Assembly: GCA_016201405.1 (NCBI GenBank)
Contig: JACQCZ010000015.1
Location: forward strand, 186,001-250,000
Length of the DNA: 64,000 nt
Source: Candidatus Acetothermia bacterium
Lineage (GTDB): Bacteria > Bipolaricaulota > Bipolaricaulia > RBG-16-55-9
Direction of reading: 5' to 3'
The notes beneath the pieces were generated by a model that saw only the letters and a list, made by a program, of their open reading frames with translations, searched no databases and was not told the origin of the DNA. This document shows positions 1 through 64,000 of this stretch, piece after piece (within the stretch, counting starts at the first letter, position 1; every line of letters begins with the position of its first letter). The translations under genes and the position numbers were made by a program.

Positions 1-390
1 TTCTTGGATCAAATCGAGCAGTGAAAGCCCTCGCCCAATATATTTCTTGGCAATTGAAACGACCAGACGCAGGTTTGCGTTGATCAGTGATTCACGGGAA
101 CGAAGATCGCCTTGGGCTATCCCTTTGGCAAGCTCAACTTCTTCTTCGCGGGTGAGGAGCGGGATCTTCCCGATCTCTTGCAGATACATCTTGACAGGAT
201 CTCCCGATGAGGTGGAGATGGCTTTCTCATCTTCTTCGCTTTGGAGGGAGGTCTCTTCCTCAATCTCTTCTTCCAGATCATCCTCACTGACCTCTGGGAC
301 ATCAAAGACCTGTCCCTCGGCGTGGCCATTCAAGACCAGCTCTTCTTCTTGCGGGATAAACTCCTCGGCTTCGTCGCGTAGCTCATCCAT
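1..390 (-). CDS. rpoD: RNA polymerase primary sigma factor (5' part only)
   Basis: Primary sigma factor that directs RNA polymerase to housekeeping promoters. Only the first 130 residues lie in the window; the gene runs off the left edge. The translation starts with a short acidic tail (residues 1-60). Region 1.2 follows ([20 protein letters not shown], about 64-83), then the start of region 2.1 ([14 protein letters not shown], about 104-117), all diagnostic of group 1 sigma-70. There is no long region 1.1. The start ATG shares one base with the dnaG stop codon (TAATG), and a strong purine-rich ribosome site lies inside the end of dnaG, so translation is probably coupled. The dnaG-rpoD pairing is the classic macromolecular synthesis operon order. 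Confidence 0.96.
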
Positions 391-2189
391 TACGAGGTTC
401 TCCCTCCTCCCATGACGTTGCTTGTCCCCCAGCCTAACTCCAAAAGCAATCTCTTTCTCTCTTTGATGCACTCTTGATATTCTTGTTGAAGCTTCACGAG
501 AGCCTCCTGATTTGCCTGAGGCCCAGCCTCTTTGATCTGTTGAAGTACCTTATGCGATCGCTCTTCTAACTTCATCAGATGGTGACGTCCAATTAGTTGC
601 GCGAGTGCGATCCCGCTGTCTTGGTAGCGATTCTCGCTTACAGCCAATTTCCGGAGATCACGCTGATCCTCGACGCTCAGGCTGGATAACCATTCGTTGA
701 GAAACCGCTGGCCAGCTACGCCTTCAATGTGCGTGATGCCTTGTTCGCTGGAGAGAGAAAACAAAATCTCTGCTGCATAAGAGAACCTCTGAAAATCGCT
801 AGGGGTGAGCTCATTCCGAACTTGATCTATGCTGATCTCCCCCTGGAGCAGCAGATACATAAGATGCTCTTCTACCTCCCAGTCAAGCTTTTCAGAGGCA
901 TTGTTGCCTATTATAGCGCTCGGATCAGGCGCACGCATCTTTCCCTTCATGATGAGCTGCAGGTCCTCCAGCGGGATCATCAGCCCTCCGGAGAGCTCTT
1001 TCAGAATTTGCGACCGCATCACGGGGCTCGACAATTCTGCAAGAAATTCACGCGTCTCTGCCAGCATCGCCTCTTTCCCGCTTAGAGTATTGGTCGTGTG
1101 GTCTTCAAATAATTGCTGAATGTAAAAATCAGAGAAGGTCATGGAGCGACTCAAAATCTGGCGAAAGGCATCAGCTCCTTCTTTGCGCAACAGGCTATCT
1201 GGATCATCGCCTTTTGGAAGAAGAACGACTTCCACTTCAAGCCCAGCACTCAGCAACTGACGCATGCCACGCAGAGTCGCAGCCTGACCGGCATTATCCC
1301 GGTCATAGGCAATGCGCACACGTGGAACAAAGCGCTTGAGGAGACGCGCCTGATCGGATGTGAATGTCGTGCCCATGCTAGCCACTGCATTGCTGAAGCC
1401 ATGCTGGTGTGCCATGATCACATCCATATACCCTTCAACTAGAAGTGCGTGTCCTGCCTGTTGAGAGGCTTCTCGTGCCAGATGGAGACCGTACAACATG
1501 CGCCCCTTCTCAAAGAGAGATGTCCCTTTGGTGTTCAAATATTTGGGCTCGCCCTGATCCAGAATTCTTCCGGCAAAGCCGATGACCTCACCCTGAACAG
1601 AGAAGAGCGGATAGATCACCCGCCCTCGCAGGAAGCTCCACTTGCCGCTCTCATTCTCTTGGAGCAATCCTAGCTTGGATAATTCATCTTGAGACTTGGA
1701 GAATTTTTTTAATAAGTGATCGCCGGATGTGGGGGCATATCCCAACTGAAATCTCCTGATTGTCTCGGGCGTGAGGCCACGCCCCTGCAGGTACTGGAGC
1801 GCCTTCTCACCACCAGGCTCAGCCAGAGCCGCCTGATAGAATTTGGCCAGGCTCTTGGCCACCTCGCGAAGCTTGACACTCTCTCCAGCATTCTGCCCTT
1901 CGCTGGAGAGAGTCACACCCACTTCATTGGCCAGCCGTTGAAGAACATCGACAAATTCGAGCTTCTCAATCTTCATCAAAAACTGAAAGACATCTCCGCC
2001 TTCATCGCAGCCAAAGCAATGGAACAAGCCTTTCTCGGGGTCAATACTGAACGAAGGAGTCTTCTCAGAATGAAATGGACAGATGGCCAGATAATTTTTA
2101 CCCCTGGGATGCACAGTCACATAGCGCGAGATGATCTCCACGATATCGGCACGGGCGCGGATCTCTTCTTTCTCTTCACGGTTCGCCAT
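390..2189 (-). CDS. dnaG: DNA primase
   Basis: Primase that makes RNA primers at the replication fork, working with the replicative helicase. The 599-residue protein has the N-terminal CHC2 zinc finger (C37, H40, C58, C61). The catalytic RNAP core and TOPRIM fold follow, with EGYMD (E252) and DRD (D296, D298) as metal-binding acids, and a C-terminal helicase-interaction region. An in-frame extension upstream exists, but ATG at 2189 is preferred because an AGGGGG ribosome site precedes it and the protein then begins as primases do. It sits 11 bases after the MBL hydrolase gene and one base overlaps rpoD, inside the pdxS-to-rpoD transcription unit. Confidence 0.97.
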
Positions 2190-2200
2190 AGAGTTCCCCC

Positions 2201-2794
2201 TCAATGAAACTCCAGCAGAAACGGATTGGTCCAACGCTCCTCGCTTAGCGTGGTCTCTGGGCCATGCCCGGGGTAGAGTCTCCAATCTCCTTCAAGCTTA
2301 ACAACTCTCTCCAAAGATTTCCGCATCTCGATGTCCGAGCCGCCAGGGATATCCGTCCGCCCGATGCTCCCCATAAAGATCAAGTCACCCGTAAAGATGA
2401 CGCGCTCCATGCGCTCAATCAAAATGACGTGGCCAGGCGAATGACCGGGAGTCCGCAAGACTTCAAGCTTCGCATCTCCAAAAGCAATTACATCACTTTC
2501 ACCAACCAGCCAGTCATCAGGCGCAGGCTCGACCCCAGCGACATATTTGTATATCTCTCGATCCAGATCAGGCAAGACTACAGGCACTTTTAGTCTCTCT
2601 TTTAGAAAGGCATTGCCATGGATATGATCCGGGTGCGCGTGTGTGTTGATGATATCCAAGACTTTGAGACCGGCAACGCGCTCCAAAATCTCAGGGCTGG
2701 GCTCACCCGGATCAATGATGACGGCCTCACCCTTCGATTCGGCGATGTAACAGTTGGAATGATATTGCGAAAGAATGAGCCGCTCAATGCGCAT
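2201..2794 (-). CDS. MBL-fold hydrolase, glyoxalase II-like
   Basis: Metallo-beta-lactamase fold hydrolase of the small glyoxalase II/YcbL type, probably a cytosolic thioesterase. The zinc motif THAHPDH gives H52, H54, D56 and H57, and later metal ligands are seen in TPGHSPGH, FTGDLIF and YPGHGPET. At 197 residues it lacks the C-terminal helical domain of full glyoxalase II, as is usual for this subfamily. ATG at 2794 is chosen over an upstream TTG because GAGGAG lies at proper spacing before it. It overlaps the 3' end of comF by 11 bases. The natural substrate cannot be told from sequence. Confidence 0.88.
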   Translation of the reverse strand: MRIERLILSQYHSNCYIAESKGEAVIIDPGEPSPEILERVAGLKVLDIINTHAHPDHIHGNAFLKERLKVPVVLPDLDREIYKYVAGVEPAPDDWLVGESDVIAFGDAKLEVLRTPGHSPGHVILIERMERVIFTGDLIFMGSIGRTDIPGGSDIEMRKSLERVVKLEGDWRLYPGHGPETTLSEERWTNPFLLEFH

Positions 2795-3548
2795 TGGGCT
2801 CACTCCTCGCAATTGGGGTTCTCGCCAGCGTCAGCACCATCACCTGCTCCCAGCCGCACTCACGTAACGCCCGGCTGCACTCGCGGGCCGTCGCTCCAGT
2901 TGTATAGACATCGTCTAGGATCAAGACTCTCTTGAGCGTAGGGTGCGGTCGAGCTATAAATGCGCCTTGCAGATTCTGGCGGCGCTCTTCACCCGACAAC
3001 TCCATCTGTGAGCGTGTCTCGCGAATCTTTTGCAGCAAGAAGAGAAGAGGCTTTGCAACGAGCTTGCCCACTCTCTTTGCCAATAACTCTGACTGATTGA
3101 AGCCACGCCGCTGAAGACTTTTGCGGCTCATCGGCACAAAGGTGATGGCATCAAACTGATCGGCAAGCTGTTCGTCCTGAAGATGCTTTTCCAATAGAGG
3201 AGCAAGCTCATGCACCAGCGCACGCTCCTGCTCATACTTCAGTTTTTGAATCAGCCGCGCCAGCACGCCATCATAGAGAGCCACAGACTGTGCCCAGTCA
3301 AACGAGACGCTCTCATGAGCACAGCGCTCGCAGAGATCGATTCCTGGGGTCTCTAGAGGATCACCACAACGCAGACACCAAGGGTGCCTAATAGCCTGGA
3401 TTGTCATCAAACAACTTGGACAGGCAAAGTGCTTTTGAGATGGCTCAAGCGCAGAATCGCAGAGGGCGCAACAGGGTGGATAGAGGAGTCCCAGCGTCCC
3501 CCAAAGCGCTCCGCTCCCGGCGCGCTTTGCCCGCTCCAGGGCCTTCAT
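2784..3548 (-). CDS. comF: ComF/GntX family phosphoribosyltransferase-like protein
   Basis: ComF-family protein, implicated in DNA uptake in competent bacteria and more widely a phosphoribosyltransferase-fold protein of uncertain substrate. The N-terminal 90 residues hold a cysteine-rich zinc module (CCALC, CPSC, CLRC, CERC). The C-terminal half carries the PRPP-binding motif LILDDVYTTGAT. Length 254 is normal. The start ATG overlaps the stop of the upstream GAPDH-like gene by 4 bases (ATGA). No other competence gene lies nearby, so a role in transformation is not supported by context. Confidence 0.9.
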   Translation of the reverse strand: MKALERAKRAGSGALWGTLGLLYPPCCALCDSALEPSQKHFACPSCLMTIQAIRHPWCLRCGDPLETPGIDLCERCAHESVSFDWAQSVALYDGVLARLIQKLKYEQERALVHELAPLLEKHLQDEQLADQFDAITFVPMSRKSLQRRGFNQSELLAKRVGKLVAKPLLFLLQKIRETRSQMELSGEERRQNLQGAFIARPHPTLKRVLILDDVYTTGATARECSRALRECGWEQVMVLTLARTPIARSEPNAH

Positions 3549-4615
3549 ATCTCCGAGAAAAAATAGGGAGTAAGAGCCTGAAGCTGCTCGGTGTACTCAC
3601 TCGGGTCAAGCAGCCAGAGAGCAGCCGCCACGCTAGAGATGAGTGAATTGCCATCCTGCGGGGTGAAGCAAAACCCGTGCAGCTCCTTCCCATCCGCGCT
3701 GAGATGCAGAGTCGGAAGCGAGATCACCGTGTTGTTAAGAATTCTTCCGTAGTAGCCATAGTCACGCCCATAGGCAAAGATCACGTTGGCGCTCATCTTT
3801 TGTGTGACCGCGATAAAGGGGTTTTGTTCAAGACTGGTATGGATCTTATCGAGTGTCGTAGACCGCTTTAGCTGCAAATGAAACCAGAGGGTGTGCATAT
3901 ATTGGGTATTGAGCACCACAGCCGATGAGAACAGCTTGAGCTTCAATCCCAGCGTCTCAAAGAGATGGGCAGCATCCACAGCATGATGAGTCCCAAAAAT
4001 ATTCTCTTTGTGTCTATTGACCACCGGAGCGGGATCAAATTCATCGGACTGACCAACATCGCTGGAGCGGCGCATACAGACAAATTGTCCATCTACAAGA
4101 TTATCCGGGCCATCGCTCAGCACCAGGGTCTGCAACAACACGCAGAGATTATGCGTGTTGCAGCTTACAACATGGATATATTTATCCTGTCCAGGGACAA
4201 GGGCTTCGTCATTGATGCCATGCACAAACATCTTGCCAAAACCAACTTCGCTCCCCTGGGCGACAAAGCCGCGAGCTCTCTTATCCATCGTCTTGTAAAA
4301 CTTCTCTTTGTTCGCTAGGCCACAGCCCTTAGGTGTGCAATCGACCACCACATCGGCTTGCTCAAATGCTTCGCTCATCATGAGCGAAGGCTTGAGTCCA
4401 ATCTTTTCAAAGTCTTTGAGCTTGGCTTCATCGACAGCGAGCCGTGCGCCCCGCTCCATCAGACGCTGAATGCGGGGGCGATCTTCTATGCGGGGGCTGT
4501 TCTTGTGAAATACAACTCCATCGAGATCAAAATCATCCGCAAACTCCGCAAAGATTCCGATCAGCGGCTCGCCAATTGTTCCGGTGCCAACCACCAAGAT
4601 ATTTCTATCCGTCAT
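3545..4615 (-). CDS. Class II (archaeal-type) glyceraldehyde-3-phosphate dehydrogenase-like protein
   Basis: NAD(P)-dependent dehydrogenase resembling the archaeal-type phosphorylating GAPDH rather than bacterial GapA. A Rossmann start is seen in VVGTGTIGEPL, then DCTPKGCGLANKE, and the likely catalytic cysteine is in SCNTHNLC. Archaeal enzymes have SCNTTGL at this point, so the segment is recognisable but diverged. At 356 residues it is slightly longer than the usual 335-345. ATG at 4615 follows a GGGGAGTGGGG ribosome site. The gene lies between pdxT and comF; because PdxS uses glyceraldehyde 3-phosphate, a link to PLP synthesis is possible, but that is inference. A related enzyme with another phospho-aldehyde substrate is the main alternative. 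Confidence 0.7.
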   Translation of the reverse strand: MTDRNILVVGTGTIGEPLIGIFAEFADDFDLDGVVFHKNSPRIEDRPRIQRLMERGARLAVDEAKLKDFEKIGLKPSLMMSEAFEQADVVVDCTPKGCGLANKEKFYKTMDKRARGFVAQGSEVGFGKMFVHGINDEALVPGQDKYIHVVSCNTHNLCVLLQTLVLSDGPDNLVDGQFVCMRRSSDVGQSDEFDPAPVVNRHKENIFGTHHAVDAAHLFETLGLKLKLFSSAVVLNTQYMHTLWFHLQLKRSTTLDKIHTSLEQNPFIAVTQKMSANVIFAYGRDYGYYGRILNNTVISLPTLHLSADGKELHGFCFTPQDGNSLISSVAAALWLLDPSEYTEQLQALTPYFFSEI

Positions 4616-4644
4616 CGTCCCCACTCCCCTGATAGGAGATCGAG

Positions 4645-5205
4645 TCATCCAATCATGCGCAGAAAGTATTCATGGACCCGGGAATCGTGCGTCAGCTCGG
4701 GATGAAAGGTGCCCGCCAGCATCGCTCCCTGGCGCACCAGAACCGGATCGCCATCTTGCTCGGCCAGAATCTCCGTGCCAGAGCCGCAGCGCGTGATCTT
4801 GGGTGCACGAATAAAGATGCCGTGAAATTTTCCGATCGTCTTAATATTTAGGTCAGTCTCGAAGCTATCCAGTTGACGGCCATAGGCATTGCGAGCAACT
4901 GTGATATCCATTAGCCCAAGACCTTGCGGCTTGCCATCTTCAACTTCTTTGGCAATCAGTATGGCCCCAGCACATGTTCCATAGACGGGAAATCCCTTGC
5001 GAGCCTGCTTTTGAAGAACGGGAGTGAGCCCATACATATTCATGAGCTTGGAGAGCGTCGTACTCTCGCCTCCGGGAATAATCAGCGCATCTACCTCTTG
5101 AAGCGCTTCGGGTGTGCGCACGTCTCGTCTCTCTACACCCATGCGCTCCAGCGCTTGAAGATGCTCCCGAAAGTCACCTTGGAGCCCAAGCACCCCAACA
5201 ATCAT
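4645..5205 (-). CDS. pdxT: Pyridoxal 5'-phosphate synthase glutaminase subunit
   Basis: Glutaminase that supplies ammonia through a channel to PdxS in the DXP-independent PLP synthase. The 186 residues show PGGEST, the nucleophile C78 in GTCAGA, RNAYGRQLDSFE, and the H168/E170 pair in FHPEL, forming a complete Cys-His-Glu triad. The start lies 3 bases after the pdxS stop, so the two subunits are co-translated as usual. Length is typical of the family. Confidence 0.97.
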   Translation of the reverse strand: MIVGVLGLQGDFREHLQALERMGVERRDVRTPEALQEVDALIIPGGESTTLSKLMNMYGLTPVLQKQARKGFPVYGTCAGAILIAKEVEDGKPQGLGLMDITVARNAYGRQLDSFETDLNIKTIGKFHGIFIRAPKITRCGSGTEILAEQDGDPVLVRQGAMLAGTFHPELTHDSRVHEYFLRMIG

Positions 5206-5208
5206 AGA

Positions 5209-6093
5209 CTAATGTCCACGCGTTTGGAGCAGCTCTTGAGGCTCAAGGCTCTTCGCCTCACGCCCCTTCATTGGCTCACCCAGACCTTCTGAGATCTCGG
5301 CCAGCTTTGCAGCATCGTTGAAGTAGGTGACGGCCTGCACAATGGCACGCGCTCTGCGGTCGGGCTTGTCAGACTTAAAGATGCCGGAGCCGACAAAGAC
5401 GCCATCACAGCCAAGCTGCATCATGAGGGCTGCGTCAGCTGGTGTTGCCAGGCCGCCTGCGGCAAAGTTGACGACGGGCAGCTTTCCTTCAGCCTGGATG
5501 AGCTTCAGAATCTCTAGCGGGGCACCCCATTCTTTCGAGAGGCGCACCAATTCATCTTCTGGGGAACTTATCACTTGCCGGATCTGTTTATTAATAAGCC
5601 TTATGTGGCGGACGGCCTCAATCACATCGCCCGTGCCTGCTTCGCCCTTGGTGCGGATCATCGCCGCCCCTTCGGCAAGACGGCGGGTAGCTTCACCCAG
5701 ATCGCGCGCTCCGCAGACGAAGGGAACGCTAAATTTGAACTTATCCACATGATTCTCAGGATCGGCAGGAGTGAGCACTTCGCTCTCATCAATATAATCT
5801 ACGCCAAGAGCTTCCAAGATTTGAGCCTCGACAAAGTGGCCGATGCGGCATTTGGCCATCACGGGAATTGTGACCGTCTCCATGATCTCTTTGACTTTGG
5901 TGGGATCGGACATGCGCGCGACGCCACCTTGCACCCGGATGTCAGCCGGGACGCGCTCCAAGGCCATCACGGCAACAGCGCCCGCCTCTTCCGCAATGCG
6001 AGCCTGCTCGGCGTTGGTTACATCCATGATGACGCCGCCCTTGAGCATCTCCGCAAGACCTGACTTGACTTTGAATGTACCTCGCTCAGCCAT
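5209..6093 (-). CDS. pdxS: Pyridoxal 5'-phosphate synthase lyase subunit
   Basis: Synthase subunit that joins ribose 5-phosphate, glyceraldehyde 3-phosphate and ammonia into PLP, working as a dodecamer with PdxT. Both catalytic lysines are in the canonical places: K81 in VMAKCRIGH and K149 in [10 protein letters not shown]. At 294 residues it is full length and strongly conserved. An AGGAGG ribosome site precedes ATG at 6093. It is the first gene of a seven-gene minus-strand run (pdxS, pdxT, GAPDH-like, comF, MBL, dnaG, rpoD) with overlaps or tiny gaps throughout. Confidence 0.98.
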
Positions 6094-6122
6094 GAAATCC
6101 TCCTCTTGCGCTATCCAACTGA

Positions 6123-6150
6123 ATTATAGCAAGCGCGCAAAATGGCGCAA
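6123..6150 (-). promoter_or_regulatory. Extended -10 promoter for the pdxS-to-rpoD operon
   Basis: On the minus strand a perfect TATAAT (6128-6123) is preceded by TGC, an extended -10 element. A weak TTGCGC lies 16 bases further upstream. The -10 is about 30 bases before the pdxS start. This appears to drive the whole run down to rpoD. Confidence 0.7.
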
Positions 6151-6278
6151 GCAAAGAGGCTCAGTGATTGTGATTACAGTCCAGGTGACCGACGTCCCGT
6201 ATAATCCGGACAGCGATCCGGGCTTGAGGTGACCTATGATACGGTTTGAGGAAAAAATAAGATATGGGGTGATTCAAG

Positions 6279-8672
6279 ATGACACAACGCGTTTCTGATA
6301 CCTGTTGCCGAAATCTTTCATTCTGGAACGTATTACCAGCCCTGCTTTTGCTTTGGATTGGCTTCTCCACTGTGGCGCTTGCCAATCATGGAGGGCCCGT
6401 CACGTATGTGGACAATAAAAACGACAGCACCGATGATAATGATTGCAACTTTCATTTTAAGACTATTCGAGCAGCTCTAACCAAGTGCCCTCTCCAGGAG
6501 TTTGGCACCATCATGGTCGATCCAGGCACCTACAGCGAGGCAGATACAGGGGGCCCACTCACGATCATGGTCAAGGGGCTGATCATCAAGTCAAGCGGCG
6601 GCGCCCCCCGCACCAAGATCAATGGCTGTTTCAATCTGACGGCGCAAAAAGTCGAGATCAGCGGCTTTGATATCAATGGAGTCAGCTGTGATCACGGCAT
6701 CACGGTCGCCGAGCGTGAAGCCAATATTCATGACAACATCATTCATGAGTCAAAGCTCGATGGAATCTTGGTCAGTCCTTTTAGCGACGAGTCTGTCTTT
6801 GCCAATAACAACATCTTTAATACGGGTGGAAATGGAGTTGACATCGGCAGCGACAGCCACGGGATTCAACTGACACAGAATCGGCTAGAGAGCAATAAAG
6901 CCAACGGCATTTTGTTAGAAGGCCGAAGCGATCGCTACAACATTGCGAACAACAACATTGATCTCAACATGGGCGCAGGCATTCTCATCTTGGGTGCCGA
7001 CAGCGGCCAGATCACCAAAAACACAATTGAAGCCAACGTCATGGAAGGGATCAAGCTCAACGGCTCGCACGACAACGTGGTTGTCGACAACACGCTCAAT
7101 GCGAATGATCTCTTTGGCATCTCGCTGGTCGGAAGCGACAACAACGAAGTGAGATCGAATACTCTGACCAGCAATCGCGCCGGAGGGGTCGCTCTTCGAG
7201 GCGACGACGGCGCCGCTCAAAGCAATACCGTTGAGAATAACCAGATTACCGGGAATGTGCAGTCTGGCGCTTCAGGCGTCCTTCTTGAGGGCACAGTCTC
7301 CGGAAGCATTGTGCTAAAGAACGTCATTGGGCTAAACAGCTATGGCGTGCGCCTCACCAGCAGCCAGGTCTCTCCCGGACAGCCGAGCAATAACTCGATC
7401 AGCCAGAATGAGATCAAGAGCTCGGATGAAGATGGAGTGCGGATTGAGGCAAGCAGCGGGCTCAACATCTTTTTGAATAATCAAATTTTGAACAACAACC
7501 GCACAGGAGTTCACGTGCTAGGTGGGAATGGCAATGACGAGTTTGCCACCAACACCATTCAAGGGAATGGAAACGATGGCATCCGCATTGAAAACAGCAA
7601 CCGCAATACTGTCCGCGAAAACACGATTACCAATAATGGCGGAAGCAATGGCCAAAGCGGTGTGGATGACGGCGGAGCGATCGTCCTGTCCAATTCCAGC
7701 AGCACAACCATCAACCAAAACACTCTGCAAGATGGCGAGGCCAACGGCCTCCTCATGCTGCAATCCGACAGCACCAAGCTCTTTAACAACACGATCCAGC
7801 GCTTCCAGCAAGATGGCGTCAATGCCACAAACAGCAAGAATCTCTTCTTGCAAAACAACGTCATTCAGAGCAACCGCGAGCGCGGCGTGGCGCTGTCAGG
7901 CTCTCTATCTCCTGATCTTGAAGGGAATACAATCTCGGGCAACTCGATGGGTGGCGTCTTCTTCTCTAATTGTCAGAACCCGCATCTCCAGTTGAATTCA
8001 ATTGTTGAGAATTTGCGCTACGGGATGTGGGTGGAGCAGAACCCAGCCGGTAGCACTGTTGAAGCCCGCCGCAACTGGTGGGGCGACCGCAAAGGGCCCT
8101 CTGGAGTCTTTGAAGGCAGCGGCAATGCTGTGATCATGATGGGGGTTCAGGACGGGAACAGCTCCATCTTGGAACAGGACACGATTTTGCGGAGCGTCAT
8201 GCCTTGGCTCACCGACCGGGTGAATGAAGAGGCAGAAAGCTCTGTGACCGGCTTTATTCTTCAGGACTTTGGCCCAGGAAAAGTCGAGCTCGATGCCACA
8301 GATCACGCGGATGTGCGGCTCTCGCTCTTCAGTGTGGCGCAGGAGGAGCGCGGAATCGCTATCCTTGCCAAATACTCAAGCCCTCTCCCCACAGCCAATT
8401 CCGCCCTCGCACCCTCCGCGCTATCCAACGCCATCAAAGCGGTGAGCATCCTCACCAATGGCTTTGGCACGGGATCGGCTGTGATTGACATCAACTACAG
8501 CGATTCGGAAGTGCCCCAAGGCGTCGATAAGAGCGCTCTGCGGCTCTATCAGTGGACGGGCAGTAGCTGGCAACCCCTCACTAGCAAGAACATGGGGAGC
8601 GTCAATGTGATCGAAGGCGAGATTGACGTCAAGCTGCTGCGGGATGGCGTCATCATCGCTGTAGCTCCGTAG
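6279..8672 (+). CDS. Secreted right-handed parallel beta-helix protein (NosD-like)
   Basis: Large exported protein, 797 residues. A signal peptide is visible (hydrophobic core LPALLLLWIGF, likely cut after ALA near residue 35). Then comes a DUF1565/NosD-type entry region with VDPGTYSE, and more than 15 coils of about 22-24 residues containing N-x-I/L and GI/GV repeats, the hallmark of a right-handed beta-helix (NosD, CASH, pectate lyase fold). After the helix comes RNWWGDRKGPSG and a C-terminal beta domain of about 170 residues. No pectate lyase catalytic triad is evident. It is followed 50 bases on by a paralogue of the same design. A surface or periplasmic carbohydrate-binding or structural role is inference. 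Confidence 0.85.
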   Translation: MTQRVSDTCCRNLSFWNVLPALLLLWIGFSTVALANHGGPVTYVDNKNDSTDDNDCNFHFKTIRAALTKCPLQEFGTIMVDPGTYSEADTGGPLTIMVKGLIIKSSGGAPRTKINGCFNLTAQKVEISGFDINGVSCDHGITVAEREANIHDNIIHESKLDGILVSPFSDESVFANNNIFNTGGNGVDIGSDSHGIQLTQNRLESNKANGILLEGRSDRYNIANNNIDLNMGAGILILGADSGQITKNTIEANVMEGIKLNGSHDNVVVDNTLNANDLFGISLVGSDNNEVRSNTLTSNRAGGVALRGDDGAAQSNTVENNQITGNVQSGASGVLLEGTVSGSIVLKNVIGLNSYGVRLTSSQVSPGQPSNNSISQNEIKSSDEDGVRIEASSGLNIFLNNQILNNNRTGVHVLGGNGNDEFATNTIQGNGNDGIRIENSNRNTVRENTITNNGGSNGQSGVDDGGAIVLSNSSSTTINQNTLQDGEANGLLMLQSDSTKLFNNTIQRFQQDGVNATNSKNLFLQNNVIQSNRERGVALSGSLSPDLEGNTISGNSMGGVFFSNCQNPHLQLNSIVENLRYGMWVEQNPAGSTVEARRNWWGDRKGPSGVFEGSGNAVIMMGVQDGNSSILEQDTILRSVMPWLTDRVNEEAESSVTGFILQDFGPGKVELDATDHADVRLSLFSVAQEERGIAILAKYSSPLPTANSALAPSALSNAIKAVSILTNGFGTGSAVIDINYSDSEVPQGVDKSALRLYQWTGSSWQPLTSKNMGSVNVIEGEIDVKLLRDGVIIAVAP

Positions 8673-8722
8673 CATGCTCGTCTATTTCAAGATACTCTCA
8701 CCATCGCGAGGGAGGGGTGGTC

Positions 8723-11209
8723 ATGGTCGGTAAGGTCTCAAAACAGAGGTGGAGGTTGGCCGTCAGTTTTGGACTCCTCTCTCTTGCGATCTTTTCGCAT
8801 CCCTTGCCTGCACAGGTGACTCATCAGAGCCCTCCTCTGGTCGTTGACGCCACATCGGCAGCCAATGAGGATACCGACGGCGATAATCGCTTCAAGAGCA
8901 TTCAAGGAGCTCTCTCTTCGCCACAACTGGATGAATATGCCACAATCTCCGTAAAGCCCGGACGTTATACAGGCGATCTGGTCATCAATAAAGAAGGCGT
9001 CAAGCTGGAGTCCACAGGCGGAGCTCCTCAGACGATCATTGATGGCCGGATCGAGATCCGCGCCCGCAACGTCCAGATCATCGGCTTCTCCATCGAAGCA
9101 GGCGCCAATAACACAGCAGTCACCATCGAAGGGGAAGGAGCCCTTCTCAAGAATAATAAGATCTACGAGGCCGCTCATGGAGTGGACATTGAAGGGGTCA
9201 ACAGCGCTTCGGTAAAGCAGAATCAAATTTATAATCACACAGGCGATGCCCTCATTGTCAAAGATGCCTGGGATGTCGAGTTTGTCGAAAATGAGCTGCG
9301 CGGGAATGAGGGAGCGGGCGCCAGCGTCGAAGGCGCGCACAACCTGACATTTAATAAAAATCTCGTGACGTTTAATCGCTTTGGTGGTCTTTGGGTAAAA
9401 GATTCCCAACAGTTGGCAATCAACGAGAATTCAATTCAAGACAACGACATTGTCGGTCTCTCACTGGATGGCTCTTCGGGAGGAACGATCCAGAAGAACC
9501 AGTTCCTGTCAAACGAAGTGGGCATGGTGCTCACCAGCTCCATGGACAACACTATTGAAGACAACGTCATGAAACAGGGGCGCTCTGCAGGCCTTGTGGT
9601 CAAGAATGAGGCTCATGGCAATACATTTAAGAACAACACCATTCAGGGGAATCAGGGTAAAGGCTCTACCGGCATACGATTAGCTGGAAATGTTTTTGAT
9701 AACGAATTCGTGAAGAATCAAGTCTCTGAGAATGGCGCCGGGCTCGTGCTGGCGCAAAATGAGAATGGAACTCCTTCTAACAACATCTTTGAAGAGAACG
9801 AGTTCACTCTCTCAGACAGCCAGGGCATCCAGATTGACCCGGTAGCGCAGAGAAACCGCTTTATCAAGAATAATATTCATCAAAACCTGGAAGAGGGAAT
9901 TGCCAACTCCGGCGATGCCACAATTTTTGAGCAGAATGAGATCTCGCAGAACGGAACTGTCGGGCTGCTCTTGCAAAACTCCAAGAATGCCAGCGCCCAA
10001 GGCAACTCCATCAAAGAGAATGGCGACGTGGGCGTATTGATGAAAAGCTCTTCCGGTGTCTTGCTCTCCGAGAACAAGATCATGAACAACGTGCGCGATG
10101 GCGTTCAGATCTCAGGCAGCGATAATTTGCGCCTCTTATCCAACGTCATCACCAACAATGGCTCCGGGGGTCTGCGCGTGGAAGATGCCAGCCACGTTTC
10201 AGCGCTAAACAACACCATTCAAGACAACTCTGAGCAAGGGGCAACGTTTTCAAATGTGCAGCATCTGGAGATGCAAGAGAATAAGATCATTTCCAATGGC
10301 CTGGGTGGGGTATCACTGGATAAAGTCAATGGTGCCGATCTCGATTCCAACCAATTTTCCGAGAACACACGGTATGGGCTTCTCTCCTCAAACAGCACAG
10401 ATGTCTCGGCCTCTCGCAACTTCTGGGGCGATCCCCAAGGCCCCTCTGGAGCCTTTACGGGGCATGGGAACGCTGCGTTAGGCGTGGATATGGGTCAAGT
10501 GACTCCATGGCTGCCTGCCAAGCCAGATGACTTGGATTTGCACTCCGTCTCAGGCAAGATTCTCGATTCTCCCGAGGGACCGCGTATTGAATTTGACGCA
10601 ACCGATCGGCTCGGAATGATTCTGGAGCTCTTCAAACCCGGCTTGAATGGCAAAGATCTGGCCTCCATGGCCATTGTTCTTGCCGCGCGATATCACGCCC
10701 GCCCGCAGAGTGCTCCACCCCTTGAGAAAGAGATTGGCTTCTACAATGTGAGCGTGGATGGGCTGAACACGGGCGTCGCTGAGATCACATTCATGTATCG
10801 AGAGGAAGATGAGCCTGCAGGCTTAGATCCGAGCAAATTGCAGATCTTTCTTTACAAAAATGGAGCTTGGGTGCCAATGCCAGGGACAGTGAGCCCGGGT
10901 CTAAGGCGCGTCACTGGCGAGATCCCGATTGAATATCTCAATGGGGGCTTGATTGGGTTGGGAACCTTGGGAAACTCAAAGAATCAGGTCCTTCAATCTC
11001 CTGGACAGCCTCAAAAGAAGAAGAATCTAGCCCCTTTGACCTCTCTGAAGGGGCCAAGGCCTCCGATGGGGGATATTCTATTGTTAATGTTATTCGCAGT
11101 CAGTCCGTGGCTCTTGTTAATAGCCTTCTATTCGCTGGTTCGCGCGGTGAGGAGAGGCACGCCAGCTCGCCGCCGGGTCGCGCATATCTTCCGCATCTGG
11201 AATCTATAG
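8723..11209 (+). CDS. Secreted and membrane-anchored parallel beta-helix protein (paralogue)
   Basis: An 828-residue paralogue of the gene before it. Signal peptide (FGLLSLAIFSHPLPA), entry region ending in VKPGRYTGD, a long stack of beta-helix coils rich in asparagine ladders, the shared RNFWGDPQGPSG element, and the shared C-terminal beta domain. Unlike its neighbour it ends with a proline/lysine-rich linker, one hydrophobic helix (ILLLMLFAVSPWLLLIAFY) and an arginine-rich tail. That end looks like a membrane anchor or sorting tail. ATG at 8723 is preferred to the GTG two codons upstream because GAGGGAGGGG lies just before it. The two genes look like a tandem duplication followed by divergence. 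Confidence 0.85.
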   Translation: MVGKVSKQRWRLAVSFGLLSLAIFSHPLPAQVTHQSPPLVVDATSAANEDTDGDNRFKSIQGALSSPQLDEYATISVKPGRYTGDLVINKEGVKLESTGGAPQTIIDGRIEIRARNVQIIGFSIEAGANNTAVTIEGEGALLKNNKIYEAAHGVDIEGVNSASVKQNQIYNHTGDALIVKDAWDVEFVENELRGNEGAGASVEGAHNLTFNKNLVTFNRFGGLWVKDSQQLAINENSIQDNDIVGLSLDGSSGGTIQKNQFLSNEVGMVLTSSMDNTIEDNVMKQGRSAGLVVKNEAHGNTFKNNTIQGNQGKGSTGIRLAGNVFDNEFVKNQVSENGAGLVLAQNENGTPSNNIFEENEFTLSDSQGIQIDPVAQRNRFIKNNIHQNLEEGIANSGDATIFEQNEISQNGTVGLLLQNSKNASAQGNSIKENGDVGVLMKSSSGVLLSENKIMNNVRDGVQISGSDNLRLLSNVITNNGSGGLRVEDASHVSALNNTIQDNSEQGATFSNVQHLEMQENKIISNGLGGVSLDKVNGADLDSNQFSENTRYGLLSSNSTDVSASRNFWGDPQGPSGAFTGHGNAALGVDMGQVTPWLPAKPDDLDLHSVSGKILDSPEGPRIEFDATDRLGMILELFKPGLNGKDLASMAIVLAARYHARPQSAPPLEKEIGFYNVSVDGLNTGVAEITFMYREEDEPAGLDPSKLQIFLYKNGAWVPMPGTVSPGLRRVTGEIPIEYLNGGLIGLGTLGNSKNQVLQSPGQPQKKKNLAPLTSLKGPRPPMGDILLLMLFAVSPWLLLIAFYSLVRAVRRGTPARRRVAHIFRIWNL

Positions 11210-11222
11210 AACAGCACTAAGC

Positions 11223-11885
11223 TTACGGCACAGCCTCTTTTTGCAGAACAAAGGCGATGCTAGCCTGATCCAGCACTTCACCGCTCCCGTCTTCGACAAA
11301 TGCCTTAAAGAGAGTAAAGCCAGCGTGGTACTTTGGCTCCTTGGCGCGAAATTTGATGGGCAGCTTGATCGTCTGCCCAGGCAAGAGCCAGATGGCGCGG
11401 GGGCTGATGGCCTCACGGGTGCTGCCATCGGCATTGACCACAATTGCCTCGACTTTTACCTTCCAGATCTGGTCCGGGTAGGGATTACTCAGCTGGGCCA
11501 TAAATTGAATCAGCCCTGGCAGAGGCACAATGGCATGAGAACTCTGAGGCAAGAGCTTCAAATTCTCCCCAGGCACATAAGGAGGCACATCAAGTGGACC
11601 CAGATCGGCAATATCAAAGATCCCTATCTCCGTGAAAATACTGCCTGGTCTGGAATCAGTCGGTGAAGACGAATCTTTCAGTTGAAGTGCCTGCAGCTCT
11701 CCATGACTGAGTCGAAGCTGTGCCGCAGAAGATGTCGTAGTAGCAATAGATTCAAGAGCGAAGTGCGGCTCATCATCCCCTGCTCCAAACGGGATGAGAA
11801 TAGAAAAGATAACGGGATTGAAAAAGATCGCACATGTCAAAATTAAGAGCGCGACCCCTCCGAGGATCAAGCCAAAAACCCTCAT
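11223..11885 (-). CDS. Hypothetical membrane-anchored protein with a beta-rich C-terminal domain
   Basis: Unrecognised protein of 220 residues. It starts with one strong hydrophobic helix (residues 2-30, VFGLILGGVALLILTCAIFF) that would act as a signal anchor, and the rest is predicted to be outside. The C-terminal half (about 110-215) reads like an immunoglobulin-like or CARDB-type beta sandwich (VKVEAIVVNADGSTREAI, then LLPGQTIKLPIKF). ATG at 11885 is preferred over the upstream TTG, with GGAGGT five bases before it. It converges on the beta-helix gene with 13 bases between. Function unknown. Confidence 0.65.
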   Translation of the reverse strand: MRVFGLILGGVALLILTCAIFFNPVIFSILIPFGAGDDEPHFALESIATTTSSAAQLRLSHGELQALQLKDSSSPTDSRPGSIFTEIGIFDIADLGPLDVPPYVPGENLKLLPQSSHAIVPLPGLIQFMAQLSNPYPDQIWKVKVEAIVVNADGSTREAISPRAIWLLPGQTIKLPIKFRAKEPKYHAGFTLFKAFVEDGSGEVLDQASIAFVLQKEAVP

Positions 11886-12093
11886 TCGGACCTCCAAGTC
11901 GTCCAGTGACCAACTTGATCCTACGTGTGATCTTTTGCGATGGGAAGGAAATTATTTATGTGGAGACCCGAACTAGGTCGAGGATGGAGCAGCCGTGGCG
12001 CACGAGCAATCTGCCCGCATGGGATTTCGCATCACTGCATCTGTCCCCAAGGGAGGGGGAAGGGGTTCATTTCAGGTCCGGCGTGTAGCAAAA

Positions 12094-12981
12094 TTAATGC
12101 TCGTAGCCTCTGTCATTCAGTTCTGTAATCTTTCCGTCCTCTTCAAGAAAAATTCCATCTTTGATGACCTCTCCAATCACCCGAAAAGCTGCTATTCTCT
12201 GTGCAGCTTGAAGATTCGTTTTTGAGATCGTGAATAGAAGCTCAAAGTCCTCGCCTGTGTAGAGCGCCATCTCATCTCGCTCCATCTTCGTACTGGATAA
12301 ACTTTGCACTTCGCGTGTCACCGGAATCTTTTCATGCGAGATCTGAAAACCAACTCCGCCCGCCTCGCTCATCTGATAGAGAGAGCGAGCCAAGCCATCA
12401 CTGATATCCATCATGCTCGTTGCAAACGGGGCCAGTGACAAGCCTTCATTGATTCTTGGAGTAAAGCAGAATAACTCATTGGCTTCATCCAGCTTTTTAT
12501 TGGCAAAGAGTTTGAGTGCTGCGGCCGTTCTCCCCAACTGTCCCGTCACACAGACAAGATCGCCATGTTTTGCACCGCTTCGTTTGATTGGCTCCCTTGA
12601 TTCACCGACTGCCGAGCTGACCAGCGTCAGCACAGAATGTCTTGAAAGATCGCCGCCCACATAGGGAGCTTGCACGTGATTACAGCAGTCCTGCAGGCCT
12701 TTTAAGACTTCCTCCAAAAACTCTTGCTCAAACTCTGGCGCACCCAGAGCAACGACCACGCCTAATGGTGTTGAACCCATTGCGGCGATATCGCTGAGGG
12801 AGACAGCCACTGTGCGCCAGCCCATGGTGTAGGGAGTCGTGCCTTTCGGAAAATCGGCAGGCTCAAAGAGCATGTCTGTGGTCAGTACCAGCTGAGTATC
12901 TCGAAAGGGAAGGATGGCGCAGTCATCGCCAGCATAGGGCACTTTCATCTTGAGCCACTTGAGAACCTCACGCTCGTTCAT
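12094..12981 (-). CDS. thiL: Thiamine-monophosphate kinase
   Basis: Phosphorylates thiamine monophosphate to thiamine diphosphate. The 295-residue protein matches the PurM-like ATP-binding fold: GDDCAILP and TTDMLFE near the N-terminus, SLSDIAAMGSTPLG, VGGDLSR, VTGQLGRTAAAL and the C-terminal MDISDGLARSLYQM. The aspartates that bind Mg-ATP are present (GDD, TTDM, DISDG). No other thi gene is nearby. The gene is divergent from the small RAM-domain gene at 13054. Confidence 0.93.
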   Translation of the reverse strand: MNEREVLKWLKMKVPYAGDDCAILPFRDTQLVLTTDMLFEPADFPKGTTPYTMGWRTVAVSLSDIAAMGSTPLGVVVALGAPEFEQEFLEEVLKGLQDCCNHVQAPYVGGDLSRHSVLTLVSSAVGESREPIKRSGAKHGDLVCVTGQLGRTAAALKLFANKKLDEANELFCFTPRINEGLSLAPFATSMMDISDGLARSLYQMSEAGGVGFQISHEKIPVTREVQSLSSTKMERDEMALYTGEDFELLFTISKTNLQAAQRIAAFRVIGEVIKDGIFLEEDGKITELNDRGYEH

Positions 12982-13053
12982 AAATAGCCAGACGCCTCAT
13001 TCATCGTCTATGATAGTCCATCATACATCCGTTGCATTTTGGGGAGGGATTTT

Positions 13054-13332
13054 ATGGCAGTCCAAGCGTATGTGCTGATCCGTTGCGAAGCTGGCACGGC
13101 CACCCGCGTCGTGGAAGAGCTGCGCAAGAAGGACCACGTCGCCAGGGCCAACTCTGTCTTTGGCGATTATGATGTCATTGCCCGCGTCAGCGTCACCGAG
13201 CTTCCATCTTCATTCTCGATCTCAACTCTTGAGGAGATCGTCTTTAAAGAGATCCAAAAGGTCCATGGAGTGATCAGCACCAAGACTCACATCGTCACTT
13301 CGCGTGATCCCGACTTTGATCATCACAATTAA
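13054..13332 (+). CDS. Stand-alone Lrp/AsnC ligand-binding (RAM) domain protein
   Basis: A 92-residue protein consisting only of the RAM domain of Lrp/AsnC regulators: AVQAYVLIRCEAG, then SVFGDYDVIARV and STKTHIVTS. There is no helix-turn-helix. Known stand-alone RAM proteins form ring oligomers that bind amino acids and may modulate other proteins. ATG at 13054 follows GGGAGG, so the upstream in-frame start is not used. It lies 14 bases before the threonine synthase gene, probably co-transcribed, which suggests amino-acid sensing for that pathway (inference). Confidence 0.85.
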   Translation: MAVQAYVLIRCEAGTATRVVEELRKKDHVARANSVFGDYDVIARVSVTELPSSFSISTLEEIVFKEIQKVHGVISTKTHIVTSRDPDFDHHN

Positions 13333-13346
13333 TAGAAACTTTGCCC

Positions 13347-14585
13347 ATGACTCCAAGCTATCTCAGCCATCTGGAGTGCAGCCTCTGCCGCAAGAGGTTT
13401 GACGCGCAACAGCTACAGAATGTCTGCATAGAGTGCGGCAAGCCATTACTCCCTCGGTATGATCTTGACAGACTGGCCCGCCGCTGGAACCCGGATAGTT
13501 TGTGGGACCGCGAGCCAACAATGTGGCGCTACCGAGAGCTTCTGCCCGTCCAAGATGAAAAAAACATAATCTCATTGGGTGAGACGAATACACCACTCAT
13601 TCATACCAAGAGGCTGGGGGAGCACTTAGGGCTGGAAAATCTCTATGTGAAAGATGAGAGTCGCCTGCCAACCGGCACCTTCAAATCACGTGGACTCGTC
13701 ATGGCCGTCTCCCGCGCCCTCGAATTGGGGGTGAAGCGGGTCGCCATCCCATCAGCCGGGAATGCAGCCGAGGCGCTCAGCGTCTATGCCGCCCGCGCCG
13801 GGCTGGAAGCTTTTGTCTTCATGCCTCAAGATGCCCCGCTCGCCAATCAGCTCATCTGCAATGCCACCGGAGCAAAGGTCTTTTTGGTCAATGGGCTGAT
13901 CAGCGATGCCGGAAAGATTGTGCGGCAAGGCACCGAAGCTTGTGGCTGGTTCGATCTCTCGACATTCAGAGAGCCCTATCGTGTCGAAGGCAAAAAGACG
14001 ATGGGTCTTGAGCTGGCTGAGCAGCTGGGCTGGACACTGCCTGACGTGATCATCTATCCAACGGGGGGCGGCACGGGTCTCGTTGGCATGTGGAAGGCAT
14101 TTGAAGAGCTAGAGCACTTGGGCTGGATCGGTAAAAAACGGCCGCGCATGATCAGCGTGCAGTCTTCGGGATGCGCCCCGATCGTGAAAGCCTTTCGAGA
14201 AGGGGCTGAAACGGCTGAGTTCTGGGAGAATGCCGAAACAATCGCTGGAGGGCTGCGGGTCCCCGGCCCACTCGCCGATCGCCTGATCTTGAGCACCATT
14301 CGAGAGAGCAACGGCAAAGCCGTCGCTGTGCCGGACAGCCTCATCCAAGCGGCCATGATCCAGATGAGCAGGTCTGAAGGGCTGATGCCTTCACCCGAAG
14401 GAGCGGCCACACTCGTAGCAGCCCAGAAATTGGTGCAAGCCGGAGAGGTTGCAGCCCATGAGAGAGTTGTTCTATTCAACTGCGGCACGATGCTCAAACA
14501 TTTGGATCTGTTGCAGAGCAAGGATTTCCCCATTCTCGATCCGAAAAGCCCTGTCAATTATAAGAGTCTGATCCAAGACCCGTAG
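13347..14585 (+). CDS. thrC: Threonine synthase
   Basis: PLP enzyme that converts O-phosphohomoserine to threonine. The 412-residue protein has an N-terminal zinc-ribbon-like segment (C11, C14, C27, C30) seen in the archaeal/plant-type branch, then VKDESRLPTGTFKSRG with the PLP lysine K113, PSAGNAAEAL, and the phosphate cup PTGGGTGL. ATG at 13347 is taken; a TTG two codons upstream is also possible. It follows the RAM-domain gene closely. Other fold type II enzymes are unlikely because of the cysteine module and overall match. Confidence 0.88.
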   Translation: MTPSYLSHLECSLCRKRFDAQQLQNVCIECGKPLLPRYDLDRLARRWNPDSLWDREPTMWRYRELLPVQDEKNIISLGETNTPLIHTKRLGEHLGLENLYVKDESRLPTGTFKSRGLVMAVSRALELGVKRVAIPSAGNAAEALSVYAARAGLEAFVFMPQDAPLANQLICNATGAKVFLVNGLISDAGKIVRQGTEACGWFDLSTFREPYRVEGKKTMGLELAEQLGWTLPDVIIYPTGGGTGLVGMWKAFEELEHLGWIGKKRPRMISVQSSGCAPIVKAFREGAETAEFWENAETIAGGLRVPGPLADRLILSTIRESNGKAVAVPDSLIQAAMIQMSRSEGLMPSPEGAATLVAAQKLVQAGEVAAHERVVLFNCGTMLKHLDLLQSKDFPILDPKSPVNYKSLIQDP

Positions 14586-14602
14586 AGTTGTGCTACGATC
14601 TT

Positions 14603-14629
14603 GTCATGCCCGCTTTCGTGGGAATTGAG
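14603..14629. repeat. Dispersed palindromic repeat, short form (degenerate)
   Basis: A 27-base imperfect palindrome with the form GTCAT..CCCGCTTTCGTGGGAAT..., a reverse-oriented, partly decayed version of the unit at 22403-22429. It lies between thrC and pepF, next to a second repeat type. Confidence 0.55.
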
Positions 14630-14651
14630 AGGCTTTAAAATCATAACGCCA

Positions 14652-14688
14652 CTGGATTCCGGCTCGCGCATTGCCTGGCCGGAATGAC
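14652..14688. repeat. Dispersed palindromic repeat, GGCTCGCG form
   Basis: A 37-base unit starting CTGGATTCCGGCTCGCG and ending TGGCCGGAATGAC; the ends pair (ATTCCGG with CCGGAAT). A 39-base copy in the other orientation is at 25374-25412. It ends 17 bases before the pepF start, so it could fold in the leader of that mRNA. Confidence 0.7.
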
Positions 14689-14705
14689 ACTAAAGGAGGA
14701 AGTCT

Positions 14706-16517
14706 ATGCCCACCGCCATTCGAACCCGAAATGAGATTCCAGTTGAGCATACCTGGGATTCATCGAGCATTTATTCGTCGGATGAAGCGTGGGAGCGCGA
14801 GATTGCAGAGACCGAAAAACTTCTGAAAGAGCTGTCGCGATTCAAGGGATCTCTCAGTAAAAACCCTGAAAGACTTGTGGAGTGGTTTGCGGCGTCCGAA
14901 GATGCCTTGAAGCGCGTCGGTATGATCACCACCTATGCGACACTCCACTTCACCGTAGATACGAGCAACCCCAAGGCGGCAGCGATGAATGACCGCTCTC
15001 GAGGGCTGATGGCGCGCGCCATGGGTGCCATAGCCTTTGCTGAGCCTGAGATGCTTGAACTTGGAACGAAAAAGCTGCAGCAGTGGATCAAAGAGGAGCC
15101 GCGCTTAAAGATCTATGAGCATCATTTTGAAAAGATGGAGAGCCGCCGCGCGCATACCCGCTCCGGCGAAGTCGAAGAGCTTCTGAGCCAGGTGATGGAC
15201 CCCTTCCGCACGGCCGCTTCCATTCATGGGACGCTGAACGACGCCGATCTGCGCTTTCAGCCGGCAGAGTCTTCAGAGAAGGGGACAGAGCCAGCCGAGA
15301 TCATTCAGGGCACCATCGGGAAACTCCTCAACAGCCCGGACCGGGAAATTCGCCGCACAGCCTGGGAGCATTATGCCGATGCCCATTTGGCCATAAAAAA
15401 CACAATGGCCAGTTGTATGGCGACAGGCATAAAGCAAGATGTTTTCCTGGCTCGCGCTCGAAAATACTCTTCATCTCTAGAAGCAGCTCTCACACCCAAT
15501 CACATTCCACTCGAAGTCTTTCACAATCTGATTCAAGTTTTTAAAAAAAATCTGCCCACGTGGCATCGATACTGGGCCATCCGCAAGCAGGCGCTTGGCT
15601 ACAAGACGTTTCATGTCTATGACATCAAGGCCCCACTCACAGATCAAGAGAAGCCCATCTCGTTTGACGAGACGTTCAAATGGATCTGCGAAGGGATGAA
15701 GCCCCTTGGCGATGACTACGTCAAGGCCATGAGCCATGGCGTTCAGAAAGAGCGCTGGGTAGACATCTACCCCAACAAGGGCAAGCGCTCGGGCGCCTTC
15801 TCAACAGGAGTTCCTGGCACTCACCCATTTATTATGATGAGCTACAACGATGACATCTATGGCCTCAGCACATTGGCGCATGAGCTCGGCCACTCCATGC
15901 ATTCATATTACTCACGCAAGACTCAGCCCTTTGTGTATGCTCGCTATACGCTCTTTGTGGCCGAGGTCGCATCGAACTTCAACCAGGCGCTTGTTCGTGA
16001 TTATCTGCTCAGCGAGAAGAAAGATCGCGACTTTCAGATCTCTGTGATTGAGGAGGCGATGTCCAACTTCCATCGCTACTTCTTTATCATGCCCACTCTC
16101 GCCCGCTTCGAGCTGGAGATTCATGAGCGCGTAGAGCGCGGCGAAGCCCTTACTGCGGAAAGCCTAATCAAGCTCATGGCCAATCTCTTCCGAGAGGGCT
16201 ATGGCCATGGTGTTGAGATGGACGAGGAGCGGGTCGGGATCACCTGGGCGCAGTTTGCCACGCATCTCTACTCCAACTTCTATGTCTATCAGTACGCCAC
16301 AGGCATTGCAGGGGCACATGCGCTAGCCAACCGCGTTCTCAAAGAAGGCCAACGCGCTGCGAATGACTATCTAGAATTTCTAAGAGCAGGCGACTCTCTC
16401 TATCCCATTGACGCACTCAAGCGCGCAGGAGTAGATCTCTCAAAGCCAGCACCCGTAGAGGAGGCCTTTGGAGTTCTTGCTGAGTATGTGAATCGCTTGG
16501 AGAGCCTGCTTCAATAG
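14706..16517 (+). CDS. pepF: Oligoendopeptidase F (M3 family)
   Basis: Cytosolic zinc metallopeptidase that cuts short peptides. At 603 residues it is the full M3B length. The zinc motif HELGH is at residues 392-396 (H392, E393, H396), followed by SMHSYYS, and a C-terminal region with [12 protein letters not shown] and [17 protein letters not shown], typical of PepF. AAGGAGG precedes ATG at 14706. With the proteasome, ClpC and the S9 peptidase it would finish breakdown of peptides released by larger proteases (inference). It converges on pgi with 32 bases between. Confidence 0.93.
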
Positions 16518-16549
16518 ACTGTTGCAGTGTTATGAATAATTCACCAGCT

Positions 16550-18301
16550 TTACCTCAATGCCTCTGTCAATTTCGCGATGCCATGCACAACATCGTGCCC
16601 TAGATGAAAACGGATGACTTGCCGTTTGGCACGAATCAGAGCCTGGCGATCCCCAAGGGATTGGATGAGCTGAAGCAGGCCAAAGGTCATCGAAGACTCT
16701 TCAGAACCTGCTTCATCTGGAATAGACACATCCTGTTTCGGATCTGAGGTCAATTGAATAAATAATCCATGCCCCGCATCGCCTTTGTGAAGCTGACCTG
16801 TTGAGTGCAAAAAGCGCGGTCCATAGCCCACTGTGGTCGCTAGTTGAAATCTCGTCTCAATGAGAGTGCGAAGAGTTTGTAGGGCTTGATTGGCCTGATC
16901 CGAAGGCTGAATGTACGCTTGCAAAGCCACATAGCTTCGGCCTCTGCCATTCTCATCACCAGGGTTTGCATGATTCAAAAATGTCTGGAGAGCCTGATTA
17001 AGACTAAAAGCCTCTTCATCTGCATAGACTGAGATCTCACCCAATCGAAGCAGAGGTCTCTCTTCTGGCAGCGAGCCAGTCGCCAGATAAGACATCATCA
17101 TGGTGCGAGCGAGAGATTTGGCAGATTCGACATCTGGCTGATTGAAGGGGGTTACGTTTAGTCGCCAAGCCACAATCGCAGTGGCCATCTCCCATAGAAA
17201 GAATTGAGCACCGAGGTCATAGGAATCTTGCAATGAAACCTCAACAACAGGATGCGCAACGTTGGCTAGAGCCTGCAGCTTTGCATCAAACGACGTATCT
17301 CCAGCTAGAGCCAGTGCAACAAATAGGCGGTCATTGGCATAGAGTCGAGGTTCTGCGAGAGCCTCTCCGATGACAGGCAAAATCCCCCTGCCATCTTTGC
17401 CTGTGCTCTCGGCCACAAGCTGCTCCAGCCATGTGCCAAAAGGGCTAATAGCTTGTGAAGCGATCAGAGTCAATTTATCTCGGCCCGCGATGGCCAGCTC
17501 ACCGAGAATGGCACCCAGTCGCGTTGCAGGGTTGTCATCATCAGCTTGGCAGCGACAGGCCATCGCCATTGCTCGCTCCAGCAGCTTCTCAAGATCCATT
17601 CCAAGTAGAGCCGCTGGCACCAGTCCAAAGTGCGAGAGTGCCGAATAGCGCCCACCAATATCAGGATCACTAGTAAAGATCTTTCGGAACCGGACTTGCT
17701 CTGCGATTTTTGCCAAGGGGCTTTCGGCATCTGTGATCGCGACAAAATGTCCACCAGCTCTCTTGCTGCCTACAACTTTCGCCACTTGATTGTAAAAATG
17801 TTTGAAGAGAGTGATCGTTTCAAGAGTGCTTCCTGACTTCGATGAAACAATGAAAAGAGTGTTGTGAAGATCGAGCTTAGCGCATGTGACGCGAATGGCA
17901 TCGGGATCGATGCTATCTAGAACTGTCAGATCAAGATAGCCATTATTGACACCAAAGACCTTCCGAAAGAGTTCGGGCGCAAGGCTGGAGCCGCCCATGC
18001 CAAGCAGCAATGCGTTCGTAAATCCAGCACTTCGTGCTTCGTCTATAAATCCTCGGATCTCTGGAAGAGAACCTTGCATTCTCTCTGGGCAGTCGAGCCA
18101 GCCAAGTCGATTGCTGATCTCAGTGGGATCAGGCTGCCATAGGGTGTGATCCCGTTGCCAGAGACGCGAGATGACGTGCTCTGACTTCATCCTATCCAGA
18201 GTCTGGTTCACGGCCCTCTGATATCTTCCAATTTGAGCTTCCACATCCCTATTTAAGCTTCTTTGACCACTGCAAGCGAGCCGCTTGAATTGGAGGATCA
18301 T
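16550..18301 (-). CDS. pgi: Glucose-6-phosphate isomerase, tal-pgi-type
   Basis: Interconverts glucose 6-phosphate and fructose 6-phosphate. The 583 residues match the C-terminal half of the bifunctional transaldolase/phosphoglucose isomerase family. Key stretches are LWQRDHTLWQPDPTEISNRL, LLLGMGGSSLAPE, VSSKSGSTLET (sugar-phosphate SIS motif) and GGRYSALSHFGLVPA. No transaldolase part is attached or adjacent. The start at 18301 has no clear ribosome site, so the true start could be a little downstream, but the segment before LWQRDHTLW resembles the linker of the fusion proteins and is probably translated. Confidence 0.85.
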   Translation of the reverse strand: MILQFKRLACSGQRSLNRDVEAQIGRYQRAVNQTLDRMKSEHVISRLWQRDHTLWQPDPTEISNRLGWLDCPERMQGSLPEIRGFIDEARSAGFTNALLLGMGGSSLAPELFRKVFGVNNGYLDLTVLDSIDPDAIRVTCAKLDLHNTLFIVSSKSGSTLETITLFKHFYNQVAKVVGSKRAGGHFVAITDAESPLAKIAEQVRFRKIFTSDPDIGGRYSALSHFGLVPAALLGMDLEKLLERAMAMACRCQADDDNPATRLGAILGELAIAGRDKLTLIASQAISPFGTWLEQLVAESTGKDGRGILPVIGEALAEPRLYANDRLFVALALAGDTSFDAKLQALANVAHPVVEVSLQDSYDLGAQFFLWEMATAIVAWRLNVTPFNQPDVESAKSLARTMMMSYLATGSLPEERPLLRLGEISVYADEEAFSLNQALQTFLNHANPGDENGRGRSYVALQAYIQPSDQANQALQTLRTLIETRFQLATTVGYGPRFLHSTGQLHKGDAGHGLFIQLTSDPKQDVSIPDEAGSEESSMTFGLLQLIQSLGDRQALIRAKRQVIRFHLGHDVVHGIAKLTEALR

Positions 18302-18351
18302 ACAGATGGACGATTTGCCTTTTCAGATTTGTGCACCCAGAATGAGAAATT

Positions 18352-18903
18352 ATGCTCTATCTAAGAATTGTCTTGATGCTGCTGCTCTTTTCTCTAACCG
18401 GCTGTGGTATGATCTCATCGGCAACGAGCCCCGATCCTTCGGCCCCGCCATTGAATCCAGATGTGCGCGATTTAACGGGGCTTTGGGACGTTATCTTTCA
18501 CTATGAAGTGGGCGAGAGTGTTCATATTCCTGCAAAATTGCTGATCCAGCGCATGGATTGTACCGGTTCGATCTGCAATCTCGTCGGCAATGTAGAATCC
18601 GATGAGCTCGGCTCCATCCAGCACCTGCTCTTCAATTATGCCTATTATTATCCTATTCAAGATTTGGTGCGCATCGAATACACCTACAAAACTGTTGATT
18701 CTTATGCGCGCACGGTCGTGGTCGTCATGGATCAGTTTCCATCCACTAAAGTGACCGCACGCTCGATGGCCGGGGATTTTATCGTCTATGGGAATGAAGC
18801 CCCTGCGACGTTTTTCAATACTCAAGATGGGGCGATTTTGGCCATAACTAAGAAGGGAAAGGCCGTACACGCGGGCCAAGTCACAGCCTGGGTCAATAAA
18901 TAA
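18352..18903 (+). CDS. Hypothetical lipoprotein
   Basis: A 183-residue protein with a lipoprotein signal peptide: hydrophobic core IVLMLLLF and lipobox LTGC, giving Cys18 as the lipidated residue. The mature part starts with a Ser/Pro-rich linker, then a beta-rich domain with LTGLWDVIFHYE near its start, reminiscent of lipocalin-like or META-type domains of small lipoproteins, but I cannot assign a family. The two cysteines in MDCTGSIC could form a disulfide. It is divergent from pgi. Function unknown. Confidence 0.7.
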   Translation: MLYLRIVLMLLLFSLTGCGMISSATSPDPSAPPLNPDVRDLTGLWDVIFHYEVGESVHIPAKLLIQRMDCTGSICNLVGNVESDELGSIQHLLFNYAYYYPIQDLVRIEYTYKTVDSYARTVVVVMDQFPSTKVTARSMAGDFIVYGNEAPATFFNTQDGAILAITKKGKAVHAGQVTAWVNK

Positions 18904-19066
18904 TAAGCACTCACAGATCAAGAACCGTGCTCACACTTTTTCGCGTCGAGCCTGTGCCTGCATTTGCCCCCATCAACTCAAGGCAGAAGGCCGTTTGTGA
19001 CCTTTATAATTGAATTTCTGCTGGATATGGGCTAGCTTCTAGTATCCGCAACGAAAGAAGTTCATC

Positions 19067-19966
19067 ATGGCTATTCAAAAAGTCCAAATTATTGGCGTGC
19101 CAAGCGATTTAGGCGCAGGGCGGCGTGGCGTCGACATGGGCCCAAGCGCCATCCGTTATGCCCGGCTCTATGAAGAGATTCATTCAATGAATGTCCCCTG
19201 CGAAGATTGGGGAAATCTTGATGTTGTCTTGGCTGAAAAGGCCAAAGAGGGAAAGCCCAATCTCCGCCACCTGGAATCCGTGGTGGATGTGAGCCGCCGC
19301 GTACGGGATGAAGTGCTGGAGTCCTTGAAAGAGGGAGCGCTCCCGCTCCTCTTGGGCGGAGATCACAGCCTGAGCATCGGCACGCTTGCCGCTGTCTGCA
19401 CTACCTGGAAAAAACCGGGTGTCTTGTGGATTGATGCGCATGGCGATTTCAACACTCCGCAGACTACGCCCTCGGGCAACATCCACGGAATGGCCCTTGC
19501 AGTCGGCACGGGGCGCGGCGCACCAGAATTGTTGGAGTTGTTCGCAAAGAAATTTGTTGACCCCTCGCGGATTGCCTTGATCGGAGCCCGCTCACTCGAT
19601 CATGGAGAGCGTGAGCTTTTGAAAGACTCAGGCGTCGCCGTCTTCACTATGTATGACATCGACCGGAGAGGCTTGCACCGCGTACTGGACGAAGCCCTGC
19701 GCCAAGTGGCCGCAAGAACCGATGGCGTCCACGTCAGCTTTGATATGGATGTGATTGATCCGAATTTTGCACCTGGCGTCGGAACGCCCGTGCTTGGCGG
19801 CCTCAGCTATCGTGAAGCTCATTTGCTGATGGAGTCCATCGCAGAATCTGAATTGATGCGCTCTCTCGAAGTGGTCGAGGTCAACCCTATTTTGGATGAG
19901 CGCAATCAGACAGCGCGGCTAGCGGTGGAATTGATCGCTTCGGCACTGGGCAAGCGAATTTTCTAA
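19067..19966 (+). CDS. rocF: Arginase
   Basis: Ureohydrolase that splits arginine to ornithine and urea with a binuclear manganese site. All metal motifs are present: GGDHS, IDAHGDFNT and SFDMDVIDP. The loop TPSGNIHGM and the run FAPGVGTPVLGGLSYREA are arginase-like rather than agmatinase-like. The end EVNPILDERNQTA also fits. Length 299 is typical. It stands alone. The ornithine could feed polyamine synthesis, which would suit the DHS-like gene at 31846, but the two are 12 kb apart. Confidence 0.9.
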   Translation: MAIQKVQIIGVPSDLGAGRRGVDMGPSAIRYARLYEEIHSMNVPCEDWGNLDVVLAEKAKEGKPNLRHLESVVDVSRRVRDEVLESLKEGALPLLLGGDHSLSIGTLAAVCTTWKKPGVLWIDAHGDFNTPQTTPSGNIHGMALAVGTGRGAPELLELFAKKFVDPSRIALIGARSLDHGERELLKDSGVAVFTMYDIDRRGLHRVLDEALRQVAARTDGVHVSFDMDVIDPNFAPGVGTPVLGGLSYREAHLLMESIAESELMRSLEVVEVNPILDERNQTARLAVELIASALGKRIF

Positions 19967-20000
19967 TTAAGCCTGTCATTCTTAATTCAACTGATAATTC

Positions 20001-20050
20001 CTGGATTCCCGCTGGAGTTTACCCCGGACATGATCCGGGGCGGGAATGAC
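20001..20050. repeat. Dispersed palindromic repeat, long form copy 1
   Basis: A 50-base unit that begins CTGGATTCCCGCTGGAG, contains the inner palindrome CCCCGGACATGATCCGGGG and ends CGGGAATGAC. A copy differing at one base is at 25248-25297. It lies between the convergent arginase and URO-D genes, where such a hairpin could act as a two-way terminator or mRNA stabiliser. Confidence 0.8.
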
Positions 20051-20076
20051 AAACATAACTGGATTGGCATTCTTTA

Positions 20077-21060
20077 CTAAGACCGCACAGCTTTTATGGC
20101 TGCCTCAATATTCAAATCGGGTGTTGTCACTAGCGAGACGCATCCTGCGCCAATAATCAAGCCATGTCCTGAGGTTTGAGCCATCGCGTCTCGCACTTCT
20201 GCTTGAACTTCCTCAGGGCTCCCTTTGGCAAAGGTCTCAATTCTATGAAGCCCACCGAGCACCGCGCCGCTGCGAAAGAGCCTCTGCCCATCGGCCAATG
20301 AGGGGCTTGTCTCTCGGTCGTGCCAGTTGACGATGTGAACGGGATAAGTATGTAGAATCTCAAACATTGGGTTTGTGCCATGCAGATGCAATAGATTGAG
20401 CTTTGAGTCGTCTCCGGTCACTTCAAAGATAGGCAGGTCAAACTCAATCCCGAACTCTTTGTATTCATCTACGCTGAGAAGATCACGGCTGGCAAATTGA
20501 GTGGCAAAGAAGATCCCGTCCGCGCCATGCCACAGGCACTCAAGCGCAAATCGCGCTGTCGTCTCTGAGATGACCCGGAGCCCTTTCTTGAGATCTTCCG
20601 GATCAGATCTCATGTGCTGCAGAAACAAGTCTCCTGAAAGCTGTTTGGCAATCGTGAGCGGACTAAAGATGGTCTGTAAAACGTGAATATCAGCGCCAAC
20701 CCCTGATCGAATGAGCTGGAGGGCCTTTAGCTCACGCAGCCAGACGCCTTGCAATACATCGAGCGGCGGCAGTGCATGCCAGTCCTCAGGGCGGGCAATG
20801 ACACGCTTGAGATACTCGCGCGTCCCTTCAGAATTGTTCTGCTTGTTGATCAGCTCGGCTCCCCAGGCCTCAGCGGGATATCCGGATGCCGGAGTCACTT
20901 TGACCAGATCGAAATCGAATCTCTTTTGAAAATCGATGACCGCTTGGGCTAGCCCTTCAGCGCTCTCATCCGCCTTGGGAAAATGGCGCCAGAGGGCGAT
21001 GGGCACGCGATCTGGCTTCTCGCCTCGAATTGCCGCTTCGACTCGCTCCCGGTGAGTCAT
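20077..21060 (-). CDS. Uroporphyrinogen decarboxylase (URO-D) family protein
   Basis: A 327-residue TIM-barrel protein of the URO-D superfamily: it opens with MTHRERVEAAIRGEKPDRVP and has HLHGTNPMFEIL and GGLHRIETFAKGSPEEVQ. It lacks the strictly conserved RQAGRYLPEY loop of true HemE, so it is more likely a corrinoid methyltransferase-like or other non-heme member. ATG at 21060 fits the GAGGT ribosome site better than the ATG two codons upstream. The neighbour is a divergent amidohydrolase. Substrate unknown. Confidence 0.8.
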   Translation of the reverse strand: MTHRERVEAAIRGEKPDRVPIALWRHFPKADESAEGLAQAVIDFQKRFDFDLVKVTPASGYPAEAWGAELINKQNNSEGTREYLKRVIARPEDWHALPPLDVLQGVWLRELKALQLIRSGVGADIHVLQTIFSPLTIAKQLSGDLFLQHMRSDPEDLKKGLRVISETTARFALECLWHGADGIFFATQFASRDLLSVDEYKEFGIEFDLPIFEVTGDDSKLNLLHLHGTNPMFEILHTYPVHIVNWHDRETSPSLADGQRLFRSGAVLGGLHRIETFAKGSPEEVQAEVRDAMAQTSGHGLIIGAGCVSLVTTPDLNIEAAIKAVRS

Positions 21061-21147
21061 GGTCATACCTCAGAGTACGCTTGGCTGAAAATTGTTTCAA
21101 GTCTCATCAATGCTGCACAATCACGAAAACCAAAGGGGGACATCACC

Positions 21148-22398
21148 ATGACTCAGACGCTCATTCAGAATGGAACTCTGATTGATGGGAAGGGCGGGAA
21201 ACCCGTGACCAATGCCGCAATTCTTATCGAAAATAATCTCATCAAAGCTGTTGGGCCAGCGAGCTCTGTGAAAGCTCCACAGAATGCACTCTTGATTGAT
21301 GCACAGGGCGGGACGATTCTGCCCGGGCTGATCGACACGCATGTTCATGTCATGATGGAAGGACTCGATCTGCTCAAGACGATAACAACGCCATTCTCGC
21401 TTCGATTTTACAACGCGATTCATTACATGAAGCGTACCTTGGAAGCTGGAATTACGAGCGTGCGGGATGCCGGAGGCGCAGATTTCGGCGTCAAGTGCGC
21501 TGTGGAGCAAGGCCTCATCCAAGGTCCCCGCCTGCAAATCAGCATCGCAGTCCTCAGCACAACAGGAGGCCATGCGGATTTTTGGCTCGCTTCGGGCGAT
21601 GAGATTCATCTCTTTCCTCCCTATCACGGCAACCCGAGCGGCATCTGCGATGGAGTCGAAGCGGTACGCAAGAGAGTCCGTGAGATTCTGCGATCGGGAG
21701 CTGATGTGATCAAGGTCTGCTCAACGGGTGGCGTGCTCAGCCCGACCGATCATCCGGACTTTACTCAGTTCAGCCAAGAAGAGTTGGAAGTGATGGTGCA
21801 AGAAGGTCACTATCGTCGCGGCGTTAAGGTGATGGCGCACGCCCAGGGCTCTGAAGGAATCAAGAATGCCGTGCGCGCGGGGATCCATTCTATCGAGCAT
21901 GGCATCTATCTCGATGATGAGGCGATTGACTTGATGCTGGAGCATGGGACTTTCTTGGTGCCCACGCTGCTTGCCGCTCTCTCCGTGATTGAGATTGGCG
22001 AGGCGACCGGGAAGATCCCGGAGTGGGGAGTCCGCAAGGCGCGCGAAGTCTTGGAGATTCATAAACAGAGCATCACCAAAGCGCACAAAGCTGGCGTCAA
22101 GATCGCCATGGGCACAGATGCCGGAGTGATGCCCCATGGCACGAATCTGCGTGAATTGGGTCTGATGTGCGACATTGGCATGTCCCCCATGGATGCGCTG
22201 GTCGCAACGACCAAGACTGCTGCTGAATGTCTCGGCTGGCAAGATAGAGTCGGCACGCTGGAGCCAGGCAAGCTGGCCGATGTTGTGGTGGCAAAGACTG
22301 ACCCAATCAAAAACATTCGCTCTTTAGAAAAGATTGAGAATATTGCGCTGGTCATAAAAGATGGGCAGATTGTGAAGAATTTGCTGGAAACAAATTGA
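21148..22398 (+). CDS. Amidohydrolase family protein (imidazolonepropionase-like)
   Basis: Metal-dependent hydrolase of the HutI/Xaa-Pro dipeptidase-like amidohydrolase branch, 416 residues. Metal motifs in order: DTHVHV, KVCSTGGVLS (the place of the carboxylated lysine or equivalent), MAHAQG, SIEHG and GTDAG, ending with the beta-sandwich element LEPGKLADVVV. AGGGGGA precedes ATG at 21148; the longer reading frame upstream overlaps the URO-D start and is not used. No signal peptide is seen, so it should be cytosolic. The substrate may be a cyclic amide or dipeptide but cannot be assigned. Confidence 0.83.
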   Translation: MTQTLIQNGTLIDGKGGKPVTNAAILIENNLIKAVGPASSVKAPQNALLIDAQGGTILPGLIDTHVHVMMEGLDLLKTITTPFSLRFYNAIHYMKRTLEAGITSVRDAGGADFGVKCAVEQGLIQGPRLQISIAVLSTTGGHADFWLASGDEIHLFPPYHGNPSGICDGVEAVRKRVREILRSGADVIKVCSTGGVLSPTDHPDFTQFSQEELEVMVQEGHYRRGVKVMAHAQGSEGIKNAVRAGIHSIEHGIYLDDEAIDLMLEHGTFLVPTLLAALSVIEIGEATGKIPEWGVRKAREVLEIHKQSITKAHKAGVKIAMGTDAGVMPHGTNLRELGLMCDIGMSPMDALVATTKTAAECLGWQDRVGTLEPGKLADVVVAKTDPIKNIRSLEKIENIALVIKDGQIVKNLLETN

Positions 22399-22402
22399 TA
22401 TT

Positions 22403-22429
22403 CTGGATTCCTGCTTTCGCAGGAATGAC
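22403..22429. repeat. Dispersed palindromic repeat, short form
   Basis: A 27-base unit reading CTGGATTCCTGCTTTCGC then AGGAATGAC, with arms ATTCCTGC/GCAGGAAT. It is five bases after the amidohydrolase stop and shares the CTGGATTCC...GGAATGAC ends with the other dispersed repeats. Confidence 0.75.
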
Positions 22430-22448
22430 CGGTAATATTAAAACCAAC

Positions 22449-22474
22449 TGGGGCGCACGCAACGGCGCGCCCCA
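22449..22474 (-). terminator. Possible terminator hairpin after clpC
   Basis: Perfect 8-base arms TGGGGCGC (22449-22456) and GCGCCCCA (22467-22474) with a 10-base loop, 9 bases beyond the clpC stop. On the minus strand it is followed by AGTTGGTTTTAATATT, a weak U-tract. It may equally be another GC-rich dispersed repeat. Confidence 0.45.
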
Positions 22475-22483
22475 ATGCTGCAC

Positions 22484-24943
22484 CTACACTGCAACTCCTG
22501 TCATGACCCGCTTCTCGAACGCAAATGTTCTATCCTGCACATCGATCTGGACGAGATCGCCTTCTGCCAGCGTGCCATCAATGATCTGATTGGCCAGCTC
22601 ATTCTCCAGCTCCTCGCGGATGACGCGGGTGAGTGGCCTCGCTCCATACATCGGGTCGTAGCCTTTATCAGCCAGCATATCTTTGGCAGTCTCTGAGACT
22701 TGCATCGAGATGCCTTGATCTTCCAGCTGATGAGCAAGCTCGGCCAGCTTGAGATCGACGATCTTGCGCACGCTCTCGCGGCTCAGCGGATGGAAGACGA
22801 GAATCCCGTCAAGCCGGTTGATGAACTCGGGGCGGAAGAACTTCCGCACATCGCCCATCACCTGATGCTTCATCTCTTCATACGAAGATGCTGCTTTGAG
22901 TATCTCTTTCGCTGAATCCTTCGCATCCAGATTGAAGCCGATCTTCCCGGTCTCCATCAGCCGCTCACTTCCAAGATTGCTGGTCATGATGATGAGTGTG
23001 TTCTTGAAGTCCACAGTGCGCCCCTGCCCATCGGTGAGATGACCTTCATCCAGGACTTGCAAGAGGACATTGAAGACCTCGCGGTGCGCCTTCTCAACCT
23101 CGTCAAACAAGATGACTTGATAGGGCTTGCGGCGCACGGCTTCCGTAAGCTGCCCGCCCTCTTCATAGCCGATGTAGCCAGGCGGCGAGCCGATCAGACG
23201 CGCCACCGAGTGCTTCTCCATATATTCGCTCATATCCATGCGGAGCAGCGCATTCTCATCGTTGAAGAGGAACCAGGCGAGCGCTTTGCTCAGCTCCGTC
23301 TTGCCCACTCCCGTCGGGCCTAAGAAGAGAAAGCTGCCCGTCGGGCGCTTGGGGTCCTTGAGTCCGGCGCGGGAGCGGCGCACAGCCTGTGAGATGGCTT
23401 TGACCGCTTCGTCCTGATTAATGATTCTTTGATGAATCGCATCTTCCATATGCGCCAGCTTCTGCCGCTCTTCGACAAACATCTTCTCGGCCGGAACGCC
23501 CGTCCAGAGCGCGATCACCTCAGCAATATCTGCGGGTGTCACTTCCGTCCGGTTGCGCTTCGATTCCCATTCAAGCTTGAGCTTCTCGCGCTCGGCATTC
23601 ATCTCATTGAGACGGCGCTCCAGTCGGGATTTTGCATGTCCCTCTTTCTGGATGGCGGCAAGCTCCTCTTCAAGATGGCGGATCTTCATGCTGATCTCTT
23701 CGATCTGCGGAGCAAAGGTCTTGTCAATGCGAATCTTTGATGAGGCCTCATCCATCAAGTCAATCGCCTTATCCGGCAGATAGCGGTCGGTGATATATCG
23801 CTCCGAAAGCTCAACGGCTGCCTTGAGCGCGTCATCACTAATGGTTAGCAAATGATGCTCTTCAAATCGGGCTTTGAGCCCGCGCAGAATCTCCAGCGTC
23901 TCTTCATGAGAGGGCTCATCCAACAGAACCTTTTGAAAGCGCCGCTCAAGTGCTGAGTCTGTCTCGATATATTCGCGGTACTCATCAAGAGTTGTCGCAC
24001 CAACGAGCTGGATCGTGCCGCGTGCGAGTGGCGGCTTTAAGATGTTCGACGCGTCAATCGCGCCCTCAGCGCCGCCTGCGCCGACAATCGTGTGCAGCTC
24101 ATCAATGAAGACGATAAATTTCCCATGCGCCGCTTCAATCTCTTTGAGCGCGGCCTTCAATCGCTCTTCAAACTCGCCGCGAAACTTTGAGCCTGCGATC
24201 ATGGCCGCCATATCGAGCTGAATCAGCTCTTTATCTTTGAGCGTATCGGGTACTTCGCCATGAACAATCCTCTGCGCCAGCCCTTCCACCACGGCTGTCT
24301 TGCCGACGCCAGGCTCGCCAATGAGTACGGGATTGTTCTTCTTGCGGCGCGAGAGAATCTGAGCTACACGCCGGATCTCACGGCTCCGCCCAATGACGGG
24401 GTCAAGTGTTCCGGCACGCGCCAGATCGGTCAGATTGACGCTGTATCTCTCCAAGATCTGGTAGCGGCTCTCGGCCGTGCGGTCGGTGACGCGCTGCGCG
24501 CCGCGCACTTTCTGAAGCGCGGCATAGACGCTCTCGCGGGTGAGGGCATATTTGCTGAGCAGGGTGCGCAGCTTTACATCGCTGTCGCTTGTGATGCCAA
24601 TCAGCAGGTGCTCCACGCCGACAAACTCATCCTTGAGCCGCTCGGCCTCCATCTCCGCCATCTTGACCATGTGCTCCAGACGGGGTGTGACAAAGATCTG
24701 TTGTCCAAGCACAGCTGATGATACCTGGGGTCTCTTTTCCAACAGAATCTCGATGTCCTTTAGCAAGCCAGGAAGCGGGACGCCCATCTCGGTCAGTAGC
24801 TCACGACCGACGCCATCTTTTTCTGCCAATACATAGAAGATGTGCTCGACATCGAGCTGGTTGTGCTTGTGCTTTTGCAAAAGCTCAGCCGCGTCACGGA
24901 AGTGCTCCTGAGCCTTCTCGGTCATCTTGTCAAATCGGATCAT
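22484..24943 (-). CDS. clpC: ClpC-type AAA+ unfoldase
   Basis: Two-ring AAA+ chaperone that unfolds proteins for ClpP, 819 residues. Clp N-domain repeats (1-150), AAA1 with Walker A GEPGVGKT (209-216) and FIDELH, a short coiled middle domain (about 415-465), and AAA2 with GPTGVGKT (542-549). The short middle domain and the tripeptide IGF (668-670, in GKIGFNL), which matches the ClpP-docking loop, point to ClpC rather than the disaggregase ClpB. A GAGGTG ribosome site precedes the ATG. No clpP is in the window. The promoter is perfect consensus and carries a CIRCE-like operator, so heat-shock control by HrcA is likely. Confidence 0.9.
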
Positions 24944-24958
24944 GCAATTACACCTCAG

Positions 24959-24985
24959 TTAGCAGTCTCGATATGAGTCTGCTAA
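24959..24985 (-). promoter_or_regulatory. CIRCE-like inverted repeat (probable HrcA operator)
   Basis: TTAGCAGTC - 9 bases - GTCTGCTAA. The CIRCE consensus is TTAGCACTC-N9-GAGTGCTAA, so arm length and spacer match exactly, with 8 of 9 and 7 of 9 bases conserved. It lies between the -10 box and the clpC ribosome site, the usual CIRCE position, where bound HrcA would block transcription. Confidence 0.75.
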
Positions 24986-24990
24986 TGAAG

Positions 24991-25019
24991 ATTATAAGAT
25001 GAACGGAATCCATTGTCAA
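24991..25019 (-). promoter_or_regulatory. Consensus sigma-70 promoter of clpC
   Basis: On the minus strand: TTGACA (25019-25014), 17-base spacer, TATAAT (24996-24991). Both boxes are perfect. The CIRCE-like dyad begins 5 bases after the -10 box. Confidence 0.9.
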
Positions 25020-25090
25020 GGGCATGGTCTGGGGTGGGATTGTGGGACTTTCGCAACAGAACAGAATAATCTTGTGGAACTACACTTGGT

Positions 25091-25152
25091 ACTAGTATGG
25101 GACTAGTGGGATTAGTGGTACTAGTCCCAGGCCAGTCCCACGACTAGTCCCA
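25091..25152. repeat. Cluster of ACTAGT motifs upstream of clpC
   Basis: Within 62 bases ACTAGT occurs four times (25091, 25102, 25120, 25143), plus the variant ATTAGT at 25111. A perfect 10-base inverted repeat is formed by TGGGACTAGT (25098-25107) and ACTAGTCCCA (25120-25129), and ACTAGTCCCA recurs at 25143-25152. The 490-base gap 24944-25434 otherwise holds the clpC promoter and operator and two dispersed repeats (25248-25297, 25374-25412); no gene is seen in it. Confidence 0.7.
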
Positions 25153-25247
25153 TAAGAAAAGCCTTATAGAATCAGTACAGTCCCAGAATCCCAGCAAAGA
25201 CAGCCCAGCGGGGAGGGTGATGGAGCAGAATCAGCTTTGATAGATTC

Positions 25248-25297
25248 CTGGATTCCCGCTGGAGTTTACCCCGGACATGATCCGGGGCTGGAATGAC
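25248..25297. repeat. Dispersed palindromic repeat, long form copy 2
   Basis: Same 50-base unit as 20001-20050 with one difference (GGGGCTGGAATGAC in place of GGGGCGGGAATGAC). It keeps the inner palindrome CCCCGGACATGATCCGGGG. Confidence 0.8.
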
Positions 25298-25373
25298 ATT
25301 CAATTTGACTATCAACAGAAGCCTGTCCAGGGGTTCATCTGCGAACGGGGGAAGCCGCATACCACAACTGCCC

Positions 25374-25412
25374 GTCATTCCGGCCAAGGCGCAGCCGCGA
25401 GCCGGAATCCAG
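25374..25412. repeat. Dispersed palindromic repeat, GGCTCGCG form, inverted copy
   Basis: A 39-base unit, the reverse complement of the type at 14652-14688 (minus strand CTGGATTCCGGCTCGCGG, then TTGGCCGGAATGAC). It is 22 bases downstream of the end of the 25435 gene. Confidence 0.75.
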
Positions 25413-25434
25413 GAAGTTCACTTGAACAAAGGAA

Positions 25435-25926
25435 TTATTGATGGCTAAAAGAGTATCGTGCACCCAGACTGAGCTGAAAGACGACCGTGGTCGTATCGCC
25501 TGTCATTGGCAAGGAGATGCTTCCTTCGATGAAGGCCATCAGCGGCAGATTGGGAGCCTCGAACTCCGCACCCAGTACCCCCACTATGCCCGGCACAAAG
25601 CCTCCCAGGCTGGAGATGAAGAGTGCGCCCCCGCCCACATAGGGATGCGTCGGAAGGTCTTTGATCGAGATGGCTCCCGTCGGATAGAGCTTGGCCGTCA
25701 AGGCCCCCTCAAACCCGACAAGAGGGGAGCTAAATCCAGGCAGAACGGCCGAAAGCTCCAGGCGTACCTGATCGCTGGCTCTGAAGGAGAGTAAGCCAGC
25801 CAGCGGGACCTTTACGCCCACTTCAATGGGCGGAAGTGTCGATTGAGCGGCAGCCCATGGACTTACACTGAAGATGCTGGCCAATAACAACAATAAAACT
25901 TTGATCTCAGTCCTAGAACGAAGCAC
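25435..25926 (-). CDS. Hypothetical exported beta-rich protein
   Basis: A 163-residue protein with a clear signal peptide (IKVLLLLLASIFSVSPWAAA, cleavage near AAAQ). The rest alternates hydrophobic and polar residues in amphipathic strands (VRLELSAVLPGF, FEGALTAKLYP, ALFISSLGG) and ends VVFQLSLGARYSFSHQ, with an aromatic next to last, as in outer-membrane beta-barrel proteins. This suggests a small barrel or a secreted beta protein, but no family is recognised. It lies 23 bases upstream of the yebC stop on the same strand, so it may be read through from yebC. Confidence 0.6.
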   Translation of the reverse strand: MLRSRTEIKVLLLLLASIFSVSPWAAAQSTLPPIEVGVKVPLAGLLSFRASDQVRLELSAVLPGFSSPLVGFEGALTAKLYPTGAISIKDLPTHPYVGGGALFISSLGGFVPGIVGVLGAEFEAPNLPLMAFIEGSISLPMTGDTTTVVFQLSLGARYSFSHQ

Positions 25927-25949
25927 GAGCTTCCTCCTCTTTCTCTTTA

Positions 25950-26693
25950 CTACGAGCCTACCTGAGCGAGCGCCTCCGCCGGGACATCAAAGTTGGCAAA
26001 GGTCTCTTGCACATCATCATTCTCATCCAGCCGCTCCATAAATTTGAGAATCTTCTCCGCCTCTTTGCCTTGCAGCGCCACGATTGTCTTGGGCACCATC
26101 GTCACCTCGGCCTTCTCATTCGTGATCCCTAGCGCTTCGAGCCCTTTCTTCACGGCAGAAAGAGCCTCCGGTGGCGCATAGATCACCCACTGGCCATCTT
26201 GCTCTTGCAAATCTTCAGCGCCCAGATCAATGGCCTTCATCAAGAGGTCATCTTGGTCGATTCCGCCGTTTGTATGCAGCGTGATCACGCCCCGGCGCTC
26301 AAACATCCAGGCGACCGAGCCTCCCATGTTTCCGCCAAAATCCTCAAAGATCTTGCGTACGCCAGCCACAGTCCGGTTGCGGTTATCGGTAATGACGCGC
26401 ACCATCACTGCCACTCCGAACGGGCCATAGCCTTCATAGATGGCCTCTTCAAACATCTGGCCTGGCAGCTCGCCCGTCGCGCGCTTGATCGCCCGCTCAA
26501 TATTCTCTTTGGGCATGTTGACCGCTCGGGCCCGGTCGATCAGGTCAGCGAGAGCCGGGTTTTGGGCGGGATTGGGCTCGCTCTTCGCCGCTACGGAAAT
26601 CTGCTTGGCGAACTTGGAGAAGAGCTTTCCCTTGACCGCATCCTGTCTCTCTTTTCTATATTTAATATTTGCAAATTGTGAATGACCCGCCAT
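25950..26693 (-). CDS. yebC: YebC/PmpR family protein
   Basis: Conserved bacterial protein of 247 residues, described as a transcription factor (PmpR) and more recently as a factor that helps ribosomes through difficult sequences. It starts MAGHSQFANIKYRKERQD, the family signature, and has RARAVNMPKENIERAIKRA and YEGYGPFGVAVMV. The in-frame extension to 26828 is not used: ATG at 26693 follows GGGAGA and gives the family N-terminus. It is divergent from mgtE. Confidence 0.95.
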   Translation of the reverse strand: MAGHSQFANIKYRKERQDAVKGKLFSKFAKQISVAAKSEPNPAQNPALADLIDRARAVNMPKENIERAIKRATGELPGQMFEEAIYEGYGPFGVAVMVRVITDNRNRTVAGVRKIFEDFGGNMGGSVAWMFERRGVITLHTNGGIDQDDLLMKAIDLGAEDLQEQDGQWVIYAPPEALSAVKKGLEALGITNEKAEVTMVPKTIVALQGKEAEKILKFMERLDENDDVQETFANFDVPAEALAQVGS

Positions 26694-26807
26694 GATGATC
26701 TCCCTTAAGCAGCCTGTGGTGGCTGCCCATTGAGTCTTGACGAGAGTGAGTTTAGAATATTCCCAACTCTCTTTGCAACCAACTTTGAAGCCGGACTGGA
26801 GGAGCCC

Positions 26808-28106
26808 GTGACTGAGCCAGAGCGCCAAGAGCTAACCGAGCAAGAGATTGTTCAGCTCGCAGAGAGCCTGGAAGAGAAGCTTGAAGAATCCAAAGAGCAC
26901 GAGGCAGTCTCTGCCCTTACTGAGCTCTCTCCTGAGATGGCTGGAGAGGTCTTGGGACGCATGGATACGGATGTCTCCACCGAGCTGATCTCGCATCTTG
27001 AGACGCCAGATGCAGCCGAGATTCTCCAGGAGATGCCCCCCGATGAGGCGGTCGACCTCATGGAAGAGCTTCCCCAAGAGGAGCAAGCCGAGCTTCTGCA
27101 GCAGATGGACCCGCGCGAGGCCAAAGTCCTGCAAGATCTGGCCTCCTATCCATCCGACACCGCTGGCGGCTTGATGTCTCCCGAAGTCCTGGCGCTGCCG
27201 CAGCACCTTACTGTGGAACAAGCCATCCAATTTATCCGGCGCGAAGCTGACGAAAAAGAGATCATCTACTACACCTTTGTCGTCGATCCTGAGAGACACC
27301 TGCGCGGCGTCCTCTCGATGCGTGATCTCATCCTCGCCGATCCCAAGACTCCTGTCGAGAAGCTGGCGATCACCAACGTCGTAAAAGTGAATGCTTCTAC
27401 AGACTCGGAAGAAGTGGCCCGCCTCTTTGCGGTCCACAACTTCCTCGCCCTGCCCGTCGTGGATGATGAAGATCGGCTGCTCGGCATTGTCACGGTCGAT
27501 GACGTGATCGACACGATCCGTGAAGAAGGAACGGAAGACATGCACCGCCTGGTGGGTGTCTCGCCCGAAGATAAGGTCTTGTCTCCCTGGCATGAGTCAT
27601 TCAAGCGCAGACATCCTTGGCTGCTCATCAACTTATTGACGGCTTTCGCCGCAGCGGCAGTTGTCAGTCTCTTTCAGGGAACAATTGCCAAATTTACAGC
27701 GCTCGCCGTGCTGATGCCGATCATCGCGGGTCAAGGGGGCAACGCAGGCTCGCAGACCGTGACGGTTGTGGTGCGGGGAATGGCGCTCGGCGATCTGCAC
27801 CTCGGAGAGGGGAGAATAGTTCTCTTCAAAGAGCTGGTCTTGGGCATTCTCAACGGACTGGTGATGGGCGCCATTGTGGCAGGAGCCGCCTATCTCTGGA
27901 ATGGCGATCCAACGCTGGGAATCGTCGTCGCACTCGCTATGTTATTCAATCTGATCGTGGCTGGAATGACGGGAGCACTCATCCCGCTTGGATTGCGCTT
28001 TATCGGAGCCGATCCGGCGCTGGCTTCGACCATTATTCTGACAACATTTACAGATATTTGCGGCTTCTTCTTTCTATTGGGACTAGGCAGCATCATGCTC
28101 AAGTGA
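26808..28106 (+). CDS. mgtE: Magnesium transporter MgtE
   Basis: Inner-membrane Mg2+ channel gated by its cytosolic domains. The acidic N domain (MgtE_N, about 1-115, rich in EEL and MDPREA) is followed by two CBS domains (about 130-245), then five membrane helices with the pore signature MPIIAGQGGNAGSQT. GTG at 26808 is chosen because a strong GGAGGAG site sits just before it and gives 432 residues; an in-frame TTG 78 bases upstream has no good site. No M-box-like leader was recognised in the 114 bases upstream. Confidence 0.93.
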   Translation: MTEPERQELTEQEIVQLAESLEEKLEESKEHEAVSALTELSPEMAGEVLGRMDTDVSTELISHLETPDAAEILQEMPPDEAVDLMEELPQEEQAELLQQMDPREAKVLQDLASYPSDTAGGLMSPEVLALPQHLTVEQAIQFIRREADEKEIIYYTFVVDPERHLRGVLSMRDLILADPKTPVEKLAITNVVKVNASTDSEEVARLFAVHNFLALPVVDDEDRLLGIVTVDDVIDTIREEGTEDMHRLVGVSPEDKVLSPWHESFKRRHPWLLINLLTAFAAAAVVSLFQGTIAKFTALAVLMPIIAGQGGNAGSQTVTVVVRGMALGDLHLGEGRIVLFKELVLGILNGLVMGAIVAGAAYLWNGDPTLGIVVALAMLFNLIVAGMTGALIPLGLRFIGADPALASTIILTTFTDICGFFFLLGLGSIMLK

Positions 28107-28130
28107 TAGCCAAAGAGAGGAAAGCATAAC

Positions 28131-28760
28131 TTGGAGACTTCATCGCTCACACTCTTTATTGCTGCAACGATGGCGCTGCTCGTCGTCCCCGGTCCGGCCG
28201 TCCTCTATATTGTTACACGGAGCATGGATCAGGGACGAATTGCTGGCATCATTTCTGTATTAGGGATTGCTACAGGCACTCTCTTTCACGTCGTCGCCGC
28301 GGCTATTGGAGTCTCGGCCATTCTGGCTGCATCAGCGCTGGCATTTGGAGTTATTAAATATCTGGGCGCGGCCTATTTGATCTATTTGGGGCTGCGAACT
28401 CTGTTGACGCGAACCGGCAAAATTCCAGAGCATGTCCAGCCGCAAAAATTATCCCGCATCTACTCTCAAGGAGTGGTGGTGAACCTGCTCAACCCCAAGA
28501 CAGCACTCTTCTTTCTTGCCTTTCTGCCGAACTTTGCCGATCCAGCCGCAGGAGCTATCGCTCCTCAGATTCTCAAGTTGGGGCTTATTTTTATTGTTCT
28601 TAGTGTGATGAGTGACAGCATCTATGCCTTACTGGCAGGCACATTTGGAGCCTGGCTCAAACGCCAAGCCAGCTTCTTCCGCATTCAAAAGTATTTCACG
28701 AGCGGCGTCTACATCACACTTGGCCTGGTCACGGCACTCGCGGGTGCAACTAAAAAATGA
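28131..28760 (+). CDS. LysE/RhtB family amino-acid exporter
   Basis: Membrane exporter of amino acids or related small molecules, 209 residues with about six hydrophobic helices. The family signature PGPAVLYIVTRSMDQGR is near the N-terminus, and NLLNPKTALFFLAFLPNF is the second conserved block. The start is a TTG after GAGAGGAAA; there is no ATG until residue 14, inside the first helix. It follows mgtE by 24 bases and ends in a clear terminator, so mgtE and this gene may form one unit. Confidence 0.9.
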   Translation: METSSLTLFIAATMALLVVPGPAVLYIVTRSMDQGRIAGIISVLGIATGTLFHVVAAAIGVSAILAASALAFGVIKYLGAAYLIYLGLRTLLTRTGKIPEHVQPQKLSRIYSQGVVVNLLNPKTALFFLAFLPNFADPAAGAIAPQILKLGLIFIVLSVMSDSIYALLAGTFGAWLKRQASFFRIQKYFTSGVYITLGLVTALAGATKK

Positions 28761-28762
28761 AG

Positions 28763-28819
28763 AGCGGCAGAATGCTCTTCACATCTCATCGAGCGTCCTG
28801 CCGCTTCTCTTTTTATTTT
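28763..28819 (+). terminator. Rho-independent terminator after the LysE-type gene
   Basis: Stem AGCGGCAG (28763-28770) pairs with CTGCCGCT (28798-28805); a T-rich tract TCTCTTTTTATTTT follows. The loop is long (27 bases) but can form a small inner pairing. It starts two bases after the stop codon. Confidence 0.75.
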
Positions 28820-28830
28820 GAATCTTTGAT

Positions 28831-31044
28831 TTAGTGGTTGCCAGCTGAATCTAAGAGATACTTCTCCATAAAGAGCACAACGGCGTTGCTGTAGTAGTCC
28901 CGGTTGGCCTTCTTGACGAATCCATGCCCTTCATCCTTGGCCATGACATACCAGACCTCGCCGCCATGCGTCCGGATCGCTGCCACCATCTGCTCTGATT
29001 CATGGACGGGAACACGCGGGTCGTTGAGCCCTTGGGCGATGAACATCGGCTTGGTGATTAGGTCCGCGTGGTTGGCGGGTGAGATCTCTTCTAAGAACTT
29101 CCGCATCTCCGGATCGCGCTCATCACCGTATTCCGCACGGCGCAGATCTTTGCGATAATCTTCCGTGCTCTCTAGAAAGGTGACAAAGTTGCTGATTCCA
29201 ACCTGCTCAATCCCAGCCTTCAACCTGTCGCTGTAATGCGTCATACAAGCGAGCACCATATAGCCCCCGTAGGAGCCGCCGATCACGGCCACACGGCTCG
29301 CATCCAGATCAGGCTGCTGCGCGATCCAGTCGAGCAATGCGCCGATATCTTTGACAGAATCTTCGCGCAGATTGCCATTGTCCAGTTTTAGATAACTCTT
29401 CCCATAGCCGGAAGAGCCGCGCACATTCGGAGCGATCACCGCGATGCCCATCTCATTGAGATAGTATTGGAAGGTCGCGATGAAGGTCGGCACAAACTGA
29501 GACTCCGGCCCGCCATGAATATAGATCAAAACGGGGAATGGCCCATCTCCGCGAGGCTTATAATAAAAGGCCGGAATCTCGCGCTGCTCCTTACGAGCTT
29601 TATCAAATGTTGGATAATGAATGAGCGTCGGGCTGATAAATTTTTCGGTGTTGAGCCCGCCCACTTCACTGAAGGTCCAGCGTGTCAGCGACTGATCACT
29701 GAGATTGAGCGTGTAAACGTCACCGGGCGTCTGAGGTGTGTTGATCACCATCGCGAGCTCTTCGCTGCTCGGACTGAAGGTAAGTGTGTAAATCTGACCG
29801 ATGGGCAGATTTTTGACTGGCTCATAGGCAGCATCTGCAATGTTGTACAGATAGAGCTTGGAGATGCCATCTTCGTTCGCCACAAATGAAAGGCTCTTCC
29901 CGTCGGGGGAGAGAGCAAACTCGCTCACATCCCAGGTGATGTCACCCGTGAGATCCATCTGCGTGCCCATCGCCAGGTCGTAATATCTCAGATGCTGAAA
30001 TTCGCCATTCTCGTCAGATGTAAAATAAATTCCTTTTCCGTCTGATGACCAGAATGCCGAGCCGTACGAGATCGTCTGATCGCTGTAATTGACGGGCGTG
30101 ATCGTGTTCGCGACAAGATCAAGCACATCTAGATAGGATTCATTGGCGGAGATGTAGTTGAGCACCAGCATCTTTTGGTCATCAGGAGACCAATCGAGGG
30201 GCTCCCAGGCACCGTTCGCTTCAAGAATCATGCGGGCATTTTCCGGTTTTTCTGTGCTGCTGATGTAGATATCCCAATCAGCACCATCTCGTTTTGTGCT
30301 GTAATAGGCAAACTCATCTCCCTTTCTTGACCAAAGAATTGAGCCATTACGCGAGGAGCCATCGGTGAGCATCTTGTACTCACCTGTATCAAAGTGGAAG
30401 GAGAAGATCTGATAGAATTCCCCGCCGCCGACATCTTTGGTGAAGAGCATCTCATGCTTATTGAGATCGGGGTTGACAGCAGACTGATTGATTGGCTCAT
30501 TAAAGAAGGTGAGCTGTCGCCGGGCTCCGCCGGGCTCCGCCACATAGTGCAGCTGGGCAGTCTCTGCAAAGCGCGTGGTGATGACCAGCCCCGCGCCACC
30601 TGGCCCCCAGCCCTGCAAGGCCGCTGAGCGGGTGTTCTGATACTGATTCATGCGCTCCGTCACGCTACGTGGAATCTCTGGAATATCTTCGATGACAAGG
30701 TTTCCCTTCTCCACTCTCGCCACATTGGATGAAGGTGTCTGTGGGGTCGGCGGCGTGACTTGCGTGCTAGGAGTCTGAACAGGTTGTGGCGGGACAGAGG
30801 GTGGAGTCTCTGGCTCTGCAGGCGTCTTAGGCGCGATCTGCTCGCTTGGCGTCTGCACTTGTGTCGGCTCAGTGGGCGGAGAGGGCTGCGTGGGCGATGT
30901 TGGCTCAGTGGGCGGCTGCTGTTCTGCGGGTTGCTCCGCCGGTGTTGAAGGAGTCTCCTGATCCATCTTGCCCACGGGTATATGGCCGGAGATCCATAGC
31001 AAGGCCATGATGGCGATCATCACCGCAATAATCGTTCTGAACAT
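28831..31044 (-). CDS. Membrane-anchored S9 family prolyl oligopeptidase
   Basis: Serine peptidase of the acylaminoacyl/dipeptidyl peptidase branch, 737 residues. An N-terminal membrane helix (residues 2-22, no cleavage site) is followed by a Pro/Thr/Gln-rich spacer (about 28-110), a TolB/PD40-type beta-propeller with SPDG and SSDG blades, and an alpha/beta hydrolase domain. The triad is visible as GGSYGGYM (Ser), LNDPRVP (Asp) and EGHGF (His). It should work outside the cytoplasmic membrane. ATG at 31044 follows GGGAGGGG; an upstream in-frame start is not used. The gene contains a tandem 11-base duplication near 30519-30541 that keeps frame. Confidence 0.9.
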   Translation of the reverse strand: MFRTIIAVMIAIMALLWISGHIPVGKMDQETPSTPAEQPAEQQPPTEPTSPTQPSPPTEPTQVQTPSEQIAPKTPAEPETPPSVPPQPVQTPSTQVTPPTPQTPSSNVARVEKGNLVIEDIPEIPRSVTERMNQYQNTRSAALQGWGPGGAGLVITTRFAETAQLHYVAEPGGARRQLTFFNEPINQSAVNPDLNKHEMLFTKDVGGGEFYQIFSFHFDTGEYKMLTDGSSRNGSILWSRKGDEFAYYSTKRDGADWDIYISSTEKPENARMILEANGAWEPLDWSPDDQKMLVLNYISANESYLDVLDLVANTITPVNYSDQTISYGSAFWSSDGKGIYFTSDENGEFQHLRYYDLAMGTQMDLTGDITWDVSEFALSPDGKSLSFVANEDGISKLYLYNIADAAYEPVKNLPIGQIYTLTFSPSSEELAMVINTPQTPGDVYTLNLSDQSLTRWTFSEVGGLNTEKFISPTLIHYPTFDKARKEQREIPAFYYKPRGDGPFPVLIYIHGGPESQFVPTFIATFQYYLNEMGIAVIAPNVRGSSGYGKSYLKLDNGNLREDSVKDIGALLDWIAQQPDLDASRVAVIGGSYGGYMVLACMTHYSDRLKAGIEQVGISNFVTFLESTEDYRKDLRRAEYGDERDPEMRKFLEEISPANHADLITKPMFIAQGLNDPRVPVHESEQMVAAIRTHGGEVWYVMAKDEGHGFVKKANRDYYSNAVVLFMEKYLLDSAGNH

Positions 31045-31202
31045 GAAAATTTCCCCTCCCTGGAGAAGCTCTATTTCCACTGGATACTCATCGTATTCTA
31101 TCCCGTCAAAATGGGCTAGTCTGCTTCAAGCCCATCACTTCAAGAAGACCCGGACTTGTGCGAATTAGGCATGCCTTCCTAAAACTGAATACAATTGATG
31201 GC

Positions 31203-31748
31203 ATGTTTCTTCTCTGGGCGATTCCCATTGGTATTGTTGTCGGCTATCTGTTGGGCGGACGGCTGAAGAATCTCAATCAGATCAATTTACACGCCCCCTG
31301 GCTTATCTTTGTCGCTCTCGGGATACAACTGCTGATCTTCCCAATTGGTAAAGGAACGCCCATCATTCCATTTGCGACTGAATATCTGCACATCGCTTCT
31401 TATCTCATTTTAGGGATATTTGTGTTGCTCAACTGGCGTGAGTGGGGAATGGTTGCCATGGCCATCGGGGCTCTATCGAATTTTGTAGTCATCTCTGCGA
31501 ACGGAGGCTTCATGCCTACGCGCATCGAGACGCTGAGATTTGCAGGGCTCGTCACTGCAGACACAACTCTAAGCCCAGGGGAGCCCTTTCGGAACAATGT
31601 GATCATGGGAGAGAATGCGCCGCTCGGGTTCATGGGGGACGTCTTTGCGCTCCCTGCGGGATTCCCACTGGCAAATGTATTTAGCATTGGGGATGTCATT
31701 CTGGCGATCGGATTCATTGCCTATCTGCAAGCGAAGATGAGGAGTTGA
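31203..31748 (+). CDS. DUF5317 family membrane protein
   Basis: A 181-residue protein with about five hydrophobic helices. The stretch SNFVVISANGGFMPTRIETLR is typical of the DUF5317 family, whose function is unknown. ATG at 31203 begins directly with the first helix; no good ribosome site is seen, so a start a few codons upstream is possible. It precedes the DHS-like gene by about 100 bases on the same strand. Confidence 0.75.
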   Translation: MFLLWAIPIGIVVGYLLGGRLKNLNQINLHAPWLIFVALGIQLLIFPIGKGTPIIPFATEYLHIASYLILGIFVLLNWREWGMVAMAIGALSNFVVISANGGFMPTRIETLRFAGLVTADTTLSPGEPFRNNVIMGENAPLGFMGDVFALPAGFPLANVFSIGDVILAIGFIAYLQAKMRS

Positions 31749-31845
31749 TTGGGTCCCCATTCGATAAATCCATCGCGCAGATTAATGCCTTTCGCTATAC
31801 TGAAGAGTGGACTCACAGATTGAGAAGACCAGGAGGCAATTTCAG

Positions 31846-32892
31846 ATGAAAACGAAGAAGAGTGACTATCTAAAAACTCCGGTGGTGCATATTGATCCGA
31901 CCTCTTTTAATACCGTGCCCCTCATCGAGAGCATGAAGCAGACGGCCTTTCAGGCCCGCAATCTCGCCCGCGCCGCTGAGATCTATGACAAGATGATCCA
32001 GGACAAAGAGTGCGCCATCATTTTGTGTCTGGCGGGCTCACTGGTCAGTGCTGGACTCAAGAAGACAATCTATGAGCTAATCGCCAACAACATGGTCGAT
32101 GCCATCGTCTCCACAGGCGCCATTATGGTGGATCAAGACTTCTTTGAGGCGCTCGGCTTTCGCCACTACATCGGCACGCAGTTCGTCGATGACAACGAGC
32201 TCCGCGAGCTGATGATTGACCGCATCTACGATACTTACATCAACGAAGAGGAGCTTCGCATTTGTGACAGCACAGTGACTGAGATTGCAGATTCCTTAGA
32301 GCCACGCCCATACTCTTCGCGAGAGTTTATTCACGAGATGGGCCGGTGGCTCTCGACCCATGCCAAAGAGCGTGAATCCATCGTGCTGCTCTGCTATGAA
32401 AAAGGAATCCCGATCTTTGTGCCGGCCTTCTCGGATTGCAGCGCCGGATTTGGGTTTGTGCTCCATCAGACCAAGAATCCTGAAAGCCACGTCTCCATTG
32501 ACTCTGCCAAAGATTTTCTGGAGCTCACACAGATCAAGGTCGCCACAAAAGAGTCTGGATTGGTCATGATCGGTGGCGGCGTTCCAAAGAACTTTGCGCA
32601 AGACGTGGTCGTAGCCGCTGATTTGCTGGGTGTTGAGGCTCCCATGCACAAATATGCCATCCAGCTCACGGTGGCGGATGAGCGTGACGGCGCTCTCTCA
32701 GGCTCTACGCTCAAAGAGGCAAGCTCCTGGGGCAAGGTTGAGACGACGTATGAGCAGATGGTCTTTGGTGAGGCAACAATCACGCTGCCTATCTTGGCCA
32801 GCTATGTCTATCACCAGCGTCATTGGGAGAAGCGGCAGGAGAAGAGTTTTAACCAGCTGCTCAGCAAAAGCAAAACAGCCGTTCGGGCTTGA
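31846..32892 (+). CDS. Deoxyhypusine synthase-like protein (probable homospermidine synthase)
   Basis: Member of the deoxyhypusine synthase (DHS) family, 348 residues, NAD-dependent aminobutyl transfer from spermidine. It has the NAD-binding runs LAGSLVSAGLKK and STGAIMVDQD, PAFSDCSAGFGF, and the lysine of SSWGKV that matches the catalytic K329 of human DHS. Bacteria lack eIF5A, and bacterial DHS-like proteins studied so far make homospermidine from putrescine, so that role is inferred here. AGGAGG precedes ATG at 31846, so the 13-codon extension is not used. It leads into dcd with 35 bases between. Confidence 0.82.
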   Translation: MKTKKSDYLKTPVVHIDPTSFNTVPLIESMKQTAFQARNLARAAEIYDKMIQDKECAIILCLAGSLVSAGLKKTIYELIANNMVDAIVSTGAIMVDQDFFEALGFRHYIGTQFVDDNELRELMIDRIYDTYINEEELRICDSTVTEIADSLEPRPYSSREFIHEMGRWLSTHAKERESIVLLCYEKGIPIFVPAFSDCSAGFGFVLHQTKNPESHVSIDSAKDFLELTQIKVATKESGLVMIGGGVPKNFAQDVVVAADLLGVEAPMHKYAIQLTVADERDGALSGSTLKEASSWGKVETTYEQMVFGEATITLPILASYVYHQRHWEKRQEKSFNQLLSKSKTAVRA

Positions 32893-32927
32893 TGGCAGTC
32901 TTGGCAAGGTCTTGAGAGGGGAGCTTC

Positions 32928-33506
32928 ATGCTGAAGAATGACCGCTGGATTCGTGAGACATCTCAAAAGCATGGGATGATCGAGCCCTTTGTAGAAAAGC
33001 AGGTGAGCAAAGGCGTAATCTCATACGGGCTCTCTAGTTACGGCTATGACATTCGCATTGCCGATGAATTCAAGATCTTTACCAATGTCAACCCAAGACT
33101 GATTGCATCGGGTGAGACGATTGTCGTCGATCCCAAAAACTTTGACCGCGGCTCGTTCGTGGATCACAGGGGCGAGATTTGCATCATCCCACCCAATTCA
33201 TTTGCACTCGGGCGCTCGATTGAATACTTCAGGATTCCCAGAACTATTTTGGCGCTCTGTATTGGAAAGTCGACCTATGCCCGTTGTGGAATCATTGTGA
33301 ACATCACACCTCTGGAGCCTGAGTGGGAGGGGCAGCTTGTGATTGAGATCTCTAATACAACGACCTTGCCTGCAAAAATTTACGCCAACGAAGGGATTGC
33401 CCAGATGATCTTCTTAGAGGCTTCAGAAGTCTGTGAGACTTCGTATGCCGACAAGAAGGGGAAGTATCAAAACCAGAAGGGGATTGTCACCTCAAAAGTG
33501 AGTTGA
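32928..33506 (+). CDS. dcd: dCTP deaminase
   Basis: Converts dCTP to dUTP for thymidylate synthesis. The 192-residue protein carries the trimer-forming and active-site stretches [24 protein letters not shown] and [17 protein letters not shown], and ends with [11 protein letters not shown]. The catalytic glutamate of LEPEWEGQ is present. GAGAGGGGAG precedes ATG at 32928. Length and sequence fit the monofunctional deaminase. Confidence 0.94.
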
Positions 33507-33515
33507 TGTTCTCGG

Positions 33516-33544
33516 TTGGCTCGCCTTCGGCCATTGGGTATAAT
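33516..33544 (+). promoter_or_regulatory. Promoter of yajC-secD-secF
   Basis: TTGGCT (33516-33521), 17-base spacer, TATAAT (33539-33544). The -10 box is perfect and the ATG of yajC is 33 bases downstream. Confidence 0.75.
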
Positions 33545-33576
33545 ACGTTAAACTTCACTAGGGAGACCGAGGGGAA

Positions 33577-33861
33577 ATGGATCCTCAATTAATATCAACT
33601 CTATTGCTGCTGTTATTGATGTTTGTGGTATTCTATTTTTTTCTGATTCGACCAGAACGCCGCCGCAGACAGCAGCACCAGGAATTAGTAGATGCCCTCG
33701 CCCGGGGAGATAAAGTGATCACACTCGGAGGCATGTGCGGGGTCGTCAAAAAAGTCGAGAAGGACAGAATTTGGGTAGAAGTGCAAGAGGGGGTCGTCTT
33801 AAAAATGGTGAAAGAGAGCATCGCAGATCGCGATAGCGCTACAGAGAGGGAGAAGCCATGA
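33577..33861 (+). CDS. yajC: Preprotein translocase accessory subunit YajC
   Basis: Small membrane protein of the SecDF-YajC complex, 94 residues. One N-terminal helix (LLLLLLMFVVFYFFLIRP) is followed by RRRRQQHQELVDALARGDKV and the conserved GGMCGVVKKVEKD. The stop overlaps the secD start (ATGA). Translation probably proceeds by coupling through secD and secF. Confidence 0.94.
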   Translation: MDPQLISTLLLLLLMFVVFYFFLIRPERRRRQQHQELVDALARGDKVITLGGMCGVVKKVEKDRIWVEVQEGVVLKMVKESIADRDSATEREKP

Positions 33862-35213
33862 AAATGAGTCGCTGGCTCAGTTTAGGGCTGATGTTGGTGG
33901 CTGTCGCCGCATCGATCACGGCCCTGATTTTGCAAAAGCCGATCTTGGGGTTGGACCTGCGTGGCGGAGTGACACTCCTCATGCAAGCCGATTTCGCCGG
34001 CGTCACGGACACTCAAACAAAGCAACAAGATTTGACCCAGATCGTCCAGACCATTCGCTACCGCGTCAACGCATCAGGATTGGCCGAAACAACAGTTGCC
34101 CAAGCAGGCGTTGACAGAGTAACGGTGGAGATCCCCTGTCCGGCGCCGCCCTCTCCCTGCAATCAGCCTGGCGAGATTCGCGATCTGATCGAGCGGCAAG
34201 GCTTCTTGGAGTTCAGAAAAGTCATTCATGTGGTGACGGACCCCACTACAGAGTCTCCGACATCTCAAGAAGAGATTAAGCAAAGCTTGGACGGCCAGCA
34301 ATATCTCCTCCTCAAGGCTCCGCTGCTGACCGGAGCTGATATCTCAGATGCGAGACCGCAGACCACCACTGGACTAGGTGCCTCTGGCCGATATGTTGTG
34401 CAACTCACCTTCACAGAGGATGGGGCAAAGAAATTCGTCAACCTAATGACCTCAAGCTCTCCGGTTCTGAAAGGCAATGACAGACTGGGCATCATGCTGG
34501 ACAACCAGATACAGAGCGCACCCACCATTGAGCCGAGCCTGGTCGCCGATGCCCGCACCGGAGGCTGGAGAAAGTTGCAGAACGGAACCCAGATCACCAA
34601 TATGCAAAGCCTCTCTGAAGCCACCAACCTCTCCATCATTCTCCGGTCCGGTAACTTGCCGGTGCCTGTCTCTGTGCTATCTCAGGAAGCTATTGGTCCT
34701 TCCATCGGGCAGGATTCCATTAACAAAGGGCTCTTTGCCTTCGTTCTTGCAGCTGGGCTCGTCTTTTTGTTTATGCTGGTCTATTACAAGCTTGCTGGCT
34801 TAATCGCCAACATCACCATGATTCTCAACTTGCTGATGCTGATCGCAGTCATGGTCTTGCTCAATGCCACATGGACCCTGCCTGGCATCGCAGGATTGAT
34901 CTTGACCATCGGTATGGGCGTTGACTCCAACGTGCTGATCTTCGAAAGAGTCCGCGAGGAATTGAGATCAGGCAAGACAGTGCGGGCAGCCATCGACTAT
35001 GGCTATGAGCGGGCACTTCTCACCATCATTGACGCGCACGTCACGACTCTGATTACGGCTCTGATTCTCTTTACCTTTGGATCTGGAGCGATTAAAGGCT
35101 TTGCCACTACCCTCAGCATCGGTATTATCATCAACCTCTTCACCGCCCTGATCGGCACGCGGCTGGCTTTCGAATTTATCAAAGAGCGTGAACCAAGGAG
35201 GCTCAGCATATGA
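33858..35213 (+). CDS. secD: Protein translocase subunit SecD
   Basis: RND-family membrane protein that uses the proton motive force to pull proteins out of SecYEG, 451 residues. It has helix 1, then GLDLRGGVTLLMQ, a large periplasmic domain (about 45-280), and five more helices with GMGVDSNVLIFERVREE (the conserved proton-path acid) and HVTTLITALILF. The start overlaps yajC by 4 bases and the end overlaps secF by 4 bases. Length is typical of the shorter SecD proteins. Confidence 0.96.
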   Translation: MKMSRWLSLGLMLVAVAASITALILQKPILGLDLRGGVTLLMQADFAGVTDTQTKQQDLTQIVQTIRYRVNASGLAETTVAQAGVDRVTVEIPCPAPPSPCNQPGEIRDLIERQGFLEFRKVIHVVTDPTTESPTSQEEIKQSLDGQQYLLLKAPLLTGADISDARPQTTTGLGASGRYVVQLTFTEDGAKKFVNLMTSSSPVLKGNDRLGIMLDNQIQSAPTIEPSLVADARTGGWRKLQNGTQITNMQSLSEATNLSIILRSGNLPVPVSVLSQEAIGPSIGQDSINKGLFAFVLAAGLVFLFMLVYYKLAGLIANITMILNLLMLIAVMVLLNATWTLPGIAGLILTIGMGVDSNVLIFERVREELRSGKTVRAAIDYGYERALLTIIDAHVTTLITALILFTFGSGAIKGFATTLSIGIIINLFTALIGTRLAFEFIKEREPRRLSI

Positions 35214-36220
35214 CGCCCAATCCCACTACGAAAAAATCGATGGGTTATCTGCAACTGCTCAAAGACACAAACATTGACTTCATGCGCTATCGCTGGGTAG
35301 CGATGGCCTTGTCCGCCATTCTGGTCATCATAGGATTCATCGCTTGCTATCAGATTTTCACGGGACACGCGAATCTTGGAATCGAGTTTACAGGCGGCAC
35401 ATCGCTCACCCTTGAGTTCGCAAATCAGATCGAATTAGATGAAGCTCGCGCACTTCTGATTAGTAACAATTTTGCCGCTCCGCAGGTGACCAATTCACAG
35501 GACGCAACGAAATTTAAATTATTCATCCGCGTCAAAGAGGGAGATGTGAGCGAGGTTCCTGATCAGATTCTTTCCATCTTTAAGACGAAATATCCCGACA
35601 ATACAATTACAATTGTCAATAGCAACTCCATCGGACCTGCCGTCGGAAACGAGCTGCGCGACAAGGCTCTGTACGCCATCCTTTATTCGATCTTAGGAAT
35701 CATCATCTATATTGCGATCCGCTTTGACTGGAAGTTCGGGTTGGCTGCCACCATTTCCATGTTCCACTCCGCGCTCGCCATTGTGGGATTGATGTGGCTG
35801 AAGGACTTCATAGTGCCGACTGAGTTCACACTGCTCATCATGACTGCTGTACTCACCATGGCGGGCTATTCGCTCACCGACACCGTGGTCGTCTTTGACC
35901 GCATCCGTGAGAACCTCAGGCGGCGAACAAAGATGCCTTTGGAGCAGACGCTCAACAACTCGATCAACCAGGTCTTGAGTCGTACGATCGTCACTTCCAC
36001 AACTGTATTTTTGGTATCGCTGGCCATCTTCTTGCTAGGTGGTGAAGTGCTCAGCAACTTTGCACTGGCGCTGTTGATTGGAGTTGTAATAGGGACCTAC
36101 TCATCGATCTTTATCGCCAGCCCGTTTCTCATTCTCTTTCGAGGGGGCAGAGGCGGGCTGCTGGCAGGAGCTGTGGAGGCCAAGGCACAGACGACTCAGC
36201 GCGCCAAGAGCAGCGCATAA
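35210..36220 (+). CDS. secF: Protein translocase subunit SecF
   Basis: Partner of SecD, 336 residues, six membrane helices. GIEFTGGTSLTLEF is the SecF signature after helix 1, and GYSLTDTVVVFDRIRENLR is the helix 4-5 motif. The 3' end overlaps the opposite-strand holA gene by 25 bases. The C-terminal tail after the last helix is basic. Confidence 0.96.
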   Translation: MTPNPTTKKSMGYLQLLKDTNIDFMRYRWVAMALSAILVIIGFIACYQIFTGHANLGIEFTGGTSLTLEFANQIELDEARALLISNNFAAPQVTNSQDATKFKLFIRVKEGDVSEVPDQILSIFKTKYPDNTITIVNSNSIGPAVGNELRDKALYAILYSILGIIIYIAIRFDWKFGLAATISMFHSALAIVGLMWLKDFIVPTEFTLLIMTAVLTMAGYSLTDTVVVFDRIRENLRRRTKMPLEQTLNNSINQVLSRTIVTSTTVFLVSLAIFLLGGEVLSNFALALLIGVVIGTYSSIFIASPFLILFRGGRGGLLAGAVEAKAQTTQRAKSSA

Positions 36221-37185
36221 TCTTCTGGCTGTTGAGCTGCTGTTCTTGCATCGGGGTATATCCACTCTAAGACAAGAGACCAGAGCGACTCTTCGGGCTG
36301 ACGTTCGCCACGCTTGATGCGCACATCTTCCTGGTGGAGTCTGTGCAAAAAACTGATAAGTCTTTCCCGAGGGATGCCCTGCGCAGTCTTTATTCGTTTG
36401 GCAACCAGCCAAGAGAAGTCTCCGGTCTTGGCCGCGATCTCTTGGCTCGACATCTTCTGTTCTGCCAATGCCTGAATCTTTAATAAACTTCGTATCTGAC
36501 CCGCCAGGATAAAAAAGAGCTTTCCCGCCTCTTCTCCGCCTTCTACGATCGCTTCGATTCCGCGGATTGCAGAGGGACGGCGCTCCATAAGCGCATCCAG
36601 TGCAGCAAAGAGATCGCCCTCTTTATCATGGAAGAGAATGCCTCTCAGCTCTTCTTGTGAAATCTCTCGCCCATGTGCGTAGAGATTCAATTTTTCGGCC
36701 TCACGTCCGATGCGGGAGAGATCCCCTTCGACATTTTCAAGTAGATACCGAAAACCCTGCCCAGAGAGCTTTACGCCATATTCTTTGAGGAGCTGGGCTG
36801 CAACCGTGGGAAGATCTCGCCGGTTGGGATGCGTATAATCTTGAACTTTGGCGGTCTCAGCGATCTTTTTGTAGAACTTGCCGCGCTTGTCTAGCTTTTC
36901 ACCTTCAAAAATGATATGCGTTCTTAATGTATGGGCGCGCCCAAGTTGGGGTAGAAGGTCGAGTGGCTCGCCAAGCTTCTCAATGCGCTTGACATGAATG
37001 AGAACGCCATCTGCAAAGAGAGAGGGGGATTGGAGAGCTTCCACAAAGCGGGCGACCCGAAAATCCTCTCCATCGAGTTGAGTCTCGCTCCATGCGCTTG
37101 GATCTTTGCCAAAAAGCTCACGCTTGAGCCGTTCTACTGCCCGCTCCCGAAGCCATTCATCCCCTGTAAATAGATAGAGTGCCAT
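36196..37185 (-). CDS. holA: DNA polymerase III delta subunit
   Basis: Clamp-loader delta subunit that opens the sliding clamp, 329 residues. YLFTGDEWLRERAV at the N-terminus, then LFADGVLIHVKRIEKL and the helical lid and collar regions with GDLSRIGREAEKL and FFILAGQIRSLLK match HolA. There is no Walker A motif, as expected for delta. It converges on secF with a 25-base overlap. Confidence 0.9.
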   Translation of the reverse strand: MALYLFTGDEWLRERAVERLKRELFGKDPSAWSETQLDGEDFRVARFVEALQSPSLFADGVLIHVKRIEKLGEPLDLLPQLGRAHTLRTHIIFEGEKLDKRGKFYKKIAETAKVQDYTHPNRRDLPTVAAQLLKEYGVKLSGQGFRYLLENVEGDLSRIGREAEKLNLYAHGREISQEELRGILFHDKEGDLFAALDALMERRPSAIRGIEAIVEGGEEAGKLFFILAGQIRSLLKIQALAEQKMSSQEIAAKTGDFSWLVAKRIKTAQGIPRERLISFLHRLHQEDVRIKRGERQPEESLWSLVLEWIYPDARTAAQQPEDYALLLAR

Positions 37186-37272
37186 GAGGGTGACAAGAGC
37201 TTATTCAATTCTTTAGGATGATTCAATGAGCCATTCGTGTATTTTTACTGAAAGAATCTGTATAATTGAAGG

Positions 37273-37338
37273 ATTAGGGGCCGGGTCCTCTATGCAACTT
37301 TCCTCTCACCACAAGCGAACACGGCTCCGGCCCCTAAT
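37273..37338. other. Long-armed hairpin downstream of the zinc-ribbon gene
   Basis: Perfect 12-base arms ATTAGGGGCCGG (37273-37284) and CCGGCCCCTAAT (37327-37338) enclose a 42-base loop, one base beyond the stop of the 37340 gene. On the plus strand a TATAAT (37261-37266) sits just before it and TTTTAA follows. It could be a bidirectional terminator or a small RNA. The loop holds ATGCAACTTTCC, which is repeated at the start of the zinc-ribbon gene (37677-37688). Confidence 0.5.
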
Positions 37339-37339
37339 T

Positions 37340-37678
37340 TTAACGTTCGGACATGCTGCCAAACAAAGCATTCAAGAAGTAGATCAGTCCCATGCCAATC
37401 GCAGTCCCCATGACAAATTCACCCGCTTGCTCGCCAAATCGCTGTTGTGTGTAGCCACAATGCACGCAGCGGAGAAATTCCGTCTCATCTTCCTTCGCTT
37501 GCATCGGTTTAAGTGCAGACTTGCAGATCGGGCACGTACTCGGCATCAACACTTCGGCTGGAATATGCTCCAGCCCCTTCTTCATAAGAGCCAACTCGAC
37601 CTCTTTGGCATTCTTATAGACCCAAAGTGGAACTTTAATCGTCTTATAGCTCTCAAGATCTGCTACGTTTGTGCTCAT
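37340..37678 (-). CDS. Small zinc-ribbon membrane protein, unknown
   Basis: A 112-residue protein with a CPIC...CVHC zinc ribbon (about residues 49-78) and a single C-terminal hydrophobic segment (FVMGTAIGMGLIYFLNALFG). The N-terminal third is mixed alpha/beta with no known signature. ATG at 37678 follows GGGGGAAAG. It is transcribed from a perfect consensus promoter with an 11-base dyad, so it is likely strongly expressed when induced. I do not recognise the family; a tail-anchored metal or stress protein is only a guess. Confidence 0.65.
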   Translation of the reverse strand: MSTNVADLESYKTIKVPLWVYKNAKEVELALMKKGLEHIPAEVLMPSTCPICKSALKPMQAKEDETEFLRCVHCGYTQQRFGEQAGEFVMGTAIGMGLIYFLNALFGSMSER

Positions 37679-37702
37679 GCAACTTTCCCCCAAATAGCAT
37701 CG

Positions 37703-37762
37703 AGTAGAATAAGACGTTTATTACTCAAATGCCTCTAAGTGTTATTATATACTTATTCTACT
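37703..37762 (-). promoter_or_regulatory. Dyad (probable operator) around the zinc-ribbon gene promoter
   Basis: AGTAGAATAAG (37703-37713) and CTTATTCTACT (37752-37762) are perfect 11-base inverted repeats with 38 bases between. One arm lies in the -35/-10 spacer and the other about 30 bases downstream of the -10 box, which would suit repression by looping or two bound dimers. Confidence 0.6.
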
Positions 37763-37772
37763 TTGTTGTCAA
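37744..37772 (-). promoter_or_regulatory. Perfect sigma-70 promoter of the zinc-ribbon gene
   Basis: On the minus strand TTGACA (37772-37767), 17-base spacer, TATAAT (37749-37744). Both boxes are exact consensus. The leader to the ATG at 37678 is about 60 bases. Confidence 0.88.
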
Positions 37773-37824
37773 GAGGAATCTGCCGCTTTTTGGAAAATGC
37801 CTCTTTATTTATTAAGAGATATTG

Positions 37825-39303
37825 TCAGGAAGTCCGTTGGAGCCCTTGGAAAAGCTGGTTTACTTCTTCTTGATAGGTAGAAAAGGGGTCATCAAAGAGG
37901 ATGGCCCGCTTCGCACCCAAGGTCACTCCATCCCATTCAATGAGGTAGTCTTTCGTCGGGTGATGTCGCAGACCCTGTACCACCTGAGCCCGCGCCTGGG
38001 CTCGCGTATCTCTCGGGCCTTCGCAGAGGGCTCTCTCAATCTCGTCATCGGAAACGAGCCGTGGCAACCCCTCAGACTCTTGCAGAGCATGGTAGAGTCC
38101 TTGCTCCGGGTTGATATTGTGATATTCAAGATCGAGACTGTGAATAGCTGGGTGATTCCAGATCAGCCCTTCCGTCTCACGATAAAGATTGAGAAGCTTA
38201 TATTTGGCCACCCAGTCGAGACGATCCGCAAGCTCCAATGGGTTGCGCTCAAGTCCATTCAAAACCGTTTCCCAACCGTCAAGCACTTCATCCGTCTCGA
38301 CATCCCGCCCGCGAAAGCGCTCGGCTGCCTTCAAAAAACGCCGCTGCAGATCGACCACCCGAATCGAGCGCCCATCTTCCAGACGCGTGATCCAGCTCCA
38401 CGTTGAGTCTCGTGACACGCTTTTTAGCGTCACGATCGAGCTTGCCAGTTTTACTCCTTTGGGCGCGCAACGGGCTTCGATCATGTCCAGCACCAGCGCT
38501 GTCGTTCCAATCTTCAAGAAGGTTGTATACTCAGACTGATTGGCCTCGCCAAACAAAACATGAAGACGTGGGGTCTGCGAGTTGTCGCGAAACATATCCC
38601 ACTTGGGGTTGATGAGTGCCCGATGAAAGCGTACCCGACCAGAGACTTCGTGCAGAATGTGATCGGCACGCTGAGAGATCTGGTACTCGACGTCAGGATC
38701 AGGCTCAACGCCGTAGATCTGATCTATAAAAGCATAATCGGCTCGATGACGGCGGATCTCCTCGAACATGCGATGCGGGTCTTCCGTAAGTCTGTGACCT
38801 CCCACTCGGCCTGATCCACAAAAGATCTGGCGCGTCACCAAAAATGCGAACAAGAGATCCAAGTCTTCGCCGCGATAACGGTTGGCATCAAGCGAGAGCG
38901 AATAATTCTCATGGCAGCCAAAGGTATGGCCGCCGTAATGATCGACATTGTTGTTGTGAAAGCTCACTTGATTGGCCCAGCCCAGCTCTTTCAGCATGGC
39001 AATAATCAGCCGCTGTCCCGCCCGATCATAAGCGATGAGATCTCGAATGGAGCGGCACTCCGGCGTGGCATATTCGAGGTGGCTTCCCACGACGTCAATG
39101 TAGAGTCTGCCGCCGTTGATCAAAAAGCCACCCGCTTCGGCAGGCTCAAAGAAGGCATCCCGTGCATGGCGGTCAATCACGCCCCAGCGGCGGTCCCGAA
39201 AGGTGTGATCTTTGATCTGCTCGACCACATCTTCGGGTCTGCCCAGATTGGAGTCATGCACCAAGCAGCCAAACTCCGTCTCGACGCCTACAATGCGATT
39301 CAT
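37825..39303 (-). CDS. pafA: Pup/UBact protein ligase
   Basis: ATP-dependent ligase that joins the C-terminal glutamate of Pup/UBact to lysines of target proteins. The 492 residues follow the carboxylate-amine ligase fold: VGVETEFG with the metal/ATP glutamates (E8, E10), LYIDVVGSHLEYATPE with the catalytic aspartate D70, HNNNVDHYGG, SYG-like FGCHENYSLS, and CGSGRVGG. The end DDPFSTYQEEVNQL matches PafA and not Dop, and the Dop-specific loop is absent. SHLEYA replaces the usual SHPEYA. It lies 6 bases after prcA and is the last gene of the proteasome region. Confidence 0.9.
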   Translation of the reverse strand: MNRIVGVETEFGCLVHDSNLGRPEDVVEQIKDHTFRDRRWGVIDRHARDAFFEPAEAGGFLINGGRLYIDVVGSHLEYATPECRSIRDLIAYDRAGQRLIIAMLKELGWANQVSFHNNNVDHYGGHTFGCHENYSLSLDANRYRGEDLDLLFAFLVTRQIFCGSGRVGGHRLTEDPHRMFEEIRRHRADYAFIDQIYGVEPDPDVEYQISQRADHILHEVSGRVRFHRALINPKWDMFRDNSQTPRLHVLFGEANQSEYTTFLKIGTTALVLDMIEARCAPKGVKLASSIVTLKSVSRDSTWSWITRLEDGRSIRVVDLQRRFLKAAERFRGRDVETDEVLDGWETVLNGLERNPLELADRLDWVAKYKLLNLYRETEGLIWNHPAIHSLDLEYHNINPEQGLYHALQESEGLPRLVSDDEIERALCEGPRDTRAQARAQVVQGLRHHPTKDYLIEWDGVTLGAKRAILFDDPFSTYQEEVNQLFQGLQRTS

Positions 39304-39309
39304 TGCTCG

Positions 39310-40098
39310 TTAGGGGAGATGCCGCTGAAGATCTTCCTCTGCAAGAAATCTCAGCCGGCGGTCGCGGTGCGGGGCTCGGTCAAGAAGAGCGGCCTCCATC
39401 TCGGCATCTTCAAGAGCCTCTTTCAGACTGCTTTGCAACTCTTTTTCAGAAGGACTCTCACCGCTCCCCGGCGGCTCACCACTCGCGGAGCGCACCGCCC
39501 AGCTCCCAACTGTCCAGGCCTTGAATGCCTTCTCCAACGCCGCATTCAACGAGAGTGAAGACTTTGTCTTGGCTCGCTTTGGCTTTTTGCCATCGGCCAG
39601 GACCCGCTCCATCCAGTGGATCGCAGGCACAGTACCCGCGATAGCCGCGCCCTGTGCGCTCTGTGTAAATTCACCATCAAAATTTAAAGAAAAATAGAGA
39701 TCATCTTCGGGATTGCGCCCTACTTGAGCGAAGAGACCTCTTAGGATGATGGGTGACTGAAAGGGGTCGGCATAATTTCGCTTGATGGCTGGGCTGATGC
39801 CAAAGCCCACGACCCGCTGAATCGTCACATCTTCCGGGCTGCGCTGAAAGCCTTCGGCGTGACAAAAATCAACGACAGCATGACGCACCGCTTCGAGATC
39901 AGAAGGATTCCCAAGCCCAGCAAACGCCAACCGGTCATAGACTTCAAAGATCTTTCCTTGCGAGCGCCGTGTAGTCAAGATCAAGATGCCTTCTTTGCAG
40001 GAGAGTGCAATGACAGGGCTTCCGCGTTTCAAGCGATCTTCAACATAGTCGACTTTTTGCGAGAGCGTATGCTGCCAATCGTACGGTGTGTAGGCCAT
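39310..40098 (-). CDS. prcA: 20S proteasome alpha subunit
   Basis: Outer-ring subunit of the core particle, which forms the gated entrance and docks the ATPase ring. The 262 residues start MAYTPYDWQHTLSQKVDYVE, then GSPVIALSCKEGILILTTR and KIFEVYDRLAFAGLGNPSDL, as in actinobacterial PrcA. There is no N-terminal catalytic threonine, as expected for alpha. After about residue 185 comes a long charged tail (Ser/Glu/Arg-rich) beyond the core fold. It is separated from prcB by about 6.5 kb, which is unusual. It is transcribed from RDD towards pafA. Confidence 0.9.
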   Translation of the reverse strand: MAYTPYDWQHTLSQKVDYVEDRLKRGSPVIALSCKEGILILTTRRSQGKIFEVYDRLAFAGLGNPSDLEAVRHAVVDFCHAEGFQRSPEDVTIQRVVGFGISPAIKRNYADPFQSPIILRGLFAQVGRNPEDDLYFSLNFDGEFTQSAQGAAIAGTVPAIHWMERVLADGKKPKRAKTKSSLSLNAALEKAFKAWTVGSWAVRSASGEPPGSGESPSEKELQSSLKEALEDAEMEAALLDRAPHRDRRLRFLAEEDLQRHLP

Positions 40099-40154
40099 GA
40101 TCTCATTGTAGGTTATAGCGAATGAGATTGGATAATGCCAGACTCTTTGATCAT

Positions 40155-40937
40155 TTACTGCCCTTTGTGCTTCTCATAGGCATAGGCGACTTCTTTTAAG
40201 AATTGCTCATAGCGGTATCCAAACGAGAACTTCGGACTTGGGATCGCCAAATACTCCATGATCGGCTGCGCAAGCTGCCGGGCAAGGTCACCGGTGAGAG
40301 CTGAATCAAGATGGCTCGATCTCTCCAAAAAACGGCGGATCGCTTCATAGTCCTGTCGATCGAGATTCCCAATGCAGGAGAGCGCGTGGTCATCAAGCAT
40401 CTCATATTCCATGGGACGCGAGAAGAGGCCACGTCTCGTGGGTACTTCGATCAGATCCTCTTCATTGCGAATCTTGATGACGAGAGTTCCAGCTGCATAA
40501 TCACCTATGCGGCGCCATTGGGGGCTGATAAAGAGCATCACGAATCCAAGTGCAAAAAAATAATCCGGGATTCGCAGAATATTTCGCAAAATGGCTGCCG
40601 GTACATCAATCGGATGCCCGCTATCACGGATCACCCGCAAATTCATTTTTCTCTTACCTGGCGTCTGCCCATTCCAGCGGATCTCAAAGTAGACGTAGTA
40701 ACCCCAAATCACTGCGAAGACCAACACCCACAAGATCGCTAGAGACCAAGATGAGAGTCTTGAGGGATTGGTCTCAACTCGAATGGAAAGAATACCCGCT
40801 AAAAAGAAGAGCCCTAAAAGGATCCCCCCTTGGATCAAGGCGTCAATCAAAAAGGCCATTAGCCGAGAGCCTAAGCCCGCCAGATCGTACTCAAGCTCAA
40901 CATTCTCAGGAGTTGTAATTTTGATTTTTTCTCCCAT
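40155..40937 (-). CDS. RDD family membrane protein
   Basis: A 260-residue inner-membrane protein with the RDD domain. LAGLGSRLMAFLIDALIQG contains the Arg and Asp that name the family, and NGQTPGKRKMNLRVIRDSG follows, with about four helices. The C-terminal 100 residues are soluble and helical. ATG at 40937 is preferred; an in-frame TTG 39 bases upstream is possible. The start faces the divergent SpoIIM-like gene. RDD proteins are regular members of MoxR/DUF58 clusters. Confidence 0.85.
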   Translation of the reverse strand: MGEKIKITTPENVELEYDLAGLGSRLMAFLIDALIQGGILLGLFFLAGILSIRVETNPSRLSSWSLAILWVLVFAVIWGYYVYFEIRWNGQTPGKRKMNLRVIRDSGHPIDVPAAILRNILRIPDYFFALGFVMLFISPQWRRIGDYAAGTLVIKIRNEEDLIEVPTRRGLFSRPMEYEMLDDHALSCIGNLDRQDYEAIRRFLERSSHLDSALTGDLARQLAQPIMEYLAIPSPKFSFGYRYEQFLKEVAYAYEKHKGQ

Positions 40938-40999
40938 ATAAGCCTTCAGTCTGTCCAGCGCTTGTCTTTCTGTCAACTTCCTGCCAAGCTGTTTTGAAA

Positions 41000-41971
41000 A
41001 TGATCAAAAAAGATGCGCAGTGGGAAGAGCTCAGTTCACTGTTGAGTCAGATTGAGAAGATGGGTCTCAAAAGCCTCTCTCAAGAACAGGTCTTAGAATT
41101 TGGACGGCTTTATCGCCGCGCAGCATCTGATCTCTCGTATGCACAAGCTCATGGCCTCGATCCCAATGAGCGCAGGTATCTCAATGCACTCCTAGGGCGT
41201 GTCTATGGATATATTTATCACAACGATTCCAAGCGGTTCACAGCAAAGAAATTTTTCCATTTCTTCTGGGTCGAATTCCCAGCCGCTGTACGAAAAGAGT
41301 GGCCATTTCTTGCTCTTTCATTCGGAGTATTCTTGCTTTCCAGCATTATTGCATTCTGGGCAACTTGGAATGACCCGAGCTATGCGGAAGCATTGCTGCC
41401 GCCTGGGATGATTCAGGGCATTCAAGGTGTGGTGGAGCGCCACCAGATACGTGGAGACTGGATGCCAGGAATCATCCGCCCTGTTGCCTCTTCAACGATA
41501 ATGACCAACAACATCAAAGTCGCATTTGTGACGTTTAGCACGGGAATATTGGCAGGACTCGGCACAATCTATTTCCTCTTTTACAACGGGCTGATGCTTG
41601 GAGCTGTGGCATCTAGCATTGGCCAGACTGATCCAGCCACGATCTCCAATTTCTGGGGATTTGTGCTGCCGCATGGCGTGCTGGAGCTTCCGGCAATCTT
41701 TCTAGCCGGAGCTGCCGGGTTGATTCTGGGGTATGCGCTCATCAACCCCGGCGACTATGACCGCAAGACGGCTCTCAAGCTGGCAGGGCGCAGGGCTCTC
41801 AAGATTATTCTTGGCGTGATTGCAATGCTCGTGGTCGCAGGGACAATTGAAGGCTTCTTCTCGCCGAGTCTTACACCCGATATAGACAAATTCATAGTCG
41901 CAGGAACGCTGTTCAGCGGGCTGATCATCTATCTCTTCTTGATGCCGCTTCCTAACAAATCAAATAGCTGA
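41000..41971 (+). CDS. SpoIIM-like (stage II sporulation protein M family) membrane protein
   Basis: A 323-residue membrane protein. The first 100 residues are soluble and helical (FGRLYRRAASDLSYAQAHG and the family start RYLNALLGRVYGYIY), then come about five helices with NNIKVAFVTFSTGILAG and WGFVLPHGVLELPAIFLAGAAG, the SpoIIM signature. It is the only plus-strand gene in this 13-kb block, lying between the DUF58 and RDD genes, and there is no sign of sporulation genes. ATG at 41000 and TTG at 40994 are both possible starts. Confidence 0.88.
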   Translation: MIKKDAQWEELSSLLSQIEKMGLKSLSQEQVLEFGRLYRRAASDLSYAQAHGLDPNERRYLNALLGRVYGYIYHNDSKRFTAKKFFHFFWVEFPAAVRKEWPFLALSFGVFLLSSIIAFWATWNDPSYAEALLPPGMIQGIQGVVERHQIRGDWMPGIIRPVASSTIMTNNIKVAFVTFSTGILAGLGTIYFLFYNGLMLGAVASSIGQTDPATISNFWGFVLPHGVLELPAIFLAGAAGLILGYALINPGDYDRKTALKLAGRRALKIILGVIAMLVVAGTIEGFFSPSLTPDIDKFIVAGTLFSGLIIYLFLMPLPNKSNS

Positions 41972-41984
41972 TTGTTGAAAGATA

Positions 41985-43325
41985 TTACAAAAGCGCCTCA
42001 CGTTTGATCCTCAAATAGCGATTGACGACGGCGATTGTCAGATCTTTGGCCGTCGCATCCAGTGTTAGAACACCCTGCGCTGAAAGCTGGCTGAGCGCCA
42101 AGCGCCGATCTTCCAATACAGAGAGCGCCACGACCTGGCGGTAGAGCTCATCTTCACTCACTGGCGGCTCTTGCAGAAGCCGGTCCCACTCTTGCTCGCG
42201 TAGCGCCACGCAGAGGACCAGATGATTGCGCTTCAGTACGTGAATGTGCTCGATCAGTCGGCCAGAGGAGTCCAGGTCCATAAGGTCTGTAAATAAGACA
42301 ATCAGCGAGCGCTTCTTGACCCGGTTGGCCGTAAAGAGCATGACGCGGCGGTAGTCCGGCTCGACGGCCTGAGGCTGGATGCCATAAAGCCTCTTGGTCA
42401 CAGCATCGAGCTGCGCTTTCCCTTTCCCAGGTGGGAGATATTCCATCACTTCACTCGAAAAGGTGATCAGCCCGACCCGGTCATCATTTTGCACGCCGGC
42501 ATACGACAAGAGCATGGCCGCATTGACGGCGTGATCGAGCTTGGTAAGATTGCCCTCTCGAGCAGCCATCAGCCGCCCGCAATCGAGAATTAAGATGAGG
42601 TTCCGGCTCCGCTCCACGTTGTACTCTCGCGTGGTCATGGTGCCCTTGCGAGCCGTAGCCTTCCAGTCCACCCGGCGAAGCTCATCATCGGGAACATAGT
42701 CACGCAATGATTCAAACTCCATGCCCGTCCCCCTCAAACGAGTGAGACGCAACCCCATCTGAACGAGCTGATTGCGACGTGCGAGAATCCTGTGCTTCTT
42801 AGTCTCGACCAGATTGGGATAGACTCGCGCCTCCCGCACCAGAGGGAAATTCCGCTTAAGCAGCAGCAGCGCAAGTGGGCTAGAAAAGCGGATGTTGACT
42901 CTTCCAAAACGATAGAGTCCCCTTTTGAATGGAGTTGCATGATAATCTGAAGACAGAGTCTCACCGGGCGCAACAGATCCATGGAGTATTTTCTGATCGA
43001 CTCCAAACTCATAAGGCGGCTCATCTCGAATCTCAAGATGCAGTTGAAGTGGACTGCGGTTGATGACCTCTATCGCGACGCGATTGGGAGCTCCGAGCGA
43101 GAGAGGATCATCCAGCTCCCGACGGATTGTGACTCGTTCAGTCGATTGCAACAGAGAGTGATCTACAAGGGCAATGACAATCAAAAACAAGTTGTAAACA
43201 AGACCGATCCAGAAGAAGGGCACCCAAACTAGAGCCAGTACAAACCAAAGTGCTCCAAGAGCGAGCAGTCCTAGAAAGCGCAGTGAAAAGACAGTTTGGG
43301 TCTGAATCTTGGGTTCAGAGCTCAT
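41985..43325 (-). CDS. DUF58 (vWA-like) domain protein
   Basis: A 446-residue protein with two N-terminal membrane helices (about 12-55), a beta domain, then the DUF58 core: RGTGMEFESLRDYVPDDELRRVDWKATAR followed by a vWA-like fold with LILDCGRLM and VLFTDLMDLDSS. DUF58 proteins are the usual partners of MoxR ATPases and are thought to sit at the membrane and bind metal through a MIDAS-like site. The start overlaps the moxR stop by 4 bases (ATGA). It ends 13 bases from the end of the opposite-strand SpoIIM-like gene. Confidence 0.9.
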   Translation of the reverse strand: MSSEPKIQTQTVFSLRFLGLLALGALWFVLALVWVPFFWIGLVYNLFLIVIALVDHSLLQSTERVTIRRELDDPLSLGAPNRVAIEVINRSPLQLHLEIRDEPPYEFGVDQKILHGSVAPGETLSSDYHATPFKRGLYRFGRVNIRFSSPLALLLLKRNFPLVREARVYPNLVETKKHRILARRNQLVQMGLRLTRLRGTGMEFESLRDYVPDDELRRVDWKATARKGTMTTREYNVERSRNLILILDCGRLMAAREGNLTKLDHAVNAAMLLSYAGVQNDDRVGLITFSSEVMEYLPPGKGKAQLDAVTKRLYGIQPQAVEPDYRRVMLFTANRVKKRSLIVLFTDLMDLDSSGRLIEHIHVLKRNHLVLCVALREQEWDRLLQEPPVSEDELYRQVVALSVLEDRRLALSQLSAQGVLTLDATAKDLTIAVVNRYLRIKREALL

Positions 43326-44269
43326 CGCGGAACTTCGATGCCAGCCAGCAGAGTTTGAATCACTTGATCGGACGTGACTCCCTCAATCTCAGCCTCTGGT
43401 GTCACAATCACGCGGTGTCGCAGGATTGGGAGTGCAAGCGTCTTGACATCATCTGGGATGACAAAGTCTCGCCCCCGTAGGGCAGCCAGTGCTTTGGCAC
43501 CTTTGAGCAGCGCAATGGAGGCCCGCGGACTTGCGCCCAGCGTCAGTTGGAATGCGCCTCGCGTTCGTCGCACAATCTGCAAGATGTAGCCAATCACGCC
43601 CTCCTCCACTTTGACCGTCACAATCTGTTTTTGCAGGCTTTTTAGCTGTGTCACATCAACAAGGGGCTTTATGCCAGAGGTGGCAAGCTGCTGTGGATCA
43701 AAGCCAAGATGATGGCTCTGCACAATCTGCCGTTCTTCTGCTTCCTGTGGATACGAGAGCTGGATCTTCATAAAGAAGCGGTCAAGCTGCGCCTCTGGAA
43801 GCGGATACGTCCCTTCGTACTCAACCGGATTTTGTGTGGCTATCACAAAGAAGATGCCATCCAGTAAGTAATCAACGCCATCAATTGTGACCACGCGCTC
43901 CTCCATTGCCTGGAGCAGAGCCGACTGTGTCTTTGGAGGCGTGCGGTTGATCTCATCGGCCAGCAAGACGTTGGTGAAGATTGGTCCCTTGCGCAGGTGA
44001 AAAGCCGCCTGCTGCAAGTCATAGACGTTGGTTCCAAGAACATCGGAAGGCATTAGATCGGGCGTGAACTGCACGCGCTTAAATTCACACCCTGTCAAAA
44101 CTGAGACCGTGCGAGCTAATAGAGTCTTTGCAATGCCCGGCACACCCTCAAGCAGCGCATGTCCGCCACCTAATAAGCAGATTAGAACGTGATCCACAAC
44201 GTCATCTTGTCCAAAGAAGATCTTACGAATCTCACCCTTCATTTGTTGTCCAAACTCAGTGACATTCAT
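43322..44269 (-). CDS. MoxR family AAA+ ATPase
   Basis: Chaperone-like AAA+ ATPase, 315 residues. Walker A reads GVPGIAKT, Walker B is LLADEINRTPPKTQSALLQA, sensor 1 is IATQNPVEYEGTYPLPEAQL, and sensor 2 lies in the C-terminal helical domain. MoxR proteins help mature or insert metal into vWA/DUF58 partners, which fits the next gene. ATG at 44269 follows GGAGGAG and overlaps the stop of the upstream gene by 4 bases. Confidence 0.95.
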   Translation of the reverse strand: MNVTEFGQQMKGEIRKIFFGQDDVVDHVLICLLGGGHALLEGVPGIAKTLLARTVSVLTGCEFKRVQFTPDLMPSDVLGTNVYDLQQAAFHLRKGPIFTNVLLADEINRTPPKTQSALLQAMEERVVTIDGVDYLLDGIFFVIATQNPVEYEGTYPLPEAQLDRFFMKIQLSYPQEAEERQIVQSHHLGFDPQQLATSGIKPLVDVTQLKSLQKQIVTVKVEEGVIGYILQIVRRTRGAFQLTLGASPRASIALLKGAKALAALRGRDFVIPDDVKTLALPILRHRVIVTPEAEIEGVTSDQVIQTLLAGIEVPR

Positions 44270-44829
44270 CGCCCTCTCCTCCATTCCTGACGAACGGCAG
44301 CGATCTCTCGTCCCCAGCGGATCATGCCGATTACGTCTCTCTCTTTACCTGAATATTGAAATACATCGGCCTGTGTAAAGATATTTTCAACACGACTGGC
44401 GATTGTCGGATGATGAATCTTCAGTACCTTTACGAGCTCTTCCTGAGAAGTGGCAGGGGGCAATCCCATCTTGCGTGCTAGCTCCTGACGAAATTGCTGG
44501 GATAGAGTCTGCACAATGAGCGATCTCTTCTCTGCCTTTTGCAGAAGCTGGGCCATGGAAGCAACATATTCCCCCTGTGTGCGTGAGGGCTCTACGAACG
44601 GGACAGGATTGATGAATCTTCGCGAGAGTGTGAATGCCAGCAACCCAAATGCAGCCAATAGCTGAAAGAGAGCGACTTTGATCGGCCAGGCTGTCAGCTC
44701 CCAGATTCCCGGCTTTTGCGTTGGATCGAGGCACTCCGCACTTTGCAAGGAAGAGACATAAGCAATGACTAGAGTGAAGAGAAATAGCGCAACAACAATC
44801 CAGAGGTCATTAGAAACCTTGAACTTCAT
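44266..44829 (-). CDS. DUF4350-like membrane protein lacking the central domain
   Basis: A 187-residue protein with two membrane helices (about 10-30 and 50-68) and a soluble C-terminal part that reads GEYVASMAQLLQKAEKRSLI, like the tail of DUF4350 proteins found between DUF4129 and MoxR genes elsewhere. The central DUF4350 domain is missing: only about 20 residues separate the two helices. It overlaps its neighbours on both sides by 4 bases, so it looks like an intact, naturally short form rather than a broken gene. Confidence 0.65.
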   Translation of the reverse strand: MKFKVSNDLWIVVALFLFTLVIAYVSSLQSAECLDPTQKPGIWELTAWPIKVALFQLLAAFGLLAFTLSRRFINPVPFVEPSRTQGEYVASMAQLLQKAEKRSLIVQTLSQQFRQELARKMGLPPATSQEELVKVLKIHHPTIASRVENIFTQADVFQYSGKERDVIGMIRWGREIAAVRQEWRRGR

Positions 44830-45662
44830 GAAGCTTTGACGCCTCCCAGGATGCTCTGCATCGCCTGGCGAGCCATCTGATACTCAGCCGCGGTGATCGG
44901 TCTCTCTCCATACCAGGCCCTCTCAAAGACTTGGGTCATGGGTATAAGATTTTTATGAATCTCAAGCTGTCCACGCTGTTCCAGCAAACGCAGTAGCTCC
45001 CAATTGGTGCGCCTCTTCTCCCAATCGATGACTCCCAGACTAGCCAGCTGCCCGAGGGCGCCCTGATAGAGAAGTCGTAGTGCCTCGCGGTATTTTCCTT
45101 GTGCTGCCAAATCTTCGGCCATCTGAAAGGCATCTCTGGGAGATGCAAAGCCCCGTGCACCTATTCCAGATGAGCCGCCAGATCCGCTGGGTGAACCTTC
45201 TCGATAAATTGCGCGCCCTAACGCGTTCTTGAAGAGCAGGTAGAGCAAGAAGATCAGAATAATGGCTAAGACGATGATGGCCAGCCAAGAGAGAAAGTCA
45301 AATATGCCTTGATTGATTGCTGTGGGTGGAGGGCTGCTTTCGTTGCTCCCAGGAGGCTGCTGGCTTGGTGGTGGATTATTCTGCTGCGCTGGGTTTGAAG
45401 AAGTCTGTCCATTGCCGCTGTTGCCACTTTGAGATTGAGAGTTCTTCTTCACTCCAATGTTGAACGGAGAGTAGGGATTCTCTGTTGTCTTCTGGCAATT
45501 CGCTGAGCCTGAGGCTTGCAGACTAAGAAATGAAAATGCGACTTTTATGCCCTGCCCCTGTGGCTGGACTGACCCTGAGTGCATCCAGACTCCAAGCGCA
45601 ATAAGTACGCATAGCAGCGATCCAAAGACCAGACTTGCGCGAATCCAGACCTCTCGCCCCAT
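44826..45662 (-). CDS. DUF4129 membrane protein
   Basis: A 278-residue protein: an N-terminal helix or signal anchor, a low-complexity Ser/Asn/Gln/Pro-rich external segment (about 70-115), a second helix (LAIIVLAIILIFLLYLLF), then the cytosolic DUF4129 domain with GKYREALRLLYQGALGQL, RRTNWELLRLL and FERAWYGERPITAAEY. DUF4129 is a standard part of MoxR/DUF58 clusters. The 3' end overlaps the next gene by 4 bases. Confidence 0.88.
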   Translation of the reverse strand: MGREVWIRASLVFGSLLCVLIALGVWMHSGSVQPQGQGIKVAFSFLSLQASGSANCQKTTENPYSPFNIGVKKNSQSQSGNSGNGQTSSNPAQQNNPPPSQQPPGSNESSPPPTAINQGIFDFLSWLAIIVLAIILIFLLYLLFKNALGRAIYREGSPSGSGGSSGIGARGFASPRDAFQMAEDLAAQGKYREALRLLYQGALGQLASLGVIDWEKRRTNWELLRLLEQRGQLEIHKNLIPMTQVFERAWYGERPITAAEYQMARQAMQSILGGVKAS

Positions 45663-45671
45663 GGTGCTAAA

Positions 45672-46568
45672 TCAGGAGCCAGTTCCTGTTGTCGGCCCAT
45701 TTGGATTGGTCGGATTGCTCGGAAATCTCATGCTGGGCGCGCTGCGTGCCGCCAGCTCATCTGCCAGCAATTGTAAATCAAAGCCCTCTTTGCGGACTCT
45801 GATATCGAAGTAAAGAAGTACCAGTGAAGTGAAGAAGATGGGCAGCAAGATCGCCTTCAGAATCTCACTTGTAAAGGTAGATAATACCTCTTGTTCGTTA
45901 AACAAAGATCGTACCAGCAGACCTGCCGCTAGGCTCATGACTAAGCTGATGGCAAACCAGAGGAGACAGAGGAGAAAGATCCTGCCCCAATTCTCTCTGG
46001 CCAACTCTCGACTACGTTGGAATGCCTTGAAATATCTATTATCTTCGATGACAAAGACCTCGTTTACAAAAACAGACATGAAGCCAAGCAAAATGTAAAG
46101 AACTAGAGTAGCAACTAGACCCAATATTGGGATTATTGCAGGGAGAGTTGCTACAAAGAAGAGTAGACAAAGTACAAATATCGTCCCCAAATACGGCAGG
46201 AATCGGGGTAAGACAAAGCCATATGCTGATGCTATAGAGGCCTCGCGTCCCAGATAGCGGTCCGAAACGGCCCTGACCAGTGCGACGTTTGCAAAGAGGG
46301 CACCAAGAAGACTTATCAAGATGACACCGGAAGCCCGACCGATCATGTTGAAAGCATCCGTTGTTGTGAACTGGTCAGTGAGGCTCCTAAAGTCTGAGTC
46401 TGGAGTGCTAACTTCTGGCACAAAGAGCAACATCAGAATGGCCGAGATCAGACCCGGAATGATCGCAATACCAAAGAACACGATGAAATTCTTGCGGTAA
46501 AGACTGAGCGCCTCATCGATGATGTCCCCCAATGACATTGGCTGCAGAACTTGAAGCTCTTCATTCAT
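45672..46568 (-). CDS. Multi-pass membrane protein, unknown
   Basis: A 298-residue protein with about six hydrophobic helices. The start LQPMSLGDIIDEALSLYRKNF and the middle VIEDNRYFKAFQRSRELARENWGRIF resemble proteins of the glycerophosphodiester-phosphodiesterase membrane-domain or DUF975-like group. It ends in a Pro/Asn/Gly/Thr-rich tail. ATG at 46568 follows GGGGTG; an in-frame GTG three codons upstream is possible. It is 9 bases before DUF4129 and 64 bases after prcB, so it is the first gene of the membrane module reached from the proteasome genes. Confidence 0.7.
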   Translation of the reverse strand: MNEELQVLQPMSLGDIIDEALSLYRKNFIVFFGIAIIPGLISAILMLLFVPEVSTPDSDFRSLTDQFTTTDAFNMIGRASGVILISLLGALFANVALVRAVSDRYLGREASIASAYGFVLPRFLPYLGTIFVLCLLFFVATLPAIIPILGLVATLVLYILLGFMSVFVNEVFVIEDNRYFKAFQRSRELARENWGRIFLLCLLWFAISLVMSLAAGLLVRSLFNEQEVLSTFTSEILKAILLPIFFTSLVLLYFDIRVRKEGFDLQLLADELAARSAPSMRFPSNPTNPNGPTTGTGS

Positions 46569-46593
46569 GAACGACACCCCACTTTATTTGAGA

Positions 46594-46636
46594 ATAATCG
46601 TTGATCTCCGACTCTCTTTTTTTTGTCGGGGATTAT
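46594..46636 (-). other. Intercistronic hairpin between prcB and the membrane module
   Basis: Two nested pairings, ATAATC/GATTAT (46594-46599, 46631-46636) and TCCGAC/GTCGGG (46607-46612, 46625-46630), with an A8GAGA loop on the transcript. It overlaps the prcB stop codon. No U-tract follows on the minus strand, so it looks more like an mRNA processing or stability element than a terminator. Confidence 0.4.
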
Positions 46637-47409
46637 CGTAGCAGTTCTTTACGCAGATTGTGAAGTCTCTCAGGTGGGATGTCTTGGATACCATCTTGAG
46701 TGATGATTTTAGCAGCCGGAGGCATATCACTGGTGAGCCCTGATGTGGCAGGATCAAGACCCGAAGCAACATCTAATAGATGCAAACCCTCTCGGAGAGT
46801 CTCTTCAAGGGACATCTCATGGAAGGGACCGCGCGTGCGGACAATGTAATTGAGAACGCCTCGAATCTTCTCGGCACCCGAGCCAGCTGCCCCATATTCG
46901 CGGCTCTCAAAGCGAGCTCCGAGGACGTCGTAAAAGAAGATGCGCGATCTCTTCTCAATTGAATCATAGATGCTAACGACTGGCAAAAAGCCACCGATTC
47001 CTTGAAGCACGCTTGGAATGCTCTGAGTGAGAACGCGAGAGACGAGAGCCAGCTTGCCTTCCAGACTCATCTCCTGGAGCTGGCTTCTGGCATAATATTT
47101 GACGGAGTGATTCAGAAATCGAACCGCTTCTGCGGCCTGGGAATAACTGCCTGCAATCGCAATGAGTGTGTAGTCATCCAGCTTGAGGATCTTTTCGGCC
47201 TCTTCATAAAGAATCGTTCCGCCAGCAATGGCGCGGCGATCGGCCACATTGAGGACGCCTTGGTCATATTTTAATGCGATTACCGTCGTCCCATGCGTCC
47301 CTAAGGGCTCCTCTGCGGCTAATGAGCTCTTGTTGGAGAGGGCAAGCTCAACACCTCGGTGTTTGAGGAGCTGAAAGAGATCCCCGTGAATGCGGTTCTG
47401 GTCTTCCAT
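46633..47409 (-). CDS. prcB: 20S proteasome beta subunit (catalytic)
   Basis: Catalytic subunit of the core particle, 258 residues with a 40-residue propeptide. Autocleavage at THG/TTVIAL would expose Thr41 as the N-terminal nucleophile. The expected partners are present at mature positions 17 and 33: D57 in VADRRAIAGG and K73 in EEAEKIL. Other conserved runs are IAGSYSQAAEAVRFL and YGAAGSGAEKIRGVL. It starts 3 bases after the Pup/UBact stop without its own ribosome site, so translation is probably coupled. Confidence 0.95.
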   Translation of the reverse strand: MEDQNRIHGDLFQLLKHRGVELALSNKSSLAAEEPLGTHGTTVIALKYDQGVLNVADRRAIAGGTILYEEAEKILKLDDYTLIAIAGSYSQAAEAVRFLNHSVKYYARSQLQEMSLEGKLALVSRVLTQSIPSVLQGIGGFLPVVSIYDSIEKRSRIFFYDVLGARFESREYGAAGSGAEKIRGVLNYIVRTRGPFHEMSLEETLREGLHLLDVASGLDPATSGLTSDMPPAAKIITQDGIQDIPPERLHNLRKELLR

Positions 47410-47412
47410 GGG

Positions 47413-47592
47413 CTATTCGCCGCTGCGCTGCCTGTAGCGACGCGCCTGGCGCGGATCAACTCTGCGCATGCGGTCTAACAACTCTTTGGTGTTTGGACGC
47501 TCCACATCGGGAGTGCGTGGTCCATCGCCGCCGCCATCCCCTGGATTGCCCAACGGCTCGTCACTCTTGGGTCTTATCTTGCGCTCGGGCAT
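47413..47592 (-). CDS. pup: Prokaryotic ubiquitin-like protein (Pup/UBact)
   Basis: Protein tag for the proteasome, 59 residues, with no cysteine or aromatic core, so probably disordered. Gly/Asp/Pro-rich first half, then PDVERPNTKELLDRMRRVDP and the end YRQRSGE, which matches the UBact form known from non-actinobacterial lineages. It ends in Gly-Glu, so it can be ligated by PafA directly; many actinobacterial Pups end in Gln and need Dop first. ATG at 47592 is 8 bases after AGGAGG, while the GTG at 47601 overlaps that site and is rejected. It overlaps the 3' end of dop by 32 bases. Confidence 0.9.
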   Translation of the reverse strand: MPERKIRPKSDEPLGNPGDGGGDGPRTPDVERPNTKELLDRMRRVDPRQARRYRQRSGE

Positions 47593-49123
47593 CGGATGCA
47601 CCTCCTTGGCTTCCGGATTGCTTCTCGATTTCTCCCAGCAATTCTAGCACATCTTTGGGTGATGATACATTCAATATTTGATTGCTAAAAGGGGTCAAAT
47701 CTACATCAGCAATATTTCTCAGATCGATGCTGACTGCTCCCCCCCCAGAACCCAGCGTCAGTCTGCCCCAGTTTGCCGCTTTCACGTCCAAGCGTTGGGT
47801 GCAGAGCCCCCGGATCAATGCTCTTGTATTGCTGGGCGGGAATTCTATCGCGTGCTCAATCGCTCCATTCTGGGTGATTCGGCGCATGCTTTTGCTCTCT
47901 TCGAGCGGCCAGAAGAGCCCGTTTTGCAAATCAAGATTGTGATATTCGAGATCGAGGCTTCGCAGCAAATCCAGATTCTTCTGCCAATCCAGATCTTCTG
48001 CTTCAAGGAACGACTCCAGCAAATCATGCTTGGCCACCCAGTCCAGTCGATCTTTGAGCTTGAGCGGATCCTCCTCCAAGTCAGACAACACCTGGCTCCA
48101 CTCGCGGAGAAGCCAGTCTGTCTCCTCATCGCGCCCGGCAAATAGCTCACTGGCCGCGAGCCAGTATGCTCGCTGAATATCCAGGGCTGGGATGGTGGTG
48201 TTGTCGGCCACTTTCACAATCCAGCGCCACTCCTGATCAAATGAGATCTCTCGAATCGCCTGAACGGGATCCTTGAGCTCGACGGGCGCGCCATAGCCTC
48301 TTTCCAAAACATCGAGCACCAGCGCAGTTGTGCCAGCTTTTAGAGCAGTCGAATATTCGCACAGATTGGCATCCCCACAGATGACATGCAACCTTCGCCA
48401 TCGCGCTGAATTGGCATGAGGCTCATCACGTGTATTGACGAGCGGGCGGCGATGCAGGGTATCCACGCCCATGATCGTGTCCAAGAACTCAGCGCGCTGT
48501 GAGAGCTGATAGAAGATCTCACTCCGTCCTGATGCTCTCTCGACCCCGACTTTGCCTGCGCCAGTAAATAGAATGCGGGTCACAAAAAAAGGCAACAATC
48601 CATAAACCAACTGCTCAAATGGCATCTCGCGGGAGATGAGATAATTTTCATGTTGGCCATAGCTCATCCCGTGAAAGTCTGTGTTGTTCTTATAAATCGA
48701 GGCGACTCGTCCTGTCTGCTGCGTATAGGTTTGGCCTGCTCTTCGCAGAATGGACTCGCCAGCGCGATCATGGGTGACGAGGTCTTGCACCGAAAAACAT
48801 TCAGGCGTGCTGTACTCCGGATGGCCGTGGTCGTGATAGAAGCGTGCACCATTTGGCAGAACTCGGTCTACATGATTTTCGCCAGCGGAGCGCGGGCGAT
48901 AGCCACTGGATTTTTTTTCTACCTCGTCATCATCTGGATTGGTTGTGAGACTAGAGGCGCGAAAGCCGCGCACATCGCGTAGCGGGCTCTCATCACCATA
49001 ATCCCAGACGGCTTGGGAAGGTATGCACTGAACCAGCGCACGGGCCTCTTCCGCCAGATCTGAGACGTCGACGCCATCAATATAGAGACCATATTCGGTC
49101 TCCAGGCCCACGAGGCGCTTCAT
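47561..49123 (-). CDS. dop: Pup/UBact deamidase-depupylase
   Basis: Homologue of PafA that removes Pup/UBact from substrates, 520 residues. The start VGLETEYG is followed by the Dop-specific segment AVWDYGDESPLRDVRGF and an acidic loop (about 60-85), both absent from PafA. The catalytic aspartate D98 is in FYHDHGHPEYSTPE. YKNNTDFHGMSYGQHENYL and FTGAGKVGVE complete the active site. Since the tag already ends in Glu, only depupylation should be needed. It follows arc by 12 bases. Confidence 0.9.
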   Translation of the reverse strand: MKRLVGLETEYGLYIDGVDVSDLAEEARALVQCIPSQAVWDYGDESPLRDVRGFRASSLTTNPDDDEVEKKSSGYRPRSAGENHVDRVLPNGARFYHDHGHPEYSTPECFSVQDLVTHDRAGESILRRAGQTYTQQTGRVASIYKNNTDFHGMSYGQHENYLISREMPFEQLVYGLLPFFVTRILFTGAGKVGVERASGRSEIFYQLSQRAEFLDTIMGVDTLHRRPLVNTRDEPHANSARWRRLHVICGDANLCEYSTALKAGTTALVLDVLERGYGAPVELKDPVQAIREISFDQEWRWIVKVADNTTIPALDIQRAYWLAASELFAGRDEETDWLLREWSQVLSDLEEDPLKLKDRLDWVAKHDLLESFLEAEDLDWQKNLDLLRSLDLEYHNLDLQNGLFWPLEESKSMRRITQNGAIEHAIEFPPSNTRALIRGLCTQRLDVKAANWGRLTLGSGGGAVSIDLRNIADVDLTPFSNQILNVSSPKDVLELLGEIEKQSGSQGGASDARAQDKTQE

Positions 49124-49135
49124 TTGAAGGGATTT

Positions 49136-50854
49136 CTAAACAATGGATTCAAGATGGACGCGGCGCTCGCCATGCCGCACTGGGCGGACTTCCACAACAT
49201 CTTCGGGCTCGTAATCAATCAGTTTCAGCCAGTCTTCCAGATAATCTGTCTTGGGGAAGATCTCGTTCTCGTTGTACTCTGCTTCGATGGCTTTGTAGAT
49301 GTCTTCAGGGCTGATGCCCTCGCTCTCGCTCTTCCGATCAATGCAGCGCTGAATGGCAAAGTCCTTCGCGCGCTCGACTGTAGACATAATCAGAGCGCCA
49401 CTCACTAAATCATGCCAGTGCAGCACATCACGCCGGCCGCTTCGCAGCGCAACCTCAAGGAAAGCCGTCGCGGACTCTTCTCGAAAGAGATAGTCTGCTG
49501 CGCGCTGCACAATCGCCTCTTGTGCTTTCTCAACATCATTGCCATTCTCTTTGATCCAGTCTGCATCAAGCGGAATGTCATGTCGCAGATAGATCTTGAA
49601 GATTTGCGCCGATGCATCACGGCCTGGGCGGCCAATCTTCACTTTGCGGTCAATGCGCTCGGGACGCAATATTGCGGGATCAATATAGTCAGGGCGGTTG
49701 GAGGTGAGCATTACCACCACGTTCTCCAGACCGACTAACCCGTCCATCTCTGCTGCGAATTGCGGCACAACTGTATTGGCAATATTGAGTGCGCGTCCTG
49801 TGCCCCGTACGCGCAGCAGCGAATCCGCTTCATCAATAAAGATGAAAACAAGATTTCCCTCTTTGGCACGCTCACGGGCGGCGGCAAAGATCTCACGCAC
49901 CATGCGCTCCGTCTCGCCAAGCCACATATTGAGGAGCTGCGGCCCGTTGATCAGCATGAAATATTCACGCACATCGCGCCCTGCCCGCTGCTTGTATGCT
50001 TGAGTAAGTGTGTAAGCCGTCGCCTTGGCAATTAACGTCTTGCCACAGCCGGGCGGGCCGTACAATAAAATCCCTTTGAGCTGACGCTTGCCAAATTTCT
50101 TATATAACTCAGGATAGAGCAGCGGGCGCTCGATCGTGTCTTGAATGAGCCGAATTGCCTTTTCGTGACCGCCCACCTGATCCCAACTAATTTGCGGAAT
50201 CTCTTCGAGATAGTAGCCACGCACTTCAGATTTTTGAAAGTGTTCCAGTGCCACGCGAAGCGATGGCTCCAGGCGCACTTCGTCACCCGTTTTGAGTGTG
50301 CTCTTTTGAAGCTCTGCGGAACGAAGAATGATGCGTCCGGACATCTGGTTGCCGTCAAGCGAGACGCGCAGCCTGCCATCGGACATATTCTCAGAGACTT
50401 TTACAATTGGCCCCTCGGGGTGATAGCCCAAGTCCCCAATTACAGTAAAAGCCTCGTTCACTTTGACTCGAGTTCCAATTTTTAATTCTTTGGCATTGAG
50501 CTTGGGATCGACATTGGCATAGTACTCAGCATCACCCAAAGCTACATAGGCAATGCCATCGCTGGGTGACCCAAGGAATGTCCCGATGCGGTTTGCTGGA
50601 GCTGTCAGCTTCTTATAAACCTCTTCAAATTCACTCAAGGCCTGCCGCGCTTCATGCAGCTGATTTTCATCCACGCGAAGCTGATGATCGAGCAACTCTA
50701 GCAGATCCATGCGCGGATCATTCTGAGTCGTGCGCGCCAAGATCTCTTGCAGAATCGCACGCGCTCGCAGATGAGTCTCAAATCCGACTGGGCCCTCATC
50801 CTCGCGCTCGTCGCGGCGTGGATTCTCTGGGTTGATTCGTTTGCGGTTGGCCAT
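49136..50854 (-). CDS. arc: Proteasome-associated AAA+ ATPase (ARC/Mpa)
   Basis: Hexameric unfoldase that feeds tagged proteins to the 20S core. The 572 residues show an N-terminal charged tail and coiled coil (about 48-85) that in Mpa binds Pup, two OB domains (about 86-215), then the AAA domain with GPPGCGKT (266-273), FIFIDEADSLL and SNRPDYIDPAILRPERIDRK. The C-terminus is HLESIV and does not show the GQYL end used by Mpa or an HbYX motif to open the alpha ring. GAGGTGAGAG precedes the ATG. It is the first gene of the arc-dop-pup-prcB run. Confidence 0.93.
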   Translation of the reverse strand: MANRKRINPENPRRDEREDEGPVGFETHLRARAILQEILARTTQNDPRMDLLELLDHQLRVDENQLHEARQALSEFEEVYKKLTAPANRIGTFLGSPSDGIAYVALGDAEYYANVDPKLNAKELKIGTRVKVNEAFTVIGDLGYHPEGPIVKVSENMSDGRLRVSLDGNQMSGRIILRSAELQKSTLKTGDEVRLEPSLRVALEHFQKSEVRGYYLEEIPQISWDQVGGHEKAIRLIQDTIERPLLYPELYKKFGKRQLKGILLYGPPGCGKTLIAKATAYTLTQAYKQRAGRDVREYFMLINGPQLLNMWLGETERMVREIFAAARERAKEGNLVFIFIDEADSLLRVRGTGRALNIANTVVPQFAAEMDGLVGLENVVVMLTSNRPDYIDPAILRPERIDRKVKIGRPGRDASAQIFKIYLRHDIPLDADWIKENGNDVEKAQEAIVQRAADYLFREESATAFLEVALRSGRRDVLHWHDLVSGALIMSTVERAKDFAIQRCIDRKSESEGISPEDIYKAIEAEYNENEIFPKTDYLEDWLKLIDYEPEDVVEVRPVRHGERRVHLESIV

Positions 50855-50902
50855 GATCTCTCACCTCATGCAGCCTCTGAATCGGTGTGCAAAACCTGCG
50901 GC

Positions 50903-50978
<76 letters not shown>

Positions 50979-51087
50979 GTACTGGTTCCCATCGTAACAT
51001 TTGCACCCAGCGAGATCAAGCAAATCTTGCACTCTGTTCTGGCAAAGTCACTCGATTCTCGCTCGCACTCTTTTGGCTCTGCAGGAA

Positions 51088-51843
51088 TCAATCGTATAGC
51101 CCAAGCAACTCTCCAAGTCGCCTCATCACCGCTCCTAGCTCACAGGGGATGACCAGATCGGCCTGCGCGTCGATAGGCGTCTTGTCGCGGTTGATCACGA
51201 CAACTCGCGCTCCCTTATATTTTGCCTGTGGAACCAAATCGGCAACGGGATAGACTTCTAAAGATGCGCCAAGCACGAGCAATAGATCAGACTTCAGTAC
51301 TTCCTGAACCCCTTTCCTAAATGCTGGCGGCATCATCTCCCCAAAGAGGACGACATTGGGCTTGAGCAGGCCATTGCAAACAGAGCAGCGCGGGATGCCC
51401 TGCTCTCTGACTTTTGCAAAGAGATCTGAGATCTCAATTTCATCTCCGCACCCAATACAGACACCCTGCTTGTAGCTTCCATGGACTTCATAGAGCCTCT
51501 GAGAGCCTGCGGCACGATGAAGATCGTCAATATTCTGAGTAATCAGAGCTTTTAATAAGCCGCGCTCTTCCAGTTTCACGAGAGTGGTATGAGTGATGTT
51601 GGGCTCTGCCGCACTGAGCTTTGCAAAGCGCCATTGCCAGAACTCATAAAACCCCTGTGTATCGCGGAGAAAGCCTTCCAGAGATGCCACTTTAAAGGGG
51701 TCGATCATCTTCCAGAGGCCGCAAGCCGCGCTACGAAAATCTGGAATGCCTGATTCCGTAGATACCCCAGCGCCCGTGAGCGCCACCGGATAGCGCGCGC
51801 GCTTGAGCCACTGGATAAGTTGTTGAATAGCCCGATCGCTCAT
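51088..51843 (-). CDS. cobB: Sir2 family NAD-dependent protein deacylase
   Basis: Sirtuin, 251 residues. NAD-binding GAGVSTESGIPDFRS, TQNIDDLHRAAG, the catalytic His in EVHGS, zinc cysteines CIGC and CSVC, then KPNVVLFGEMMP and LGASLEVYPVADLV. Removes acyl groups from lysines using NAD. It has the LFGE variant of the GE loop. Stands alone, divergent from the TrpB-like gene. Confidence 0.93.
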   Translation of the reverse strand: MSDRAIQQLIQWLKRARYPVALTGAGVSTESGIPDFRSAACGLWKMIDPFKVASLEGFLRDTQGFYEFWQWRFAKLSAAEPNITHTTLVKLEERGLLKALITQNIDDLHRAAGSQRLYEVHGSYKQGVCIGCGDEIEISDLFAKVREQGIPRCSVCNGLLKPNVVLFGEMMPPAFRKGVQEVLKSDLLLVLGASLEVYPVADLVPQAKYKGARVVVINRDKTPIDAQADLVIPCELGAVMRRLGELLGLYD

Positions 51844-51970
51844 GCGCTTTAAAAGAATAGCTCAGTCACCCTCGGGATTCCAGCCCAGGCGCTCAGATCT
51901 GAAAGTTGCGTCCGGTCGTTCTCTTGCCTAAGATTTCCCCATTCAGACCTACATCAGAATCAGGTGAAGC

Positions 51971-53263
51971 ATGGCTAGAGACGACACACGCAAGAGAGGC
52001 GTTTCGCAACCCGTCGAAGAGGCCGAGCAGAAGCCAGAGGAGCCGAGTGGCCAGCCTGTCAAAGGATACTTTGGTGAGTTTGGCGGGCAAGAGGTGCCTG
52101 AGGCCTTGTTGCCCGCGCTCCAGCAGCTTGAAGCGACCTTTCTCGAGTGTTACAAGGATGACCGCTTCCAGCGTGAGTTTCGGACTCTGCTTTCCGATTA
52201 TGGCGGAAGGCCAAGCGCCCTCTATCATGCCCGGAGGCTTAGCCAGTGGGTTGGTGGTGCTCGCATCTACCTCAAGCGCGAAGACCTGCTCAATGGAGGC
52301 GCGCACCTCATCAACAGCGCCATCGGCCAGGCGCTTCTAGCAAAGAAGATGGGCAAGAAGCGGCTGATCACAGAGAGTTCCTCTGGAGAGCAAGGGGTGG
52401 TGGCTGCCATGGTCGCAGCCATGGTGGGGCTTCCAATTGAAATCTGGATGGGCCAGCGTGACTTCGACCGCCAACGCCGCGCTACCTTCCGCATGAAACT
52501 GCTCGGCGCGAAGATCCGAGTCATCCCTGGTGCAGGCTGGCAAGAGGCAATCTCCGAGACGATGCGAGATTGGGCTGCCCAATGGGAAAACACATATTAT
52601 TTGATGTGCTCCGTAGTTGGACCGCATCCTTATCCGTGGATCATCCGCGAATTTCAGCGGGTGATCGGAGATGAGCTCAAAGGACAGATTTTGAGAAAAG
52701 AGCGCCGGCTTCCCGACTCGCTGATCGCATCGATGGGAGGGGGGAGTTGTGCCATCGGACTCTTCTACCCATTTGTGAGCGAAGAATTTGTGCACTTAGT
52801 GGTAGCAGAGCCAGGTGGAGCCAGCTATGAAGAAGAGGCCGCGCTGGGTCAGTGGCGTGTTGGAATCTTTCATGGAATGAGAAGTCTAGTTTTGCAGGAT
52901 CATCAGGGGAATGTTAATGTGCGCCGCAGCGTTGCGCCCGATCTCTGCTATCCAGCGATTGGGCCTGAGCATGCGCATCTCCGCAGCACCGGCCGCGAAG
53001 AGCGCGTGGTTGTTCGTGACCCCCAAGCACTGGAAGCATTCCGGCGGCTCTGTCAGCTTGAAGGGATCGCGGCATCGTTAGAGTCTGCTCATGCACTCTC
53101 CGCTGCATTTGAATGGGCCAAACGAATCGGCGTTGATGGACTGATTGTGGTCGCGCTCACCGGAAGAAGCGAAAAAGACTTGGAAGTTGTGCTACGAGCC
53201 TCCGGCAGCCCGACTCCCGCCGGTGAGCTCCGACAAGAGCAGACGCCCGCAACCGAACAGTAA
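51971..53263 (+). CDS. Tryptophan synthase beta-like protein lacking the PLP lysine
   Basis: A 430-residue homologue of tryptophan synthase beta (TrpB). It keeps the overall order of TrpB motifs: GYFGEFGGQEVPE, GGRPSALYHARRLS, IYLKREDLLNGGAHL, GQALLAKKMGKKRLITE, GPHPYP, MGGGSCAIG, YPAIGPEHAHL, LEGIAASLESAHAL and ALTGRSEKD. The lysine that binds PLP in TrpB (GAHKxN) is Leu113 here, and the phosphate cup GGGSN is GGGSC. The acid of the E109 position (E135) and the LEGI glutamate remain. It has a 30-residue hydrophilic N-terminal extension. No trpA or other trp gene is near. It may be a pseudoenzyme or have new chemistry. Confidence 0.82.
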   Translation: MARDDTRKRGVSQPVEEAEQKPEEPSGQPVKGYFGEFGGQEVPEALLPALQQLEATFLECYKDDRFQREFRTLLSDYGGRPSALYHARRLSQWVGGARIYLKREDLLNGGAHLINSAIGQALLAKKMGKKRLITESSSGEQGVVAAMVAAMVGLPIEIWMGQRDFDRQRRATFRMKLLGAKIRVIPGAGWQEAISETMRDWAAQWENTYYLMCSVVGPHPYPWIIREFQRVIGDELKGQILRKERRLPDSLIASMGGGSCAIGLFYPFVSEEFVHLVVAEPGGASYEEEAALGQWRVGIFHGMRSLVLQDHQGNVNVRRSVAPDLCYPAIGPEHAHLRSTGREERVVVRDPQALEAFRRLCQLEGIAASLESAHALSAAFEWAKRIGVDGLIVVALTGRSEKDLEVVLRASGSPTPAGELRQEQTPATEQ

Positions 53264-53443
53264 CTCCTAGAAAAGAGTGAGAGAAGATCAGAGAGATGTG
53301 AACCATCTTACGGAGATTTTATGTCAAGAGATGGACCGGTCTTTAAAAGGCTCTTCATCCACAACAAACAACTTGATTTTATCTGGATGATTCGGTAGCG
53401 TAACCGACAGAAATTGAAGAGAAACTTCACAGAATCCTCAAAT

Positions 53444-53462
53444 CCTCGATGGATCATCGAGG
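53444..53462. promoter_or_regulatory. Perfect palindrome upstream of the RHH gene
   Basis: CCTCGATG - GAT - CATCGAGG, arms of 8 bases and a 3-base centre, 46 bases before the start of the ribbon-helix-helix gene. It is placed where an autoregulatory RHH operator would be. Confidence 0.5.
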
Positions 53463-53508
53463 TCTAGGTCTGACACTCAATCCAAGTGATGCAAGGAGGA
53501 AGGTGGAT

Positions 53509-53688
53509 ATGGACATGTCAATGGACAAGCTGAGTATTTACGTCCCGCAAAAATACAGGGGCAAGCAGCCGATTGAGCGCTTGACTAAGCTGGCCAAGAA
53601 GCGGGACCGCTCGGTCAATTATCTGGTGGTGCAGGCGATCCTTGATTTTGTCGAGCGCGAGGAGAAGCGAAAAGACAACGGAGACTGA
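53509..53688 (+). CDS. Ribbon-helix-helix (CopG-like) protein
   Basis: A 59-residue protein: KLSIYVPQKYRG would be the beta ribbon and IERLTKLAKKRDRSVNYLVV plus AILDFVEREEKRK the two helices, with the RSVNYLVVQAI turn typical of CopG/Arc-type DNA-binding proteins. ATG at 53509 follows AAGGAGG; the upstream in-frame extension is not used. No toxin gene is adjacent, and a tRNA promoter begins about 40 bases downstream. Probably a small transcription regulator of unknown target. Confidence 0.75.
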   Translation: MDMSMDKLSIYVPQKYRGKQPIERLTKLAKKRDRSVNYLVVQAILDFVEREEKRKDNGD

Positions 53689-53730
53689 TTTTTAAATCAC
53701 GCCTGGGGTTTGGATCGCCAAGAAACTGGA

Positions 53731-53759
53731 TTGACAACGGAATTTGAGCCCAGTATGAT
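53731..53759 (+). promoter_or_regulatory. Promoter of the tRNA-Thr/tRNA-Tyr unit
   Basis: TTGACA (53731-53736), 17-base spacer, TATGAT (53754-53759). The tRNA starts 13 bases downstream. Confidence 0.85.
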
Positions 53760-53772
53760 GCGCCCACATCCG

Positions 53773-53848
53773 GCCGACGTAGCTCAGTTGGTAGAGCAAC
53801 GGTTTTGTAAACCGTGGGTCGTGGGTTCGAGTCCCTCCGTCGGCTCCA
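53773..53848 (+). tRNA. tRNA-Thr (TGT)
   Basis: Acceptor GCCGACG/CGTCGGC, anticodon stem ACGGT/ACCGT with loop TTTGTAA (anticodon TGT), T arm loop TTCGAGT, encoded CCA. First tRNA of the cluster upstream of tuf. Confidence 0.96.
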
Positions 53849-53892
53849 ATCAAGTTTTAATTTGGTGCATGAGTTTGTAGATATCTCGTGCT

Positions 53893-53974
53893 GGATGGGT
53901 ACCCAAGTGGCCAAAGGGGCCTGGCTGTAAACCAGGTGGCTCTGCCTTCGGGGGTTCGAATCCCTCCCCATCCA
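53893..53974 (+). tRNA. tRNA-Tyr (GTA)
   Basis: Class II tRNA with a long variable arm (TGGC..GCC). Acceptor GGATGGG/CCCATCC, anticodon stem CCTGG/CCAGG with loop CTGTAAA (anticodon GTA), T loop TTCGAAT. The gene is followed by CCC, so CCA is not encoded. Confidence 0.95.
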
Positions 53975-53979
53975 CCCGT

Positions 53980-54008
53980 TTGCCGTCCGGGAGGCATTTC
54001 GCTATAAT
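53980..54008 (+). promoter_or_regulatory. Promoter of tRNA-Thr(GGT)-tuf
   Basis: TTGCCG (53980-53985), 17-base spacer, perfect TATAAT (54003-54008), 11 bases before the tRNA. It should drive tRNA-Thr and tuf, and perhaps the genes beyond. Confidence 0.82.
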
Positions 54009-54019
54009 GGCCAGACTCC

Positions 54020-54091
54020 GCCCGTGTAGCTCAGTGGCAGAGCGTTACCTTGGTAAGGTAAAGGTCGTCGGTTCAATCCCGACCGCGGGCT
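54020..54091 (+). tRNA. tRNA-Thr (GGT)
   Basis: Acceptor GCCCGTG/CGCGGGC, anticodon stem TTACC/GGTAA with loop TTGGTAA (anticodon GGT), T arm GTCGG/CCGAC. CCA is not encoded. It lies 73 bases before tuf, as thrT lies before tufB in many bacteria. Confidence 0.96.
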
Positions 54092-54164
54092 CCCAAAACA
54101 TGTAGGGCTGAAGAATATTTACTAGTCTCTTCGGTCATTGAGAACGAAACCCAAGGAGGAGTTT

Positions 54165-55364
54165 ATGTCGAAGGGGAAATTCGCGCGAACAAAGCCGCAT
54201 GTGAACGTAGGAACGATTGGCCATATCGACCACGGAAAGACAACCCTCACCTCTGCGATCGTCTCCGTCCTGTCCCAAAAGGGCCAAGCGACGATGAAGT
54301 CATATGCTGAAATCGCCAAGGGTGGTGTCGTTCGTGACGCATCCAAGATTGTGACGGTGCAGGTTGCACATGTGGAATACGAATCGGACAAGCGCCATTA
54401 TGCCCACATTGATTGTCCGGGTCACGCGGACTACGTCAAGAACATGATCACCGGCGCAGCCCAAATGGATGGCGCCATTCTCGTCGTTGCTGCCGATGAG
54501 GGACCCATGCCACAAACACGTGAGCACGTGCTCTTAGCCCGTCAGGTCAACGTCCCGTACATCGTTGTATTCATGAATAAAGTCGACCTTGTAGATGATC
54601 CAGAGCTTGTGGACCTCGTTGAGATCGAGGTGCGAGAGCTTCTGAGCAAATATGATTTTCCAGGCGATGATGTGCCGGTCATCCGCGGCTCCGCCAAGGC
54701 AGCCCAGGAGAACCCGAAGGATGCCAATGCGACCAAGTGCATCATGGATCTCATGACTGCGCTTGACAACTCAATTCCAGAGCCTACGCGCGAGACCGAG
54801 AAGCCATTCTTGATGTCAATAGAAGATGTCTTCTCTATTAAAGGGCGTGGGACAGTGGCAACAGGCCGTGTCGAGCGTGGAATCATCAAACCTGGCCAGG
54901 AAGTCGAGATCGTCGGTCTTCGCGAGAAGTCTGTAAAGACAGTCGCCACCAGTCTGGAGATGTTCAACAAGACGCTGGATGAAGTCATTCCAGGGGACAA
55001 CGTGGGCGTCTTGCTCCGAGGTGTGGAGCGCGAGGACATCGACCGCGGTATGGTGCTTGCCAAGCCTGGTTCTATCACGCCGCACACCAAGTTTGAGGGT
55101 GAAGTCTACGTGCTGTCAAAAGATGAAGGTGGCCGCCACACGCCATTCTTCACCGGATACAAGCCCCAGTTCTTTTTCAGAACGACAGACGTTACGGGCT
55201 CTCTCTATCTGCCAGATGGCGTAGAGATGGTGATGCCAGGTGACAATATCAAGATTCGTGGCGAATTGATCAAGCACATCGCCATGGAAGAGGGTGTGCG
55301 CTTTGCCATCCGCGAGGGCGGACGCACCGTTGGTGCCGGCGTCGTGACCAAGGTGACTGAGTAA
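54165..55364 (+). CDS. tuf: Translation elongation factor Tu
   Basis: GTPase that brings aminoacyl-tRNA to the ribosome, 399 residues. G1 [10 protein letters not shown]3 [13 protein letters not shown]4 NKVD and G5 GSAKA are all present, and the protein ends in the normal beta-barrel domains. AAGGAGG precedes ATG at 54165. It is the only tuf in the window and is followed 7 bases on by rpmG. Confidence 0.98.
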
Positions 55365-55371
55365 ATCAATC

Positions 55372-55518
55372 ATGACTGAACATGTGACTATGGCGTGTAC
55401 GGAGTGCCGCCGACGCAACTACCACACCACGAAGAACGTCAAGACGATTCGTGCCAAGCTGGAGTTGAAGAAGTACTGTCGGTGGTGCCGCAAGCATACG
55501 CCTCACAAAGAGGCGTAA
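55372..55518 (+). CDS. rpmG: 50S ribosomal protein L33
   Basis: Ribosomal protein of 48 residues, starting [20 protein letters not shown] and ending [14 protein letters not shown]. Four cysteines (CTEC, CRWC) make it the zinc-binding form. It sits between tuf and tRNA-Trp, its common place. Confidence 0.95.
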
Positions 55519-55530
55519 AGAAAGGGCGAT

Positions 55531-55606
55531 AGGCCCGTAGCTCAATTGGCAGAGCGACGGTCTCCAAAACCGTAGGTTGGGGGTTCAAGTCCCTCCGGGC
55601 CTGCCA
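55531..55606 (+). tRNA. tRNA-Trp (CCA)
   Basis: Acceptor AGGCCCG/CGGGCCT, anticodon stem ACGGT/ACCGT with loop CTCCAAA (anticodon CCA), T loop TTCAAGT, encoded CCA end. It lies between rpmG and secE as in many bacteria. Confidence 0.96.
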
Positions 55607-55621
55607 AAGAGTGAGCCATTT

Positions 55622-55819
55622 ATGGAACGAGTGTCAAGGTTTTTTCGAGATGTCCGAATGGAGATGTCCAAGGTCCACTGGCCAAGCCGGCTGGAGACGA
55701 CTGTGCTGACCATGATGGTCATCGCCATGCTGGTCGTGCTGACCGTCATTATTTGGTCCTATGATCTGGTATTCCAATTCGTGGTTGGAACGCTGCTGGG
55801 TCTGCATACAGGCACGTAA
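55622..55819 (+). CDS. secE: Protein translocase subunit SecE
   Basis: Essential small subunit of SecYEG, 65 residues. An amphipathic helix with RFFRDVRMEMSKVHWPSRLE is followed by one membrane helix (VLTMMVIAMLVVLTVIIW). ATG at 55622 begins 15 bases after tRNA-Trp; the frame extends back into the tRNA but is not used. It precedes nusG. Confidence 0.95.
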   Translation: MERVSRFFRDVRMEMSKVHWPSRLETTVLTMMVIAMLVVLTVIIWSYDLVFQFVVGTLLGLHTGT

Positions 55820-55837
55820 AAACGAGCGCACATCATC

Positions 55838-56911
55838 ATGAAAAAATGGTACGCGATTCAGACCTATGCGGGTTCCGAGCTCAAAGTCAAAGAGGAGTTA
55901 GAGAAACGAGTTCGTGAGCTGGGCTGGGAGAAGCGGTTTGAGCGCTTTAGCTCGGGCGGCGAGGAGAGCTTCTTTCTTGCGCCTGTTGAAGAGGTTATCA
56001 CCTCCAAGAGTCGCCGTGGACGGGCTGCTGAATATCGCATTCCTTATGATTATGACCTAAAAGCTGAATCCAACCAGCGAATAAGCCGTGGTGATCTCCT
56101 GGCTGGGAAGCCTGAGAGAACTTTTGAGTTTGACATCAAGATTTTGCAGATTGAGACCCTGCAGCGAGTGATCATTGAGCTGACAAACCGCAACGAAGAG
56201 CTCTACAAACTCTCGGATGACAAGAGAATCCGGCGAGATATACGCTTGGGCGAGAAGATTCCGGCCAACGTCCCGCTCACCAGCGACCGCGATCCGCGCT
56301 TCTTTACGAAAGTCAAAGGCAAAGTTGTAGACCGGTCGCGCATCAAGCACTTGGTGCTCGAAAAGATCGGTGGCGAGCGTGTCGAAGTCGAAGTTCCCGA
56401 GCGCTATTTGGTCAAGCTCAAAGAAGGAATGAAGCTCTCCAAGGGCGATCTGCTTGAAAAAGAGGATCGAATCTATTCAAAAGCCTCAGGAATGGTCAAG
56501 ATCAAAGAGTACAAAGACAAGCGAGTCATTACCGTGCAGCGCATTGAGAAGCGCCGGCTCTTCCCAGGCTATGTCTTTAGCAAGATGCAGATGAGCGAAG
56601 AGATGGTAGCGATTGTCGATGGGCTGAAGGCCCGGTTCGTCGGGAACCCGCCCCTTCCCATGCCCGAAGACGACATGAAGGTGGTCAAGCGCAAGGCAGG
56701 CTTCTTGGAGACGCCCAAGCGCGAGCACCCCGTCATCGAGGTGGATTTTGCCGTAGGTGAAGTGGTGGAGATCGTGGAAGGTCCGTTTGCGGACTTTACC
56801 GGTGAGATCACCGAGATTGACAAGGAGAACGAAGAGGTCACTGTGATGGTGAAGATCTTCGGTCGTGAGACGCCTGTGAAACTGGGGTTTGATGGAATTG
56901 AGAAGCTGTAA
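55838..56911 (+). CDS. nusG: Transcription factor NusG with a large insert in the NGN domain
   Basis: Transcription elongation and anti-termination factor. At 357 residues it is about twice the usual length. The NGN domain starts normally (WYAIQTYAGSELKVKEEL, to about residue 58), is interrupted by about 175 residues of beta-rich, charged sequence, and resumes at RRLFPGYVFSKMQM (about 239). The KOW domain follows (VDFAVGEVVEIVEGPFADF, 302-320). Thermotoga maritima NusG has an insert of similar size and place (domain II). No frameshift is seen. It sits in the normal secE-nusG-rplK order. Confidence 0.95.
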   Translation: MKKWYAIQTYAGSELKVKEELEKRVRELGWEKRFERFSSGGEESFFLAPVEEVITSKSRRGRAAEYRIPYDYDLKAESNQRISRGDLLAGKPERTFEFDIKILQIETLQRVIIELTNRNEELYKLSDDKRIRRDIRLGEKIPANVPLTSDRDPRFFTKVKGKVVDRSRIKHLVLEKIGGERVEVEVPERYLVKLKEGMKLSKGDLLEKEDRIYSKASGMVKIKEYKDKRVITVQRIEKRRLFPGYVFSKMQMSEEMVAIVDGLKARFVGNPPLPMPEDDMKVVKRKAGFLETPKREHPVIEVDFAVGEVVEIVEGPFADFTGEITEIDKENEEVTVMVKIFGRETPVKLGFDGIEKL

Positions 56912-56949
56912 TCAAGCTGTAAGCGAAAGCACGTAAGGAGAGATCGAAG

Positions 56950-57393
56950 ATGCCAGCTGCGGGGAAACGAGTGGAAAAGATTGTGAAGTTGCAGATTCCC
57001 GCTGGTTCTGCAACACCTGCTCCACCTGTGGGTCCTGCCTTAGGTGAAGCCAAGATCAACATCATGGACTTCTGCAAGCGGTTCAATGAGGCGACCAAGG
57101 AGATGGAGAAGGGCCTCAAAATCCCCGTGCAGATCTATGTCTATCTCGACAAGAGTTTTGATTTTGTGCTCAAGCAGCCGCCAGCCTCTGAGCTGCTCAA
57201 GCGTGCCGCGGGTGTTCCCCTCGGCTCTGGGACCCCAAATAGCGTGAAAGTGGGCAAGATCACGCGCGACCAGCTGCGCAAGATAGCAGAGATGAAGCTG
57301 CCCGACCTCAATGCGCTAGATGTTGAGGCTGCAATGAAAATTATCTCTGGAACGGCCCAGAACATGGGTATTGAGATCGTCGAGAAGGCATAA
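56950..57393 (+). CDS. rplK: 50S ribosomal protein L11
   Basis: Stalk-base protein that binds 23S rRNA, 147 residues. Starts with [22 protein letters not shown] and has [15 protein letters not shown] and the end [11 protein letters not shown]. Usual position between nusG and rplA. Confidence 0.97.
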
Positions 57394-57415
57394 ATTTTAT
57401 AAAGGACGAGCGATC

Positions 57416-58129
57416 ATGAGACATGGAAAGCGATTTGTAGCCAACTTGGAGAAGGTAGACCGGACTCGGTTCTACACGCATCAGGAGGCAGTGCCGTTGC
57501 TGAAGCAGACGGCCACGGCCAAATTTGATGAGTCCGCAGAGGCTGTCTTTCGGTTGAGCATCGACGTGAAGAAGAATGAGCACCGCATTCGTGGGACAGT
57601 GACTTTACCTCACGGGACGGGAAAGAGCGTGCGAGTGCTTGTTATAGCCAAAGGTGAGAAGGTCAAGGAGGCTGAGACGGCGGGCGCAGACTTTGTCGGC
57701 GGCGATGATCTGATCAAGAAGATTGAAGGCGGCTGGCTCGATTTTGACAAGATGGTCGCCACTCCGGACATGATGGCTACGGTCAGCAAACTGGGGCGCG
57801 TGCTGGGTCCTCGCGGACTGATGCCATCACCCAAATCGGGCACAGTGACTGCGGATGTGAGCCAGGCCGTCAAAGAGCTCAAGCAGGGAAAGCTGGAGTT
57901 CCGCGTTGATGACTATGGTCAGATCCACACGGCATTTGGACGAGCTTCGTTTGACGAGAAGAGATTAATAGAGAACTTTTTGGCTCTGGCGACGGCTATC
58001 TTTGATGAGAAGCCTAGCGATGTGAAGGGGCGCTTTCTTAAGAGTGTGACGCTCTCAAGCACGATGGGGCCTGGCATCAAGCTTGATCCAGAACAGGTGA
58101 CCAAAGCCGTGACCGAGGGGAGACTCTAA
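57416..58129 (+). CDS. rplA: 50S ribosomal protein L1
   Basis: Ribosomal protein of the L1 stalk, 237 residues, often a translational repressor of its own mRNA. Has ATPDMMATVSKLGRVLGPRG and LMPSPKSGTVT, the family signature. ATG at 57416 follows AAAGGACGAG; the frame open to 57371 overlaps rplK and is not used. Confidence 0.97.
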   Translation: MRHGKRFVANLEKVDRTRFYTHQEAVPLLKQTATAKFDESAEAVFRLSIDVKKNEHRIRGTVTLPHGTGKSVRVLVIAKGEKVKEAETAGADFVGGDDLIKKIEGGWLDFDKMVATPDMMATVSKLGRVLGPRGLMPSPKSGTVTADVSQAVKELKQGKLEFRVDDYGQIHTAFGRASFDEKRLIENFLALATAIFDEKPSDVKGRFLKSVTLSSTMGPGIKLDPEQVTKAVTEGRL

Positions 58130-58133
58130 AGTC

Positions 58134-58727
58134 ATGCCAACACTCGAAAAAGAGCGGATCGTCAAAGAGCTGGAAGAGAAATTTAAGAGCGCTACGGGTC
58201 TGGTATTCACAGAGTTCCGCGGGATTGATGCCAACGACATGATGGCGCTCCGCAAGGAGCTCCACAAAAATCAGGTCGAGTATCTTGTGGTCAAGAACCG
58301 CTTGGCGCTCCTCGCGGCTAAGAACGCAGGCCTGACCGTTGACCCCAAGGTCCTCAAAGGGCCAACCGGAATCTGTTTTGGCGAAGGTGCAGTTCCCTTC
58401 AAACTCTCGGTCAAGATCTCAAAGAAATTTGAAAAGTTCAAGATCAAAGGCGGTCTCTCCGAGGGTGAGATGGTGGATGCCACTGGCGTCAAAGATTTGG
58501 CAAGTCTCCCGACCCGAGAAGAGTTGTTGGCTCGTCTGGCTGGAGCCATGCAATCACCGATTCAGCAATTTGCATCCGTGCTGAGCGCGATCATTCGCAG
58601 TGGCGTGATTGTGCTGAATGAGGTGGCCAAAGTGAAGCCTGCCGATCCGCCCCCAGCGGCGGAAGCACCACCCGCTGAAAGCGCTCCACAAAGCGATGGA
58701 CCGGCTGTAGGTGAGACCAAGGCCTAA
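58134..58727 (+). CDS. rplJ: 50S ribosomal protein L10
   Basis: Stalk base protein that anchors L7/L12 dimers, 197 residues. The first 130 residues are the rRNA-binding globular domain (GLVFTEFRGIDANDM, VVKNRLALLAA). The tail is helical and then Pro/Ala/Glu-rich (about 165-197), longer than average. It starts 4 bases after rplA, so there is no room for a separate rplJ leader. Confidence 0.96.
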   Translation: MPTLEKERIVKELEEKFKSATGLVFTEFRGIDANDMMALRKELHKNQVEYLVVKNRLALLAAKNAGLTVDPKVLKGPTGICFGEGAVPFKLSVKISKKFEKFKIKGGLSEGEMVDATGVKDLASLPTREELLARLAGAMQSPIQQFASVLSAIIRSGVIVLNEVAKVKPADPPPAAEAPPAESAPQSDGPAVGETKA

Positions 58728-58780
58728 CGAAATATTTATTCAAAAATTACTGAAAAGAATTTCAGAAAGGAGATTCAACG

Positions 58781-59152
58781 ATGACATCGACACAGATTTT
58801 AGATGCAATTGACACAATGACGGTCAAGGACCTTCACGCCTTAGTGAAGGCCTTGGAGGAGAAGTATGGCGTGAGCGCACAGGCCGCAGTCGCCGTGGCC
58901 GCAGCACCCGCCGCAGGCGGCGAGGCCGCAGCCGGTGGCAAGACCACGCTTAAAGTGGTCTTGAAGAACGCCGGCCAGCAGAAGGTACAGCTCATCAAGA
59001 CCATTAAGGACATCACTGGTAAAGGACTCAAAGAGTCCAAGGAGCTTGTGGACAAGCTTCCCGCAGTCGTCAAGGACGGCCTCTCTGAAGACGAGGCAAT
59101 CCAGCTCAAGAAAAAGATTGAAGAGTCCGGTGGTGAGGTCGAGCTCCAATAA
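58781..59152 (+). CDS. rplL: 50S ribosomal protein L7/L12
   Basis: Acidic stalk protein that recruits translation GTPases, 123 residues. N-terminal dimer helix, Ala/Gly hinge, and C-terminal domain with KTTLKVVLKNAGQQKVQLIK and GLKESKELVDKLPAVVKDGL. A small hairpin (CTGAAA-AGAA-TTTCAG, 58750-58765) lies just before its ribosome site. Confidence 0.97.
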   Translation: MTSTQILDAIDTMTVKDLHALVKALEEKYGVSAQAAVAVAAAPAAGGEAAAGGKTTLKVVLKNAGQQKVQLIKTIKDITGKGLKESKELVDKLPAVVKDGLSEDEAIQLKKKIEESGGEVELQ

Positions 59153-59201
59153 AGCCCCCCAGGTTTTTTGCAGACCCCAAACTTAGAAGAGGAGGGAATC
59201 T

Positions 59202-62200
59202 GTGCGGGAGAGGCGTTCCTATGGCCGTGTGAAGCAGGTCTTTGACCTGCCTTATTTGCTGGAAGATCAAAGGCGCTCGTACAAGTGGTTCTTAGAAGAG
59301 GGACTGGCCAAGTTATTTGATGAGATTTCACCCATACGAAGCGATGGAAAAGATGGGCTTGTTCTAGAGTTGAGCGATCCGCGCCTGCAAGAGCCTCACA
59401 ACACAGAGAAGGATTGCAAAGACAAGAATTTGACCTATTCTGCTCCGCTCAGAGTGCGGGGGCGTCTTCTTAAAGAGGGCAAGCTGGTCAAAGAAGATGA
59501 TCTATTCTTAGCAGACATTCCCTTGATGACGGAGCGAGGGACCTTTGTTATTAATGGCAGCGAGAATGTGGTCGTGAACCACCTAGCGATCTCGCCGGGT
59601 ATCTATTTTACCCAAGAAGGGCCTAATGAATTTCACGCGCAGGTCCGCCCAGAAGGTGGAGCCTGGCTTGAGTTTATCTTAGACACCAAGCGCGAAAAAA
59701 TCGTCGCACATCTCGATCGCAAGGCCAACTTGCCTCCAACGACCCTGCTGAAGGCTTGGGGAATGACCAATCAACAGGTTTTGAAGCGCTTTTCCATCCG
59801 CGTCAGCCCGGTCAACCCAGAGAAGCTGGAGCCCTACATGGGCTACCGCTTCAGTGAAGAAGTCGCTCTTGGAAAGACCGTGGTGAAGCTTGGCGAAGAG
59901 TTGCAGCCCGATCTTCTGAAAGAATTCGGGAAGACAAAACTCAAAGAGATTCACCTCGTCCACCCCTACGTTCAGCGGAGTCTGGAAGAAGACCGCGCCT
60001 CTGACCAAAAAGATGCTCTTCAAATTGTGTACAGAAAATTGCGCTCTTCAGATCGCGCATCGCTGAAGACGATGCAAGAGTATTTCGATAAACTTTATCA
60101 GGACCCTGATACATACAACATCTCGCGTGTCGGCCGCTTTATGATCAACAAGAAGCTGGGGTTGAACGGCAAGGCTGATGACACGGTGATCCATCTGGAA
60201 GAAGTAGTTCTGATCATTGAGAGGCTGCTCAAGACTCCCATTGAGCGCAATCTACTGGATGACAAAGACCACTTGGAGAACAAGCGCGTAAAGCCACCGG
60301 GAGAGATTGCCGCCGACATGCTGCGCGGCAGCTTTAAGCGCATGGCTCGCATCACGGCAGACCGCTTGAACAAATATTCGATGGATGAAGAGGAGCCGCT
60401 GCGCAACCTGGTCATGACCCGCGTGGTGCAGGGTGCCGTCAACAAACTTTTTTACACTGGGCGGCTCTCCCAATATTTGGAGCAGGTCAACCCGCTCACC
60501 GAGCTGACGCACAAGCGGCGTCTCTCGTCTCTGGGCGGCAGCCTCAGCAAGCGGCGTGCCAAACTTGAGGTCCGCGACGTGCACACCTCGCACTACGGCC
60601 GAATCTGTCCGATTGAGACTCCTGAAGGACAGAATATTGGTCTGATTACGTCCATGGCGACCTATGCCAGGGTCAATACCTTCGGCTTCCTTGAGGCTCC
60701 TTATCGCAAGGTGGAGAAGGGCAAAGTCACGGACAAGATCGAGTGGCTCATGGCGGATGTCGAAGAGGAATTCAATATGGCTTCCGCGACGACCCCGGTT
60801 GACGCCAAGGGCAAGATCCAGGGCGATCAAGTCGAGATTCGCACGGGGAAAGAAGAGATCAAGTTTGTTGAGCCCATGGAAGTCAATTATATGGAAGTCT
60901 CTCCGGCAGCCCTGGTTGGGGTCTCTGCTTCGTTGATTCCGTTTCTAGAGCATGACGACGCCAACCGAGCGCTTATGGGAGCTAACATGCAACGACAAGC
61001 TGTGCCTCTGGTCAAATCAAGGGCTCCTTATGTTGGAACCGGCATGGAGCGAGTGGCTGCCCGTGATTCTGGACGTCTGCTCCTGGCAGATGATGATTGC
61101 GTTGTGAGCTATGTGGACGCCTTGCAGATTCGGGTCAAAGACGGAAAGAAAGAGAAGACCTACCCGCTGCATGTCTTTGAGAACTCCAACCAAGACACGA
61201 TTCTGCACCAGCGCCCGATCGTCTCCAAGGGCGAGAAGATTAAAAAAGGGCAAGTTCTCGCTGACTGCGAGAGCACCGATGATGGTGAACTGGCACTGGG
61301 TGCGGATGTTCTTGTAGCCTTTATGCCGTTTGAGGGGTACAATTACGAAGATGCCATTGTCATCAATGAGCGTCTCGTCAAAGAAGATGTGTTCGATTCT
61401 ATTCATATCGAAGAGTTTGAAGTCCGCGCTGAAGAGACAAAGCTTGGCCCTGAAGAGATCACCAACGACATCCCTGATATCAGCAAAGAAGAGCTGAGGA
61501 ACCTGGATGACAAAGGCGTGATCCGACTCGGGACCGAAGTACGCACAGGAGATATTCTCGTCGGGAAGCTGACGCCCCGGGGTGAGAGTGAGCCAACCCC
61601 TGAAGAGAGAATCTTCCGCTCGATCTTTGGAGAGAAGACCCGTGCCGTCAAGAACACTTCTAAGACTCTGCCACCCTCCAGTGAAGGCTGCAAAGTGATC
61701 CGGGTGAAGAAATTTAGTCGCGAAAAGGGCGATGAGCTTGAGGCCGGCGTCAACGAGCTTGTAAAAGTTTATGTCGCTCAGCGGAAGAAGATTTCAATCG
61801 GGGACAAGCTGGCAGGCCGCCACGGAAACAAAGGTGTCATCTCGCGTGTGCTTCCTTCCGAGGAGATGCCATTCTTGCCCGATGGAACGCCTGTAGATCT
61901 TGTTCTCAATCCACTGGGTGTGCCATCCCGCATGAACTTGGGACAGGTCTTTGAGACGCATCTTGGCTGGCTCTCTCAGCTGAAAGGCGAGTATGCCTCA
62001 TCCCCTGTATTTGATGGAGCCACAGAAGGCGAGATCCTGACAGAATTGCATAAGGTCCGGGCAAAGCATGGGCTAGCTGATGGAGATGGGCTCAGCACGC
62101 CGGATGGAAAGCCGGATGGGAAGGTGGTCCTGCGCGATGGCCGGACTGGTGAGCCTTTTGACCACTCCATTGTGGTGGGGCCGCTATACGTACTCAAGCT

Positions 62201-62549
62201 GGAACACATAGCTGATGAGAAGGTCCATGCCCGCTCGACTGGCCCATACTCGCTCATCACACAACAGCCGCTCGGCGGCAAAGCCCGCCTGGGCGGTCAG
62301 CGCCTGGGTGAGATGGAGGTCTGGGCTCTGGAAGCATACGGCGCCTCTCATGCCCTTCAAGAGATGCTCACGCTCAAGAGCGACGACCCGCAAGGGCGCG
62401 TCCGGCTGTACAAAGCTATTCTAAAGGGAGAAGAATACCCCGATCCGGGACTTCCGGAATCCTTCCGCGTGCTGGTCAAAGAGCTAAAGAGCTTAGCGCT
62501 CTCCTTCAAGGCCTTTGATGCAGGTGGCCGCGAGCTGGACATCGACTGA
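59202..62549 (+). CDS. rpoB: RNA polymerase beta subunit
   Basis: Catalytic beta subunit, 1115 residues, starting from GTG after GAGGAGGG. Typical stretches are LSQYLEQVNPLTELTHKRRL (rifampicin region), RICPIETPEGQNIGLI, EDAIVINERLVKED and DKLAGRHGNKGVISR, and the C-terminal clamp EMEVWALEAYGASHALQEML. It is on the compact side, with no large lineage inserts seen. Unusually, the next gene is a transporter, not rpoC; no rpoC is in the window. Confidence 0.98.
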   Translation: MRERRSYGRVKQVFDLPYLLEDQRRSYKWFLEEGLAKLFDEISPIRSDGKDGLVLELSDPRLQEPHNTEKDCKDKNLTYSAPLRVRGRLLKEGKLVKEDDLFLADIPLMTERGTFVINGSENVVVNHLAISPGIYFTQEGPNEFHAQVRPEGGAWLEFILDTKREKIVAHLDRKANLPPTTLLKAWGMTNQQVLKRFSIRVSPVNPEKLEPYMGYRFSEEVALGKTVVKLGEELQPDLLKEFGKTKLKEIHLVHPYVQRSLEEDRASDQKDALQIVYRKLRSSDRASLKTMQEYFDKLYQDPDTYNISRVGRFMINKKLGLNGKADDTVIHLEEVVLIIERLLKTPIERNLLDDKDHLENKRVKPPGEIAADMLRGSFKRMARITADRLNKYSMDEEEPLRNLVMTRVVQGAVNKLFYTGRLSQYLEQVNPLTELTHKRRLSSLGGSLSKRRAKLEVRDVHTSHYGRICPIETPEGQNIGLITSMATYARVNTFGFLEAPYRKVEKGKVTDKIEWLMADVEEEFNMASATTPVDAKGKIQGDQVEIRTGKEEIKFVEPMEVNYMEVSPAALVGVSASLIPFLEHDDANRALMGANMQRQAVPLVKSRAPYVGTGMERVAARDSGRLLLADDDCVVSYVDALQIRVKDGKKEKTYPLHVFENSNQDTILHQRPIVSKGEKIKKGQVLADCESTDDGELALGADVLVAFMPFEGYNYEDAIVINERLVKEDVFDSIHIEEFEVRAEETKLGPEEITNDIPDISKEELRNLDDKGVIRLGTEVRTGDILVGKLTPRGESEPTPEERIFRSIFGEKTRAVKNTSKTLPPSSEGCKVIRVKKFSREKGDELEAGVNELVKVYVAQRKKISIGDKLAGRHGNKGVISRVLPSEEMPFLPDGTPVDLVLNPLGVPSRMNLGQVFETHLGWLSQLKGEYASSPVFDGATEGEILTELHKVRAKHGLADGDGLSTPDGKPDGKVVLRDGRTGEPFDHSIVVGPLYVLKLEHIADEKVHARSTGPYSLITQQPLGGKARLGGQRLGEMEVWALEAYGASHALQEMLTLKSDDPQGRVRLYKAILKGEEYPDPGLPESFRVLVKELKSLALSFKAFDAGGRELDID

Positions 62550-62558
62550 GAGAGATCC

Positions 62559-63881
62559 ATGACTCTTGCGATGGCCAGTGCCCTGGCGATACTGGTCATC
62601 ACCTATATCTTTCTCTTTCTGGATAAGATCCACCGGACGATTATCGGCTTGGCTGGCGCCACAGCGATGCTGCTGGTAGGCAAGTTGCTTCGGTTCTATC
62701 AATCGATCCCCACGACAGATCACCCTGATTTAACCGGGACGGCTCTGGGAGCGATTGACTGGAACACAATGGGTCTGCTCTTTGGCATGTTGGTGATCGG
62801 CGGTATCCTGGAGGAGACAGGTGTATTTGAATACATCTCCATTCGCATTGCCAAAATGACCAGAGGCAATTACTGGCTGTTGCTTTTGGCACTCAGCTGG
62901 TTCGCGTTCCTCGCCTCCACTCTTTTTAATAATGTCACAACTATCATCTTTGTGGGCAGCATCACGCTCTCCATCTCTTCTATTTTGCGAGTGAATCCCG
63001 TTCCACTCCTCATCTCGGAAGCAATTATGTCTGGCGTTGGAGGGATGGCCACACTGATTGGAGATCCGCCCAACGTCATGATTGGCTCGGCAGCCGGTTT
63101 TACATTTCTCGATTTCGTTCTCTATCTAGCTCCCATTGCGATCGCCATAGGACTCGGCACATGCCTGATCTTCCGCTGGCTCTATCGGCACGACCTTTCA
63201 CACGAAGTGGAAGATCCAAAAGGGTTGATGGAAATGAGCGAGCGGGATGCCATTCAGGAGCCTGTGGTTCTGCGTCGCATACTCATTGTCTTTGCGGGTG
63301 TGTTGGTCTTATTTGTTGTGCCACAAATCTTTCAATTATTGCCTTCTGAAGTGGCGATGGCCGGTGCTGCTGTGGCCTTGGTCTGGGTACGCCCGGATCT
63401 GTTGGAGATTTTAAATAAGATTAAATGGGACGTTCTGCTCTTCTTTGCCGGTCTCTTTGTGATTGTGGGTGGATTAGAAGCCGCGGGAGTTCTAGACCTG
63501 GTTGCTCACAGCATAGGAGGCTTGGTGAAGAGTAATCCGATCCTGGCTCTATTGGTGGTCTTATGGGGCTCGGCCCTCTTCTCTGCCATTATTGATAATA
63601 TTCCATTCACGATTGCGTTGATTCCGATCATTACCACGTTGGGAAGCATGGGAATAAGCATCATCCCACTCTGGTGGGCATTGGCGGCAGGAGTGGCCTT
63701 AGGAGGATGTGCGACGCCAATGGGTGCCTCAGCCAATGTTTATGTGATGAGTCTTAGCGAGAGCAAGGGGTTACCCATAGGATTCCAGGGGTGGATGCGA
63801 GTGGGTGTGCCTGTGGTGTTAGGGCAGCTTGTGATTGCGAGTCTGATCTTACTTGGAATGCTACAGCTAGGACTGATCTAA
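62559..63881 (+). CDS. ArsB/NhaD-type ion transporter
   Basis: Membrane transporter of the ion transporter superfamily (CitM, ArsB, NhaD, P protein), 440 residues with about eleven helices in two repeats. SLTNN-like FLASTLFNNVTTIIF and the pair GDPPNVMIGSAAGFTF and GGCATPMGASANVYVMS are the family signatures. The substrate may be arsenite, Na+/H+ or dicarboxylate and cannot be told. It starts 9 bases after rpoB with GAGAGAG as ribosome site, so it is in the same operon. Confidence 0.88.
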   Translation: MTLAMASALAILVITYIFLFLDKIHRTIIGLAGATAMLLVGKLLRFYQSIPTTDHPDLTGTALGAIDWNTMGLLFGMLVIGGILEETGVFEYISIRIAKMTRGNYWLLLLALSWFAFLASTLFNNVTTIIFVGSITLSISSILRVNPVPLLISEAIMSGVGGMATLIGDPPNVMIGSAAGFTFLDFVLYLAPIAIAIGLGTCLIFRWLYRHDLSHEVEDPKGLMEMSERDAIQEPVVLRRILIVFAGVLVLFVVPQIFQLLPSEVAMAGAAVALVWVRPDLLEILNKIKWDVLLFFAGLFVIVGGLEAAGVLDLVAHSIGGLVKSNPILALLVVLWGSALFSAIIDNIPFTIALIPIITTLGSMGISIIPLWWALAAGVALGGCATPMGASANVYVMSLSESKGLPIGFQGWMRVGVPVVLGQLVIASLILLGMLQLGLI

Positions 63882-63889
63882 ACTTTTAT

Positions 63890-64000
63890 TTAGGGCAGCG
63901 TTGCGCTTGCAGCCTGCGGCAGCCACTGTAAAATGACTGAGGGATAGATTCCAAAGACAAGTACTGCAATCGCTGTCAAGCCAACCCCCAGAACAATAAA
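63890..64000 (-). CDS. nuoN: NADH-quinone oxidoreductase subunit N, C-terminal end (partial)
   Basis: The last 36 codons of a minus-strand gene cut by the window edge. The translation FIVLGVGLTAIAVLVFGIYPSVILQW ends in a Leu/Ala-rich tail, like the last helix of NuoN, where LxVLVFGIYPxPLL is usual. It converges on the transporter gene with 8 bases between. The assignment rests on a short segment; another antiporter-like subunit (NuoL or NuoM) is possible. Confidence 0.6.
   Translation of the reverse strand, partial: FIVLGVGLTAIAVLVFGIYPSVILQWLPQAASATLP

Follow-up and report, generated by a model that had tools for sequence, protein, structure and literature searches.

Lysine-less TrpB homologues of Bipolaricaulota, probable pseudoenzymes retained after loss of the Schiff-base lysine

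A gene in a 64-kb stretch of Bipolaricaulota DNA (the window, meaning the whole stretch that was analysed) encodes a TrpB homologue in which leucine stands in place of the lysine that binds PLP. Eight further TrpBs of the same phylum lack this lysine, and both the loss of the lysine and the retention of the proteins are well supported. Judging from their sequences, the lysine-less TrpBs are probably pseudoenzymes that have been kept without tryptophan synthase activity. Tryptophan synthase is a standard example of allostery and of substrate channelling; to our knowledge, the PLP lysine of TrpB has been treated as universal. A literature search, which reached few subscription journals, found no description of natural lysine-less TrpBs. 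The window gene and its altered sites are as follows, with residue numbers taken from Salmonella TrpB where canonical residues are named.

51971..53263, plus strand: lysine-less TrpB homologue of 430 aa, an intact ORF without an adjacent trpA (TIGR00263, PDB and Foldseek matches).
52307..52309, plus strand: Leu113 (CTC) replacing the Schiff-base Lys87, Salmonella numbering (codon and alignment).
52373..52396, plus strand: substrate-carboxylate loop ESSSGEQG, canonical ETGAGQHG (alignment).
52538..52546, plus strand: TrpA-contact loop lost, with two residues deleted, Lys167 replaced by Gln191 and GWQE where the canonical sequence is TLKD (alignment).
52736..52750, plus strand: phosphate cup GGGSC (N236C), glycines kept (alignment).
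52946..52948, plus strand: Asp305 replaced by Cys326, Arg141-Asp305 salt bridge lost (alignment; role from PMC9512447).
53156..53179, plus strand: LTGRSEKD replacing LSGRGDKD (S377T, G380S, D381E) (alignment).

The ORF begins at 51971; the start at 52200 given in the first-pass annotation falls inside the gene. The frame is intact, as that annotation had stated, with 430 codons and no stop or frameshift. A profile search with TIGR00263 (trpB) scored 441.3 bits over residues 32-409, above the cut-off of 392.45, and solved TrpB structures in the PDB aligned across most of the length of the protein (E=6e-124). The protein has the fold of PF00291 (PALP, fold type II PLP; 108.8 bits), and its AlphaFold model is a TrpB fold, characterized by a Foldseek match to PDB TrpB with E=2.5e-46 and a target TM of 0.90. 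It is not a member of the TrpB2 family (TIGR01415), against which it scored 118.5 bits, below the cut-off of 518.85. Model confidence is low around residues 281-340, with pLDDT of 41-58 in the lowest blocks of the Asp305/interface region compared with 84-92 in the same rows of a canonical control. The window protein thus shares with canonical TrpB (TIGR00263) the full-length homology, the fold, the above-cut-off score and the position of the locus, but differs from it in the absence of the Schiff-base lysine and in an altered carboxylate loop, Asn236, Asp305, Ser377 and TrpA contact.

Inspection of an alignment of 103 TrpBs revealed lysine in the Lys87 column of 94 sequences, the only exceptions being the window protein and its eight relatives. 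Residues were numbered on a Salmonella TrpB sequence whose landmark residues agree with the known ones. Codon and alignment both bear out the earlier reading of CTC as Leu113 where the PLP lysine is expected. The reading also withstands the objection that the lysine may have moved: the alignment contains no replacement pocket lysine in any of the nine lysine-less proteins, and where the window protein has lysine at columns in which it is rare (<10%), all of these lie in the N-terminal extension. The window copy is known from a single genome, and the change might reflect an error in the reads or the assembly, or a lysine that has slipped to an adjoining position. The chance of this is negligible: CTC differs from AAR by more than one base, the protein carries 30 coherent conserved-column changes and a clean two-residue deletion, and the lysine is also missing in eight other genomes.

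Other changes surround the lost lysine. The GGGSC phosphate cup in place of GGGSN, and APDLCYP in place of SAGLDYP, are as first described, whereas the accompanying statement that everything else is well kept holds only in part. Glu109 and Glu350 are indeed kept, as are His86, Arg141 and Arg379, but the window protein departs from canonical TrpB at 30 of 120 conserved columns, a column counting as conserved if 95% or more of 92 canonical TrpBs agree in it. The active site is hit hardest, with 14 of 27 columns changed compared with 16 of 93 elsewhere (Fisher p=5e-4); the list of active-site columns was fixed from structural knowledge, independently of the outcome. The carboxylate loop retains Glu109 and carries T110S, G111S, A112S, Q114E and H115Q, and Lys167 is altered along with the loop, Asp305 and Ser377, so that the catalytic and allosteric set of TrpB is incomplete. 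The Arg141-Asp305 salt bridge closes the TrpB beta subunit, and Lys87 forms the aldimines and carries out proton transfers (PMC9512447). Because these steps depend on the lysine, the window protein, having none for the internal aldimine and the proton transfers, should not make tryptophan. Ordinary amino-acid chemistry is made less likely in the window copy by the changes to the carboxylate loop, Asp305 and Ser377.

The surroundings of the gene point to its origin.

51088..51843, minus strand: Sir2-family deacylase gene, divergent neighbour that marks the ancestral trpBA place (Pfam and synteny).
51844..51970, no strand: divergent intergenic region of 127 bp, the presumed promoter region of sir2 and trpB.

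The lone trpB of the window is flanked by the divergent Sir2 gene on one side and by tuf-secE-nusG-L11-L1 on the other. A Sir2 gene is likewise divergent beside trpBA in genus g9 and lies close to trpFBA in genome G013, and in G004, a member of the window's family, trpBA-aroK-aroB-aroQ is followed by nusG, L11 and L1. As the Sir2 and nusG-L11-L1 flanks match the trpBA loci of relatives, the window gene is most likely the vertically inherited old trpB at its ancestral place, from which trpA and aroKBQ have gone. On the pseudoenzyme reading, this old trpB would have turned pseudoenzyme without leaving the trpBA place. The earlier remark that no trpA is near extends to the whole 64-kb window, where we found neither trpA nor remnants of trpA or the aro genes, the best matches being short and at unrelated places. 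RNA elements near trpB are tRNAs only; the region directly downstream (53773-55606) holds tRNA-Thr, tRNA-Tyr, tRNA-Thr, tuf and tRNA-Trp.

The window genome does have a normal trpB elsewhere, a point that the first-pass annotation had left to be checked. The assembly (G000; 2.0 Mb in 19 contigs, 90.8% complete) encodes a second TrpB with the canonical GAHKIN motif in a trpD-trpC-trpB-trpA operon (contig C18, L060 6858-10686). In the tree, this TrpB clusters with those of other phyla (98/99), and the operon was therefore probably acquired from outside the phylum; it would now supply the genome with canonical TrpB. Contamination was rejected as the origin of this contig: asnS is 68% identical to that of the family relative G004, and the GC content matches the genome. 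TrpE, TrpF and chorismate synthase were not found in the 90.8% complete assembly; trpDCBA might depend on an external supply of anthranilate, unless the missing genes are encoded in the tenth of the genome that is not assembled.

We searched 100 genomes of the phylum for lysine-less TrpBs, as the first-pass annotation had suggested for proteins with GAHL, and found the eight relatives, all in family f4 of the same order as the window. The motif is GAHA, GAHT or GAHS in genus g9 and GSHS in genus g7. In each of these eight genomes the lysine-less protein is the sole TrpB, encoded directly upstream of trpA, and no TrpB2 that could substitute for it scored above the cut-off. The g9 proteins retain His86, Glu109, the GGGSN cup, Glu350 and Ser377 and are changed at only 1-6 of the 120 conserved columns; G017 has a single change, the lysine. 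The g7 proteins have E109A and an altered phosphate cup as well, with Asp305 kept. Five of the eight show scarcely any change besides the lysine. Genus g9 retains the TrpA contact loop and g7 most of it, and the g9 TrpA keeps Glu49/Asp60. Pairwise dN/dS is 0.07-0.11 for the lysine-less trpB and 0.06-0.14 for trpA, values like those of the neighbours sir2 and guaA. Thus, the lysine-less trpB and the trpA of g7 and g9 are under strong purifying selection. Among 78 named TrpBs from outside Bipolaricaulota (of 80 loci), a non-random set picked by pattern from these proteins, none is lysine-less.

Individual genomes of the two genera differ in further respects. The TrpA of G007 (L048 3284-4105), beside a lysine-less TrpB, has Gly for Glu49 and Glu for Asp60, and from sequence both subunits there appear catalytically dead yet intact. 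In the TrpB of G016 (L054 9800-11020), Thr occurs naturally at Lys87, as it does by mutation in the classic Salmonella K87T. Neither trpA nor trpB was found in G014 (genus g9, 87% complete), where the pair is either dispensable or was missed in the bin.

Most of the remaining tryptophan pathway is missing from the hosts of the paired genes. None of the eight g7/g9 assemblies has TrpC, TrpD, TrpE, TrpF or any chorismate-binding enzyme, and seven also lack chorismate synthase (G016 is the exception); control genomes were positive in every search. The full pathway set is present in most genomes of the order whose TrpB bears the lysine, and none of these enzymes is missing from G004, G006, G008 and G013, in which the old locus holds a complete lysine TrpB. 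Incomplete bins are thus an unlikely cause of the missing genes.

The TrpBs of g7 and g9 form one clade (100/99), the sister of which, G013, keeps the lysine. The best tree places the window protein with G004 (85/86), apart from g7 and g9, which implies two losses of the lysine; a single clade of all nine lysine-less TrpBs is not rejected (AU p=0.088). The window branch is long (1.43, compared with 0.11 for G004) and, together with the AU result, this makes its position in the tree uncertain. The branch length may also be taken to mean that the window copy is decaying, as an old trpB that drifted after the foreign trpDCBA arrived and is not yet broken. Such decay would account for the 16 conserved-column changes that lie outside the active site among the 30, for the trpA and aroKBQ already missing from the locus and for the low AlphaFold confidence relative to the canonical control. 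However, a neutral simulation run to equal conserved changes expects 4.3 stops, with a probability of 0.015 for none even with indels not counted, and the window gene has none. Codon-position divergence from G004 is still 0.37/0.26/0.62, and the active site has taken a disproportionate share of the changes. Selection is also evident in the lysine-less relatives, where it was measured, the window copy being without a close orthologue. We therefore regard late decay of the window copy as unlikely, although it is the strongest competitor of the reading given below.

The first-pass annotation had named a regulatory pseudoenzyme, a non-covalent PLP binder and a new activity as options, which are indistinguishable by sequence. 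The pseudoenzyme gains support from the lysine loss, from the canonical TrpB elsewhere in the genome and from the purifying selection in the relatives, but not from the otherwise intact active site once ascribed to the window protein. A loss of the same kind would have taken place in the sister family, where the lysine-less TrpB is still paired with TrpA and selected despite the lost pathway. Some observations sit less well with this interpretation: part of the change in the window protein lies outside the active site and its branch is very long, G014 suggests that the pair is not indispensable unless it was missed in the bin, and the G007 TrpA does not fit TrpA activation in that genome.

Two roles for the pseudoenzymes are conceivable, and we offer them tentatively. 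In the TrpA-paired clade, the beta subunit may be a non-catalytic or substrate-locked partner. Structures of Salmonella K87T contain external aldimines, with both subunits closed (PMC9512447). A PLP-bound amino acid in the lysine-less proteins would likewise stay as the external aldimine and hold the complex closed. The pair could then be an amino-acid-responsive switch on TrpA, or a TrpA-type lyase whose substrate is not IGP made de novo. The g9 beta subunit, the other site residues of which are intact, should hold PLP and an amino acid and lock TrpA closed, as a switch or activator. As g7 and g9 lack TrpC, no IGP would be made de novo, implying another substrate or a non-catalytic role; for G007, the loss of Glu49 and Asp60 from TrpA points to the latter. 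The window protein, which has lost the TrpA loop and the Arg141-Asp305 switch, would work alone, probably in regulation, and is most plausibly a protein that binds a ligand independently of TrpA.

The closest precedent for a retained TrpB paralogue without tryptophan synthase activity is the TSB-like protein of core eudicots, a dead TrpB kept to activate TrpA (PMC12727527). Its consistent changes are Glu109 to Ala and Asp305 to Glu, and A190E restores some tryptophan synthesis (PMC12727527), a rescue which implies that TSB-like must keep the PLP lysine. The lysine-less proteins might work in the same way, by binding TrpA and activating it to release indole. Apart from the precedent itself, this would be consistent with the E109A common to TSB-like and g7, with the adjacent trpA and with the contact loop of g9 and, largely, g7. 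However, the two defining changes of TSB-like spare the lysine that the Bipolaricaulota proteins have lost, and TSB-like acts via its TrpA partner, whereas the window protein has a shortened contact loop and no Lys167. Its Glu109 is kept and its Asp305 is Cys rather than Glu, while g7 combines E109A with an unchanged Asp305. The TrpA of G000 belongs to the foreign operon, g7 and g9 have no TrpC for de novo IGP, and the G007 TrpA is without its catalytic pair. The hosts also differ, being plants for TSB-like and bacteria mostly without the remaining pathway here. A TSB-like role is accordingly very unlikely.

A further alternative is a new enzymatic activity that dispenses with the Schiff-base lysine, with PLP/PMP bound non-covalently or with no cofactor. 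The g9 TrpA/TrpB would then be a working lysine-free PLP/PMP enzyme on a non-tryptophan substrate, and the window protein a further-diverged, TrpA-independent version. The conserved g9 site residues, the Glu49/Asp60 of the g9 TrpA, the strong purifying selection and the sole difference of G017 at the lysine are all compatible with this. On the other hand, the residue in place of the lysine is not constant, being A, S or T in g9, S in g7 and L in the window, and is therefore unlikely to take part in the chemistry itself; g7 lacks Glu109 too and has a changed phosphate cup, and Salmonella K87T occurs as external aldimines (PMC9512447). We consider a new activity of this kind quite unlikely.

Salmonella TrpB K87T (PMC9512447) is altered at the same residue as the lysine-less proteins, and G016 even has the same Thr, but K87T is a laboratory mutant of a working enzyme, whereas the lysine is naturally absent here across two genera. 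In Chlamydia trachomatis, trpBA likewise outlived the upstream pathway and one of its subunits is catalytically inactive, but the inactive subunit is TrpA, and TrpB uses scavenged indole to make tryptophan (PMC3937554); in g7 and g9 it is TrpB that would be dead. A selected lysine-less TrpB beside trpA without the pathway suggests that the alpha-beta complex has a function beyond tryptophan synthesis, and these TrpBs are natural K87T/A/S proteins for testing to what extent the beta subunit can sense ligands or serve as a switch. In annotation pipelines such genes would be labelled tryptophan synthase, as the window protein passes the TrpB cut-off, and metabolic reconstructions would thus wrongly credit Bipolaricaulota with the last tryptophan step.

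Beyond the Sir2 gene, the minus strand of the window (47561-50854) carries a Pup-ligase family gene (PafA/Dop type) adjoining a gene for a proteasomal AAA ATPase (Mpa/ARC-like), as identified by Pfam, which together represent a bacterial Pup-proteasome locus in Bipolaricaulota.
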